A DNA stretch of 64,000 nt from Myotis daubentonii (lineage: Eukaryota; Chordata; Mammalia; Chiroptera; Vespertilionidae): positions 15,536,145 through 15,600,144 of the forward strand of contig NC_081851.1 in the NCBI RefSeq assembly GCF_963259705.1, written 5' to 3'. Shown one piece after another: positions 1 through 64,000 of this stretch (position 1 is the stretch's first letter; every line of letters begins with the position of its first letter). The position numbers and the translations under genes were made by a program. The notes beneath the pieces were generated by a model. It saw only the letters and a program-made list of their open reading frames with translations, did not search any database and was not told the origin of the DNA.

Positions 1-364
1 GAATGCCAGTCAGGAATGCTCCACTCTCATGACCTAAGCACCTCCTCCACACACCATCACATACAGCATATGCTTTCCACATGGGAATTTTGGGGCGGGG
101 GGGGGGGGGGACAAGTATTCAATCCTCTCAGCACATTCCTTCTTGTATTGAAGTCTTCTGAGAAGAGGCATTTGAGCTAAACCCTGAGGGCTGGCATTCC
201 AAATAAAGAAATGAGGATGTACCCAGATCCCAAGACCACAAAGTGCAAGGTGTGTTTGGGGATGCTCAGGAGATGATCTTAGTGCAGACATAGGTTTCAG
301 CCAATTTTATATTTCTGGATAAAGAATTTGAACTTGATTTCTTAGGCCATAAGTTGTCTATTGA

Positions 365-367
365 AAA

Positions 368-418
<51 letters not shown>
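365..418. repeat. A-run plus (TA)n/(CA)n microsatellite
   Basis: A short A-run passes directly into alternating TA and then CA dinucleotides. It lies just upstream of a degenerate SINE. A G-run at about 98-110 is a separate homopolymer. Confidence 0.9.
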
Positions 419-430
419 GTTTTCACCTGA

Positions 431-438
431 GGATATAT

Positions 439-473
<35 letters not shown>

Positions 474-657
474 GAGAGAGAGAGAGAGAAAGAGAGAGAC
501 ATCTATGTGAGAGAGAAACTTCAATCAATTGCCTCCTGCATGCCCCTCACCCGGGATCAAACTGCAACCTAGGTATGTGCCCTGATTGGAAATCAAACGC
601 TCAACCTTTTTTGGTTACAAGAGGACACTCAACCAATTGAACAACTGGGTCAGAGCT
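431..657 (-). repeat. Ves SINE, degenerate, with (TTTA)n tail
   Basis: This is an antisense tRNA-derived Ves SINE. The tail side is a TTTA microsatellite followed by a GA-rich tract. Then come the family landmarks in antisense order: the gcctcctgcatgcccc core, a remnant of the B box, and the diverged head with aactgggtcagagct. Confidence 0.75.
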
Positions 658-664
658 CCATTGA

Positions 665-890
665 TATTTTTTAAAAATATATATTTCTTTATTGATTTCA
701 GAGAGGAAGGGAGGAGAGATAGAAACATCAATGATGTGAGAGAATCATAGATCACCTGCCTTCTGCACACCCCCTACTGGGGATGGAGCCTGCAACCCAG
801 GCATATGCCCTTGGCCTGGATCGAACCTGGGAACCCTCAGTGCACAGGCTGACTCTGTATACACTGAGCCAAGCAGGCTAGGGCTCCATT
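665..890 (-). repeat. Ves SINE
   Basis: This antisense Ves SINE is complete. It has ttattgatttcagagaggaaggg at the tail side, cccctactggggat in the core, an antisense B box (gatcgaacctggg) and a head ending in caggctagggct. It lies a few bases from the preceding copy. Confidence 0.85.
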
Positions 891-1084
891 GACATTTTTA
901 ACCTAGACATCCTATGCAGTGGGAGAGCAGAGCTCAGGAAAGTTTTCTAGTTTCCATCAGTGTGAGATTGTACAGCTAAGTCCAAGGAGAGCGAAGGCCG
1001 GGGTAAAGCTGGGGTGCTTCATCCAGGTCTAGGGGTCACCTGGGGGTGTGTCTGTGAAGCTCAGAAATTGCACGCCATGTTTCT

Positions 1085-2050
1085 GTGAGGACCTCTGTGT
1101 CTTTCCTGCACTTTTCACAGGGTCTGGCCCTACAGGGTGAAGGAGCACAGGCAGAGAGGAAATCAGCGCGCCCCTCACCGCCCCAGTCCCACGGGGGAGC
1201 GAGCAGAACTGGCCTGGAAGTGCGGCAGCTCCCGGTGGAGGCAGCTCAGGCTCATAGTGACAGGACCCAGCGCAGATGGAGAGGCCTGGATGGTCCAGTC
1301 ACAGCTCAGACTCCAGCTGACCGGGTCCTGCTTCCTGGCTCCACGCAGCGCCGGGGATGGAGGCGGTACCGGTGGGCGTACCCAGCATCCTCCCCAAGGG
1401 GAGCAGACCAGAACCGCAGACTGCGGTGCCTCCCGCGAGACCCAGTGCTTCAAGGCCCCGCCCCCGGGCCCCGCGCGAAGCAGGACGGGAAATTCAGCTG
1501 GGTCCCATCCTTTGGTTTTGGATCGGGAGCTAAAGCCCTTGGTCCTCGGCTGCCGCTCACCGGTTCTCGGGAGCGGGGGGCGGAGGGGGAGGAAACGCTG
1601 CAGCGGCGGCGGAGTCCCCGTGACCGACTCTGCTGTGGCCCCAGGGGCGCAGCCGGGCTCCCGCGCCTCACGCGTCCCGAGTGACGCAGGCGAGGCCCGG
1701 CCGGCGGCGCTGCTGGTCGCCGCGTGTCCCTGACCCCGCACCCGACCGCCCTGGGCGGCGTGGCCTGGGCTCCCCGCTGCCCCTCCCCGCGCCGCCCCCC
1801 CCCCCCCCCTGGCCTCCTTCCCAGCTGAGCGCGGTGTCCCTGCGGCCTCAGCTCAGGGCGGGCCCGCCCAGCAGCCGGCGCCGCTGAGGCCCATCTCAGC
1901 CCGCGGGTCTCGCAGACCCTGAGTTCCTGGAAGCGGCCCTTCAGCCCAGACCCGGCGCAGGTGCCTCCTGTGCCTTAGGGTCCCCGCCAGCCGCCTCGCG
2001 TGCTCTTGGCAGGTCCGCAGGTCCGTGTTCCCAGGAAGCGAGGCCGCGGT
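1085..2050. promoter_or_regulatory. CpG island, possible promoter and first exon
   Basis: This interval of almost 1 kb is very GC-rich and CpG-dense, unlike the AT-rich DNA on both sides. It contains a GC-box-like gggcgggcccgccc near 1857 and C-runs near 1795. Overlapping open frames on both strands follow from the scarcity of stop codons in GC-rich DNA and are not taken as coding. The pattern suggests an unmethylated promoter, perhaps of a gene reaching outside the window or of a decayed gene. No protein domain was recognised. Confidence 0.5.
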
Positions 2051-2138
2051 CTCCCTGCCAGCCCATCAGTTCAATGCGGTGCTGTTATAGGGCCCTGGGA
2101 AGCGCGCACACAGCTGGGGCTGCAAAGAACTAAATATA

Positions 2139-2565
2139 CTGAAAGGACAGAGCAGGACTGATGGCTGTGTCCTTAACCCCTCTTCCAGGAAAAAGCCGCA
2201 GGGTGTATGAGTTACTCGGCCTGCCCTTATCTCGACCAATGGGAAAGCGGGGGAAACTAGCCCAAGGCCAAAAGTATGCTGGCCACCCCCCCTGTCTTTG
2301 TGTAACCAGACACTAGCTGCACCCTGCCCTTGCTTCACTAGCCCCCCCCCCTCACTCAACCAACCAGAATCGGCCAAATCAGTGCCCACCCCCTGACCCC
2401 AAGCCCTATAAATTCTTTGTTCTCTTGGGATTCCGGGCTCTCTCTTGCACCAAGTAATGGAGGCAAGGGGGGGACCAAGCGAGCTTGTATAGGAGACCCT
2501 CCGCTTTTGCATCGGACTGGCTCCCTGGCGTGGTTTTTTGGGGATCTTGAAATCTGGGCATAACA
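2139..2565 (+). mobile_element. Solo LTR of a gammaretrovirus-like endogenous retrovirus
   Basis: The order of signals is that of a retroviral LTR. There is an enhancer-like upstream part, a CCAAT box at about 2236, a TATA box (ccctataaat) at about 2404, then an R/U5-like section with ggagaccctccgcttttgcatc-type sequence typical of ERV1 LTRs, and an end in ...aaca at 2565. TG at 2139 is the best start; TG at 2083 is an alternative. The flanks atac and atag differ at one base, so the 4-bp target duplication is only tentative. No internal retroviral genes follow, so this is a solo LTR. Its neighbour is the CpG island just upstream. Confidence 0.65.
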
Positions 2566-2825
2566 ATAGGAATCAGCACAAAGTGGTCATTGTTCTGTGC
2601 AGGTGATTCTTTAATTACCGATTCTGTGGCTTCCTCTCAGAGTTAATAAGTTGGTTGACCCTTGACTAGAACATAGGAAGGCCGGCTGGATTTTATGGGT
2701 GTTTGGTGTAAGTTTTATAAGGCACTGTGGGGTGCACAGTCCTTCTCTGCCAGGGGCTGCACCCCCCGTGGACGCCGGGTAGTAGACAAAGAGGACATGA
2801 GAAGACAGAGGCATATAGGAGAGTC

Positions 2826-3026
2826 TTTTTAAAAAAATATTTTCATTTTTTTACGTAGAGGAAGGGAGAGGGATAGTTAGAAACATCATGAGAGAGAAAC
2901 ATCGATCAGCTGCCTCCTGCACACCCCGTACTGGGGATGTGCTTGCAACCAAGGTACATGCCCCTGGACTGGGACCCTTCAGTCCGCAGGCTGTTCTCTA
3001 TCCATTGAGCCAAACCGGTTAGGGCA
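2826..3026 (-). repeat. Ves SINE
   Basis: This antisense Ves SINE runs from an A/T-rich tail and the gaggaagggagaggg motif to the head sequence gagccaaaccggttagggc. The antisense B-box region is partly deleted. Confidence 0.85.
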
Positions 3027-4594
3027 GGAGAGTCTCTTTTTCAGGCCATGTAGCCATTGCTAACAAGGAGCCATCAGACAAAACGGTGCTTCAAAGTAGC
3101 TTCACACAGTGGCTGCGCCAAGCAGCCCTTGCTAATACAGTAGCAAACAGGAGCCATACCAAGCAGCCACCCACCGGCTGGTTAGTAACACGTTTATACT
3201 AACTTGGACACAAAGGCTTCCTGGCCAATAGTGACATCAGTATTTGGGTTATAGTAAGGTACCCCTGCCCAGTGTGTACAGTACAATCTCTGTGTCCTTG
3301 CTTAGATTGGCCTTGAACATCCTGATTAGGATTCTTCTGCTCAGATTGGCCTTGAACATCCGGCGTACTCTGATTAGGCTCCCACAGGCACTATCTCAGT
3401 CATGGCCCAAGTTTAAGTGTTCCCAAAACTGACTTATCAGAAGGAGGAAAAAGTGTCATGAATGTGACATAACCGTTATCTCAGGAATAACACTTAATTC
3501 ACAGAAAACATAACTGCAACCCTAGAGGAGCTGCATGGGAACCACAGGCTCAGATATTTCAGCCAAGAAAGCTGCTGGTGCCAAGAAGACCTCAGAGGAG
3601 AAACAAAGTCAAATTAAACTGTTTGTGATGTGAAAGCCATTTCAAACACGGTTTTTAAAGGTCGTCTAGTGCTGACATGAATGTTTGTTTTGATTCCTGA
3701 ATTTGAGGATTGCAGCATAACCGCTATGCCACAAAACCGTTTTTCATATAAGAGTTGTCTGAGACAGAACTGTCATCCACCTTATACAGTGGCCACATTT
3801 GACTGGCTGTCAGTTACTGTTCGTAGAAATGTTCTGGAAGTAAGGGGTGAGGGCTCTTTCCACCCACAGCTCATCCACTTCTTTGTAGTAATAAGCTGAA
3901 CTGTAGTAGATTATGTTCTTTCAAAGCTAGAACTGTTAAGTTTGCAAACAAGCATGACTGTTCCATTGCCAGTAATTTTGTTCATGCCTTGGGCTTTTGG
4001 GTTTGCACCAGAAATTGGAATTGCTTGCAATTATATGTTTAGGTGGATTGAGGCTCAAAATTAATGATGACATTTAATAGTTTCTTAAAGCACCAAGTGG
4101 TTCAACTTTTGATGAATTAGAAATGATATGTTGTTTTTGTTTGTTTCATTTCAATATGCCAGTGATCTGTTAGGTGTGCTTTTTAAATGTTGTTCCAGCA
4201 TTTGAACAGAAATGCCCTTAAATGTTGAGAGCCATTTACTATAAAGTAAAACTTGTCTAAATCCTTAAATGTGAAATGTGGAGAAATTAGTGAGTAGTAG
4301 TAGGAAATGTAGGATCAATATTGTCAGACATAAGTGCTTATCTCTCAGCCCAGTGATTTCCTACAGTTGATTTTGTCAGCAAGTAACATGTAGCTGTAAT
4401 GTTAATTATGTACTGATAGTGTAAGGTAACTATGAAAGGGTAACTAATTACCTGAAAGAATCAGATCTGGAATGCCCTTTATGTTATGATTACTGGCATA
4501 CCTACAATATGATAGGATTGTATGACACTCATCTAAGGATTAATGGCTCTTCTGAAAACTTCTGATAATTGTCTTCTCATTTTGATTCCAACAG
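3027..4594. other. Unassigned sequence with a short direct duplication
   Basis: No gene was recognised. A 20-bp segment around gattggccttgaacatcc is duplicated at about 3304 and 3341. From about 3540 to 4330 the sequence looks like untranslated or intronic DNA. It precedes the first recognisable ANAPC1-like exon and could be that copy's 5' intron. Confidence 0.4.
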
Positions 4595-4860
4595 CTGGCC
4601 AGAATGTGTTTGAATTCATACAGAAATAATATTGATATCTGAAAGCCATGTTGAACTTCTCTGAAGAAAGGGCAACACTGATTGCAGCTGGGGATTTGCA
4701 GGAAATTGTTCCTTTTGGTCGAGACCACTGCAGACACCACCCTAATGCTTTGAAACTTCAGCTTCGGCAGCTGCAGCCAGCCTCTGAGTTGTGGTCGTCT
4801 AATGGTGCTGCTGGCTTGGTGGGATCCCTGCAGGAGGTTACAATCCACGAAAAACAGAAG
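4595..4860 (+). pseudogene. ANAPC1P: ANAPC1-like exon 2 (start-codon exon)
   Basis: The exon follows a ttgattccaacag acceptor. The ATG is at 4648 and 71 codons are open to the end of the exon. Recognisable stretches include VPFGRDHC, LRQLQPASELWSS and AAGLVGSLQEVTIHEKQK, close to the human N terminus. The donor is gttttatc, weaker than consensus. Several substitutions occur in the first 20 residues, but there is no stop or frameshift in this exon. Confidence 0.88.
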
Positions 4861-5899
4861 GTTTTATCAAGATTGTCAGTTTGCTTTTGAAATGTAGAGA
4901 GATTCGATCTACTTGTAATTTAAGGCTACCCAGAAGCAACTGAGAAATGAGTATGATGCTACTTCTAGGGTATAGGTTAAGATTTGGTAATTTTTATCAA
5001 GCTAAAAATAATGACCTTAATTGTATTATAGTGTCATGGCTGTTTAGACATATAACTCAGCATTTATAATGAGAGTCACTATGATTATGGTCCATTTAAA
5101 TCTCTTTTTCTCACTTAGTATGTGGGACCAGATTTCATGTTATTTGATGGTTAGATAGTAGAGTTAGCAATGGTCCCTGCTGCCAAAAACTTACACGTTT
5201 TTAGAGGAGAAAAGAAATGCCACATAAGTAGATACAGTACTAGTTTTCAAATAGGGGAATGAGAAGTAAGTGCATGTTAAACAGTCAGTCTTTCTCATCT
5301 TAATTCCATTTCTGTATCCCTTTTGGGATACCAAAATTTCCAGGAGCGGAGGTCTGTAGTTAGGAATCCAAACCTTTCTCTGTCCTGTTCATTTTGATGG
5401 TTGGCACAAGGGCAGGAAGGTGAATGTATATGCAGTTGTGAAGCAGGGAAGTCTGCATGGTGGGTAAGCTCCCCCAGTGTCCCATGTGCACTTCACTGCC
5501 CCCTCTGCTTCACCCCCCATATGCTTAATATGTCTTTAGTCTCCCAAGAATGTTGGTTTAATTTTTGGATATATAGATAAGGTCTAATTTTTATTTATGT
5601 TTTTGGCAGCATACAATGGTAATGTAATAATAAGATACTTAATATAGAGAATTCTTGAGGTAAATTCCCATTTTTGAAATCCTGTAAGATACAGTATGAT
5701 ACATACACCCACACCCCCTCCTCTGTTAATCAGTGGCACCAAACCTAAGAGTTGGGCTTGGACTGAGTCTTACTCCACAGACAGAGCAGGAGACTTGTAT
5801 CTGGATTGCTGTTCAATTTTAATTAATAAATCTTGCTCCATAATGTTGCAAAAGAAATAAAAACCGCTTAAACATGTCTTACATATGTAAATTTTTAAG

Positions 5900-6062
5900 G
5901 AAAGCTGGCAGTTAAGGAGAGGCGGAAGTGAAATTGGAGAATGATGAGGATTATGAGGAGGAACTCTGTGTGGCTGGAAATATGGTGATCTGGAGCAAAG
6001 GAAGTAAAAGCCAGGCATTGGCTCTTTACAAGGCCTTTACAGTTGATAGTCCTGTTCAACAG
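5900..6062 (+). pseudogene. ANAPC1P: ANAPC1-like exon 3, frameshifted
   Basis: The exon begins after tttttaag and ends at caacag followed by gtgag. It first reads ESWQLRRG..SEIG. A one-base insertion near 5940 is then needed to continue into EELCVAGNMVIWSKGSKSQA and AFTVDSPVQQ, which match human ANAPC1. The shift produces immediate tandem stops, so the exon cannot be translated through. Confidence 0.88.
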
Positions 6063-7423
6063 GTGAGTTGATTTGAATTTTAGTATTTGATTGATTATTG
6101 AGTAATTTTTTTTAAAAAAACAAAGCTTTTATCCTAAAATGTAACAGAAATAATAAAAAAATATATAATGATCCCAGTAGCTAGATATATGTTTTAACAT
6201 GTATTGAAGATAATGGTAGGGAAATAAACATTTCATTTATTTTCTGTATCATCATTTTTTTGCACTGTTCTTTGTCAATTTCATGGTAATGTTTAAACAC
6301 TTGAGTAATTCAATTAGTTATTGCCAAAAAATTTTATAAGACTTAAATTTAAGGGTATAAGAATATATTAGCACATGATTATATTTGGTTGCAAAGTGTT
6401 GAATAAATAAAAATCAGGTTCATAGTAAAAATAGAGAGTAAGGGAAAGGAAAAAAAAATCTAATTTGCTGTAATTGCACATGGTTGGGTTGCTGGCTTGA
6501 TCCCCAGTAGGGGGCATGCAGGAGGCAGCCAATCAGCGTTTCTCATCATTGATGTTTCTATCTATCTCTTCCTTTCCGAAGTCAATGAAAATACATTTAT
6601 ATATGTATTTATATTTAATAAATTTATATATCAATTTATAAGTATATTTATTTATATGTAAACTACATATATTTGTAACTGATTATAAAAAAAGAATAGA
6701 AACAAATAGAAATTAGTAATTAAAGGGACAGAATTAAGCATTTGCCCTGCCTTTTTAGGAAGCCTTGCAGTTCATCTCCAGTTAATAAAGGAAAACCCTT
6801 ATTTAAATAAGAATACCAGCTAATAATTATAGAAGGAATGGTAGAATTTGAAAATCGCTATTCTGTGTAAACTCTTACTCCAGTGTAACCTCTGATTCAG
6901 ACAAGGATTGTAAATGGGATAGTAATGCCATTGCATGAAAGGTGTTAGCATGGCACCAAGGTGTCACCCAAAGTGAAGAAACAAATGCATCTCTACTTTG
7001 AAGCTGCATGTTGTTCTCCACCTCCACAACCTGGTGGGTTTACCATCACTGATAGGGGACAGAGGACTCTTTTATACCTACAGCTGTAATGGGGCATGGA
7101 GACATGATGTCATCTACTCAGTTTTCTTCCCCAAAATATTTGACATGAAAGGAGACCTAACTTCCAGTTATAGGAAGTATGGGGGCTAGAGGATCAGTTT
7201 GTAAAATGAGATGAGGAATGGGTGGAGGTATAGATGAAACAAGAACCACCAGAAATTGAGAATGATTGAAGCTGGCTGTTGGAGATTTATTGTGTTACTC
7301 TGTTTACTTTGTATATATTTGAAATTTTCTATCATAAAGACTTAAAGAAAAAAAACACTATGAGATACAATTAGACAAATCCAGAATATGGGATAGTCTA
7401 CATTCTGGTCTCCTTAAAGAGTT
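6063..7423. other. AT-rich intronic sequence with a partial sense Ves SINE
   Basis: Most of this interval is AT-rich and unassigned. A partial sense Ves SINE lies at about 6484-6595, recognised by ttgatccccagtagggggcatgcaggaggcagcc and the tail motif. No exon was recognised. Confidence 0.6.
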
Positions 7424-7433
7424 AGTCATGGAG

Positions 7434-9621
7434 AGAAACCAAGATGGCGGCATAGGTAAATACTGGAGTTTGCTGCCTCGAACAACCACTTCAAAAATAC
7501 AACTAAAAGACGGAACAGACATCATCCAGAACCACAGGAAGGTTGGCTGAGTGGAAATTCTACAACTAGAAGGGAGAAGGAAAGAGAAAAGCATACCGAG
7601 ACTCAGAGGAGACGCAGTATGGCAGTAAAATACTATGGTGCGGAGGTGCATGCAGAGCGGACTAGCAGCTGAGGGTGCGGTTGTCGTTTTCAATCAGGGG
7701 GGAGTCTCAGGCTCTGAGCTCCAGTTCCAGGCGAGTCTCTAGGGACCCAGACTCATACAGGAGAAGTGGGACTGTCTGGCATAGGTCAGAACTAGAGGGT
7801 AGCTTTCTCTCTGAGGGGCTTGCAGTGATTACCGGGACATTGAGAAGCAGAGCCTCTGAGGGCTGGACTGAGAGTAGCCATAACTGCTAGCTCCGCCCTG
7901 TTGATCCTGTGGGACCCACCCTGCCCAAGTCCTGCAGGGAGGCTTTTGCTGGATAGCCTCAGGCAAAGGCTAGATTAGCACCTCCCTAGAGATCCAGGAG
8001 CCAGGAAACCCAGAGGTCAGAGTGGGACCATCTAGTTTGCAGCTCCATGGAACCATAAAGGACACACTCAGGGGGCAGACTCAGTGAGCATCAAAGCCCC
8101 ATTGAAGCAAGTCTTGCCCAAGAGGGGTGTGTCCAGCACAGAAGTTCTCCCTCTGCAGACACAGCTGATTCTCACAGCCAATTGGCCTGGAGGTCAATTC
8201 CTCCCAGTGATAACTACAACAATCAAGGCTTAACTACAAGACTGTGCACAAAGACCACAAGGGGGTGCACCAAGAGTGTCCTCCTCAGGTAATTGAGGAG
8301 GCTGAACCAGTGGGCCCTAGTGGACACTCAGCACAGAAAACCACTTTATCAACACAGGGAAGCATAAAAAATGCAGAGACAAAGAAAAAGGACACAAATG
8401 ACAGAAATGGAGGAAAGCAAACTACTGGATATAGAGTTCAAAACCACACTTTTAAGGTTTTTCAGGAATTTTCCAGAAACTGCCAATAAACTTAATGAGA
8501 TCTACAAGAAATATAATGAGACCCTCGAGGTTGTGATAAAGGGCCAACTAGAAATTAAGCATACACTGAGTGAAATAAAGAATAGTATACAGACTCCCAA
8601 CAGCATACTAGAGGATTGCAATAATCAAGTCAATGATTTGAAATACGAAGAAGCAATAAACACCCAACCAGAAAAGCAAAATGAAAAAAGAATCCAAAAA
8701 TACGAAGATATTGTAAGGAGCCTCTAGAACAGCTTCAAGCATACCAACATCTTAATTATAGGGGTGCCAGAAGAAGAGAGAGAGCAAGATATTGAAAACC
8801 TATTTGAATAAATAATGACAGAAAACTTCCTCTACCTGGTGAAAGAAATAGACTTACCAGTCCAGGAAGTGCAGAGAATCCCAAACAAAAGGAATCCAAA
8901 GAGGACCACACCAAGACACATCATAATTAAAATGCCAAGAGCAAAAGACAAAGAGAGAATCTTGAAAGCGTCAAGAGAAAGAAAGTCAGTTACCTACAAG
9001 GGAGTACCCATACGACTGTCAGCTGATTTCTCAACAGAAACTTTGCAGGCCAGAAGGGAGTGGCAAGAAATATTCAAAGTGATGAATGCCAAGAACCTAC
9101 AACCATCATTACTTTATGCAGCAAAGCTATCATTCAGAATTGAAGGTCAGATAAAGAGCTTCACAGATAAGGAAAAGCTAAAGGAGTTCACCACCAAACC
9201 AATATTATATGAAATGCTGAAAGGTATCCTTTAAGAAGAGGAAGAAGAAGAAAAAGGTAAAGATACAAATTATGAACACCAAATACACATCTATCAACAA
9301 GTGAATCTGAAAATCAAGTAAACAATCTGATGAACAGTATGAACTGGTGATTGTAATAGAATCAGGGGGCATTGAAGGGAGTGGACTAGCTATTCTTGGG
9401 AGGCAAAGGGGTGAGGGGAATGCAGGAAGAGACTGGACAAAAATCGTGCACGTATGGATGAGGACAGTGGATGGGGAGTGAGGGAGGAGGGTGGGGTGGG
9501 AACTGGGTGGAGGGGAGTTATGGGGGGTAAAAAGAGGAACAAATGTAATAATCTGAACATAATGATTTAATTAATAAAAAAAGAAAAAAAAGAACAGTAG
9601 TTAAAAGCAAAAAAAAAAAAA
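7434..9621 (+). mobile_element. HAL1 (half-L1) retrotransposon
   Basis: This is a 2.2-kb non-LTR element with an L1-type 5' UTR, a single ORF1-like frame, a short 3' UTR and a long A-tail, and no ORF2. This is the architecture of HAL1, known to be young in vespertilionid bats. A 10-bp target duplication, agtcatggag, flanks it at 7424-7433 and 9622-9631. A YY1-type motif (aagatggcggc) lies 8 bases from the 5' end, where L1-class promoters carry it. It sits inside an intron of the ANAPC1 pseudogene. Confidence 0.88.
8371..9234 (+). pseudogene. HAL1 ORF1-like protein gene with two in-frame stops
   Basis: The frame runs 288 codons from ATG 8371 to TAA 9234 and is interrupted only by TAG at 8725 and TAA at 8809, with no frameshift. 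The N-terminal part is a charged helical coiled-coil-like region. The rest has the RRM and C-terminal-domain hallmarks of L1 ORF1p: TPRHIIIKMP, KERILKASRERKSVTYKG and RLSADFSTETLQARREW. ORF1p is an RNA-binding chaperone that coats the element RNA. A start at 8371 is preferred because it opens the continuous frame. This copy cannot make a full protein. Confidence 0.85.
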
Positions 9622-9999
9622 AGTCATGGAGGGGGAAAAAAGGTGGGGCCTATTCTAGGTTAAAAGAGACTAAAGGACATCACCAAATGCAATGTTTTTT
9701 GCACCATTTTGAATGAAGTTTGATTGAGTCCTGGTTCTAGAAAATTGTCTTAGAAAAACATTTTGGGGAAAATTTGAAAAAGTCGCAAATGGACTGAATA
9801 TTAGGTGATGTTAGAAAAATTTTTTCTTAGGCAAGATGATGGTTTTGTGGTGTATAGGAGAGAATATTTATTATGGGGAAATGCATGAGGAAGTCATGAT
9901 GTGGGGGATTTTCAGGTAGTCAGCACCCCCCCACTCAAATCCCTCACATGCACATAAGCAGATTTGGCAGAATGGTAACCACTGTTAGATTTATTTGTT

Positions 10000-10229
10000 T
10001 ATTTTTAAAACATTTTTTATTGCTTTTAGTGAGGAAGGGAGAGGGAGAGAGAGAGAGAGAGAGACATCAGTAACATCACTGGTAAGAAGAGAAGCATTGA
10101 TCGGCTGCCTCCTGCATGCCCACTACTGGGGATTGAGCCCGCAACCTGGGTATGTACCCTTGACTGGAATCAAACCCAGGACCAGTCCGCAGGCCGATGC
10201 TCTATCCACTGAGCCAAACTGGCTAGGCC
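10000..10229 (-). repeat. Ves SINE
   Basis: This antisense copy has a GA microsatellite near 10040, the core gcctcctgcatgcccactactggggat and the head gagccaaactggctagg. Confidence 0.88.
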
Positions 10230-10595
10230 TTAACAACTGTTAGATTTAGATGAAACAGGTGTTCACTGTATTATTTCAACTTTTCTTACTGAATATTTTC
10301 AGAATAAAAAGTTTTGGGGCGGGGGAGAATATATTTATAGCAGTTGAATTAATTGTTGGGCTATTGACAAGAGATTTCAAGACTTTTTGACTAATGTTAA
10401 ATTCCTTAGTGGTAAGCACTGCAATCTTGGTACCTGGATATTGCTTTTTTGTGTGTTCCCCCATTAACTGTTTCCTGATGAACATTGTACCCTTCTGACA
10501 ATATACTGGGATCGATAAACTGAATTATTCCTAAACTTGAGGGCATGTGTAAAAGTATTTCTGTCCAGGAGTGTTGAAGCCAGTGACCAATTTTT

Positions 10596-10810
10596 TTAAA
10601 TATATTTTTATTGATTTCAGAGAGGAAGGGAGAGGGATAGAAAGATAGAAACATCAATGATGAGAGAGAATCATTGTTCGGCTGCCTCCTGCACGCCCCC
10701 TACTGGGGATTGAGCCCGCAACCCGGGCATGTGCCCTGGACTGGAATCGAACCTGGGACCCTTCAGTCTACAAGCTCAGGCTCTATCCACTGAGCCAAAC
10801 CAGCTAGGAC
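10596..10810 (-). repeat. Ves SINE
   Basis: This well-preserved antisense Ves copy has the antisense B box (ggaatcgaacctggg) and the head (tgagccaaaccagctagg) intact. Confidence 0.9.
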
Positions 10811-10917
10811 ACCAGTGACCATTTTGATGATATTTCCACCCCCCACCCCCACCCCATGTAACCATATGGTTAGTGTAGTTGTGAAAGTGGCATGACAATA
10901 TCCAACAAGTGTTTGTT

Positions 10918-11122
10918 TTTTTTTAAATATGTATTTTTATATTTCAGAGAGGAAGGGAGAGGGAGAGAGAGATAGAAACATCAATGATGAGAGAGAATCA
11001 TTGATTGGCTGCCTCCTGGGGATCGAGGCTGCAACTCAAACATATGCCCTGACCTGGAATCAAACTGTGACCTCCTGGTTCATTGGTCGATGCTTAACCA
11101 CAGAGCCATGCTGGCCGGGCTC
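10918..11122 (-). repeat. Ves SINE with internal deletion
   Basis: This antisense copy lacks the cgcccc core between gctgcctcc and tggggatcgaggc. The head region ends in gccatgctggccgggc, a variant head of the family. Confidence 0.82.
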
Positions 11123-11456
11123 AAACTAATTCTTTGCTTCTATGTTTCCATCTTAAGTTCTCCAAAGGATGATTGCATGTTTACTAGATTCCATGGATGT
11201 GCAATTAGATGAATTGTCTCTTTTGTCTCCGTTATCTTAAGATGGCTTGTAAATAGAATGATAAGATTTTTAATTTCAGTCTTTTGGTCTGGAAAACATA
11301 TTGTTCTTTAATCTTCTTACTATATGGGGGAAGATATTTTATATTTTGGTTAGGAATCAATACCAGGTGTATGTGACTCAGATTTAGTTGAACAAATAAA
11401 CAGATAACTACAATGCTGTATGCAGATAAATTAAAATGCCATATAATACCTGTGTG

Positions 11457-11900
11457 TCCACAGTGTGGTGAGAGTCAGGGGACTGGCTCTGAAGGAAGGA
11501 TTTCTCAAAGAAGTTGCTGTTTGAACTGGAAGTTGGGAAAAGAAGGGCATTCTAGGCAGAGCAAATCAGCCAAATGATTTATGGAAAAACATGATGTTTT
11601 CTAAGTTCAGAATGGATGTACACAGGGTTTGGGTGTGGAGAGATGCTTGCAGGTGCTGAGTGGATCCAAACTGAAGGGCCTTGTTTGTACCTGAGAACTT
11701 GAAATTTAAACTGTATACAGAAGGAGCCTGTCAAGGATGTTAAAATGGAAAGTACATCTTCAGTTCTGTATTTTGAGAAGATATGACTTTGGTGGCAATG
11801 TATAGGATGTGTAGGATTGGCTGGAGAGTAGAGAGAATGTTGTCAAGGATACTGTTCTATGATAGTTCAGGGGAAAAAGATTGGCTCTGAAGAGAGAAGA
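11457..11900 (+). repeat. Old mammalian interspersed repeat, family not named
   Basis: The sequence carries landmarks of an old mammalian repeat whose name I could not recall: gggcattctaggcagagcaaa, ctgaagggccttgtttg and acagaaggagcctgtcaaggatgttaaaatgg. It resembles the arms of the inverted repeat at 46.8-51.6 kb. Confidence 0.45.
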
Positions 11901-12179
11901 CAGAGATGAGAGACAGAGCTGAGGGAATGTGCAAGTCCTGAGACATCAGGAGTAATGGAGAGTATGAAAATACTATTGGGGTGGGGATGGGAGTGGTCCG
12001 GAAGAGATTAATGCTGGGAAAGGAGGACCTATGTAATACTTTCAACAATATAGATTTAAAAAATAAAAATAAAATACTATCTGCTTTTAGAGACTAGGAG
12101 GATGGGATTTCATAAAAGGAAGCTGAGTCAATAATAGGTACAGCGTAGATTTGGGACATTTCCGGTGGGAGTGCAGCTC

Positions 12180-13350
12180 TAATGCCGGTTTTTCCTAAAT
12201 TCAACAACCACAGATCAGACAATTCAATTTAAAACTGGACAGAGGGCTTGAACGGACATTTCTCTAAATGGCCAATGAGCACATGAAACAGTGCTCAGCA
12301 TGTTTAATCATTAGGCAAATGCAAATCAAAACCACAGTGAGATACCATGTCATACCTACTGAGATGACTGATATATTAAACAATGAAAAAAATAAGTGAG
12401 GATGTTGAAACTGGAACCCTGTGATTACTGGTGGAAAAGTAAAAAAAAAATGCCACTACGGGAAACCATTTGCTGTTTCTCAAAATATTAAACCTAGGCA
12501 CGGTGGAGGGGATCAATGGGGGATAGAAAGGGACATCTATAATAATTTCAACAATAAATTTCAAGATAAATTAGCGGGGGGGGAGTTAAACCTAGAATTA
12601 CCATATGATCCAACAATTTCCCTTTTGAGTATATATACACAAAAGACAGAACCATCGATCAGATGCTCAACCCTCAGAGGGAACATAGGGGAGGGTGGGG
12701 GTAAGGGATAGAGGTCAACCAAAGGACTTGTATACATGCATATAAGCATAACCAATGGACACAGACCCAGGGGAGTGAGTTCATGAACGGGAGTGGGGTG
12801 GGGGGCAATGGGGGGATAAGGACATATGTAATAGCTTAATAAAAAATGTTGAAATGAAAAGATTTGAAAGCAGGGACTCAGTCGAACACCAGTGTTCATA
12901 GCAGCATTATTCACAATAGTTGAAATTGGAAACAACCCCAGTGTGTATGGAGAGATGACTGGATATACAATATGTGGTATATGCCTACAGTGAAATATTT
13001 AGCCTTTAAAATGAAGGAAATTCTGAGATGTGCTACAACATGGATGAACCTTGAGGATGTTATACCCAACATAACATAAATACTGTATAATTCCACCTTC
13101 ATGGGGTACTTTTCTTTGATTAGGTAAATTCATAAGGACAGAAAATATAATAGAAGCTGAGGGAGGGAGAAAGGGGGAGTTGTTGAATTGGCAGTTTCTG
13201 TTTGGGATAATGGAAAAGTTCTGAAAATGCATAGCATTGAGGTTACACAACTTTATGAATGAATGTATTTAATGGTACTGAATTTGTACACCACAAAATG
13301 GTTAAAATGGTAAATTTTACATTATGTATATTTAAGCACAATTAAAAAAC
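12180..13350 (+). mobile_element. Old L1 3' region with younger L1 tails inserted
   Basis: Diverged L1 ORF2 C-terminal and 3' UTR sequence is recognisable: gcaaatgcaaatcaaaaccacagtgagatacca near 12320, then catagcagcattattcacaatag and acatggatgaaccttgagg. Younger bat L1 3' UTR pieces are inserted near 12480-12585 and 12640-12870; the second contains agaggtcaaccaaaggacttgtat and an aataaaa tail. This is a nested, non-functional insertion. Confidence 0.75.
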
Positions 13351-14299
13351 CCATAAAATACCATTAAATAATTTCAAGTGATTGTTAGGCATGCTAGTGA
13401 AAGTTGAATGGCATTTCCTAGTTTATGTTTTGCAAGATGAAAGGGAAAGTTTAGTTTTTCTAAAGATTTTTTTCTGACTGTCTAAGAATGATAAGATCAT
13501 TAAGAAAACTGTAGGTTATGAATAGCTCTTCTGGTAATCTTTGGTTTTATAAAGGACATAAGGTCAATACAGGTTGAGCCACGGTTTGAGGTCACTTTTG
13601 TGGCAAGGCTTTTATCTAGTAGATTTTTAAATTTTTGTCTACTCTTTTCTTAAAATTTATTTACACACATAGTTTATCTTTTCTTATAATATTTATCATT
13701 AATTTGTTTAATTTTATTTTACCTTTTTTAGTTCCCATGGTGCATGTGTTGAGCTGGTGAGAAGATAGTATATAGCTATATGTCATAATTATTTATTTAT
13801 TTTTAAAATCTTTCCTTTCGAAAGTATTATAGATGTCCCCCCTTTTTTATTGTCCCCTTCTAGCTCACCACAATTCTTATTTAGATATTATTTGTTAATA
13901 GGCTATTATTTAGATGCAATTCTTAGATAAGCATTTTGTTTTAATTTTAGGCATTTATCATATCACAGGGTAAGTCTGAAAAAGCCTACAATAAGTTTCT
14001 TTTTGGAATTTTATTGAACTTTTTGATTCCAAATGTATACCTCTTTTTTTCTTGTTCAAAACAAAATGAATAATTGTGGTTTTGTCTAAGCATTTTTATA
14101 TTATTCATTAAAGGAAGAGTCCCACATCTCTTTCTGGAGAAGGTGCTGTGGAGACTGTGGAAATGACAACAAAGAGCCTCAAATCTCGTGGAGAAAGTGC
14201 TTTGGAGACTGGAAATGACAACAGAGGATTTAGAAGATCACTAAAGTCATTTAGGTGTTTTGATATTCCTTTCATTTTCCAGCATTGTGATTACTTAAT

Positions 14300-14513
14300 T
14301 TTTAAAATGTTTTAATTGATTTTAGGGACAGGAAGGGGGAGGGAGAGAGATAGAAATATCCTTGATGAGAGAGAATCATCAGTTAGCTGCCTCCTGCACA
14401 CTCCCTCCTGGGAATAAAACCAGAAACCTGGGCATGTGCCCTGGTCAGGAATTGAACCATGACCTCTTGGTTCATGGATTGATGCTCAACCACTTAGCCA
14501 CACCTGCTGGGCC
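14300..14513 (-). repeat. Ves SINE
   Basis: This antisense, moderately diverged copy runs from ttttaattgattttagggacaggaagg to ttagccacacctgctgggcca. Confidence 0.85.
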
Positions 14514-15049
14514 AGCATTGTGATTTTTTTTTCATATTCTTAGATCAACTTAATGTGAAAATGGAACTTGAATTGCTTTATTTTTTATTTTTTTTATATA
14601 CTGCCCTTGACTTCAAGGAGCCCACAGTGTAGGACATGATTTTTATTTTGTAGTATTTAGCAGTATTTCTAATAAAAGGGCATTATACATGGACTCAGAG
14701 AAGATAACAGGTTAAAATGAGGACTCTGGACTGGAGGTTCTTAAAGTTTCCTCTCTCATTCATAATATCTGATTCTTTTTTTTATTGCTTAAATTAATAC
14801 AAAGGGTATTACATATGTGTCCATTTTTTGCCCCCCGCCCTAGACAGTCCCCTAGCCTCCCCTATCCCCCAGTGTCTTATGTCCATTGATTATGCTTATA
14901 TGCATGCATACAAGTCCTTTGGTTGATCTCTTACCCCCCTACCTCCTGTCCCCCAACCCTCCCCGGCCTTCACGCTGCAGTTTGACAATCTGTTTGAGGC
15001 AGCTCTGCCTCTGTATCTATTATTGTTCAAAAGTTTATAATGGTCTCTA

Positions 15050-18000
15050 TTATCCATGAATGAGTGAGATCATGTGGTATTTTTCCTTCATTGACTGGCT
15101 TATTTCACTTAGCATAATGCTCTCCAGTTCCATCCATGCCGTTGCAAATGGTAAGAGTAACTTCCTTTTTACAGCAGCATAGTATTCCATCCTATAGATG
15201 TACCACTGTTTTCTAATCCATTCATCTACTGATGGGCACTTAGGCTGTTTCCAGATCTTAGCTATGGTGAATTGTGCTGCTATGAACAGAGCGGTGCATA
15301 TATCCTTTCTGATTGGTGTTTCTGGTTTCTTGGGATATATTCCTAGAAGTGGGATCACAGGGTCAAATGGGAGTTCCATTTTCAGTTTTTTGAGGAAACT
15401 CCATACTGTCTTCCATAGTGGCTGCACCAGTCTGCATTCCCACCAGCAGTGCACAAGTGTTCCTTTTTCTCCACATTGTCTCCAGCACTTGTCGTTTGTT
15501 GATTTGTTGATGATAGCCAGTCTGACAGGTGTGAGATGGTACCTCATTGTTGTTTTGATTTGCATCTCTCGGATGATTAGTGACCTTGAGCATGTTTTCA
15601 TATGTCTCTTGGCTTTCTGAATGTCCTCTTTTGAAAGGTGTCTATTTAGGTCCTTTGCCCATTTTTTGATTGGATTGTTTATCTTCCTTTTGTTAAGTTG
15701 TATGAGTTCCCTATAAATTTTGGAGATTAGGCCCTTATCAGATATGACATTGGCAAATATGTTTTCCCACACAGTGGGTTTTCTCATTGTTTTGTTGATG
15801 GTTTCTTTTTCTGTGCAGAAGCTTTTTATTTTGATGTAGTCACATTTGTTCATTTTCTCCTTAGTTTCAAGCGCCTTAATAGCTGTATCAGAGGAGAAAT
15901 TGCTTCGGCATATGTCTGAGATTTTGTTGCCTTTGGATTCTTCTAGAATTTTTATGGTTTCCTGTCGCACATTTAAGTCCTTTATCCATTTTGAGTTTAT
16001 TTTTGTGTATGGTGTAAGTTGGTGGTCTAGTTTCATTTTCTTGCATATATCTGTCCAATTTTCCCAACACCATTTATTGAAGAGACTATCTTGACTCCAT
16101 TGTATGTTCTTGCCTCCTTTGTCAAATATTAATTGAGCATATTGGTACGGGCCAATTTCTGGGCTCTCTATTCTATTCCATTGATCTATATGCCTATTCT
16201 TGTGCCAGTACCAGGCAGTTTTGAGAACAGTGGCTTTGTAATACATCTTGATGTCTGGTATTGAGATCCCACCTACTTGTTCTTTTTCAGGATTGCTGCA
16301 GCTATTCAGGGTCTTTCTTTGTTCCAGGTGAATTTTTCGAGAGTTCGATCTAGATCTATGAAGTATGCCGTTGGTATTTTAATGGGAAGTGCGTTGAATT
16401 TATAGATTGCTTTGGGTAGTATGGACATTTTAATGATGTTGATTCTACCAATCCATGAACACGGTATGTTCTTCCATCTGTTTATGGCTTCCTCTATATC
16501 TTTTTTCAACGTCCTGTAGTTTTCTGAGTAGAGGTCTTTTACCTCTTTAGTTAAGTTTATTCCTAGGTAGCTTAATTTTTTTGGTGCGATTGTAAACGGG
16601 ATTGTTTTTATAATCTCTCTTTCTGAAAGTTCACTATTGGTGTATAGAAATGCCTCAGATTTCTTGGGTTTAATTTTGTATCCTGCTACATTGCCAAATT
16701 CGTGTATTAAGTCTAGTAGCTTTTTGATGGAGTCTCTAGGGTTTTGTATGTATAATATCATGTCGTCTGCAAATAAGGACAGTTTTACTTCCTCTTTACC
16801 AATTTTGATGCCTTTTATTTCTTCTTGCCTAATTACAATGGCTAACACTTCCAGTACTATGTTGAGCAGGAGTGGAGAGAGGGGGCATCCCTGTCTTGTT
16901 CCTGTTCTTAGGGGAAATGGTGTTAGTTTTTGTCCATTGAGTATGATGTTGGCTGTGGGCCTGTCATATATGGCTTTTATTATGTTGAGGTATGATCCTT
17001 CTACTCCCGCCTTTACTGAGAGTTTTTATCAAAAATGGGTGTTGAATTTTGTCAAATGTTTTTTCTGCATCAATTGATATGACCATGTGGTTTTTTTCTT
17101 TCAATTTGTTTATGTGTTTATTAATTTGAGGATATTGTACCATCCTTGCTTTCCTGGGATAAATCCTACTTGGTCCTGGTGTATGATCTTTCTGATGTAC
17201 TGCTGGATCCGATGCGCTAAGATTTTGGCATCTATGTTCATGAGGGATATTGGCCTGTAATTCTCTTTCATCGTGTTGTCTTTACCTGGTTTTGGTATTA
17301 GGGTGATGCTGGCTTCATAGAATGAGCTTGGAAGTGTTCCTTCCTCTTGATTTTTCTGTAGTAGTCTGAGGAGGATAGGTTTTAGTTCTTCCTTGAATGT
17401 TTGGTAAAACTCCCCTGTGAAGCCGTCTGGTCCTGGGCTTTTGTTTGATGGAAGCTTTTTGATGACTGCTTCAATTTCTTCCATAGTTATTGGCCTATTG
17501 AGATTTTTAGATTCTCCTGATTGAGTTTTGGAATGTTGTATTTTTCTGGGAATTTGTCCATTTCCTCCAGGTTGTCTAGTTTGTTGGAGTAGAGCTGTCC
17601 ATAGTATTTTTTAACAATCATTTGAATTTCTGTGGGGTCTGTTGTTATTTCACCTCTATCGTTTCTGATTTTGTTTATTTGGGTCCTCTCTCTTTGCTTC
17701 TTGGTGAGTCTTGCTAGCAGTTTGTCAATCTTGTTGATCCTTTCAAAGAACCAGCTCTTGGTTTCATTGATTTTCTGTATTGATTTTTTGGTCTCTATGT
17801 CATTTATTTCTGCTCTAATCTTTATTATCTCCTTCCTTCTGCTCACTCTGGGGTTTTCTTGTTGCTCTCTTTCTAATTCTTTGAGTTGTAGAGTTAGATG
17901 ATTTACTACCATTTTTTCTTGTTTTTTGAGATAGGCCTGTAGAGCTATAAAGTTCCCTCTCAGGACTGCTTTCATTGTGTCCCATAGGTTTTGGATTGTT

Positions 18001-18767
18001 GTGTTTTCATTGTCATTAGTTTCCAGGATGTTTTTAATTTCTTCTTTGATCTCATTGGTAGCCCAATCAATATTTAATAGCATGCTATTCAGCTTCCAGG
18101 TGTTTGAGTATTTTGGGTTGTTTTTATTGTAGTTTATTTCTAATATTATACCTTCATGGTCTGCGAAGATGCTTTTTATGATTTCAGTCTTCTTGAATTT
18201 GGGGATACTTTGCTTGTGACCCAATATATGGTCTATTTTTGAATATGTCTTATGAGCACATGAGTAGAATGTATATTCCCAGGCTTTGGGGTGAAGTGTT
18301 CTGAAGATGTCTATTAAGTCCATCTGATCTAGTGAGTCATTTAGGATTGCTGTATCTTTGCTGATTGTTTGTCTAGAGGACTTATCCAGTGCTGTCAGTG
18401 GTGTATTAAAGTCCCCTACTATGGATGTATTGTTGTTGATCTCTCCTTTGATATCTTCCAGGAGTTTTTTTATGAATTTGGGTGCTCCTGCATTGGGTGC
18501 ATATATGTTTAGCAGGGTAATATCTTCTTGTTGTATTGATCCCTTTAGTATTATGAAGTGACCTTCCTTATCCCTTGTTATGGCCTTCACTTTGAGGTCT
18601 CTTTTTTCCGATATAAGTGTTGCTATCCCAGCTTTCTTTTCCTTTCCATTTGCCTGAAAGATATTTTTCCATCCTTTCACTTTCAGTCTGTGTGAGTCTC
18701 TTCTAATGACGTGGGTTTCTTGTAGACAGCAGATGTATGGGTCATGTTTTTTTATCCATTCAGCCAC
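15050..18767 (-). pseudogene. L1 ORF2 (endonuclease and reverse transcriptase), frameshifted
   Basis: ORF2p nicks target DNA and reverse-transcribes element RNA. The endonuclease part (18767-17487, 426 residues) shows [15 protein letters not shown] and KIDHILG. A shift near 17485 leads to the early reverse transcriptase part ([38 protein letters not shown]). After a broken section, 16848-16306 carries the catalytic [12 protein letters not shown] motif. The section at 16246-15050 holds the C-terminal region with LVHCWWEC and the [10 protein letters not shown] segment. At least three breaks separate these pieces, so no active enzyme can be made. Confidence 0.92.
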
Positions 18768-19046
18768 TTGATGTCTTTTGGTTGGAGCATTTAGTCCGTT
18801 TACATTTAAATTTATTATTTAAAGGTACTTGTTTGTGGCCATTTCTTTTTTTGGGTGGCTGTTTTCTTTCTGAGCTTTTTAGTTCTTCTTTTTATACCAG
18901 TCCCTTTAGCATTCCTTGCATTGCTGGCTTGGTGGTGAGAAACTCCCTTAGCCTTATTTCGTCTGTGAAGCTTCTAATTTCCCCTTCAAGTTTGAATGAT
19001 AGCCTTGCTGGATAGAGTATTCTTGGATTCAGTCCTTTGCTTTGCA

Positions 19047-19870
19047 TCACTTTGTAAATTTCTGTCCATTCTTTTTGGCCTGATGTGTTTCTGTTGAGAA
19101 ATCATTTGACAATCTAATGGGAGATCCCTTGTATGTGACTTTCTGTCTCTCTCTTGCAGCCTGTAAGATTCTCTCTTTGTCCTGAACATTTGCCATGGTA
19201 ATTATGATGTGTCTTGGTGTGGGTCTCTTCGGGTTCACCTTGTTTGGGACTCTATGGGCTTGTGTGACTTTTTTCTTCCCCAGCTCAGGGAAGTTTTCTG
19301 ATATTATTTCTTCAAATAGGTTTTCTAATCCTTGTTCATCTTTCTGTTGTTCTGGTACTCCTATTATTCGTATGTCGTATCGTTTCATGTTGTCCCAAAG
19401 CTCCCTTAGGCTCACCTCCTGTCTTTTAATTTTTTTCTCCAATTGCAAAACATTTTGGGTGTGCTTTGCTTCCTTGTCTTCTAATTCACTAAGTCGGTCC
19501 TCCGCTTCTCCTAGTCTACTGTTGATACTTTCAATGGTGTTTTTTATTGCAGCTATATCACTCTTCATTTCTTACTTAAGTTGTTGATTTTTTCATCTGT
19601 TTCTTCTAGCTTCTTCCATATGTTATTGATTTTTTCATCTGTTTCTTCTTGCTTCTTGCATAGGTAGTTGACTTTTTCATCTGTTTCTTCTTGCTTCTTG
19701 TAGAAGTTGTTGATTTTTTCCGCTATCCAGTTTATGCACTCAAGGACCCTTATTCTGAATTCTTTTTCTGTCATGTTGCATGCCTCTGTATTACTTAGCT
19801 GCTTTTCAGGCGAGTCCTTCTCTTTCCTTTGGGGGTTTCTTTGTCTACCCATGTTTGATCTCACTGACAT
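19047..19870 (-). pseudogene. L1 ORF1 with a tandemly expanded coiled coil, one frameshift
   Basis: ORF1p is the trimeric RNA-binding protein of L1. The N-terminal frame (19870-19565) ends at LSKK followed by a stop. The overlapping frame (19568-19047) starts at the adjoining ATG and continues with coiled coil, RRM and C-terminal domain motifs (IIGVPEQQ, TPRHIIITMANVQDKERIL, FSTETHQAKK). A one-base shift therefore separates two parts of one original gene. Residues around 19565-19690 are a 14-residue unit (KKQEETDEK plus five) repeated three times, exactly two heptads per unit. Confidence 0.88.
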
Positions 19871-21833
19871 ATCTAGACGTTGAGTCGTTCAGTGGCTGCT
19901 CCCTGGGTGGCAGTGACTCCTTGGTCTGTGGTTGCTCTTCGGGCGGTTGCGGTAGCAGCTGCTCCTCAGTTGGCAGCAGCTCCTCTGGTGGGTGCTGTTT
20001 ACAGCTGTGGTGGCTCTTCTGGATGGTGGGGGGAGGCTTCACGTACAGCTGCTGTTCCTCAGAAGATTGTGTGGTGCTCAGGAGGCTGCTGTTGCTTGGA
20101 TCTGCTGCGTTGATTTAAAGGCACAAAATACAACACAACAAGGCACCACGTACCAGGCACTAAACACAAATATATTCACGATATTAATAACCCCAAATAA
20201 AGGTGACCACCCGAATTAAGAGAATTAGGGGATAAGGAAGAAGGAAGAGAAAAAGATAAAAGAGAAAAAAGAAAAGAAATGTAGGGACCAAAAAAAGGAG
20301 TTCAAAAATGAAATTGGGAAAAAGGAGGGGGGAAAATAAAAGTGAGAAAAGAAAAGAAAAAAAAAGCGAAAAGAGAGAATGAAGTGGAAGAGGGGAAGAG
20401 ACTTTTTATATGAGGAGAATACTCCTATAGAACCGCCACTAATCCCAACAAATTCCAGCAACAGCTCCCTGGAGATGGATGCAAACTAGAAACAACTGAT
20501 AATATAACGATGAAAATAGAATGGAGGACACTAATCCCAAAATAAAATAAAGAAAAAATAAAATGGCACTTTAAAAAATGGTAAAATAGTAGCAGTAATA
20601 ATACTGGTTAAAAATAAGAAGGTAGTAATTAAAAGGGTAAAATCAGGTGATGGAAAAAGAAGAAAAAAAAGAAAAAAATGGTTTCTTAGTTAAAAGGTGA
20701 AAAAAGAAAAAAAAAAATTTGCAGTAGTGAAAGTCCTTCGGTTCTTCTGTTCTTCAGTCTGGCTCGCCTTTAGTCCTGCCAGGTATTCAGGAGTGTGTTG
20801 AGTTTCCCTGCGATACACTGTTCCTCTGTGTTGTAAACCACAGTCCTTATTTTAAAGCAGGCCGTATTTGTTTCCCAGACTGCCTTATTTTGTGTTTAGC
20901 AAAGACTCAGTTTGTGGCTCAGCCTCTGGGTGGCAGTGTTCTGGGGTTGGCCTCTGAGGCTATAAGGCTTCTCTATCGCATTTAAAACTTATTTGGATAG
21001 GTCAACTATCCAGAGCTGGTTCCTTAATAGTTATCCGCTCTGTGTTGTTGCTGGGATTGAAAATCCCTCTATAGGTCAGACGCTGTTAACTCCCAGGGAC
21101 TGATCAGATTATTTTAATCCTTATTCTCATTCAGGGTGGAATCTGGGTGTGGCTGTGCTCCTTGAATTGGGGCTGGGGGGAGGAGTCTCACTCTTCAGAG
21201 AGAATGGCTGCCCCAGTCCTGGGCTCAGGGGTATCCCAGCACTCAATTCGCTGCCACCTCTCCCGGCTCCCCTTCTCTCCTCAGTCTCTCCCCAGATTCC
21301 ACTCCTCCGCACCCTCTCCCTCTCTTCAGCACAGGTGAGTGTCTGTATCCGAAATATCTTATGAACAGGATTCAGTGAAAACAAACAAACAAACGCTGGC
21401 GTCGGAAACGGGGAAGGCTTGGTTTCTGTAAGCTCTTTTCTTACCGGCACGGCATGGTCTGGTCAGCTCTTCAGGCTGCCCCCTTTAGGCTCAGTCCTCC
21501 GTGATCACAGAACCCAGCTCTCAAATCCCCCGGCTGCGCCAGGAATCCCGCGGATCTCCTTTCCCCAGTCAGGGGCTGTGCCTGTCCCAAGGGACGCACG
21601 CGGCTGTCTTCCACACTATCTCCCTCCGACCCTCTGGGCTCAGAGGTCTGGCAAACTTTCCTGCCCAAATCCCTGTGTTGTTTTTTTTTTACCTTTCCAG
21701 GCGAGTTCTGCCCTTCCCGGCTGCAAACGGTCTCACCAGCTGAGAAATTTCGCCAATTCGGGGTGGGTTTTATTAGTTTCAGCTGCTCACTCCATTTGCT
21801 CCCTTGAATTGCTTTAAATGAATTTTTCTTATT

Positions 21834-22160
21834 GTTTAAAGCAGCAGTTCTCAACCTGTAGATCATGAGCCCTTTAGTGGTCGAATGATCCTTTCACAGG
21901 GGTCGCCTAATACCATGGGAAAACACATATATAATTACATATTGTTTTTGTGATTAGTCACTATGCTTTAATTATGTTTAATTTGTAACAGTGAAATTGG
22001 GGGTCAACATAACATAAGGAACTATATTAAAGGGTCGCAGCATTAGGAAGTTTGAGTTTAACACTGGTTTAAAGTATTACATATGTCTCCTTTTCCCCCC
22101 ATCGACCCCTCCTTGATCACTCCCACCCCCCTAATTACAAGGAGGCATGATTTAAAAAAT
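21834..22160 (-). mobile_element. Short L1 3' end, split by SPIN
   Basis: Reading the minus strand, a G-rich L1 3' UTR passes into gagacatatgtaatactttaaac, is interrupted by the SPIN element, and resumes with an A-rich tail. It abuts the 5' end of the large L1. Confidence 0.65.
21842..22066 (+). mobile_element. SPIN (Space Invaders) non-autonomous hAT transposon
   Basis: This 225-bp element starts with cagcagttctcaacctg and contains the diagnostic gatcctttcacaggggtcgcctaa and attaaagggtcgcagcattagg segments of SPIN. It ends in acactg. It is flanked by a perfect 8-bp duplication, gtttaaag, at 21834-21841 and 22067-22074, the length hAT transposases make. It has no coding capacity. SPIN entered several tetrapod lineages, including bats, by horizontal transfer. 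Confidence 0.93.
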
Positions 22161-22181
22161 CAACATCTGTTTCTTCTTCTC

Positions 22182-22446
22182 GGGATTGGGAGTATTTACT
22201 GAAGTCAGACCACCACCAGAAGGTTGAGTCTCACCTTTTGAACAGATCTTTGTCTGAATCCTTTGGAAAGTTTCTCAGATGAAGGATGAAGACTTGTCAC
22301 AGAATCTCAGTCTGGATTCTTCTACACTTCTCTCACATACCTGCAATCTTTTTCCTACTTCACTGGGTCTCTGAGGAGCCTAAATGGAATACTCTGATGG
22401 GAGAAGGAATTCATTACCTTGTTGACCCCCCTTGTTCAGCTGGCAA
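22182..22446 (+). pseudogene. ANAPC1P: ANAPC1-like internal exon, two frameshifts
   Basis: The exon encodes, in pieces, DWEYLLKSDHHQKVESHLLNRSL, then MKDEDLSQNLSLDSSTLL, then SHIPAIFFLLHWVSEEPKW and NTLMGEGIHYLV, matching one stretch of human ANAPC1. Frameshifts fall near 22254 and 22330. The 5' border reads cg instead of ag, suggesting a lost acceptor; the donor gtaaat at 22447 is present. Confidence 0.87.
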
Positions 22447-23613
22447 GGTAAATACTGTGTGTAGAGTGAGAACTTCCAGGAGTGCTCAGGTGACTCAGAA
22501 ATTGGCCTTAAGAACCCAGAGCATTTTTTGCAAAACACAGACTTGTTTGAAGATACTGTCTATGTAAGGGCTTGTGAGTCATCTTCGTCCCAAGATCAGC
22601 AGGAAGTCAGGAAACATGGTAAACACTGGGGGTGACCCAAAGAGCATTTCATGTTGACAGGCTGACTGCCTGCACTGTGGTGGAAGGTCTATAACAATAC
22701 CTGCTATGCTGTAACAATACCTACATTCTAGTAGTGCTTACAGTTCAGAGAATTGCAGTTTAGCTACATAAATTGTCAACAAGGCCAGGGAATCATGATC
22801 CCCATTAGTGATGAGAAAACCTGTCAGAGTGTGTTTCCAAGACCATGACGCTTGGTTAGCTGTGGGCTCTCTGCTGCACTTGTGCTGTCGCCTTCTGTGT
22901 CTTTCAGGTTCCTAGTGGATCTACATTTAAATGGTGCTAACACTGCACTTTCACAGCCTTGCCAGCATTCTGTTTAAACACCGAATTCTAAAGGTCACAC
23001 ACTTGGGTATTGTGACCCTTGATAATAAAATTGAATGGAATTAAAATATCAACGTCTGAGTTAATATTACAGAACATTTTCTAATTTTTGTGATCTTCCT
23101 TGAGATAAAGAAGTTGCATTCTGATACATGGCATTTTAACTTTTTTATTTCCCTTAGGACAAATCATTACTATGATGAAAACTGTTTTATAATGAAATGA
23201 TTTCCAACCCTAATAACGGGCTCTGGTATTTTTCACATATTTTATTTAGTTTTAAAACTTCACAGTGAATTAACTGGTATTTCCCCATTTTCTGGAAGAA
23301 AATATTGAGGCTCTAGAGATGGTTTGTTGAAAATCAACAACTAATAGGTAATGGAAGAGAACCGAGATCACAGTGTTTTTACAGTAGTTTCACCTACATA
23401 AAATTTGTCTAGCAAAAGTAGTTGAGGTTGCACTTACAATACTGGGCACAGGAAAGTCCAGAAATAGAATAAAGGGGCTCTGGATTTGATTACCTTTTTT
23501 CTCATGAGTATGTTTTTAAATGGGAAAGTTCTACTGATGAATGCTAACTGTTGGGGGTGAATATTGTAATACCTTCCTAGTTATTTGTATTTTATATGTT
23601 CTTGTTGTTGTAG

Positions 23614-23705
23614 GGACTTAAAATTGGAGTTTTACTTAGATCATTACTGCAAGGATTACACAATGCTTTTCAGAACAACTGAAGAAGTATGCACACTTCA
23701 TCAAG
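23614..23705 (+). pseudogene. ANAPC1P: ANAPC1-like exon following the 22.2-kb exon
   Basis: Borders are ttgttgtag and gtaagc. The 92-base exon is open and reads DLKLEFYLDHYCKDYTMLFR and TTEEVCTLHQ, the next stretch of ANAPC1. This exon itself has no lesion, only substitutions such as YY to YC. Confidence 0.88.
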
Positions 23706-24259
23706 GTAAGCATCTGTTTCATTAAAAGTTTTGTGAACAGTATGGTGACATTTGCTTGTATTTCGGTTTTGTTTGGACTCTATGTCATAAATTCGCTTCT
23801 AAACAACATAGAGTACAGCCCAGCTGATGGGGTGTCAGGTCCTGTCACTTCTCTGGTACTCTAGTTCTTGAGGTCCCTTCCTTCCTCTCAGCCTCTCTCT
23901 TCCTTTCTCTGTCTGTGCCACTGACCTGTTATTCTGTCTGAAAGCTGAGTCCACACCCTTTTCCTTACCACTTTAGCAAATCTTGGTTTTGGTATGTTCT
24001 TCACTTTGTTCTGAGAGTGTCTTGGTCTGAGAAAAGATACGGCATATCGTGCTACTTTATTGTAACTTGTAGACATAAGCTGTCAAGTCCCATGAGTGGG
24101 ATCGATTTCCACCTTGACATTCCTGATACGACGATTCTAGTGTGAAGCCATCAAGGTGAGCAGCAAGAGTACTAAGCCACATTGACTTCAGGGCCTCCTG
24201 ATCCCATGCATTCTCTGTGACCTATCAACCTCTAGTATCACCAGGTCCCTAAGCATTCT

Positions 24260-24540
24260 CTACCGGCAGCCCGAAGGATCTTTTGAAAATGTCAGTATAT
24301 GATCATGTCTCTTCTGAAGACTGACAGTGCTCTCCTATGGCCTTTAGAAATGAGTCCCAAATCCTTAGCGTGTCCGTCCAGGCCCTCCATGGTCGGACCT
24401 TAGCTTCTTTTGCAGTCTTGTCTCTCCCTCACCCCTTTTCTGTGGTCACACTTTGAGATCCTCATTGGCATCACACTCTGCCAGCCCAGCTTAGAGCTGT
24501 GCCATGCCCTGTGTCCAGACGTCTCCCTCTAGAGTCGGTG
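24260..24540 (+). repeat. L2-like 3' fragment
   Basis: Phrases such as atcatgtctcttctgaagac, aatccttagcgtg and ccaggccctccatggtc follow the order of the mammalian L2 3' end. The copy is old and diverged. Confidence 0.55.
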
Positions 24541-25235
24541 GAAGGCTGGTGTTCTTTCCGGCATCTCCCATCTTTCCCCTGTCCTGCTCTCTGCTCCCAT
24601 CGTTTTTTGTTTTTGTTTTCATTTTTGTTGATTTTTTTTTTGCAGTACCATGAAATGCTACAACTCTGTCCACCCTCAGGGGTTTTAACGATCTCATTCA
24701 GTGTGGAAGCTGAGAATTATAAGCAGCAGAATAGTGATGAAGCTAACAGTAGGGCCTTGTCTTTCTCACAAAAGAACAAGTCCACAGGTAGGTGGATCCA
24801 ATATTGAATTCAGCTGTTCAGTGATGTCAGGGTAAGCTCCCAGCATCAACGAGAGGAAAAAAATCCTCTCCTCGCTATTGTGCTTTATATCAGGGAGGAA
24901 CTTTGTGTTTCAGAAATCAACTATGAGAGTCTTTCGTGAACCCTTGGGCAGAACGGTCCGAATTGCAAGGGACATGGAGCAGTTTAGTGTCAAACTGCTC
25001 CTGAAGGAGGTGCCTCAGCCCAGGAGGAGGTGGTGAGGGGAAGGGCAGTGGGGACATGTGGGATAGTGAGCTTGCTGTTTCTACTGTGATCACTAAGGGC
25101 CCCGTACATTTCTTCTGTGTGGACTTGTGGAGGAAAGGTGTCCCGAGATACAGGGATGACTGTTTCACAACGGTTGCCTAGTGTTTTGAAGTACCCTGTC
25201 TCATAGGGTCCATATTATCCACATAGAACTGGTTA

Positions 25236-25475
25236 AACATATATGTTTCTACTGATCTCAGAGGGAGGAAGGGAAAGGGAACAGAGAGAGCGGGGGGTGG
25301 TGGTGGGGGCGGTGAGGAGGCTGGGAAGGGGAGAGAAAATATCAATGATGAGTGAGCATCAATGGTCCCATAGCCCCTAGCGCGCAACCCCGGTACGGGC
25401 CCTGACTGGGAATGAAACGGGGATCTCTTGGTTCTGGGGTCCACGCTCAAGCACTGAGCCATCCCAGCTGGGCAG
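25236..25475 (-). repeat. Ves SINE, diverged
   Basis: This antisense copy has an expanded GGT/GGC-rich segment near 25290-25320. The head ends in gagccatcccagctgggca. It lies in an intron of the ANAPC1 pseudogene. Confidence 0.75.
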
Positions 25476-25826
25476 CCACATATCAGTTTAAAATGAAAAT
25501 TTTTTAAATTCTAATTTAGTAAAACTTAAAATTCACTGAGGCATTTGGGTTTCTCTTGTTGGATACCTGAGGGCTATTGGCTTGGTGTATTGACCAGCTA
25601 GCTGGTTTGACTTGAAAGCAAATATGAAATGAAAGAAAGGAAATGTGTCTCCCCTCAGAGCAAGAGTGCTGCTCACATGAGAACGATGAGCTTTGGATGA
25701 TTGGGCCACAGCACTGAACAGATCCCTCTTGCACAGCGTGCCTCCTTTTGAAATACTCACCAATGGCATTCCTTTGTCCTTTCTGCTTAGAATTTTCTGA
25801 CATGGTGGTTTTCGTTTCAATTATAG

Positions 25827-25948
25827 ATTGTTCCAGTGGTGGTGTCAGTGAACTATGGCCCCTCCGGTAGAACCAGGGCTGCGTACCTTGTTTCAGTACC
25901 GCCCTGTTCCAGTGGAACCATTGCCTCTCCCTAAGCTGAGTTTGACTG
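25827..25948 (+). pseudogene. ANAPC1P: ANAPC1-like downstream exon with a stop
   Basis: The exon lies between ttcaattatag and gtgagt. It reads CQ-stop-TMAPPVEPGLRTLFQYRPVP and VEPLPLPKLSLTG, matching the human stretch LCQRTMALPV...PKLNLTG. The in-frame TGA sits where the human protein has arginine, consistent with a CGA to TGA change. Confidence 0.88.
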
Positions 25949-26224
25949 GTGAGTTAAATTCTGGGCTCATGGAGGAAGGGAAATGATTCAGGAAGTGTTT
26001 AGTGGGGGGAGTTGTTTTGAGTTACTCCTGTTGCAACCAAGCAATGCTCTTGCTATCCCTAGTGATTTTAAGTATGGTCGAGAGCTAGTCTACTGGCTGT
26101 TTCTGGCCAAAAGGCAAATCCAGCTAAACAGCGAGGGAAGTAGAATGCCCCCCATTAAGTAATTTTTCCTTTCATGGGACCATTTCAAGAGACAAAATGG
26201 CTCTTGGGAAAGTTTAGAAAGATA

Positions 26225-26455
26225 TGATTGAGTCTGGCCAGTGTTGCACGGTGGTCGAGCTTCCGCCTGTGAAGCAGGCAGGAGAGTGCACAGTTGGTTT
26301 GATTCCGGGTCAGGGCACAGGCCCGGGATGCAGACTGGATCACCAATAGGGGTCATGAAGGAGGAAACCGATCAATGCTTCTCTCTCATGGTTTAGGTTT
26401 CTGTCTCGCCCTTTCTCCCTCCATGAAATCAATCAAAGTGTATTTTTTAAAATAT
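26225..26455 (+). repeat. Ves-type SINE, sense, diverged
   Basis: The copy starts at ctggccagtgttgcacggtggtcgag, has a B-box-like ggtttgattccggg and ends in the caatcaaagtgtattttt tail. Confidence 0.72.
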
Positions 26456-26462
26456 ATACTGA

Positions 26463-26665
26463 GTCTAGCCCCGGCTGATGGGGCTCATTGGATGGGCATC
26501 TCCCCTTGCACTGAAAGGTTTCCGGATCAGTTCCCAGGGAGGGCACGTGGCAGGGTTTTGCGGTCAATTCCTTGGCGGGAGTGGGTAGGAGGCGGCTGGT
26601 GCACCTCTCATCTATGTTCTCTGCCTCTCCCTTCCTCTCTCCACTGTCTATCTATATATTGGAGG
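26463..26665 (+). repeat. Ves-type SINE, sense, degenerate
   Basis: This is a second head-to-tail copy beside the previous one. It starts near ctagccccggctgatgggg and keeps the ggaggcggctggtgcacctctc core and the tctgcctctcccttcctctc tail side. A TG microsatellite follows at about 26905-26930. Confidence 0.6.
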
Positions 26666-27107
26666 TATGATCCTTGTGTCAACCAGAACCTATACATAAA
26701 GCAAAATGAGAAGAAACTGTCACTTCTAGTAGTTTCACTTCTGACAGTTCACTAGTGTGCACATTTTGGTGTATATATTTCCAGATTTTATTTCCCCATT
26801 TTATCAGTGTATACATAGATATCAGAAGAAATTAAATGTTTCAAAACTTATTTTAAAACTGTATTATACAGTGAGCACCTTCCATGCCAGCATATATGTG
26901 TACTTGTGTGTGTGTGTGTGTGTGTGTGTGGAATTATGTATATGTACATGAGAAGACATAGTCTACACGTGTTTTTAATAAACATCCTTATTTAATCAAA
27001 AGGAGTATTTAACTTAATGGGACATAGTCTACATAAATAGGTGGGTACTTTTAGAAATTATCCTTATTTACTATTATAAATGTACAGTTGGGATGTATTC
27101 CTCTGAA

Positions 27108-27307
27108 TTATTTAAGATAATCGCCTAGAACTCTTCTGACAGCACGAGAGAAGGCTTCCAGCGCAGCCAGTAGCTGGCTCCATAATGGCTTCAGGTACTG
27201 CCTCAGGCCAGGCCTGGCCAGGGCAGGGCCTCTGGTTGGACCAGGCTCTGGCCCCTGAGCAGATCCTTCCTCTGCCTCCGGAGAACTCTGGAGCTCTGAG
27301 CGTGGAA
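27108..27307 (-). CDS. RALGDS-like last exon E, proline-rich tail and stop
   Basis: The exon follows tctcctgctccag and is open for 66 codons to TAA at 27108-27110. The first half is acidic and proline-rich (SSPEAEEGSAQGPEPGPTRG), as in the linker of RALGDS. The second half (LRQYLKPLWSQLLAALEAFS, RAVRRVLGDYLK) is a predicted amphipathic basic helix that I do not recognise from RALGDS. The frame ends where the CDC25 domain would begin. Confidence 0.6.
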
Positions 27308-30300
27308 CTGGAGCAGGAGAAAGAGACAGATTGACTCACACTCCTGGCTTTCCTGTGACTTAGTGCAGACAGGAAAGATGCCACCGCCTTTAAGGGAACT
27401 CCAGCCCATGAGCCTGCCCTCCCCCGATGATCTGCCCAGATGATCATTCCGCCTCACCTTGTTGAGTATCCTCGGTGGGCTCAAGGTGCTGCAGCGCCAA
27501 CCATAGATTTTGGGCGTGGCCCACCAGGTGTGAGGCGGGGGAGTTGACGGGCACCAAGGCCTGCTCTACCTCGAAGCAGGCGAAAGGAAGGGGCTGCCCC
27601 AAACCCTGGACGTGGCACAGCCAGGTCCCCACCATCGCAGCAAAGGCCCTGGGGAGAGGCAGGAGGGCAGCAGAGTCTGAGTCCTGGTGTTTCCTTCCAC
27701 TCTGACCTCCCATGGCACACTTGTTTAGATCTGAGCCTCTGTGCAGGCCCCCCTTGCCCACCCAGGGGACAGCCCCATGCCACCCCCGGCCCCTGTGTGG
27801 CTGTCCTGGTTGTAGCAGTTGTGGGATCCAGCAGGTTCAACACAGAGTCTGTGTCAGACTCTTCTTCCCACTGGCAGCTCTCCTGAAGGTCCAGTGCACT
27901 GCCCACCCCCACCCTCCAGGCCCTGGGCATCTGGGCTGAGGACTGAGACAAACTTGTGAGCAGCCTGCTCACCACAGTCCTGTTCTGAGCCTGGCCACCG
28001 CGGTCAGGGGAGATGGATATGGAGGGGGCAGGCAGAGCGGGGTGGGTCTGTGGGGGGTGGGAGGGGACTGTGAGGGACAACTCAGCACAGCGTCCCCTCT
28101 GGGTCTACAAGGCCCGGGACCCCACCCACTGTCATCTTTGACTCCTATCCTCCTGAAATAGAAGACTCCAGAGCCCAGGCCTTTCTTGGGAATCAGATGA
28201 TGTATAAGATTAGGGTTCTGCCAGGCACTCTCCACCCTCCACCCACCACAGTCCCCACAATGCTGACTCTGTGGGCCCTCCCTCTGGACCCGGAGACCAC
28301 TCACTTTATGACTTGGTCCTGCGGTGTGTCAGCCCGGGCATTGTAAGCAGGTGTGCCTCCAGATGGAAAAATCACTCTGATCGCATCAGCCCTGATGGAT
28401 GGTGGACACGACCTGCGAATGATGGACAGCGTGACTGCTGGACCCATTGCCCAGAACTGAGGCCCAGGGATTGTGTCTGTTTCATTCCTGGAGTCAGGCT
28501 AAGTGTCTCCAAAAGTGAGTGCACATTTTTGAGTAAAGAAACTCCAACCAGAAGCATGCCATACATCTGAGTGGGCCTGGGCCCCTGCTCTCCCCAGAAA
28601 TCCCCAATGTGGTCCACCAAGGACCAGGGCCGGCTAGGTGAAACCTCACACTGCTTAACAGGTTGCTTTGCATGTGCTTTTCCAACCTCCGATGCCACAG
28701 GCCGCTGATGGGTGTGTCAGAGTTCTTTCCATGGGACAGAGTGAAAGAATTGCCACCAACGACCGCCGCACATCCAGCTACCCTGTCTGCAGAGCCAGGG
28801 AGCAGGTGAGACCTGCCATGGCTTGTCCCCACAGCAGTGCTATGAAGTTCCCCCCCCCCAGCAGCCCACTTTTCAGAGGAGCATCCTGAGACTCGGGAAG
28901 ATGTGGTGACGTTTTCATGCCTCACAGCTAGCAGTGGGCAGAATCACAAGTGTGTGCTCACCTAGTTAGAAGCTCGTCCAGGAACCCTTGGGCTCTGTAG
29001 CAGGCCAGCGTGGAGACGTGGGGGACGATTCCCCCCAGGAAAGCTGGTACCATGGCCTTGGCCACCTTCTCCGAGGTGCCTTCCTGGAGGGCCTGCATCC
29101 TGCAGGACTCATGCAGGTTACCAGTTCCCTCAGCTGCACACTGGGTGGGAGAAGGAAGGATATCCATGTCAGCGGCATGACCGTGAATCCCACAAGGATG
29201 GAGATTTGGAGCTCAGTCGGGAGGTCCCAGCCCCACTTGGACGAGTGCAAGAGGAGGGACAGGAGTGTCCTGGCAGGACAAGGTTCTAGGTCTTCAAAGT
29301 GCCACTGAAGTTCCGTACATGTTCATACAATTGCCACCTTCTCGGCATCTTACCCCCCGCCCCCGCCCCCTTCCCTTTAGCTGAGGATCAACCAACCTCC
29401 TTTTCGTGATAGTGTATATGAAGAGCCCGGGCCCTGTGAGTCCCAAAGAAAGGTCCTTGTTATAGAGATGAGAACACAGAGGCTTAGGAAATATCAGATG
29501 CCTGCTCAAGGGCATGCAGGTCAGAACTGGGTACTGTCCTGCATGACATTCCTTCTCAGGTACCGGGGACTTCCCTGCTACTGACATGGGTGGAAAGGGT
29601 GTGGGAACGTTGTCCCTCCCCAGCGTGGGAACAGTGTACACGGTAGATATGGCCTGTGAAAGCCTTTGACTTCAAAAGAGCAAGTTATGTTTTATCCTTT
29701 TACATTAAAAGGCATTTTAAGACCCTCATTATGGAGATGGCAGATTCCGCAAGGTGGCAAATGCCTGGAGACTGCAGATGGGAGAAAGGCGATCACGGGG
29801 CAGGAATCTGACCCGAGGACTTGTCGAGGAGGTAATCCATGTGGTAGGTGTAAAGTGACAGGTGCCTCAGTGTCCCCATGAGGCAATTTCCAGGGACAGA
29901 ACACTGTGTTTGAGTTGGACACCTTGATGTCGGCCAGGTGAAACTTTCAATGAGTGAGATTTCCCGGGCCAGGCTGGGAGCAAGGCAGCAGCCATCATCA
30001 GAAACTGCTGTTGGCAATGTCCCTGCCACAGCCCTTTGGGTTTGGAATCTGCCTGCAGCCATTCAAATTTTACACATGCTCGTCCTTCCCCCAGCAGTGG
30101 GCATCCATCTCCAGCTGGGGACATTACATGTCCTGTGGTCTGAATTGTGTACCCCTAATCCCATGACTTTGCAACCCCTCGAACTTGATTATGTGTCTGC
30201 ATTTGAGTTTTAGTCTTCAAGCAAGTCATTCAGGTGACGTGAATTCAGTGGTGTGGGTCTTCATCGAATCTGACCAGAGTCCTTAGAAGAGGAGGGGAGG

Positions 30301-31089
30301 ACACGTGGCAGTGCAGAGGGGAGTCCATGTGACACACAGAGAGAAGACAGCCATCTACAAGCTGAGGAGCGACCCCCTCAGGAGATACCAGCCCCGCTGA
30401 CAGCACCATCTCTCACTTCTAGCCTCCGGAATGGTGAGAAAATGAATGTCTGCTGTTAACACCACCCAGTGTGGCCCTATGTTATGGCAGCGCAAGCAAG
30501 CAACCTAACACAGTCCGTTCCGACACACATCAGTGTTCCGGGCAGCACTGCTGACATGGCAGCTGAACTGCATTAGGCCCATGTCCATCAGCACTGAAAG
30601 GCCACATCGCTGGGCAAACGACCTCCCCGACTGGACCACGTCTGCAAGGACAGTGGAGCTGAGTGCTCCAGAGGATACGTGGCAAGTGTAGTTTAACCAA
30701 CACAAACAGCAAAATGCCCAAGTGCTCATGGTCCACTGTGAAGTCACAGGACATTTCTCTCTCTGATATTGCTACAAATATGTGAGGAGCGTCTCTCTAC
30801 CGTCCCATGTTGCTGGAGGGGGGCGTGGGGGTCCGCATTTTTTTGTCTTGGGGCTGTGGGACACTAGGGAGAGTCCTGGGAGGGTGCCCGGGGAGTCCCC
30901 AGATTTGAGTGTGGGTTCTGGGCACTGCCAGGTTGTGTTGAGGTTGTGGGTGTAGAGACCCTCGAGGCCAGCTCTCACCTCAGACAGGCACTGGTCTGTG
31001 TCGTCAGCCTGGTGCACCTGCACCCTGACCCCGTAGGTGGTGTAGTCGGGTCCATGGGCCAGCACCTCAATGATGTCCTCCTTGGAGCT
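27108..31089 (-). CDS. RALGDS/RGL-family gene, REM-domain-only form (five exons found)
   Basis: Five exons (31089-30979, 29140-28962, 28412-28305, 27648-27458, 27307-27108) have AG acceptors and GT donors. Their phases join into one open frame of 789 bases, 262 residues plus TAA. The order follows RALGDS: a SSTQEIGEEL-like start, the REM (RasGEF N-terminal) core with ESCRMQALQEGTSEKVAK and AMVPAFLGG, then TPQDQVIK, MVGTWLCHVQ and a proline-rich tail. The stop comes before any CDC25 catalytic domain, so exchange activity for Ral is not expected. REM segments normally brace that domain. No first exon was found; the frame is open upstream to an ATG at 31183-31185, inside apparent intron. ATTAAA signals lie near 26991. 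Coding or recently decayed are both possible. Confidence 0.68.
27458..27648 (-). CDS. RALGDS-like exon D
   Basis: The exon is 191 bases, with acceptor cctctccccag and donor gtgagg. It reads AFAAMVGTWLCHVQGLGQPL, then ACFEVEQALVPVNSPASHL and LWLALQHLEPTEDTQQ. This matches the human order AISSILGTWL ... DFPCLKQLVAYVQLNMPGSDL ... LLLAQLEHSEPIEAE. There is no lesion. Confidence 0.75.
28305..28412 (-). CDS. RALGDS-like exon C
   Basis: The exon is 108 bases, with acceptor catcattcgcag and donor gtgagt. It reads ADAIRVIFPSGGTPAYNARA and DTPQDQVIK, aligned to human YGCILPYSDEDGGPQDQLKN. It would be missed without its neighbours because the open segment is short. Its first base completes the codon from exon B and its last two bases are completed by exon D. 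Confidence 0.7.
28962..29140 (-). CDS. RALGDS-like exon B (REM core)
   Basis: The exon is 179 bases. The acceptor is ttctcccacccag and the donor gtgagc. Key residues are NLHESCRMQALQEGTSEKVA and MVPAFLGGIVPHVSTLACYR. They line up with human NLYETCKVRTVKAGTLEKLVEHLVPAFLG and the TYRAF region. It ends with two bases of an arginine codon completed by the next exon. Confidence 0.75.
30979..31089 (-). CDS. RALGDS-like exon A
   Basis: The exon is 111 bases in phase 0, with acceptor tctttgcag and donor gtgaga. It reads SSKEDIIEVLAHGPDYTTYG and VRVQVHQADDTDQCLSE. It aligns with the segment of human RALGDS that precedes CENESALNLYETC. An open frame continues upstream into the intron, so the true 5' limit of coding sequence is uncertain. 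Confidence 0.65.
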
Positions 31090-31796
31090 CTGCAAAGACA
31101 GAGTGGGTACTGAGCCAGGAGGCATCAGGAACCTTCCACCCAATCTGTGGTCCTGTGTCATGGCAGACCTAGTCTGTGAGGACACAGTGAGGATGTTCCT
31201 GGCAGCCCTGCTGAGCTAGCAACAATTGATTTGTGTCAAGGTGGAGCCACAGTGAAAGCCTGAATCACTGAGGAAAACTCTGTCCTTGTTAGGATGATAT
31301 GGAGTTGGGTCAGGCCACAGCTCCTGAGCTGGCCACGCCGCAATGGTTTGTCGTCCTCTGTGAGGTGATAGGTTGCAGAGAAAAGTATTCAAGAACTTAA
31401 TCCCTTCCTATGCCCCTAACCCCCCTACCCCTTCTTCCCCCCTCTTTTTTTTTTCTTTTTTAAATACACAGCACTATCAAGTGGGATGATCTGTAAGGCT
31501 TGGAGAAGGCCTACAAGGACAGTCGGGCTGGGGCTGGTCCACAGGATACTTGGGGCAGGGAGTTCATCTGTTGAAAGGAGCATGAGGCAAAGACAGCAAC
31601 AGATGCCATTTCTCTGATCCCAAGAAGCACAGGAAGAGAGACTGCTTTTCTCCCCTACCAGGGAGCTGGTCGGGAGGATTGAAGGTACAGATCACTTTGG
31701 GAGTGGGCTTGTGAGAACTTTGAGGCCCCAGATTTGAGTCTGACTTCTGGTCCCACCCCAGTCACCTCAGGGTCCTGGGTGTGGGCCAGCTCTCAT

Positions 31797-31907
31797 CTCA
31801 ATTTGGCACTGGACGGTTTTCCTGTCCTGACGCACTTGTACTTTGTACCCGTTGAGGGCCTAAGTGAACCTGTCAGCCAGCTCCTCAACGCTGCCCTTGT
31901 TGGAGCT
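31797..31907 (-). pseudogene. Broken duplicate of RALGDS-like exon A
   Basis: This segment has the same 111-base length and acceptor context (tctatgcag) as exon A. It reads SSNKGSVEELADRFT-stop-ALNGYKVQVRQDRKTVQ. It has an in-frame TAG, and the donor GT is changed to AT. Intron bases on both sides (for example gaggcatcagg upstream and actcaaatctgggg downstream on the gene strand) are shared with exon A. This indicates a local duplication with an offset of 818 bases. Confidence 0.75.
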
Positions 31908-32256
31908 CTGCATAGACACAGCCTGCTACTGGGCCAGGAGGCATCAGGGGCCCCGGGCATTACCAGTGGGGAAGATGCCCACCACCCATTCTGCTCCCCA
32001 GATCAGGCAGACAGGGGCATCTGCAAAGACCTCCAGGCAGGGAGTGAAGTTGATGACCCCTTGAGCACACCTGTGATTTAACAAGTGGGTAGCAGAGCTC
32101 CGACCCCAGCACTCAGCTTCCCTTCCTGTGAGCCATGACCTGGGCAGTGAACATGACACACCCTCCAACACCCTCCAGACCTCTGACACTTACCAACCTG
32201 CTCCTGAGCCCAGGATGAGCATCCCTCATCCCCCGCTTTCTTCCCCTCACCATCCC

Positions 32257-32260
<4 letters not shown>

Positions 32261-32294
<34 letters not shown>

Positions 32295-32308
32295 ACACAC
32301 ACACACAT
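32261..32308. repeat. (CA)n microsatellite
   Basis: The CA repeat is interrupted once by cata. Apparent cysteine/valine-rich frames on the opposite strand are artefacts of it. Confidence 0.95.
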
Positions 32309-32599
32309 GCACACAGCCGGGATGAGGGGCAAGAGGTGTGGGCTCCCCAGGTGTGACCCCCAGTTGGCGCCCAAGTGTGAGCTGAAAGGGCCTGCCCTTG
32401 GTTACCTGTGTGTGCCTCGTGCCAGAGGGTGAGGGGTATTGGTGGTGGTGCTTGCACCTGTTTCCCCAGCAACAGAAACATCTCTTGCCCTGGGCGTTCT
32501 TCTGCCCAGAGCTTTGGAAGAATGGGAAGCAACAGAGAGACATCCTGGCTTCCTGACCTTCTCCACTCAAGTGAGCTGGAAAGGCAGTTGTCTCTAGAA

Positions 32600-32809
32600 C
32601 AGGGGTGGGCAAACTTTTTGATTTGAGGGCCACAATGGGTTCTTGGCGGGCCAGAAGAAAAGCATGGATGGAGTGTTTGTGTGAACTAATATAAATTCAA
32701 AGTAAACATCATTACATGAAATGGTGCGGTCTTTTTTTTTTTTTTTTTTTAGTTTTATTATTTCACACTGGCCAAATCCTGCCCACGGGCCATAGTTTGC
32801 CCATGGCTG
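32600..32809 (+). mobile_element. Small non-autonomous hAT-like element
   Basis: This 210-bp element has terminal inverted repeats caggggtgggcaaac and gtttgcccatggctg, matching at 12 of 15 positions. Inside are gagggccacaatgggttc and a T-run near 32732-32750. This is the form of bat non-autonomous hAT elements. The 8-base flanks ctctagaa and tcccaggt do not match, so no target duplication is visible. Confidence 0.65.
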
Positions 32810-34439
32810 TCCCAGGTGCTGGGACTTGGAGTGTCCCACGGGGTAGTGGCTGTTGTGGGCGGGAAGGGCTCATTCCAAGGGTGAACTTGGGCTTGTCAGG
32901 TATTTAAAACGCTTGGAGGATTGGGGTTCCCCTGGGCCTTGCTCTGTGGGGGCAGCCAAGGAGTCACTTTCCCGAAGGGTGGGACTTGGCCAGCCCCTGG
33001 CTCCTGGGAGAAAGCAGGAGAGTGGAGAGGTTCCATCAAGTTGCAACCTGGGACCAAGAGCCCCAGTGAGAGACCAATAGCCCCAGTGTGGTCTGGTCTC
33101 CTGTCATTGTGGGGCAGGTTACATGTGCTCCCTGAACCTGGAGGAGTTGTGGCTGCTGAGCTGACAGGTGGCAGCTGGGGACAGAGTTCCAGCCAGACCC
33201 CAGCAGGGCCTCCTGTCTATTAAGCCAGGCAGTGAGGTGTCCTGCTTCTCTGGGGCTTGTGTCTCAAGCCAGGAGACAAGACAGATCTGTAGTCCCTAGA
33301 AAGTTAATGACCTGGTCAAATAGGGTGTGTGTGGGGGGGGGAGTGAGCGGGGGAGGGTGGAGAGTCGAGCTGAGGGGAAAAAAATGGGCAGGGGCAGAGC
33401 TTATTCCAGGCCTGGGAATATGTGTCTTGGAGGGTAGTCACCACGTGAGCCCATATACAACTTGGTGTTTATTCAGCAGTGGCTTCAGTGCAAGGATGAT
33501 TATTAAATTGTGGTTGGTTGTGGGTGGTTGGTTGGTTGGGTGGGAGGTTGGTTGGTTGCATGGGAGGTTGGTTGGTTTGGTCTCAGAAGAAATAAGAGGT
33601 AGAGACAATCGTCAGTCTTTACTTAGAGCCCAGCAGTGGCCTGACTTGGTCTTGGCTGGTAGGGCCTGTCCTTCTCGGGCGGAAATTGGAAGTGTTCTGA
33701 GAGAGATGGCAGCACTTCTCCCACCTGTGAGCTGAGGCTGGCATCCTTGCTGCCTAGCGGCTGGCTGTCCGAGGGGCTTAGTGGCAGGAATGATTCACAC
33801 ACAGCTCCCTTCCTCACTGGAGAGAATAGGTGACATGTGGCTCTCAGTCCTTGCACTAAACTAATGTCAGGATGGGGCAGACCTTACCTGGAAGTATTTC
33901 AGCTTCACAAACCATTTGAGTGAGTTAAATAACAACTCTTATGTTTTTTAACTTTTAAGGCAGAAAATACAGCCACACTTTAATTTGATGTTTACAAGAG
34001 TTGATTTTTACACCCCAAAAATTGGCTTCAGCTGAAGTTTTCCATACCTGGAAAGTTACTTGTTGAATTTTAATACAAGTGACATATAGTGCTCAACACA
34101 TCTGTATTTTCTGAGCCTTTTCACACCAATACAAAGAATATGCAATTGATGTTTTAAAAAGATAATGCTAAATTTACGAATTTGGGTTATAGTACATTTA
34201 CTAAGAAATGTTTAATAGTATCTACCAAAATGTTATAGGATAAGTTTTATAGAGGTTGTATATTTTTGAAATGAGTAGTATTATAAAACTGTGTTTACAT
34301 TTTTGTGAAGTTTTGTACCACAAAGTTTAAAACAAGGAAAAGTTTATTATTGCTGAGATATTTAGGAACATTGTAGAAATCTGAACCTACAATTATTTTT
34401 TGAAGCGTTTGTAGAAACCTTATTTAAGAGGTCTAATTT
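32810..34439. other. Unassigned, partly GC-rich, with a GGTT-rich tract
   Basis: No gene was recognised. A ggttggttg-type repeat lies at about 33513-33585. The remainder to 33860 is moderately GC-rich and from there it is AT-rich. Confidence 0.5.
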
Positions 34440-34565
34440 TACCCTCATCCTATAGATGCAGCTAGGAGACCCAGAAAGGGTAAGTGAAATCCCCAAGACC
34501 ACCAGCTATTAATAGCAGAGATCAAATGAGAACCCAGGGCAAGTGCTCATTCTATTTTTCCTGTC
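34440..34565 (+). repeat. MIR-like SINE fragment
   Basis: The order atgcagctaggagacccaga, aagggtaagtgaaatcccc and gagaacccagggcaagtgctc follows the MIR core. Confidence 0.55.
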
Positions 34566-34688
34566 AGCCTCTATAGACCCAGTTGAGGTTAGAACCATAG
34601 AGCTGTGACTTCGGAGATCTGAATCCTTTAAAAATCTTTTCTGTATATATATGTTTCTCTTAGGAGTCTTGATAGTATTATTTAATTA

Positions 34689-34842
34689 CTAGATTCCCAG
34701 TGCATGAATTCGTGCACATTGAAAGGAAATTAATTAGAAGAAATAATGTAAGATCACTATTTGCCCTTTCTCAATAATAGAAGTGTATACCAAATTCACG
34801 ATCAACAATGACAGATGGAAACACATGCAACTGGCGGCAGTG

Positions 34843-34909
<67 letters not shown>

Positions 34910-35671
34910 GCTTACTTAGACCTGCTTTCTGATTAGGTAAACTTTTTCCAGCCTAGTGAAGTGCCCCAATTTCTTTTTCAGGATATTGCCAGCAAAACAG
35001 CATAAATACCAATATGAAAGTAGATTATTATTGTGGATCATGCAGAGATAACAAAGGGAGAAATATTTAACTATAGCCCTGTTTGACTATATTCCGTGCA
35101 GTGAGAAAACCTGAAGTCATGTTCAGGTTCTACCATTTCTTGCTTCTTTTCAGTTGGGTCAATTTTTAAAACATTCTAAACCTCCATTTTCTGGCTAATA
35201 AAATAAAAACAGGATTCTACCAAGTCTCCTCTCTACCTATTCCGGGACTTCAGTGAGGATCAAATGAGATGAGGCACATGAAAACACTTCAAAGACATTT
35301 GGTGAAAGTGTAAAATGTTTGCACCTGGCTATAAAGCAAATGGGTGAAGAAACTCCAAGGAGGCTAGTCGCTAGGGAGAGGAAGCCTGGCATTACTATGT
35401 GACATCATTACCTGGTGCCCACAGCCACCATTTCTGTGCTGGGCTGGCCTGTGGGCTTTGTGCCATGCGTTCGTGGCGGGGCCTGTGCCCCACTTGGGAA
35501 AAGCGGAGTGTTGCTTGTGGACTCTGGGTGCGCAGTGCCCTTCCTCTGTAAATGGCCAGTTCAGGTCACAGCAGCTCCAATATTGAACGTCTGCCCCTGG
35601 TGGTCAGTGCTCTTCATAGCGAGTGGTCAGGTGGTGGAATCCTTAGCACATTAGCCTTTTATATATATAGA
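34689..35671 (-). mobile_element. HeliBat Helitron carrying apparent captured host DNA
   Basis: On the minus strand the element begins TCTATATATATAAAAGGCTA (5' end at 35671), continues with actgaccaccaggggcagac of HeliBat type, and ends with the hairpin gtgcacgaattcatgcac followed by ctgggaatCTAG at 34689. It is inserted between A and T, as Helitrons are, with no target duplication. Only about 280 bases at the 5' side and 50 at the 3' side look Helitron-like. The middle contains a (TA)n run at 34846-34907 and a MIR-like segment at about 35120-35310. There is no Rep/helicase gene, so it is non-autonomous. Confidence 0.8.
35120..35310 (+). repeat. MIR-like SINE inside the HeliBat
   Basis: The segment includes aggttctaccatttcttgc, cctccattttctggctaataaaat and gaggatcaaatgagatgaggcac in MIR order. 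MIR is older than HeliBat, so its position implies capture and not later insertion. Confidence 0.6.
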
Positions 35672-36284
35672 TTTTGCAATAAGAACGGCAAAAACCGTTT
35701 TAAAAAAAGTTACTGTGGCTCATGTCCTAAGTTTATCAAATCTGAAACTTTACTCTAGATATCAGCCTTCCAATGAGGAATTCTTCAACTACAGCCTGAG
35801 CTGTGGACCCTGAAGCATCCTGCCTAAGAGCCTCTCTTCAGGGTTGCTGACCCGCCCCATCCCCTACCGCGCCTCCAACCCCTGCTCATTATTCTTTCCA
35901 AGCAGACCCAGCATCTCCAAAGCCCAGTGTTCTCATTCAGGAGCTGTTGGAGTGCAAGAATGCATTTTAAAGGATATTTCACAACCCAAAGCACTTTTTA
36001 AGCTTCTCAAAGATAAGTGGATGGTCACTGAACATGGATGCAAACTGCATTTTACACCAAAAAAAGTTACTTAAATGTTTTTTAGAAGATTTTTTTCATT
36101 ATCAAAATAATATAGGATCATTAGAATTTTAAAAAGAATAGTATAAAGTAAAGGAAATCACTTCTTTCCACTATCCAAGGTTAACCACTGTCAACATTTC
36201 AAAGTATTTCCTTTTGTCTTTTGTACATTTATATATCTAGATACCTTTTTGAGGTGATACTATTAATTCATTTATATTAATATA

Positions 36285-36482
36285 TGTTGTATTGACTTCA
36301 GAGAGGAAAGGAGAGGGAGAGAGAGAGGTAGTAATATGAATGATGAGAACGAATCATTCATCACCTGCATCCTACATGCCCCCTACTAAGGATGGAGACC
36401 CATGCACTCTGACAGGGACTCCATGTATGACCTCCTGGTTCATAGATCAAGGCTCAACCAGTGAGCACGCCTCCAGGGCAAG
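36285..36482 (-). repeat. Ves SINE, diverged
   Basis: This antisense copy runs from ttgacttcagagaggaaagg to agtgagcacgcctccagggca, with many substitutions. Confidence 0.78.
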
Positions 36483-39309
36483 ATGATACTATTTCTAATG
36501 TGTGTATCCTGATTTGTTTTCTCTTAGTTATGGTGTTTTCATTCTACTGCATCTATAACCACTTTTTTCCTGTTTATTAAGGCACTGTTTATTTTTCCCA
36601 GCTTTATTGAGAAATAATCAATATACACCACTGTATAAGTTTAAGGCAGACAAAAGGATGGTTTGATTCACCTACATTGTGAAATGACTACCACAATGGG
36701 TTCAGCTAACATGTACTGGAGATGTGACAAACCAAAATTGAAATCTCTAATATAATTAGGGTTATTTTTTCTTCAAAGTCAAATCTACAATTGTTACCAT
36801 TGCAAAAAAGAGCTTGTACTTGGAACTAAAGTGCAGGGTGTGGTGGGTCTGCAGGCTGGGGCTCTACTGCCCTGGCCCCTTGCACTTGAGCCCTGTGCCT
36901 GTTCACATGCAGATCCTTTCTCCTTCCAGACTTCACATGAGGCTGGTGATGGATGTGCTGCCCCTGCTGGACGGGGCTCCACAGTCTGTCTTCCCACCAT
37001 GGAGTGTCAGAGGTGAGAGCCCCCTGTGTAAGGCTGTGGAGCATATGAAGTTCAGAGTCACTTGTGTCTCAGCAGCTCTGGGGGTGACCTCAGCATCAGC
37101 ATGCGCAGAGCCTATGCTGGCCTCCAGGGTGTGCTCTGTGAGGGTCCAGCTCACCCACAGCTCCTCTCTCCCTGGATTTCAGCCACCTTACTGGTTCTTC
37201 TGCTAGAAGCTCTGGTTCTCTCAGAACCTTACACTCCTCTCCACTCATGAGCTGTGTGGAAGCTTCATATAACAGGATGGTTTTCAAGGAAAACTGGCAA
37301 GAGAAAAAGAAGAAAAATAATCAGGAGTCACCACAATACTTTGGAGTCCAGGGCCCGGACAGGGGAGAAGGGGGAAGGGTCCAGGGCAGCCGCCACTCTG
37401 GCTCCAACAGGCCCCCGGTCCAGTCCTCTCTGAGTCATTCCCATCCGGCGCACAGAGCAGTGCTAAGACTCACTGCCTTCAAGACAAATCAGCTCACCAC
37501 CGTGCTGGTCACTGGTCAAGTTCTCAATTCTCTCCCCACTCAGCCCACTGCTGCTCTCTCTGGAGTCCGCAGATACTATTCTCTCTGAGACCATGGTTGA
37601 CATCACTGGGTGGACAGCTGGCCATTGATCTGCTCCATCTCGATGGCTCCAGAATTATGTGTTTTCTTCTTTTGAGAAGAAGAAAAAAGAGCAAGAATAT
37701 GGGTCTGGACAGCAAGTAGCCTTTCTGTAGAAATGCATGGACAGTGAGTTTTTACTCTTAGTACTTGGAAGTGCTATGTGGATTGGCATGAGGTACTTTC
37801 ATTTTATTATTCTTTCTGGATGTTCTTCCTGAAGGTGACTGAGTTGGCTGGCTGCACAGGTAAAGGAACAAGAGGGTGAGTGTGCTGCCCTGTGTGCCAA
37901 GTAGCAAGGAGTTTGTGCTGTTCTGCATTTCTGAGCCTCTCTCACCATGTGAATGAGCTCTGGCCAGAGGCAAGGATAGCCATGAGTGGCTGCTCCCAGG
38001 CCATCCTGACACCACTCGTCTGTCCGACCTCTACACCATTGAGCTGTGCTCATTGCCAGCTAAATCCACAAGCCAGGGGAGCCCTGGAGCCCTGAGTCAC
38101 TGCGTGCAGAGGATGAGCTTTGGTGGCTCCCTGGCCCACATCATGGACCAAAAAGAGCAAGATTTTATGGGGTACAGACACTGAAAAGGCCTTCATGACA
38201 GCCCTACATTGTTACCCTAATGGTACAGGTTTGGATGGACAATTACAAACTCCCTACTTGACCACAGAGTAAGTACCAAACCTTTAATGAGTGACACTCC
38301 GTCTCTCATCTACGTTTCACCCCTTAAAATAGGGATGTGTTGATTTCATCCACCAGCATTACTTCTTCCATCTCGCATTCAAGTTGACAGGAAAATTGGA
38401 GCCATCTAAGGAAGGAGAGAGCATATGAAGACAGGGTATTATTTTTAGTTCATTTTGAGCACCACTCTGTCGAGTACAAAGAGAAAAACTATTTATCTTT
38501 CCTGACCTTTAACAGGGCATAGGTATCTTTTCTACAGTTGAGATCTGTAGATGATTAAAAGGCACATGCTTCCAAGGACAATGCTGCCTTCCTTCATCCT
38601 TGTCCTTGGGTTGCGTCACTCCTGGGCCCTGTACCCAGGTCCCAACCAAGGCACGGAGAAGTGAATCTGCTCTGTCGACGAGACCCTGGCCCAGCGTTTC
38701 TGGAATGGCACAAAAGGCCCATCCTTGTCACTTGGTGGATGTGGTTTAATGAAGCAGAGGGTCACTGTGGGAGGATTGCACTACCTGTGTTGTGTTTTGT
38801 GAGATGGTTAAAAGGTTTGAAGCTCCCTTAAGAAACCAGGTGGCACAGTGAAGGAGCTGTTCCCCCGAGTGATCGCATTAGAGGTGGCTGAGACACAGCA
38901 GCTGTATTAAAAGCTGTGGAAGCTTCATGATGGGATGAGAACTTAGCTGTGTAGGTCACTGGTCTGGATGGTGGCCCTCAATCCCACTGACCACCAGTTC
39001 CTGTGGGCAATTCCTTATACTCAGCCCTGACCCCAAGTGGACCTGCTGGACCAGATTCCCTGGGGCAAGACAACCAAATCTGGTTGTCACCCCTTTTAGT
39101 TTTTAACCTTTTAAAAATATAATTGTAGATTCCATTATTTATAAGAGAGAACACAGAGGTAGCCCATGGAATCTGACCTGGTTTCTCTCAATAATATCTT
39201 ACAAAAATCTCACAGCAGGATATTGACAGTGACCCAACTGCCCATGTAGGGCCTATAGAAAACAGCTCTACCTGTTTCTCCCACACCCAGGACAGAGCCT
39301 TCTATTTTT
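36483..39309. other. Unassigned non-repetitive-looking sequence
   Basis: No gene or named repeat is supported across this interval. A GC-richer part at 36820-37600 has short open frames in all directions and possible splice-like sites, but no domain was identified. Confidence 0.5.
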
Positions 39310-41328
39310 TTTTTTTGGTATATTATTATCACAGTAATATATACACAATGAAATTTACCATTTTAACTATTTTTCAGAGCACAGTCCAGTGCTGTTAAGT
39401 GGTCCTTAACTCAACTTAACAATCATATTGTGGTGCTGCCGTTACCACCATCGGCTCCATCACTGTTCTCATCTTCTCCAACTGAAGCTCTGTCCCCACT
39501 AAACAACAACTCTGCATCCACTCCCCCATTACTGGTACCCTCCATCTTACCTCTATGACTCTGATGGCTCTAGGGACCTCATGTGAGTGGGATCACACAC
39601 TATTTGTCCTTTTGTGACTGGCTTATTTCATTGAGCATCATGTCTTCAGGGTCCATCCAGGTTGTAGCATGTGCCACAATGGCCTATTTTTCTAAATTGA
39701 ATATATTGGGGTGAGATTGGTAATGAAATCATGTAGCTTTCAGGTATACAGTTCTGTAATACATCACCTGTATGTTGAATTATGTATCTCACCTCCCTCC
39801 CCTCTTACCCCAGGTCAGATCTCCTTCCATCACAATTTATCCTTTCTAAGCCCTCTTCTACACACACCCCTCTCTCTGTGATAATCACCAAACTGCTGTC
39901 TGTGTCTATAAGTCTTTTCTTTGCTTAATCCCTTCACCTTTTCCCCCTAGTCCCCCAACCTCCTCCCCTCTGACAGTATTCAGTCAGTTTTCTGCACCTA
40001 TGAGTCTGTTTCTATTTTGATTGTAGTTTATTTTGTTCATTAGATTCCACATATAAGTGAAACCATAAGGAACTTGTATTTCTCTGACTGGCTTACTTCA
40101 CTTCACTTAGCATAATACTCACCGGCTCCATCCATGCTGTTGTCAAAGGTAAGATTTCCTTCATTTCCTTTTTGTGTGTGTGGGTGAGTCGTATTCCGTT
40201 GTGTTAATGTACCACAGCCTTTTCTCCACTTATCTGCTGCTGGGCACTTGGGCTGCTGTGAAATCTTTGCTATTGTAAGTAATGCTGCAGTGAACATAGC
40301 ATTGCATATATCCTTTCCGATCAGTGTTTCAGGTTTCTGCAGAGATATTCTCAGAAGTGGAAATGTTAGGTCATAAAGCAGTTCTATTTTTAATTTTTGA
40401 GGTAACTTCATACTGCTTACCACAGTGGTTGCACCAATCTGCATTCCCACCAAGAGTACACGAGAGTTCTCTTTTCTCCACATATTCACCAGCACTTGAT
40501 GTTTATTGATTTATTGATGATAGCCATTCTGACAGATGTGAGGTGATACCTCACTGTGACTTTAATTTCCATTTCTGTAATGACTAGTGATGCTCAGCAT
40601 CTTTTTGTGGAATAATCATCTGCAGGTCCTCGCTGGAGAGGTGTCTGTTTAGGTTCTTTGCTCATTTTTAAATTGGATTGTTTAATTTTGTTATGATGTT
40701 GAGTTTTTTAAGTTCTTCATAAATTTTGGATATTAAACCCTTATCAGATGTATCATTGGCAAATATGTTCTCCCCGTCACTGGGTTGTCTTTTCATTTTC
40801 TTGGTGGTTCCTTTGCTGTGCAACAACTTTTTAGATTGATGTAGTCCCATTTGTTTAGTTTTTCTTTTGCTTCTGTTGCCCAAATAGATATATCAGAATA
40901 AAAAATATTTCTATGAAAATTTATTACCTTTATTTTCTTCTAGAAGTTTTACGGTTTCAAATGTCACTTTCAAGTTTTTAATCCATTCTGCGTTTATTCT
41001 TCAATATGGTGTAAGAAGGTAGTCTGCATTCATTTATTTTTCCACTTATGTGCCCAATTTTCCCAATAGCATTTTTTGAGTGGACTATCTTTACCACATT
41101 GTATATTCTTGTGTCCTTTGTCAAATATTAATTGACCATAAATGTATGGGTTTATTTCTGGACTTTTTGTTCTGTTCCACAGATCTTTATGTCTGTTTTA
41201 TGCCAGTACCATACTATATTTATTACTATGGCCTCGTAGTATAGTTTGTTATCAGGTAGCATGATTCCTCCCACTTTGTTCTTCTTTCTCAAGATTACTC
41301 TATTGGTTTGGTTTTATTTTGTTTGTTT

Positions 41329-41339
<11 letters not shown>

Positions 41340-41363
<24 letters not shown>
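41340..41363. repeat. (TG)n microsatellite
   Basis: Pure TG repeats lie within the old L1, next to further T-rich sequence. Confidence 0.9.
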
Positions 41364-41366
<3 letters not shown>

Positions 41367-41539
41367 GGGTTTTTTGGTGTTTTTTGTGTGTTTTTTGTAC
41401 TTCCATATAAATTTTTGTGATATTTGTTGTAGCTCTCTGAATTACGTCATTGGACATTTGAACGTTGTTAATTCTTCCTATCTTTGAACACCGTATGTGC
41501 TTTTATTAATTTGTATCTTCTTCAACTTCTTCCTGTCTT

Positions 41540-41578
41540 TCCTTCCTTTCTTTCACTTTCTTCTTTCTTCCACTTCCT

Positions 41579-41665
<87 letters not shown>

Positions 41666-41689
41666 CTTCATTCTTTCTTTCTTTCTTTC

Positions 41690-41754
<65 letters not shown>

Positions 41755-41770
41755 TTTCTTCTTTCTTCAT
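41540..41770. repeat. (TTTC)n microsatellite
   Basis: About 230 bases of TTTC/CTTT with two interruptions (tccacttc). The long FFLS or KKER frames across it are not genes. Confidence 0.97.
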
Positions 41771-42324
41771 GATCTTTATTATGTTCAGGTGAATTCCCTT
41801 TATTCACATTTTCACTGAGAGTTGTTATAATGAATAGGTGTTGTGTTTTGGTGAATGCTTTCTGCGTCTATTGTTGTAATCATGTGAATTTGATTCTTTA
41901 TTTTGTTTACGATGTATCGTGTTTTTTATGTGTAGATACTGTACCAAGCTTGCATCCCTGGAATAAATCCCACTTCATCCTGATGTGTAATCTTTTAAAT
42001 GTATTACTGGATCCAGTTTGCCAATATTTTGTTGAGGATTTTAGCATCTACATTCATCAGGGATATTAGCCTATAATTTTTTTTCTTTATAAAGTCTTAT
42101 TCTGGTTTGGGATTAGGAGAATGCTGCACGCATAAAATGAGCTTGGGAGGCTTCCCCTGTCTTGAGTGTTTCGGATGATTTTGAGGAGAACAGGTGCTAG
42201 TTCTTCTCTGACTGTTTGGTGAAATGCACTGTGAAGCCATCCAGTCCAGCACCTGCGTTTGTTGAGAAGTTATTTTTTCTTTTAATTCTCACCTAGTATA
42301 TATTGTCCAATGAATTTTTTTTTT

Positions 42325-42366
42325 AGAGATGTGGGAGGGAGGGAGGGAGGGAGGTAAGAAGGGAGA

Positions 42367-42420
<54 letters not shown>

Positions 42421-42585
42421 AGTGTGAGACACACACATCAAATGGTTGTCTCACACACATGTACACCTCAACAGGTGGCAGGGGTGAACCTGCAACCCAG
42501 GTACATGCCTTTGACTGGGAATCGAACGCATGATCCTTTGTTCCATGGACCACATCTCTAACCACTGACACACAATGGCCTTAGC
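42325..42585 (-). repeat. Ves-type SINE with (GA)n expansion
   Basis: A GGGA/GA microsatellite at 42335-42419 is followed by the antisense SINE body, including gcaacccaggtacatgcc, gggaatcgaacgcatgatcc and ccactgacacacaatggcc. It is inserted in the old L1. Confidence 0.75.
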
Positions 42586-43479
42586 TTCATTGATCTCATG
42601 TTTGTTTTTTACTGCTTTGTTTATTTCTGCTCTGATCTTTATTATTTTCTTTATTCTTCTCACTTTATGGTGTCTTTGTTTTTCTTTTGCACTAGTTCCT
42701 CTAAGTGTCAAGTTAGATGATGTATTTCAGATTTTTCTTGTTTCTTGAGGTAGGCCTGTAATGTTAGGAATTTTCCTCTTAGGACTGCTTATCCTGTGCT
42801 CCATAGCGTTAGGATTGTTGTGTTCTCATTTCCATGTGTTTCAAGGTATTATTTCATTATTTCCTTGATCTCATTGTTATCTATTCATTGTTTAGTAACA
42901 TGTTAATTAGCCTCCAAGACTTTCTGTGTTTTATAGTTTTTTCTTTTTCTTTTTTCTTTTAATCCTATAATTACTAATTTTTATTGTGGTCAAATAAATA
43001 TAAGATTTAGAGTTTTAACCACATTTAAGTATACATCAAGTATATTGACATGCAATTCTCACCACCATGTATCCCCAAATTTTTATTTATTTATTCATTT
43101 TTGCTTTTCATTGCTTTTATCTCTGTTAATAAATTTATTGGGGCATGGGTGGTTTTAGGTGTGTACAATTCAGTAATAGATCACTTGTAGGTCAGTTTTT
43201 TCTAATTGACTTCTAGTTTTATACAGTTATGATCAGAAAAGATTCTTGATATGATTTCAATCTTCTTAAATTTACTGAGACTGTTTTTGTGCCCTAACAT
43301 GTGGTCTATCTAGATAATGTTGCACGTCCACTTAAAAAGAATGTATATTCTACTGCTTCAGGGTGAAAATGCTCTGAAGATACCAATTAAATCCATTTGA
43401 TCTATTGTGTTATTTCAGTCCACTCTTTTTTTTTTAAAGACTAGGTGTGAGGCCGCCCTGTGCAAGGGTGAGGCAGCGC

Positions 43480-43725
43480 CCAAGTCTTCCCCCCCACCTT
43501 CTCCCTCCCCCCCCAGCCCCCGCCCATCTCCCTCCCCCCCCAGCCCCTGCCCATCTCCCTCCGCCCCCACCCACAGGGACCCCAGCCCAGGAGGAGGTCA
43601 GGGCCCAAGTCTTCCCCCCCGCCTTCTCCCTCCCCCCCCAGCCCCCGCCCGTCTCCCTCCCCCCCCAGCCCCCGCCCATCTCCCTCCACCCCCACCCGCA
43701 GGGGCCCCAGCCCAGGGGAGCCAGG
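43480..43725. repeat. 123-bp GC-rich tandem duplication
   Basis: Two copies of a C/T-rich unit start at cccaagtcttcccccc (43480 and 43603). Each contains two ccccagccccNgcccatctccct modules and ends at caggggccccagcccag-type sequence. Proline- or glycine-rich frames across it are composition artefacts. Confidence 0.85.
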
Positions 43726-43770
43726 GGAGCCTAGGGGAGCCAGGGGAGCATGTCACACGCTAGGGGGAAG

Positions 43771-43851
43771 GGAACGCTTCACTGATTTGAGTGTCACCCT
43801 TGCGCAGGGGCCACCCTAATCTCCTCTGCATCATTCCAGGTTTACTATATG

Positions 43852-43859
<8 letters not shown>
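43771..43859 (-). pseudogene. U6 snRNA pseudogene
   Basis: The reverse complement matches U6 snRNA from cacatatactaaa through gagaagattagcatggcccc and ctgcgcaaggatgacac to gtgaagcgttcc, with roughly 15 substitutions. The 5' hairpin of U6 is replaced by CAG repeats. U6 is the catalytic-core RNA of the spliceosome and is a common partner in L1-mediated retrocopies. No Pol III upstream elements are present and the T-run terminator is lost, so it is a pseudogene. Confidence 0.88.

Positions 43860-43886
<27 letters not shown>
43854..43886. repeat. (CTG)11 trinucleotide repeat
   Basis: Eleven uninterrupted CTG units lie directly at the 5' border of the U6 pseudogene. The expansion seed may be gtgctgc of U6 itself. 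Confidence 0.95.
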
Positions 43887-43887
<1 letters not shown>

Positions 43888-46849
43888 AGAGTCCAGCACC
43901 ACGCCACTCTTTGCTTCTTGATTTTCTGTGCGGAAGATCCAGCCATTGATGCCAGTGGGATTGTTCAAATCCCCTACTACGTCTGTATTATTGTTGAACT
44001 CTCCATTTATGTACATCAGGATTTGATTTACACATTTACTTGCTCTTATGTTGAAGAAATACATGTTTGCAAGGGTTATTTCCTCTTGTTGGATTGCTCT
44101 CTTTATCATTCTGTGGTGTCCATTCTTATCGCTCAATGTAGCCTTTGTTTTAAAGTCTCTTTTGTCAGCTCTAGGTTTACCTCCCCGGCATATTTCTCAT
44201 TTGTATTTGCATGAAATACCTTTTGCCATCCCCTTGCTTTTTGTCTGTATGTCTTTCATTCTGAGATAGGTCTCTTGTTGACTGCATATATATGGTTCTT
44301 GATTTCTTATCGATTCAGCTACCATGTCTTTTAATTGCAGCAGTCAAGCCACTTACATTTAAAGTGATTATTTGTAGATATGTTTTATTCTTTTAACTCT
44401 GTTTCCCTTTTATTCCTTCTTGATAGTTCTTATACTAATGGTTTGGTGGTAACACACTTCTTTTGCTGTTTCTTGTCTGGGAAGCTCTTTATTTCTCCAT
44501 CAATTTTAAATGACAGCCTTACTGGGTAAAGTAGTCTTGGTTGAAGGTCCTAGCTTGTCATTATTTTGAATATTTTGTGCCAATCCCTACTGGCCTGGTA
44601 TGTTTTTGTAGAGAAATAAGCTGACAGTCTTATGGGAGCTCCCTTGTAGGTAACTGACCGTCTTTCTTTTGTTGCTTTTAAGATGTCCTGTCTTTAATCT
44701 TTGTCATTGTCATGATGATGTGTCCTGGTGTCAAGCCTTTTTGGGTTCATCTTGTTTGGGACTCTGTGCTTCCTGAACGTGTGTCTCTTCCTTCACCAGG
44801 TTAGGGAAGTGTTCGGTCATTATTTCTTTTAATATGGTGTAGTCCCTTAACCTTTCTTTTGTCCTTGTACTCCTATAATGTGGTTGTTGTTAATGTGTCA
44901 TGTTGTCCCAAAAGTCCCCTAAACATTCCTCATTTTTAAAAGTTCTTTTTTCTTTTTGCTGCTTTTGTCTTCTGTGACCTTGTCTTCCAAATCACTAATT
45001 TGATTCTCTCCTTAATCAAATTATTTATTTTCTCTAGTGTATTCTTCATTTCAAAGATTTTACTCTTTATTTCTGACTGGATCTTTTATATGGCTTAAAT
45101 GTTCTTTTTCATGCCTACTATCAGTTTTCAAGTTCCCAATGATTTCATCCATTCTTCACCTAACTTAAATTAACTATCTGAAATATTGCTTGCCTCACTT
45201 TGTTTAGCATTTTTTCTGGATGTGTCCCCTGTTCTTAAATTTGGGGCATGTTTCTTTGCATTTTGGCTGCCTCTGTGTGTTTGTTTCTTTGTATTAAAAT
45301 CCAGGTCTTGGTAGTGTGGCTTCGTGTAGTAGGAGTCCTGTGGAACCCAGTGGCAATTTCTTCTTGTTCATCTGAGTTGAGTGCTCCAGGGATGTCCCGT
45401 GTGTGTTATGTGAACCTTCCTGTGGCAGTTGATTCTTGATGGCTGTTGGCCCATTCATGTAGTGATTCGATGCTCAGGCTAGTTGGCTGTGACCACAGTG
45501 TACCCTGCCTACAGTGTAGTGTATGAGCTGCTGACAGGTGTTGACCACATGGAGCGCAATTCATCTCAGCGGGGTCTGGTGCCTTCCTAGATCTCTCTTT
45601 GGATCTGCCGCTTCTGAGGCTAATTGTATCCTTCTCTGATGTGCTCTGAAGCTGGCTATCGGCTTGTTGTTCCTGGGGCTTCCTGGGAGGGACTCTGGTG
45701 CTGAACAATGTCAGATGCTTGATGTGACTCTCCCAGGGCAATCTCTTTGCATCTACAAAGCAATTCACAATTTGTGACAGCCTCTGCTAAGGCCCAGTGA
45801 GCACAGGAAGGTCCAAGCAGGGCACCAAAGCTGGCTTTGACTAGCATTGAGCCTGGGGGCAGGTCAGCAAAAGCCCCAGAGCACACCATGTTCTGCCTCC
45901 CTGTCTGCCTCCATCTGCCGGGTGCCTGTTTGTCTCAGTTAATGAAAGAGTCTCTGGAAGCACTCAAGTTGCATGAGGGAGGTTCTCAGGGAGTCCCCAG
46001 GTAGAGGTGAGTGGTGCTCACCAGATGGATGCAGGTTCAAGCTCAGTGTCAGTGTTGGGTCTGAGGCCACTCAGCAAATGTCCCAGGGGATATCAGGTCC
46101 AGCTGCCACCCCCTGGGTCCTCACACATCCTTGAGCAGTGTACAGAAGACGCAGACCTGGCATTGTTTGTAGGAGGAGAATGAAAAAGTCAAAAGAGGCT
46201 GCTTCCCAGGATTGAAGGTGTCTGGAATCTGTAGTCTGAGATCAGCTGTGTGAGCTTAAGGGCTTTGCAGAAGGTCTGTGGATTCTCAAAGGCCAGAGAG
46301 CTGCTTCCTGTTGTAGATGACTCATGGATCCCCACAGGGGAGCGAGAGCATGGTGGCATCATGCAGGTGCAATCCAGCCATCACGTAGTGAAAAGTAGAA
46401 TCCCCTCATGGGTGGCTGATTTCAGCAGATTCATCCCTCCATTTCTGTCCTAAGAGAACTGGAGCTCTCTCCAGACTTCCGACCAGATGCATGCTCACTA
46501 ACTTCCCGGGCAGCACTGTCCCTGCCTTCTTTCCTCAAGGCTGGGTGAGCCAGGCTGGCTGGAGTGTAGGGAAGGGAGGATAGAGGTCCGTTTAGAGGGT
46601 TGAAATGCTGTGAGAACTTTTAAGGCTTAAATTTATTTTCTGTGTGTCTGCTCCCACACTATAACTAAGCAGCCAAAGTGATGCTTAGCTCACTCTCAAG
46701 GAAGCACAGTTCTGCCCTGCACCAGTGCCACACATCACCAGAGCAGTGAAGGGAGCTACTGGAGGAAGAAGACAGGGCATTCCTCTCCCAGCAGTGTAAC
46801 ACCCTCACAGGCATGATTCTGTCTGGAGAGCTGACCCCTGCTGGAGCAC

Positions 46850-46920
46850 TTAAGGCTTTTAGGCACAGAGTGTAATGATCTGATTTATATTTTTTAAAGA
46901 TCACTCTGATTTGCATTTTC
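46850..46920 (+). repeat. Outer part of left arm of a large inverted repeat
   Basis: The segment aaggcttttaggcacagag ... gatctgatttatattttttaaagatcactc recurs in reverse complement at 51530-51592. It is separated from the rest of the left arm by L1-type 3' ends (46921-47595). Confidence 0.75.
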
Positions 46921-47595
46921 ATTTTTATTAAAAATTACTTCTTTAATTTTTTTCAATTAGGGATGACATTCAATATTAGTTTCAAGTGTACAAAATAGTG
47001 GTTAGACATTTATATAACATATAAAAGCATCTCCTGATAAGTCTAGCATGGGATATCTTTGAAAAGGGTATTAATCCTATTGACGAGGGCTCCACCCTCA
47101 TAACCTAATCAACCTCAAAAGACCCACCTTTTATTTATTTTTAATCAACCTTATTTGGGTGACATTCATTAATAAAATTGCATAGGTCAGGTGTGCAATT
47201 CTATAATGCATCATTTGTATATCGCATTGTGTGCTCACTGGCTTCAGGTCAAGTCTCCTTCTATCACCATTTATCCCCCCTATGCCCTCTTCTCCCTCCC
47301 CTACCTGTCACCACCAACCTTACCCCCTACTCCCCACACGCCACCCCACCTGCCACCCCACACCCCACACACCCAGCCCCCATCTGCCTCACCACATCCC
47401 CAATGCACAGCCCCCATCTGCCACCCCAACTCCCCTCCCGCCAGCTCTCATCCCCCAACATTACCCCTCACCCCCACCTCCCACTCTTACCCCAACCCAA
47501 CCCCCCACCGACCCCCATCACGCACCCCACACCCCACACCTCCCATCCTCCACCCCCAACTTCCCAGCCCCCACCCTCCACCCCCCTTCCCCTGC
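46921..47595 (-). mobile_element. L1-type 3' ends and C-rich low-complexity DNA splitting the left arm
   Basis: On the minus strand, two retroelement 3' ends are recognisable by tails and by caccca/attcaataaa-like endings (near 46940-47000 and 47128-47290). A CCCCA/CACCCC-rich stretch at about 47295-47590 follows. The insertion postdates the inverted repeat. Confidence 0.55.
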
Positions 47596-47815
47596 TTGTG
47601 ATTTGACATTTGAAATGATATTTGAGATGTGTCTTGAGAGCACGGGTAGGATTTAGACAGATGAAGAAGGTGAGAATATGCTTCAGGTACAGAGAGTGGA
47701 CATTCGGCCTGGAGGCAGGAGAGATGAACACTGGACAGACCAGAGCATATGCCCTTCAGATGCCTGTGAGTGAGGGGTCAGGGCAGGGAAACAGAAGACC
47801 CTGCATGGAGGGAAA
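47596..47815 (+). repeat. Inner left arm of the inverted repeat
   Basis: About 215 bases from tttgacatttgaaatgatattt through gcctggaggcaggagagatgaacactgg to gaaacagaagaccctgcatgg. The same sequence, reverse-complemented, ends the minisatellite at 51330-51540, with small indels and roughly 85 per cent identity by eye. Confidence 0.85.
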
Positions 47816-50800
47816 GGGCAGAGGGATAAGGGGACCAACCACAGAGTGGTCAGAGCAGGAGAGACAGCAGCCCCTCCATGGGAAGGCAGGGCAGCAGGGT
47901 CAGGGGACCAGGGGAGGGGCCGATGGACAGGTATGAGAGGGAATGCTGCCAAGGGGCAGGGCTGGGGGCAAGGGCTCCACCATGGGGAACAGGGAACTCT
48001 CCATGGAGGGGTCTGTTTCTCCTGTTACCTATCTCTATTCCCATGTCCCCCCTTCCCTGGCCCCTCCATGGATGGTGCCCTAACCCCCCTATCTTGCTCA
48101 GACTATGTGGGGTCCTTTGTCCTCCCTGCCCTGCTACCTCCCTGGATGATGCCCTCTCCCCCGTGCCCTGCCATCTATTTCAGGACCTGTGCTAAAATCC
48201 TTGCTGTCTCAAAGTAGGCTTCCCTATCCCCCCAGCCTCTCCTCTCCATGGAGGGTTCCCTGTTCCCTCTCATGCATGCCCTGTCCCTCCATGAAGGATT
48301 CTGTCTCCTCCATGCCCTTCTCCCTCAAACCGGGGCTCCCTTTCTCCACTGCTTGCCCCCTCAAAGTGAGGTTCTCTGTCCCCCTGCCGTGCCCCCTCCA
48401 CGAAGGAAATCTTCCTCCCTGACCCTCCCCCTCAAAGTGGGGTTCTCTACACCCCTGCCATGCCCCATCCATGGAGGGTACCTTCTCCTCCCTGCCTCTC
48501 CCCCTAAAGTTGGGATCCCTGTCCCCCTGCCCAGCTCCCTCAATGGATAGTTCTGTCTCCTCTGTGCCCTGCTCTCTCAAAGTGAGGTTCCCTTTCCTCC
48601 TGCCCTACCCTCTGCATGGGGATTACCTGTCCAACTGCCCTGCCCCCTGCCCATAGAGGGTTCCTGGTCTCCCCTCTCCTCCCTGCCCTACCCCCTATAA
48701 TTGGGGTTCCCTTCCTTCCTGTCCTCCCCACTGCATGGAGGGTTTGCTGTACCCACTATTCCATCCCTGCAAGTGCAGTTCCTGTCCCCCAGCTCTAACT
48801 CCTTTCTGAAGGTTTCCCTGTCCCCCTGCCCTGCCCCCTCCATGAAGGTTTCCCTGTCTCCTGCCCTCTACCCTCTATGAAGAGTCCCCTCTCCTCCCTG
48901 CCCTGTCCCCTCCATGGAGTGTGCCCTCTCCCCCCTGCCCTGTCCCATCCATGGAGGGTTTCCTGTTCCTCTGCTCTGCCGCCTCCAAGGAGGGTCCCCT
49001 CTACTCCCTGTCTGACCCATCCCTGTTGGGTTCCCTGGCCAGCCCCCGCGCCTCGAGCCCTGCCCCCTCCATGGAGGGTTCCCTGCCCCACCTGTTCTGT
49101 AGCCTCCATGGAGGTTTCCCTGTCACCACTGCCCTGCCCCCTCCCTGGAGGGTCCCCTCTCCTCCGTGCCCAGTCCACTCCAAGGAGTATGCCCTCTCCC
49201 CCCTGCCCTGTCCCATCCACGGAGGGTTCCCTTTTCCTCTGCTCTTCCCTCTCCATGGAGGGTGCCTTCTCCTCCCTGCCTTGTCCTCTCCAAGGAGAGT
49301 CCCCTCTCCTCTCTGCCCAGTCCACTCCATGAAGGTCCCCACTTTCCCTGCCCTCCCTCCTCCATGGAGAGTCCCCTCTCCTCTCTGACAAGCCAATCCT
49401 TGGAGGGTCCCATGTTGCCAGTCCCCACTGCCCTGCCCCATCAATGGAGAGTTCCCTGTTCCCCAAACCCCCTGCCCTTCCCCCTCCATATAGAGCACCC
49501 ATGCCCACTATCCTTCCCTTCCTTGGAGGGTCCCTTCTCCTCCCTGCCCTGTTACCTCCACAGAGGGTCCCATCTCCTCTTTAGCTATAACCTCCATGGA
49601 GGGTCTCTTCACTCTCTGTCCTCTTCCCTCCATGGTGGGTCCCCTGCTCCACTGCCCTGTCTCCTGCATGAAGGGTCCCCACTTCCCCTGCCCTCCCTTC
49701 TTCATGAAGTGTCCCCTCTCCTCCCTGCCCAGCCCATCCTTAGAGGGTTCCCTGTATCCCTTCCCCATAACCCTGCCCCCTCCATGGAGGGTCCCCTATT
49801 CTCCCTTCCCTGTCCCCTACGCTCCCCGCTCCATGGAAGGTACCTTCTCCTCCTTGACCCATCTCCTCCATGGAGGTTCCCATCTCCTCCCTGCCCTTCC
49901 TCTCCCTGGAAGGATCCTTCTCCTCCATGGCATGTCCCCTCCATGGAATGTCCCCTCTCCTCCCTGCCCTGTCCCCTCCATGGAGGGGTCCCCTCTCCTC
50001 CCTGTCTGGCCCATCACTGTAGGTTTCCCTTTCCCCGTCTCTGCCCTCTCCTCCCTGCCCTGTACCCTCCATGGAGGGATCCTTCTCCTCCCTGACCCAT
50101 GCCCTCCGTGGAGGGTCCCTACTCCTCCCTACCTGTCCCCTCCATGGAGGGTTCCCATAACCCTACTGTCCCCCTGCATGGAGAGTACCTTCTCCTTCGT
50201 GACCCGTCCCCTCCATGGAGGTTCCCATCTCCTCCCTGTCTTGTCCCCTCCATGGAGGGTCCTCTCTCCTCCCTGTCTGTCCCCTCCATGGAGAGTTCCC
50301 ATCACCCTAACAGTCCCCCCTGCATGGAGGGTCCCAACTCCTCCCTGCCCTTCTCCATCATGGAGGGTCCGCTCTCCTCCCTGCCCTTCCCCTCCATGGA
50401 GGTATCCTTCTCCTTCCTGACCCATCCCCTCTATTGAGGGTCCCCGCTCCTCCTTGCCTGTTCCCTCCATGGAGGGACCCCTCTACTGCCTACGTGTCCC
50501 GGAAAGGAGGGTCCTCTCTTCTCCTGGCCCATCACCTCCATGGAGTTTCCCCTCACACCCATGCCTGTCCCCTTCATGGAAGGTTCCCTGTCCCCACTGC
50601 CCTGCACCCTCCATGGAAGGTCTCTTCTTCTCCCTACCCTTGCCGCCTCCATGGAGGGTCCCATCTCCTCCCTGCCCTCACCCCTCCATGGAGGGTCCAC
50701 TCTCCTCTCTACCTGTCCCTTCCATGAAAGGTTCCCCACTGCCCTGCACCCTCCATGGAGGGTCCCATTTCATCCCTGCCCTTTTCCCTCCATGGAGGAT

Positions 50801-51350
50801 CCCCACTCCTCCCTGCCTGACACCTCCATGGAGGGTCCCCTCTCCTCCCTGCCTGTCCCGTCCATGGAGGGTCCCCCTTCTCCCTGCCTGTCCCCTCAAT
50901 GGAGGGTTCCCTTTCCCCATGGCCCTGTCCCCTCCATGGAGGGTCCCCTCTCCTCCCTGCCTGTCCCTCCATGGAGGATTCCCTGTCCCCACTGCCCTGC
51001 ATCCTCCATGGAAGTTCCCTTCTTCTCCCTACCGTCTCCCCTCCATGGAGGGTCCCCTCTCCTCCCTTCCTTTCCCCTCAATGGAGGGTTCTCTCTCCCC
51101 CCTTCCTGTCCCCTCCATGGAGGGTCCCCTCTCCTCCCTGCCCTCTCCCCTCCATTGAGGGTCTCCTCTCCTCCCTACCTCTCCCCTCCATGGAGGGTCC
51201 CTTCTCCTCCCTTCCTTTCCCCTCCATGGAGGGTCCTCTCTCCTCCCTGCCCTGCCCTCTCCATGGAGGTTTCACTGCCTCTCCTACCCTGCCCCCTCCA
51301 TGGAAGGACCCCTTTCCCCTGCCCTGCCCCATCCATGCAGGGTCTTCTGT
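47795..51350. repeat. 35-40-bp minisatellite, about 3.5 kb
   Basis: Close to a hundred variable units resemble ctccatggagggtcccctc followed by tcctccctgccctgtcccc. Most carry the perfect palindrome cctccatggagg. Units run in one orientation from about 48010 to 51350. The first roughly 215 bases (47795-48010) run in the opposite orientation, mirroring the flanking arms. One strand is nearly all pyrimidine outside the palindromes. Open frames of up to about 336 codons occur on both strands and in overlapping frames because stop triplets are rare; none is taken as a gene. Confidence 0.9.
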
Positions 51351-51592
51351 TTCCCTGCCTGTTCCCATCACTCACAGGCTCTGCGAGGCATGTGCTCTGG
51401 TCCCCAGTGTTCATCTGTCCTGCCTCCAGGCCGTGTCCACTGTCTGCACATGAAGCACATCTCACCGTCTTCATCTGCCCAAATCCTCCCGGGCTCTCAG
51501 GATACATGTCAAATATCATTTCAAATGTCAAATCACCGAGTGATCTTTAAAAAATATAAATCAGATCCCCCTATTCTCGTGCCTAAAAGCCT
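51330..51592 (-). repeat. Right arm of the inverted repeat
   Basis: The right arm is uninterrupted: inner part 51330-51540, then outer part to about 51592 (aaaaatataaatcagatcc ... gcctaaaagcc). It pairs with 47596-47815 and 46850-46920. Beyond it no clear symmetry continues. Confidence 0.82.
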
Positions 51593-54500
51593 TCCTGCTG
51601 TGACAGCAATTTCAACCCACACTAGGGCCCTCTATGCCCCCTCCCCGACCCCCCGCTCTCTGCTGTTCCCATCCAGCCTGGCTGTCCTTGCCCTGGGGCA
51701 CTGCCTCTCCTTTTGGGGTGGCTTCCCCAGGTCTCCATGGCGCCAGCTCTGTCTCAACAGCCATGTCTCAGTTTAAACATTTTGGGGAGCCCTTTCCTGA
51801 GCCTGCTAGGGAGTCACTCTGCTCTGAAGCCCCCATGTAGCCAGCCCTATGGTATATCACCTGGCAGTAGGTCACAATACTAACAGAGGTCAGAATGGTA
51901 AGACAGGTCATAGAGGTAACCTAGCCACCATGCCAGGCCAGCCATGTGGGCCAACCTCTCAAGTTTTCTGGTGGTGGTGTTGTTAAAAATCAGTGAATAA
52001 ACATTTATTGACCCCAACATACCAAAGGCCCTCTACAGAAACCACAGGAGGTGTGGCTCTCCTGGGTCCTGGCCCTCAGTAACTAGGTGTTCTTCAAAGT
52101 GAAAACTGGGTGGGAGGGTGGGTCAGAGAAGCCAGGGAGGGACTCCACTTGAGTTGCTGTCTTTGAGGCTGGAGGAAGGGATCAAAGGCCAAGATTTTGG
52201 AGAGCCCCAGGAAGCTGGGAGTGGCTTTGGCAGGGACACAGAAGGGAACTGTGCCATAAGGAATGGATTCTGCATGTGCAGGACCCTGAGACCTCCTGGG
52301 AGGAGGGCAACCCAATGAACCACCTCAGGTTTCTGACCCACAGCACCTGGGATCCCACACTTTGTCCTATGAACCACTGCGTTTAAGGTCATAGGTCAGG
52401 GCACCAATAGAAATCTTTTGTGTCCCTGTGGCTCCCTAGTCATATAAGCTAAGTCTATTTTCTTCATGGCTCTTCCTATCTTCTGAAATAAAGTGTGGCC
52501 TTGGTTCTTGTTCGCCTGTCTCTCAGGCCCTCTCAGCACCTGAAAGGTGACCTGTGAAGGCCAAGCCCCCAAGACCCAGGTAGACAGCACACACTTGCTG
52601 AATGATTTCCTGAGCAAAGAGCTCTTTTCGGATTTCATATATTTTTTATTTGTAATAAACCTGATTCATTAACATGTACATACATATGATATCTTCATCC
52701 TCTTTAGGACATCCCACATAGATTCATGAATTTTTAAAATATCTTAATTTTTTGGTCAAAACCCGTGTCTCAATTTCTTCTTCAGAAATGCAGTAGCTGC
52801 TTTATGTCCTGCCTCGGGGAGGAGAGGGTTCTGACTGCAGACCAGGTTCATGCCAGGATGTTGCTCCTGTTCCTGGTCCTTCACAGGCCAGTCCTTTGGC
52901 CTCTGGTGGCCAGTTGACCCATGATGCGCCCTTACACCTCATCTCCTGTTCACCAGCCTGGTGTTGCTTCCTGCGTTGGTCACAAGGTGCAATATACAGA
53001 TCCTGTAACATAGAACCCACACCTGAAACCTATATGTTTTTGTTGACCAATGTCACCCCAATGGATTTAATAAATAAAAACATTTTTTTTTTAAAAAACA
53101 CACATTAGTTATTTTGCAGATTGAAACTGGTTCAGGGAGATGAAGTGACTGGTCTGGGGTTCCCCAATATTCCCACTGCCCATGATTCTGAATGCCCAGC
53201 ACTTTCTTGTCTTTCTCCCATTAGACTTCAAAGGTCCTGCCTTTTAAAAATCCAAAGGAGCTGAAAAAACAGTAGGAAGCTTCAAACCTCCTTTGGAAAG
53301 CGAACTTTAAGTCAGCAGAGTGGAACATCTTCTCTCTGAGTGTTTCTTTGCTTCTTTGTTCATTCATTTGCCAAATGTATGTTTTACAGACATTTCTAGA
53401 ACTGACCTTTTCAGTACTGGCTCTCCCTCTCAGAAGGTGCCTAGGCCTGTGCTAGGACCAAAGAGTCCCCAGTGCTGAGTGGGAATTCAGCAATGACTTT
53501 TGAAGGTTTATGTTTAAGAAATATATACAAATTCTGAATTACTTTTATCACTAGATACTAGGAAGGGTTCTCCCCTCACAAGAGCCTTTATGCTATTTTC
53601 ACAAGACCCCTGCTCAGTATCTAGTGAAAGAAGGTCAGCTTACTTTACAGAAACACAACAGGTGAAACCAAAGCATGGTTTTTATAATAAGAAATTTCCT
53701 TTGCACATTGTACCGAGGAAGAAAAACCTTTAAGAAGAAATGTCAGATAGAGTTACAGTTTTGTATGAATAAAGATAAGTACGGACCAAAGTTGCAAATA
53801 TATTCAGTATGTTCAATGTGCAGAAAAAATATAGCTTATTTATTTATTTCTAAATGGATTTTCTCTTGAGTCCCCCACCAGGGGATAGAGGGGACAAGAG
53901 CAAAAGAAAATATTTAGCTCAATTTAGTTCAGCCTCATGAACTGAATCCTGTCTTTAAATGAACACAGTGCCTTTCCCATTGGTGTTATATGGGATGGGA
54001 GGTGGAGCTATTTTGTTTTTCTGGCAACAGGGGCAGAGTCTTTGTATTGCCTATTGTCGCCCAGGGAGTAGCTAGTCTGGGTCCATGTGTGGGGTCCTAC
54101 TCCAAGTTTCCCTCTGGAGTTCTCACCCAGAGAGCGAGGACATGCAGCATCCCTGCTGGGGGCTCCCAGGCTGCCCCGATAATCCCAGGGGAGCAGTCCT
54201 CAGCCTTCCAATTCTAACCCCAGTGTCTGTGTGTCCCCCTCTCCCCTCTGAGAGTCCTGGCTGCAGAGGAGGGGACAGGAGGCATCTGCAGTTCCCTGCC
54301 CTCAATCTCTTCATTTGTTCCCACAGTTACCAGAGCCCAGAAGGCTTTGCTTCTCCTTCCTATCCGTACAGACCTTCCCTGATGGAAAATTTGAGAACAC
54401 TGGAAAACAGGGCACATGAAGACTTTTCAAGAGTATGTAAGTGTTTACAAAGTATTTGAGAAAATTAATTTCTAAATTCTGTTTCTTCTAGGTACTGTTT

Positions 54501-55501
54501 TCAAATTTGATCTGCCTGAGGAGTCATCTGTGATTTTTTTTTCCCATCTCACCTTTCACAGTCTCTCCTCTCATTTTAGTAAAGAAAACTATGCCTTCCC
54601 CACCTCCTCAAAGAAATCTTACCATTGCCCCTGGGTGTGACACTCTCTAGCCCTCTGAACTATGAATGCATGCCAACTAATGGCACTGCATGAAGCAAAC
54701 TCTTTCTGAGAAGGAATTCTTAGGGTAATCTGAAGGCAGCAGGAAAAACAAAAGCAGAGACCTCAGAGGTATTTGGAGCCTTTGTCACCTCCAGCTACAC
54801 AAATGTTAAACACAGCCTGACACCTGGACAGACAGTGTAAAATCTCACAGTGCTCAAAATGGTTGATAAAAGGGAAAAATGGATAAGTTTTTGTTAAATA
54901 AACATCTGAATAAGAACGAAAAAAAAAAAACCTAGTTGTCTTCCATAATTCAGGCACCTTACATGTATTGTTCTAATCCCACAATGGTCCCCATGTGCCT
55001 CCCATTTTAGAAAGCAGAGAACTGAAGTCAGAGAACTGAAGACAGGAGGCCAGAATTGGTGGGGTTCCAAATCCAGCCAAGTGGGCTCCCCCAGAGCAAG
55101 CTGCCTCCTGTGTCCAGGGTTTCCTTGTCCTCCCTGATGGAAAGTCTGACCTTCCGTTCCTAAGACACATGCTGGTGTCTTCATGAATTTCAACCAATTT
55201 CCAAAAGGACCAGTGGGAAAAGAATTTTTACGGTTAAGGACAGCAATAGGGACACAGAAGAGACTCTCATTCAGAACAATTGGAGCATAGAAAATGTTTA
55301 CAGATCTGCTTCCGAATAAATGAATGAATGTCACACTGGGCTCAACGTTTAGACAGGTGCAGCTATAGAGAGAATCCAGACACCACTCAGCTGCTCTGTA
55401 GACATGGGAGCATCCTACGAATGACACTTGCCATGACACCTGTCTTGTTGACAAGAATTATGCAGATGGCTTCAGGGGTTATACAAAACTTTATATAAAT
55501 C
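51593..55501. other. Unassigned sequence with one old retroelement tail
   Basis: A sense retroelement 3' end with poly-A (caatgtcaccccaatggattt then aataaataaaaac) lies at about 52955-53102. The rest holds no recognised gene. The GC-richer part at 54060-54330 has only short frames. Confidence 0.5.
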
Positions 55502-55515
55502 AAAAAAATCTTTAG

Positions 55516-55742
55516 CCAGTACCAGTTTGGCTCAGTGGATAGAGCATCAGCCTGCAGACTCAAGGGTCCCAGGTTCGATTCCGGTCAAGGGCATGTACCT
55601 TGGTTGTGGGCACATCCCCAGTGGGGGGCGTGCAGGAGGCGGCTGATTGATGTTTCTCTCTCATGGATGTTTCTAACTCTCTATCCCTCTCCCTTCCTCT
55701 CTGTAGAAAATCAATAAAACTTATTTTAAAAAAATTCTTTAG
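55516..55742 (+). repeat. Ves SINE, near full-length, with target duplication
   Basis: This is the clearest copy in the window. The Pol III A box (tggctcagtgg, 55528-55538) and B box (ggttcgattcc, 55572-55582) are intact. The tRNA-unrelated part runs to the caataaaactta tail. A 14-bp target duplication, aaaaaaatctttag, flanks it at 55502-55515 and 55743-55756, but its low complexity lowers its weight. Confidence 0.95.
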
Positions 55743-55756
55743 AAAAAAATCTTTAG

Positions 55757-56523
55757 TTGTTTTTTTTAAAATGAATTACTGAATTTTCTGAAACTTATTT
55801 TGGCTTTTGCAAAAGTTCAAAAAATTCCACATTCTTTTTATAGTTTCTTCCTTCGTTGATTTTTTTTTTCTCCAATACTGGAAAAAGATAAAAAAAATAA
55901 AGGCATGTTGAAAGAAGAACATAAAAAGTTCTCCGTAATTTCACATCCCACAGTTAGATAATAGTATGATCTTTTCCCTTTGTTTCTTTGTGGTTTTTTT
56001 GTTTTTATATAGGTATGTATATGTATGCACAGTATAAAGTTGCCAAATTTGGAATTATATATTCAAATGTGTATGCACATATATTTATAAAAATATATGT
56101 ACACATACTTTTTGCTTCCCCTTGTTCTTAAAATTATACCATAAACCTTCCCGCATATTCTAAGAGAGTCCTATCTTAATGGCTTTGTAATATTCCAGCA
56201 TATGTCTAAATCACAATTCAGATAACCAAAATTCTATCACTGGTCATTTAAGTTTTTCCCACTTGTTCAGTGTTATGAATAATAAAAAGAATCAGCACTT
56301 TTTAAACTTTTTCTGTTTTTTGAATTAAAGAAAACTAATTTTAAAATCACTAGAAAATCCTTTGAGAATAGAAATGTTTTATTTTGCACTTTGCAGTAGA
56401 GTAGCCAGTAGCCGCATATGGCTATTGAGCTCTTGAGAGGTGCTTAGTGCAACTTAGGAGCGTGATTTCACCTTTTACTTCATTTTAAATTAGCCACATG
56501 TGGGTAATGACTCCCTTATTGGT
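55757..56523. other. AT-rich unassigned sequence
   Basis: No gene was recognised. The sequence at 56340-56530 looks like old interspersed-repeat DNA but I could not name it. Confidence 0.4.
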
Positions 56524-56536
56524 CAAAGCAGAACTT

Positions 56537-56572
56537 GAGAGCGCCGAATCCTAACCACTAGACCTCCAGGGA
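56537..56572 (-). pseudogene. 5' half of tRNA-Glu(CTC) embedded in an L1 insertion
   Basis: The minus strand reads tccctggaggtctagtgg then ttaggattcggcgctctc, equal to the first 36 bases of tRNA-Glu(CTC) apart from one or two changes. It stops exactly after the anticodon. The 3' half is absent. It lies between the 5' target duplication and the L1 3' sequence, so it was inserted as part of the same event. It is not an active tRNA gene. Confidence 0.85.
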
Positions 56573-56858
56573 CTGTGGTACATAGAATGAACAACATAAA
56601 CTGATGAACAAAAACAGATCCAGAGACAGAGAAACATCTACCAGACCATCAAACCCTAAAGGGAAGGTAGGGGAGGGTGGAGGTAAGAGGGGGAGATCAA
56701 CCAAAGGACTTATTTGCATGCATATAGGCCTAACCACTGGACATAGACAACAGGCGGGTGAGGGCATGAGTGGGGAGGGTGCGGAGGGTAATGTGGGGAT
56801 AAGGACACATATGCAATAACTTAATCAATAAAGAAATTTTAGAAAAACAGACAAACAA
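56573..56858 (+). mobile_element. 5'-truncated L1 (3' UTR only) with 15-bp target duplication
   Basis: The bat L1 3' UTR is recognised by acagatccagagacagagaaacatc, gatcaaccaaaggactta and aaggacacatatgcaataact, with an A-rich tail. The duplication caaagcagaacttga at 56524-56538 and 56859-56873 is perfect and includes two bases shared with the tRNA fragment. Confidence 0.9.
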
Positions 56859-57502
56859 CAAAGCAGAACTTGAAACTTGGGAGCTCAGTGCACTTCTTTG
56901 AGAATTTGCTTGTATGCAGGAATGCCCCCATCTTGTGGCCTTTTAGAATATTGCTTCTGAAATTTTGGGAACTAAGGTGTATTAGCAAGTATGAGCAAGT
57001 ATTTTTTCTTGTAACGTCAGAATGTTCATAAACCATAAATGTCACCTGGTAGATTATATAAATTATCTGGAAGTTTTAAGACTGGCATGGCTAAAAGACA
57101 GTCAGCACACAGGGCAAATGAATTGCAGGGGACAGAAAATATTTAGAAAAACACTAAGAATAGACTCACTCTTTTGATTGGGACACAGGGAGGATTTTAA
57201 ACAGAGGGACCTTGTTATCTCCCAAGTCCAACCATATTACTATGTGCAGATAAGGCTTTGTATGGTTATTCCTAGAATTAGTACAATTGGGAAATGATCA
57301 CTTTTAGGCATCAAGGATATCTTTTTCCAAGAATGGCGAAATGTGAAGAGTTCCTGGAAGTTATTGCATCCTCGAAATTGCCTTGAAACATATTGTATTG
57401 GAGATTTATCCCTAAAGCACACCCCTTTGGGGAATGTTAACCAAATATCCGGGATGCTACTTTAGTCTTTTTTTTTTTTTTGGAACTTCGAAAGATCAGA
57501 TT

Positions 57503-57850
57503 TAATGCTGGGGTCCAACCCCAGCAGGTCCAGGGGTCCCCAAAGGTGTGGACGGAGTTGGCGAAGAAGGAATGACACATAGGCAGCGTTCAGGTGATCA
57601 TCATAGCCAGGTTCTGTAGCTAGGTTCTCTTGCCATGTTCTCTCGCTAGGTTCTCCAGCCAGGTTCAGTCGCCAGGTTCTGTCCAGGTTCTCTAGCCATG
57701 TTCTCTTGCTAGGTTCTTCAGCCAGGTTCTATAGCCAGCATCTCCAGCCAAGTTCTCTAGGATCTCCAGCCAATTCCTGTAGCCGGGTTCTGTCCAGGAT
57801 CTTTTGCCATGTTCTCTCACTAGGTTCTGTCTCTAGGTTCTGTCTACTTT
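57503..57850. repeat. LTR-like start with a GGTTCT-type tandem repeat
   Basis: After an A/T-run, tgctggggtccaaccccagc (a perfect hairpin-like segment) leads into about 250 bases of loosely repeated agccaggttctctNgc units of 14-18 bases. It may be a truncated ERV LTR with an internal repeat; the family was not identified. Confidence 0.5.
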
Positions 57851-58233
57851 AATCTTTAGGGCTCATTCTAAACTTAGCAGAAGAAATGGGAAAAGGGCAA
57901 TAAAATGAGGTCCAATGTACTTTGTGAAACAAGGCAGAATGGCCAAACCTCAAATCCCCTGCAACAAATGAGGTAAATTATCAAGCATTGGAAAGCTAAT
58001 CCCATAGCTAGTTACTGGAATTTATTGAGCCATATGTAAGTAATGAGCAGCAACTATCTTGTGATCTGTAATGATTGGGAACAATCAAGTTTTTATAAGG
58101 AAGCTCAGTTTTTGTTTGGTTTCAATGTCTCACATTGGCCTTGGAACAGTTCCCTGTTGCATTAGAAGAACTAATACATCTATTGTGTTTCAATAAAAGC
58201 TATTGGCTGTTATTTATTTTTCTTTTAGGATAA

Positions 58234-58720
58234 GTTAGTCATAAATGACTATGGCGGGCGCCCTGGGGCTGTGGTCTCTTCTCCACATCCCGCAGGGTGG
58301 GGAGACTTGAACCGGTTCGAGCAAGTTAGGAGGCTCTTTCGGGTTTAAAGAATAATGAAAGACAGACATAAAATAGATTAAAAGCTTGGGCTGGGTGTGG
58401 TTTCTGACCTCTGATTCCAGGGACAGACAGACAGAGTCTGCCCTCTGGAGGGAAAGGCACAGAGAGAGCCAGCTCTGAAAGCTGTTTATTATATACTCCA
58501 ATTACAGGAAGTTACATCACATCTGGGTGGGCCTGAGACATCATGAGATCCATCCCCTTAACACTGGGCAGGAGAGTCAGACTGAGTGACATCCAATCTT
58601 TTGACTGGTCCCGCCCTCAGGGCATGGCTCTGACCTTGCCCTGAGTCCCAGCTGATGTCTATTAAGCCAAGTGTATTCTAAGGGCCCTTAAAAAACAAGT
58701 GATTCTCTGATAAGTCATCA
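58234..58720 (-). mobile_element. Probable solo LTR of an ERV2-like endogenous retrovirus
   Basis: On the minus strand a TATA-like tatataataaac (58485-58496) overlaps an AATAAA-type signal. It is followed by ctttcagagctggctctctc and a U5-like end in ...gccatagtca. This compact R region is typical of betaretrovirus-like LTRs. Both ends are approximate; agtcat on each side (58222 and 58706 areas) is a possible target duplication. No internal genes are present. Confidence 0.5.
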
Positions 58721-58983
58721 GAACCCAATGATTAACATCAATTTTTTATTTTTATTTTTTGGTGGTATGTGCAGATTTGGTCTGCATTTACACCATTCAC
58801 ATTTCTCTTGTCAACAAATAAAAATAAATACTTCCATAGACATGTTGCCTTCCTTTTTTATGAAAAGTTATATTTATGGTACAGAAAACATTTAATAGAT
58901 GTAGAATAAACAGTGTACAATAAACAGCGATCATATCTTGCCCCCTTTCTTTATATTTTCATTTTTTAAGAAATAAGGAAACA

Positions 58984-59213
58984 CTCGGGCTGGGTAGCTC
59001 AGTTGGTTGGAGCATCGTCCCATACACCAAAAGTTTCAGGTTTGATTCCCAGTCAGGGCACATACCTAGGTTGCTGGTTCAATCCCCAGTCATGGTACAT
59101 ACAGAAGGCAGCATTCAATGTTTCTCTCTCACATAGATGTTTCTCTCTCTCCCTCTGACTCTCTTTCTCTTTCTCTCACTCTTAAATCAATAAAACTATC
59201 AGGTGAGGATTAT
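58984..59213 (+). repeat. Ves-type SINE variant with an altered tRNA head
   Basis: The head cgggctgggtagctcagttgg keeps the A box, and ggtttgattcccagtcagg is a B-box variant. The segment aggttgctggttcaatccccag repeats a B-box-like motif. A CT-rich part and an aatcaataaaac tail follow. Confidence 0.8.
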
Positions 59214-59233
59214 AAGAAAAAGAAAAAACATAA

Positions 59234-60552
59234 TCCTTATCTAATAAAAGAGAAACATGGTAATTGGCGTACGACCGCTACCCTTCCCATTGGCTAATCA
59301 GGGGCGATATGCAAATTAACTGTCAGCCAAGATGGCGGCCGGCAACCAGGAAGCTTAAACTGAACATGAGGCTTGCTTGCTTCAGTGACGGAGGACTGCA
59401 ACATTCCCCGCCTGCCTTGCTGGCCTCTCAGCCTGCAGTTTAAGAAACATAGTAACAAATAGAAGCTAAAAGAAAACACCCAGAAACCAGCTTACAGGGA
59501 GCTGGGATCTCAGAGCTGGAGTTGATACAGAGTTTCGATTGTAGAACTGAAACAAACCAGATACCTGCTTTCAGAAGTGGAAGCCTCAGAGCTGGAGCCA
59601 GGCTAAAGCTGGCCCAGAATAAAAAAATAAATAAAAAAAGAATAAAAGGAGCAGTTGGGAGCTTCAGTCACAGCCTGAAAACAGCCCTCAGCCCCTCACC
59701 CAGACTGGCCAGGCACCCCAGTGGAGACCCCCACCCTGAAGGGTGTGTGACCAGCTGCAAAGAGCCATCATCCCCTCACCCAGGCTGGCCAGGCACCCCA
59801 GTGGGGACCCCCACCCTGATCCGGGACACCCTTCACGGCAAACCACCCAGCCCCCACCCATGCAACAGGCCTCTATCCTATATAGTAAAAGGGTACTATG
59901 CCTCCCAGCACCGGGATCAGTGGAGCCGCGAGGCCTCCCGGCACCGGGATCAGCGTGACAGGGGGCAGTGCCCCAAACCCCTGATCGGTCCTGCTCTGTG
60001 TGTGACAGGGGGCAGTGCCCCAACTCCCCTATTGGCCCTACTCTGTGAGTGACAGGGGGGAGCTCCTCAACCCCCTGATGGGCCCTGCTCTGTGCATGAC
60101 AGGGTACAGAGCCCCAACACCCCTGATGGGCCCTGCTCTGTGCGTGACAGGGGGCAGTACCCCAACTCCCCTATCGACCCTACTCTGTGCGTGACGGGGG
60201 GAGCTCCCCAACCCCCTGATTGGCCCTGCACTGTGCGTGACAGGGGGCAGTGCCCCAACCCCCTGATTGGCCATGCTCTGTGCGTGACAGGGGGTGACGC
60301 CGCAACCTCCCCATCGACCCTGCCTTGAGTGTGACAGGGGGCAGTGCCCCAATCCACCAAACAGCCATACCCTGAGCCCGACCAGGGGCTGCACCTAGGG
60401 ATTAGGCCTGCCCTCTTCCACCCGGGAGCAGTCCTAAGCCAGCAGGTCGTTATCTCCCGAGGGGTCCCAGACTTCGAGAGGGCACAGGCCAGGGAGAGGG
60501 ACCCTTCCCCTCCCCCCCTGAGTGCACAAATTTTTGTGCACCGGGCCTCTAG
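59234..60552 (+). mobile_element. HeliBat Helitron, complete non-autonomous copy
   Basis: The 5' end is TCCTTATCTAATAAAAG. The 3' end has the hairpin gcacaaatttttgtgc followed by accgggcctCTAG. It is inserted between A (59233) and T (60553) with no duplication, as rolling-circle elements do. The interior holds a YY1-like aagatggcggcc at about 59329, a possibly captured host segment (59320-59640) and a 47-bp tandem repeat. There is no Rep/helicase frame. It lies immediately upstream of a truncated L1. Confidence 0.93.
59955..60350 (+). repeat. 47-bp tandem repeat within HeliBat
   Basis: About nine units resemble gtgacagggggcagtgcccc followed by aaccccctgattggccctgctctgt. Because 47 is not a multiple of three, frames of 60-118 codons occur in several phases; they are not genes. 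Confidence 0.9.
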
Positions 60553-60555
60553 TAC

Positions 60556-62648
60556 AATAATAAAGAAATATTAGCCATTGCAATTAGGCAAGAAGAAGAA
60601 ATAAAAGGCATCCAAATTGGAATAGAGGAAGTAAAACTGTCCTTATTTGCAGACGACATGATATTATACATACAAAACCCTAGAGACTCCATCAAAAAGC
60701 TACTAGACTTAATACATGAATTTGGCAATGTAGCAGGATACAAAATTAACCCCAAGAAATCTGACGCATTTCTATACACCAGTAGTGAACTTTCAGAAAG
60801 AGAGATTATAAAAACAATGCCGTTTACCATTGCACCAAAAAAATTAAGCTACCTAGGAATAAACTTAAAGAGGTAAAAGACCTCTACTCAGAAAACTACA
60901 GGACGTTGAAAAAAGATATAGAGGAAGACATAAACAGATGGAAGAACATACCGTGTTCATGGATTGGTAGAATCAACATCATTAAAATGTCCATGCTACC
61001 CAAAGCAATCTGTAAATTCAACGCACTTCCCATTAAAATACCAACGGTATACTTCATAGATCTAGAACGAACTCTCCAAAAATTCATCTGGAATAAAAAA
61101 AGACCCTGAATAGCTGCAGCAATCCTGAAAAAGAACAAAGTAGTTGGGATCTCAATACCAGATATCAAGATGTATTACAAAGCCACTGTTCGCAAAACTG
61201 CCTGGTACTGGCACAAGAATAGGCATATAGATCAATGGAATAGAATAGAGAGCCCAGAAATTGGCCCAAACCAATATGCTCAATTAATATTTGACAAAGG
61301 AGGCAAGAACATACAATGCAGCCAAGATAGTCTCTTCAATAAATGGTGTTGGGAAAATTGGACAGATATATGCAAGAAAATGAAACTAGACCACCAACTT
61401 ACACCATACACAAAAAGAAACTCAAAATGGATAAAGGACTTAAATGTGCGACAGGAAACCATAAAAATTCTAGAAGAATCCAAAGGCAACAAAATCTCAG
61501 ACATATGCCGAAGCAATGTCTTCACTGATACAGCTCCTAGGGCACTTGAAACTAAAGAGAAAATGAACAAATGGGACTACATCAAAATAAAAAGCCTCTA
61601 CACAGCAAAAGAAACCATCAACAAAACAAGGAGAAAACCCGCTGTGTGGGAAAACATATTTGCCAATGTCATATCTGATAAGGGCCTAATCTCCAAAATT
61701 TATAGGGAACTCATACAACTTCACAAAAGGAAGGTAAACAATCCAATCAAAAAATGGGCAAATGACCTAAATAGAGACACCTTTCAAAAGAGGACATTCA
61801 GAAAGCCAAGAGACATATGAAAACATGCTCAAAGTCACTAATCATAGGAGAGATGCAAATCAAAACAACAATGAGGTACCATCTCACACCTGTCAGACTG
61901 GCTATCATCAACAAATCAACAAACGACAAGTGCTGGAGAGGATGTGGAGAAAAAGGAACACTTGTGCACTGCTGGTGGGAATGAAGACTGGTGCAGCCAC
62001 TATGGAAGACACTATGGAGTTTCCTCAAAAATCTGAAAATGGAACTCCCATTTGACCCTGTGATCCCACTTCTAGGAATATATCCCAAGAAACCAGAAAC
62101 ACCAATCAGAAAGGATATATGCACCCCTATCTTCATAGCAGCACAATTCACCATAGCTAAGATCTGGAAACAGCCTAAGTGCCCATCAGTAGATGAATGG
62201 ATTAGAAAACAGTGGTACATCTACACGATGGAATACTATGCTGCTGTAAAAAGGAAGGAACTCTTACCATTTGCAACGTCATGGATGGAACTGGAGAGCA
62301 TTATGCTAAGTGAAATAAGCCAGTCAATGAAGGAAAAATACCACATGATCTCACTCATTCATGGATAATAGAGACCATTATAAACTCTTGAACAATAATA
62401 GATACAGAGGCAGAGCTGCCTCAAACAGATTGTCAAACTGCAGCGTGAAGGCCGGGGAGGGTTGGGGGGCAGGAGGTAGGGGGGTAAGAGATCAACCAAA
62501 GGACTTGTATGCATGCATATAAGCATAACCAATGGACATAAGACAGTGGGGTATAGGGGAGGCTAGGGGACTGTCTAGGGCGGGGGGGGGGGGAAATGGA
62601 CACATATGTAATACCCTGTGTAATACTTTAAGCAATAAAAAAAAGAAT
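60556..62648 (+). mobile_element. 5'-truncated bat L1, sense
   Basis: About 2.1 kb of L1: the ORF2 part from just before the catalytic [12 protein letters not shown] motif (60645) to the ORF2 end (62368), then a 3' UTR with gatcaaccaaaggacttgtatgc and a tail of aataaaaaaaag. It belongs to the same subfamily as the antisense L1 at 14.8-21.8 kb. ORF2 is broken near 60870, 61110 and 61810. The HeliBat sits at its 5' border. Confidence 0.9.
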
Positions 62649-63390
62649 AGTGTGTTATAAAAGTTATATTCTTTGGTTTAAAAAATGAGAAAAATTGTGT
62701 GGATCCAAAACTTTACCAATTTTACCCATTTTTAAATAAACTACAGATATTCAAACCAATAAAAATAAAATTTACTTACAAAAAAAAGAAATAAAGGGTA
62801 TATGATCAAGACAGGGATAAAGGGAAAGGATTATAAATCTTCGTGGTCGGAAAAAAGGGAGAGGCAAGTTAGGGAGGAGAGGGTGGCTGCATTAAATGCA
62901 GCATTTCATGGCGTTAGACCAAGCAGAGCTGGCCACTGGAGGCTTGTCTTTGACCTCAACATGCTTCTTTCTGCTCCAAAAGGCACTCTTTCGTTGTTCT
63001 GTCGCTAAATTGTCATCCCGGGTAACCAAGGGAGGAAGGATAAAAACACAGAAAACAGCAAGTCAATGAACTGAATAATGGACAAATGACGCTACATTTG
63101 CCAAATGTACTTGGGAAGTCAGAATCCAGTCCAGCCCAGGAGAGACAGCAACATTCCCCCCAGCACAACCAGCATCATGGCCCGGTGAACCCTTTCTGCT
63201 CGGACTCCAGTCAAGTGTTGGCGTGGCAGCTGGAGCCAGGGCTCCACGTAGCACGAGAGGAGCATTCTGTACTGCTCAAGGAGTCGATGTCTTAGACTGC
63301 TTCTCCATTTCCATGGGTTACATTATTAAGCATGGGTGTTTATTGATGTAGGGGGAAGCTCTCCTTACTCATCCGCTTCTTTGTCCAATG
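62649..63390. other. Unassigned sequence
   Basis: No gene or named repeat was recognised between the L1 tail and the next SINE. Confidence 0.5.
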
Positions 63391-63567
63391 TGTTTTTATT
63401 GATTTTCAGAGAGGGGGAGGGAGAGGGAGATAGAAACATCAATGACGAGAAAGATGGATCGGCTGTCTTCTGCACGCCCATACTAGTGTGCCCTGACCGG
63501 GAATCAGAAGGTGATCTCCTGGTTCATGGGACGTTGCTCTCCCAACTGAGCCACACCAGCTGCGCTT
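63391..63567 (-). repeat. Ves SINE, internally deleted
   Basis: This antisense copy runs from ttattgattttcagagagggg to ctgagccacaccagctgcgc, with a shortened core. Confidence 0.82.
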
Positions 63568-63714
63568 ACTCATCCGTTTTAATGACAGGCTCCCTGACAT
63601 CCTGTCTCACACACAACTAAATCCTGCTCCTCTCCAAACACTTAGTGGCATGTTTCTGGCCTGCTGCATGCAGTGAAACAGTCCACCTGGACTCCTCAGT
63701 CATAATACTTCTTT

Positions 63715-63973
63715 TTAAAAAGTCCTCACGGGAGGATTTTTTCCCATTGGTCTTTAGAGAGAGAGTGGATGGGAGGACGTAGGTGAAGGGAGGGAGAGAG
63801 CAAGAGAGGGAAACATCGATGGGAGAGAGATACATCCACTGGTTGCCTCTCTCACAAACCCCAACCGTGGCCAGGATCAACCCTGCAACCGAGGTATGTG
63901 CGCTTGACTGGAAATCTAAGTTGCGCCCCTTCGGTCCTTCGATGCTCTAACCACTGAGACAAACGGGCAGGCT
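63715..63973 (-). repeat. Ves-type SINE, older variant
   Basis: This antisense copy has a GA-rich part at 63755-63820, ctggttgcctctctcacaaacccc as a variant core, an antisense B box in ctggccaggatcaaccctgc, and the head caaacgggcaggct. Confidence 0.78.
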
Positions 63974-64000
63974 CACTAAGAATTCTGGTACCTCTCACAG

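Follow-up and report, generated by a model that had tools for sequence, protein, structure and literature searches.

The 350-bp block at 56524-56873 of the window (the whole stretch of DNA analysed, 64,000 nucleotides) is the product of one retrotransposition event, by which an antisense 5' part of a tRNA-Glu was joined to the 3' end of an L1 element. At a probability of roughly 0.6, we read it as a single L1 TPRT event that took up a second RNA template by twin priming, this template being more likely an intact pre-tRNA, and whose product was later multiplied by segmental duplication. The insertion is composed as follows:

56524..56538, plus strand: 5' target-site duplication CAAAGCAGAACTTGA, seen in 27/27 aligned copies, with scattered substitutions in some
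56536..56572, minus strand: antisense tRNA-Glu(CTC) nt 1-37, 36/37 identity, unambiguous for nt 1-34
56573..56581, no strand: junction bases CTGTGGTAC, either a tRNA leader in reverse complement (CTGT for ACAG) followed by filler, or one extra base and diverged L1 (TGTGG)
56582..56842, plus strand: 5'-truncated L1 3' end, recognised by L1-like genome matches, 12 aligned L1 copies and other L1 3' ends in the window
56827-56832: AATAAA within the L1 3' end
56843..56858, plus strand: A-rich tail; some diverged copies have a longer one of (AAAC)n-like sequence
56859..56873, plus strand: 3' target-site duplication CAAAGCAGAACTTGA

The 15 bp of the target duplication had two exact occurrences in the 64-kb window, the two listed, which confirmed the perfect duplication claimed in the preliminary description. 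The insertion site reads TC/AAAG, a partial match to the endonuclease motif TT/AAAA. The longer part was identified as L1 by 13 L1-like matches at 89-92 % among the best 40 of 3603 candidates, their main piece starting at query position 59-60, and in the alignment to 12 L1 copies the undisputed homology begins at 56582. For the shorter part, the reverse complement of tRNA-Glu(CTC) aligned at 56536-56572 with 36 of 37 identities to tRNA nt 1-37; the gene L035 of the same genome agrees with the reference sequence to nt 71. A reversed tRNA pattern as control had no match in 2.13 Gb, thus chance was excluded for the tRNA match. ARAGORN at the locus and Rfam at E values up to 1 over 56400-57000 reported nothing, as expected for a locus that carries only half a tRNA. 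The bases TGA at 56536-56538 are part of the target duplication and also pair with U35, C36 and A37 of the tRNA. Because they belong equally to the duplication, the end of the tRNA template at this locus lies anywhere in nt 34-37, and the earlier placement of this end exactly after the anticodon had to be given up. Of the microhomology proposed there, the existence stood, the extent did not: it covers TGA rather than GA.

The tRNA part is antisense to the L1, and the order of antisense tRNA-Glu 5' part, L1 3' end and A-tail within a single pair of target duplications was confirmed. Template switching or RNA ligation, either of which would create a single chimeric molecule, cDNA or RNA, of the sort known from U6/L1 chimeras, is a very improbable origin of this arrangement. 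L1 chimeras formed in such a way are known (Law & Burns 2026, Cell Genomics, PMC13174262), but according to the available part of that paper both routes yield parts of the same orientation, whereas those in the window are opposite. A chimera of the U6/L1 type, with the RNA part in sense with the L1, was accordingly rejected as a candidate for the antisense tRNA of the window. An origin by two separate insertions was also considered, a solo tRNA half first and an L1 beside it later; solo halves are common in the genome (25 for tRNA-Glu, see below). By inspection, no second duplication was present between the tRNA part and the L1, and the copies of the locus bear on the same point.

The block with both duplications was present in at least 27 places (best 40 of 3603 candidates scored), and a query of the joined flanks gave 27 again. 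Twenty-one copies are on C13, 18 at 13.1-23.6 Mb and three near 31.2 Mb, with five gaps of ~91-94 kb in their spacing; C10, C11, C12, C14, C20 and C81 carry one copy each. In most copies the similarity spans the whole 3.3 kb compared at 95-99 %, and L009, L010, L011 and L013 are 91-92 % identical over 1.2-2.5 kb. The 27 places are segmental duplications of one event, not repeated insertions. The one tRNA mismatch, at nt 8 (window 56565), is probably secondary, judging by the alignment of the copies, because the tRNA base is kept in L011 and L013, which belong to the four most diverged among the 27 aligned copies; the equally diverged L009 and L010 lack it. L011 has no mismatch to the gene over nt 1-37, and its match reaches nt 38 by a change in its target duplication. 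With the joined-flank query, 27/27 copies matched as two pieces split at the insert and none read through; among the best 40 of 47 candidates, no paralogue was found without the insert, with one part only or with the tRNA segment and no L1. None of the 27 copies passes the anticodon loop. The 13 further matches of this query were weak and partial (69-87 % identity); they resemble an old dispersed repeat situated in the left flank, and one at C7:83010446 (71 %) extends 5 bases beyond the junction point. With one enclosing duplication pair and both parts in all copies, the reading as two insertions was rejected as improbable. The single L1-mediated event with second-end (twin) priming, which the preliminary description had put forward, is supported. 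As further observations, the copies on C10, C11, C14 and C20 sit 1-2 Mb from the contig start, and the locus belongs to a segmental duplication family, noted for window 1-64000 and C13 13.1-23.5 Mb. The window contains an inverted pair of 2.1 kb at 14772-16851 and 60565-62648, 95.8 % identical, each arm containing sequence similar to the L1 3' end carried by the insert, and at 48040-51550 a minisatellite, long and diverged, whose two strands both have overlapping open frames; it looks non-coding.

The whole assembly was searched for other tRNA-Glu 5' parts with a pattern of tRNA nt 1-34, allowing up to 3 mismatches. Fifty-five places were obtained (reversed control: 0), 26 of them from the family of the window, whose member L013 has an indel and was missed by the pattern. 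The remaining 29 places represent 28 loci, as L071 has two in tandem, a solo half doubled together with its target duplication. Three loci run past the anticodon loop, namely the intact gene L035, the gene L075 (TTC) and the damaged L077. The other 25 are solo halves stopping at nt 36-37 (L029-L034, L036, L039, L059-L074 and L076); 0/25 end beyond the anticodon loop, e.g., in the T loop, under a pattern that demands nt 1-34 (nt 1-35 or 1-36 for tRNA-Gly and tRNA-Asp) and thus misses shorter pieces, not longer ones. With the intact gene as DNA query, the best 40 of 55 places comprised 3 full-length, 2 diverged long and 35 ending at query 36-40, the latter being 22 members of the window's family and 13 solo loci already in the pattern set. 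Target duplications of 8-24 bp accompany 24/25 Glu solo halves, L039 in low-complexity DNA being left unjudged; the duplication score was reached in 0/60 flank shuffles, except for L065 (2) and L074 (1). The duplication follows directly behind the tRNA part or after a few bases, so that neither an L1 nor an A tail is part of the Glu solo halves. Mammalian genomes commonly contain tRNA-headed SINEs, and the tRNA-like stretch of the window could be regarded as the head of such an element. However, copy L011 matches the true tRNA exactly, the stretch ends in the loop at the target duplication, no SINE body is present, and 0/28 Glu loci continue into a shared non-tRNA body; a SINE head is extremely improbable and was rejected. 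For tRNA-Gly, 14 places consisted of 8 solo halves (L090, L093-L097, L102 and L103), 4 running past the anticodon loop and 2 ambiguous ones, and for tRNA-Asp all 8 places were solo halves (L106-L113). In total, the 5' parts of tRNA-Glu, -Gly and -Asp account for 41 tailless insertions that halt in the anticodon loop. Further L1 chimeras were not among the Gly (0/8) and Asp (0/8) halves, because their target duplication closes directly after the tRNA part. The pattern searches revealed a single intact gene for tRNA-Glu-CTC and none in full for tRNA-Asp-GTC, although solo halves of both are frequent; this scarcity may be due to masking, gaps in the assembly or limits of the search.

The bases upstream of nt 1 speak against mature tRNA halves as the usual template, since halves of mature tRNA lack leaders. 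At least 3 nt of leader were present in 33 of the 40 solo halves with a readable 5' boundary: 22/24 for Glu (L039 left out), 3/8 for Gly and 8/8 for Asp. The Glu leaders (n=22) end in AGGT (7), CCGC (3), CAG (3), ACC (3), GAG (2), CCGTCT (1) or otherwise (3). Thirty-one pairs among them have the last 3 nt in common, against a null mean of 3.6 and a maximum of 17 in 20000, and 21 of these 31 pairs stem from AGGT. The leader of L034 is that of the intact gene L035, the leader of L067 that of the gene L075, and the Gly half L093 has AGCTGGA in common with the Gly genes L091 and L092. Asp leaders comprise 6-10 bases, with TCTTCT in three and a near copy in one; a tRNA-Asp gene for comparison was not found in the assembly. 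Pattern and DNA searches of the assembly also found no genes with the Glu leaders AGGT, CCGC, ACAG and ACC, so we infer from recurrence that these are leaders. As far as the genome sequence tells, the usual template was probably a pre-tRNA that had not been processed and was primed in its anticodon loop, rather than a stress-induced half of a mature tRNA; the stress-induced half of the preliminary description is not supported as stated. Processed templates were used too, because 5/8 Gly halves keep 0-2 leader bases, and a leader-bearing cut fragment is a possible template.

At the window locus, the nine junction bases CTGTGGTAC (56573-56581) are of ambiguous origin. The 12 aligned L1 copies carry TTGTGG or TTATGG at this place; L1 copies with GTGGTAC were searched by pattern, yielding no exact one and just two places, which differ by 2-3 mismatches. 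Next to nt 1, between one and four bases may be of non-L1 origin. CTGT was rejected as a proven leader, as three of its four bases may be L1. Leaders ending in CAG are also present in L029, L036 and L071. The junction, read as C (G at -1) or as CTGT (= ACAG leader), is compatible with a pre-tRNA template, and a true tRNA half is possible at this locus because the leader evidence there comprises only these one to four bases. The template would then be a genuine half, cut in the anticodon loop by a nuclease of angiogenin, RNase L or RNase T2 type, and the second target end would have made use of the 3' end of this half. We consider this origin possible, though rather doubtful. Its best point is the clustering of breakpoints in the anticodon loop with 0/25 Glu solo halves beyond, for which a cut RNA is the simpler explanation. 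According to the available parts of two papers, mouse sperm (PMC12140624) and human extracellular RNA (PMC7430647) are rich in 5' halves of Glu-CTC, and tRNA halves were proposed as source by Law & Burns. Mature halves would, however, be without the leaders retained in 33/40 solo halves, and the frequent microhomology with the target points to annealing, not to a fixed cut.

This microhomology between anticodon loop and target was at least 2 nt in 18/23 solo Glu halves (by eye; L039 and L071 left out). The chance value is 15.6 % under equal base frequencies (p ~5e-11), a null that ignores the base preference of the endonuclease itself. TCTCA, CTCA, TCA and CA were the commonest loop-end matches to the target. 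Extra TC units at the loop CUCUC occur in 8-10/25 Glu halves, those of L034 and L064 possibly coming from the target, and are a sign of primer slippage at initiation. Four to five extra TC units were observed in L029, L063 and L072 where the anticodon loop meets the target. The window locus has the same pairing as the solo halves, with the primer end TGA on UCA; if priming took place in the anticodon loop, no cut is needed to account for the breakpoint. It differs from the solo halves in its primer, which is the second target end, the first end copying L1 RNA, and the tRNA part therefore lies antisense to the L1.

For the window locus, we propose that the L1 endonuclease would have nicked the bottom strand at TC/AAAG and that copying of the L1 RNA would have begun at its A-tail. 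On the other target strand, the 3' end (...AACTTGA) would anneal to U35-C36-A37 of a tRNA-Glu transcript, whose anticodon loop is exposed, and would be extended to the 5' end of this transcript. Joining of the two cDNAs would make this a case of twin priming on two different RNAs. As template, a nuclear pre-tRNA, intact and with its leader, would be more likely than a cleaved mature tRNA half, and the locus would have been multiplied later via segmental duplication. A wider proposition is evenly poised: antisense tRNA/L1 chimeras and tailless tRNA retropseudogenes may have one cause, in which an L1-made DNA end pairs over 2-5 bases with the anticodon loop of a nuclear pre-tRNA that is uncut and still has its leader. 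If true, the recurrent half-length reflects where a primer can pair rather than stress cleavage, and the leader is a direct readout of precursor templates versus true tRNA halves in any genome.

The source of L1-fused tRNA pieces is disputed, judging by the available parts of the papers concerned: tRNA halves were proposed for 21 human tRNA/LINE-1 chimeras (Law & Burns 2026), internal priming for tailless copies (Noll 2015). Noll 2015 (PMC5322556) found no truncated source RNAs for 5S or U2, argued that priming takes place internally, in loops of the RNA, and, citing Schmitz 2004, described tailless tRNA copies as processed or unprocessed; these statements are taken from the accessible part of that article. 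In the main text of Law & Burns (PMC13174262), as far as available, pre-tRNA, precursor, internal priming and microhomolog are absent, and leader and tailless are present in the reference list only. The leader test can help to decide between halves and precursors from genome sequence alone, and in this genome its result is mostly in favour of precursors. Beyond the papers cited here, a search of the open-licence literature, covering titles and the starts of abstracts, found no account of a leader test or of tRNA/L1 chimeras in bats. The window locus is a new member of a kind already described in human; the within-genome test of leaders and microhomology is what it adds to this kind. Like the chimeras in the available part of PMC13174262, it has a half-length tRNA (~nt 1-37) antisense to the L1, arose in a single event and is ascribed to twin priming, its target duplication of 15 bp comparing with 9-19 bp in human. 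Unlike those of the human catalogue, as described there, the event in the window was followed by segmental duplication, which raised its product to at least 27 copies. The solo halves (25 Glu, 8 Gly and 8 Asp) resemble tailless retropseudogenes, which are 3'-truncated in a loop, with target-site duplications and complementarity between target and template end (PMC5322556; also PMC3747384, both in the parts available). The window locus differs from these in its L1 3' end and A-rich tail and in a tRNA part copied from the second target end. With twin-primed (5'-inverted) L1 insertions (Ostertag & Kazazian 2001, as cited in the available part of PMC13174262), it has in common that the second target end primes reverse transcription and the 5' part is inverted, whereas its second template was a tRNA and not L1 RNA.
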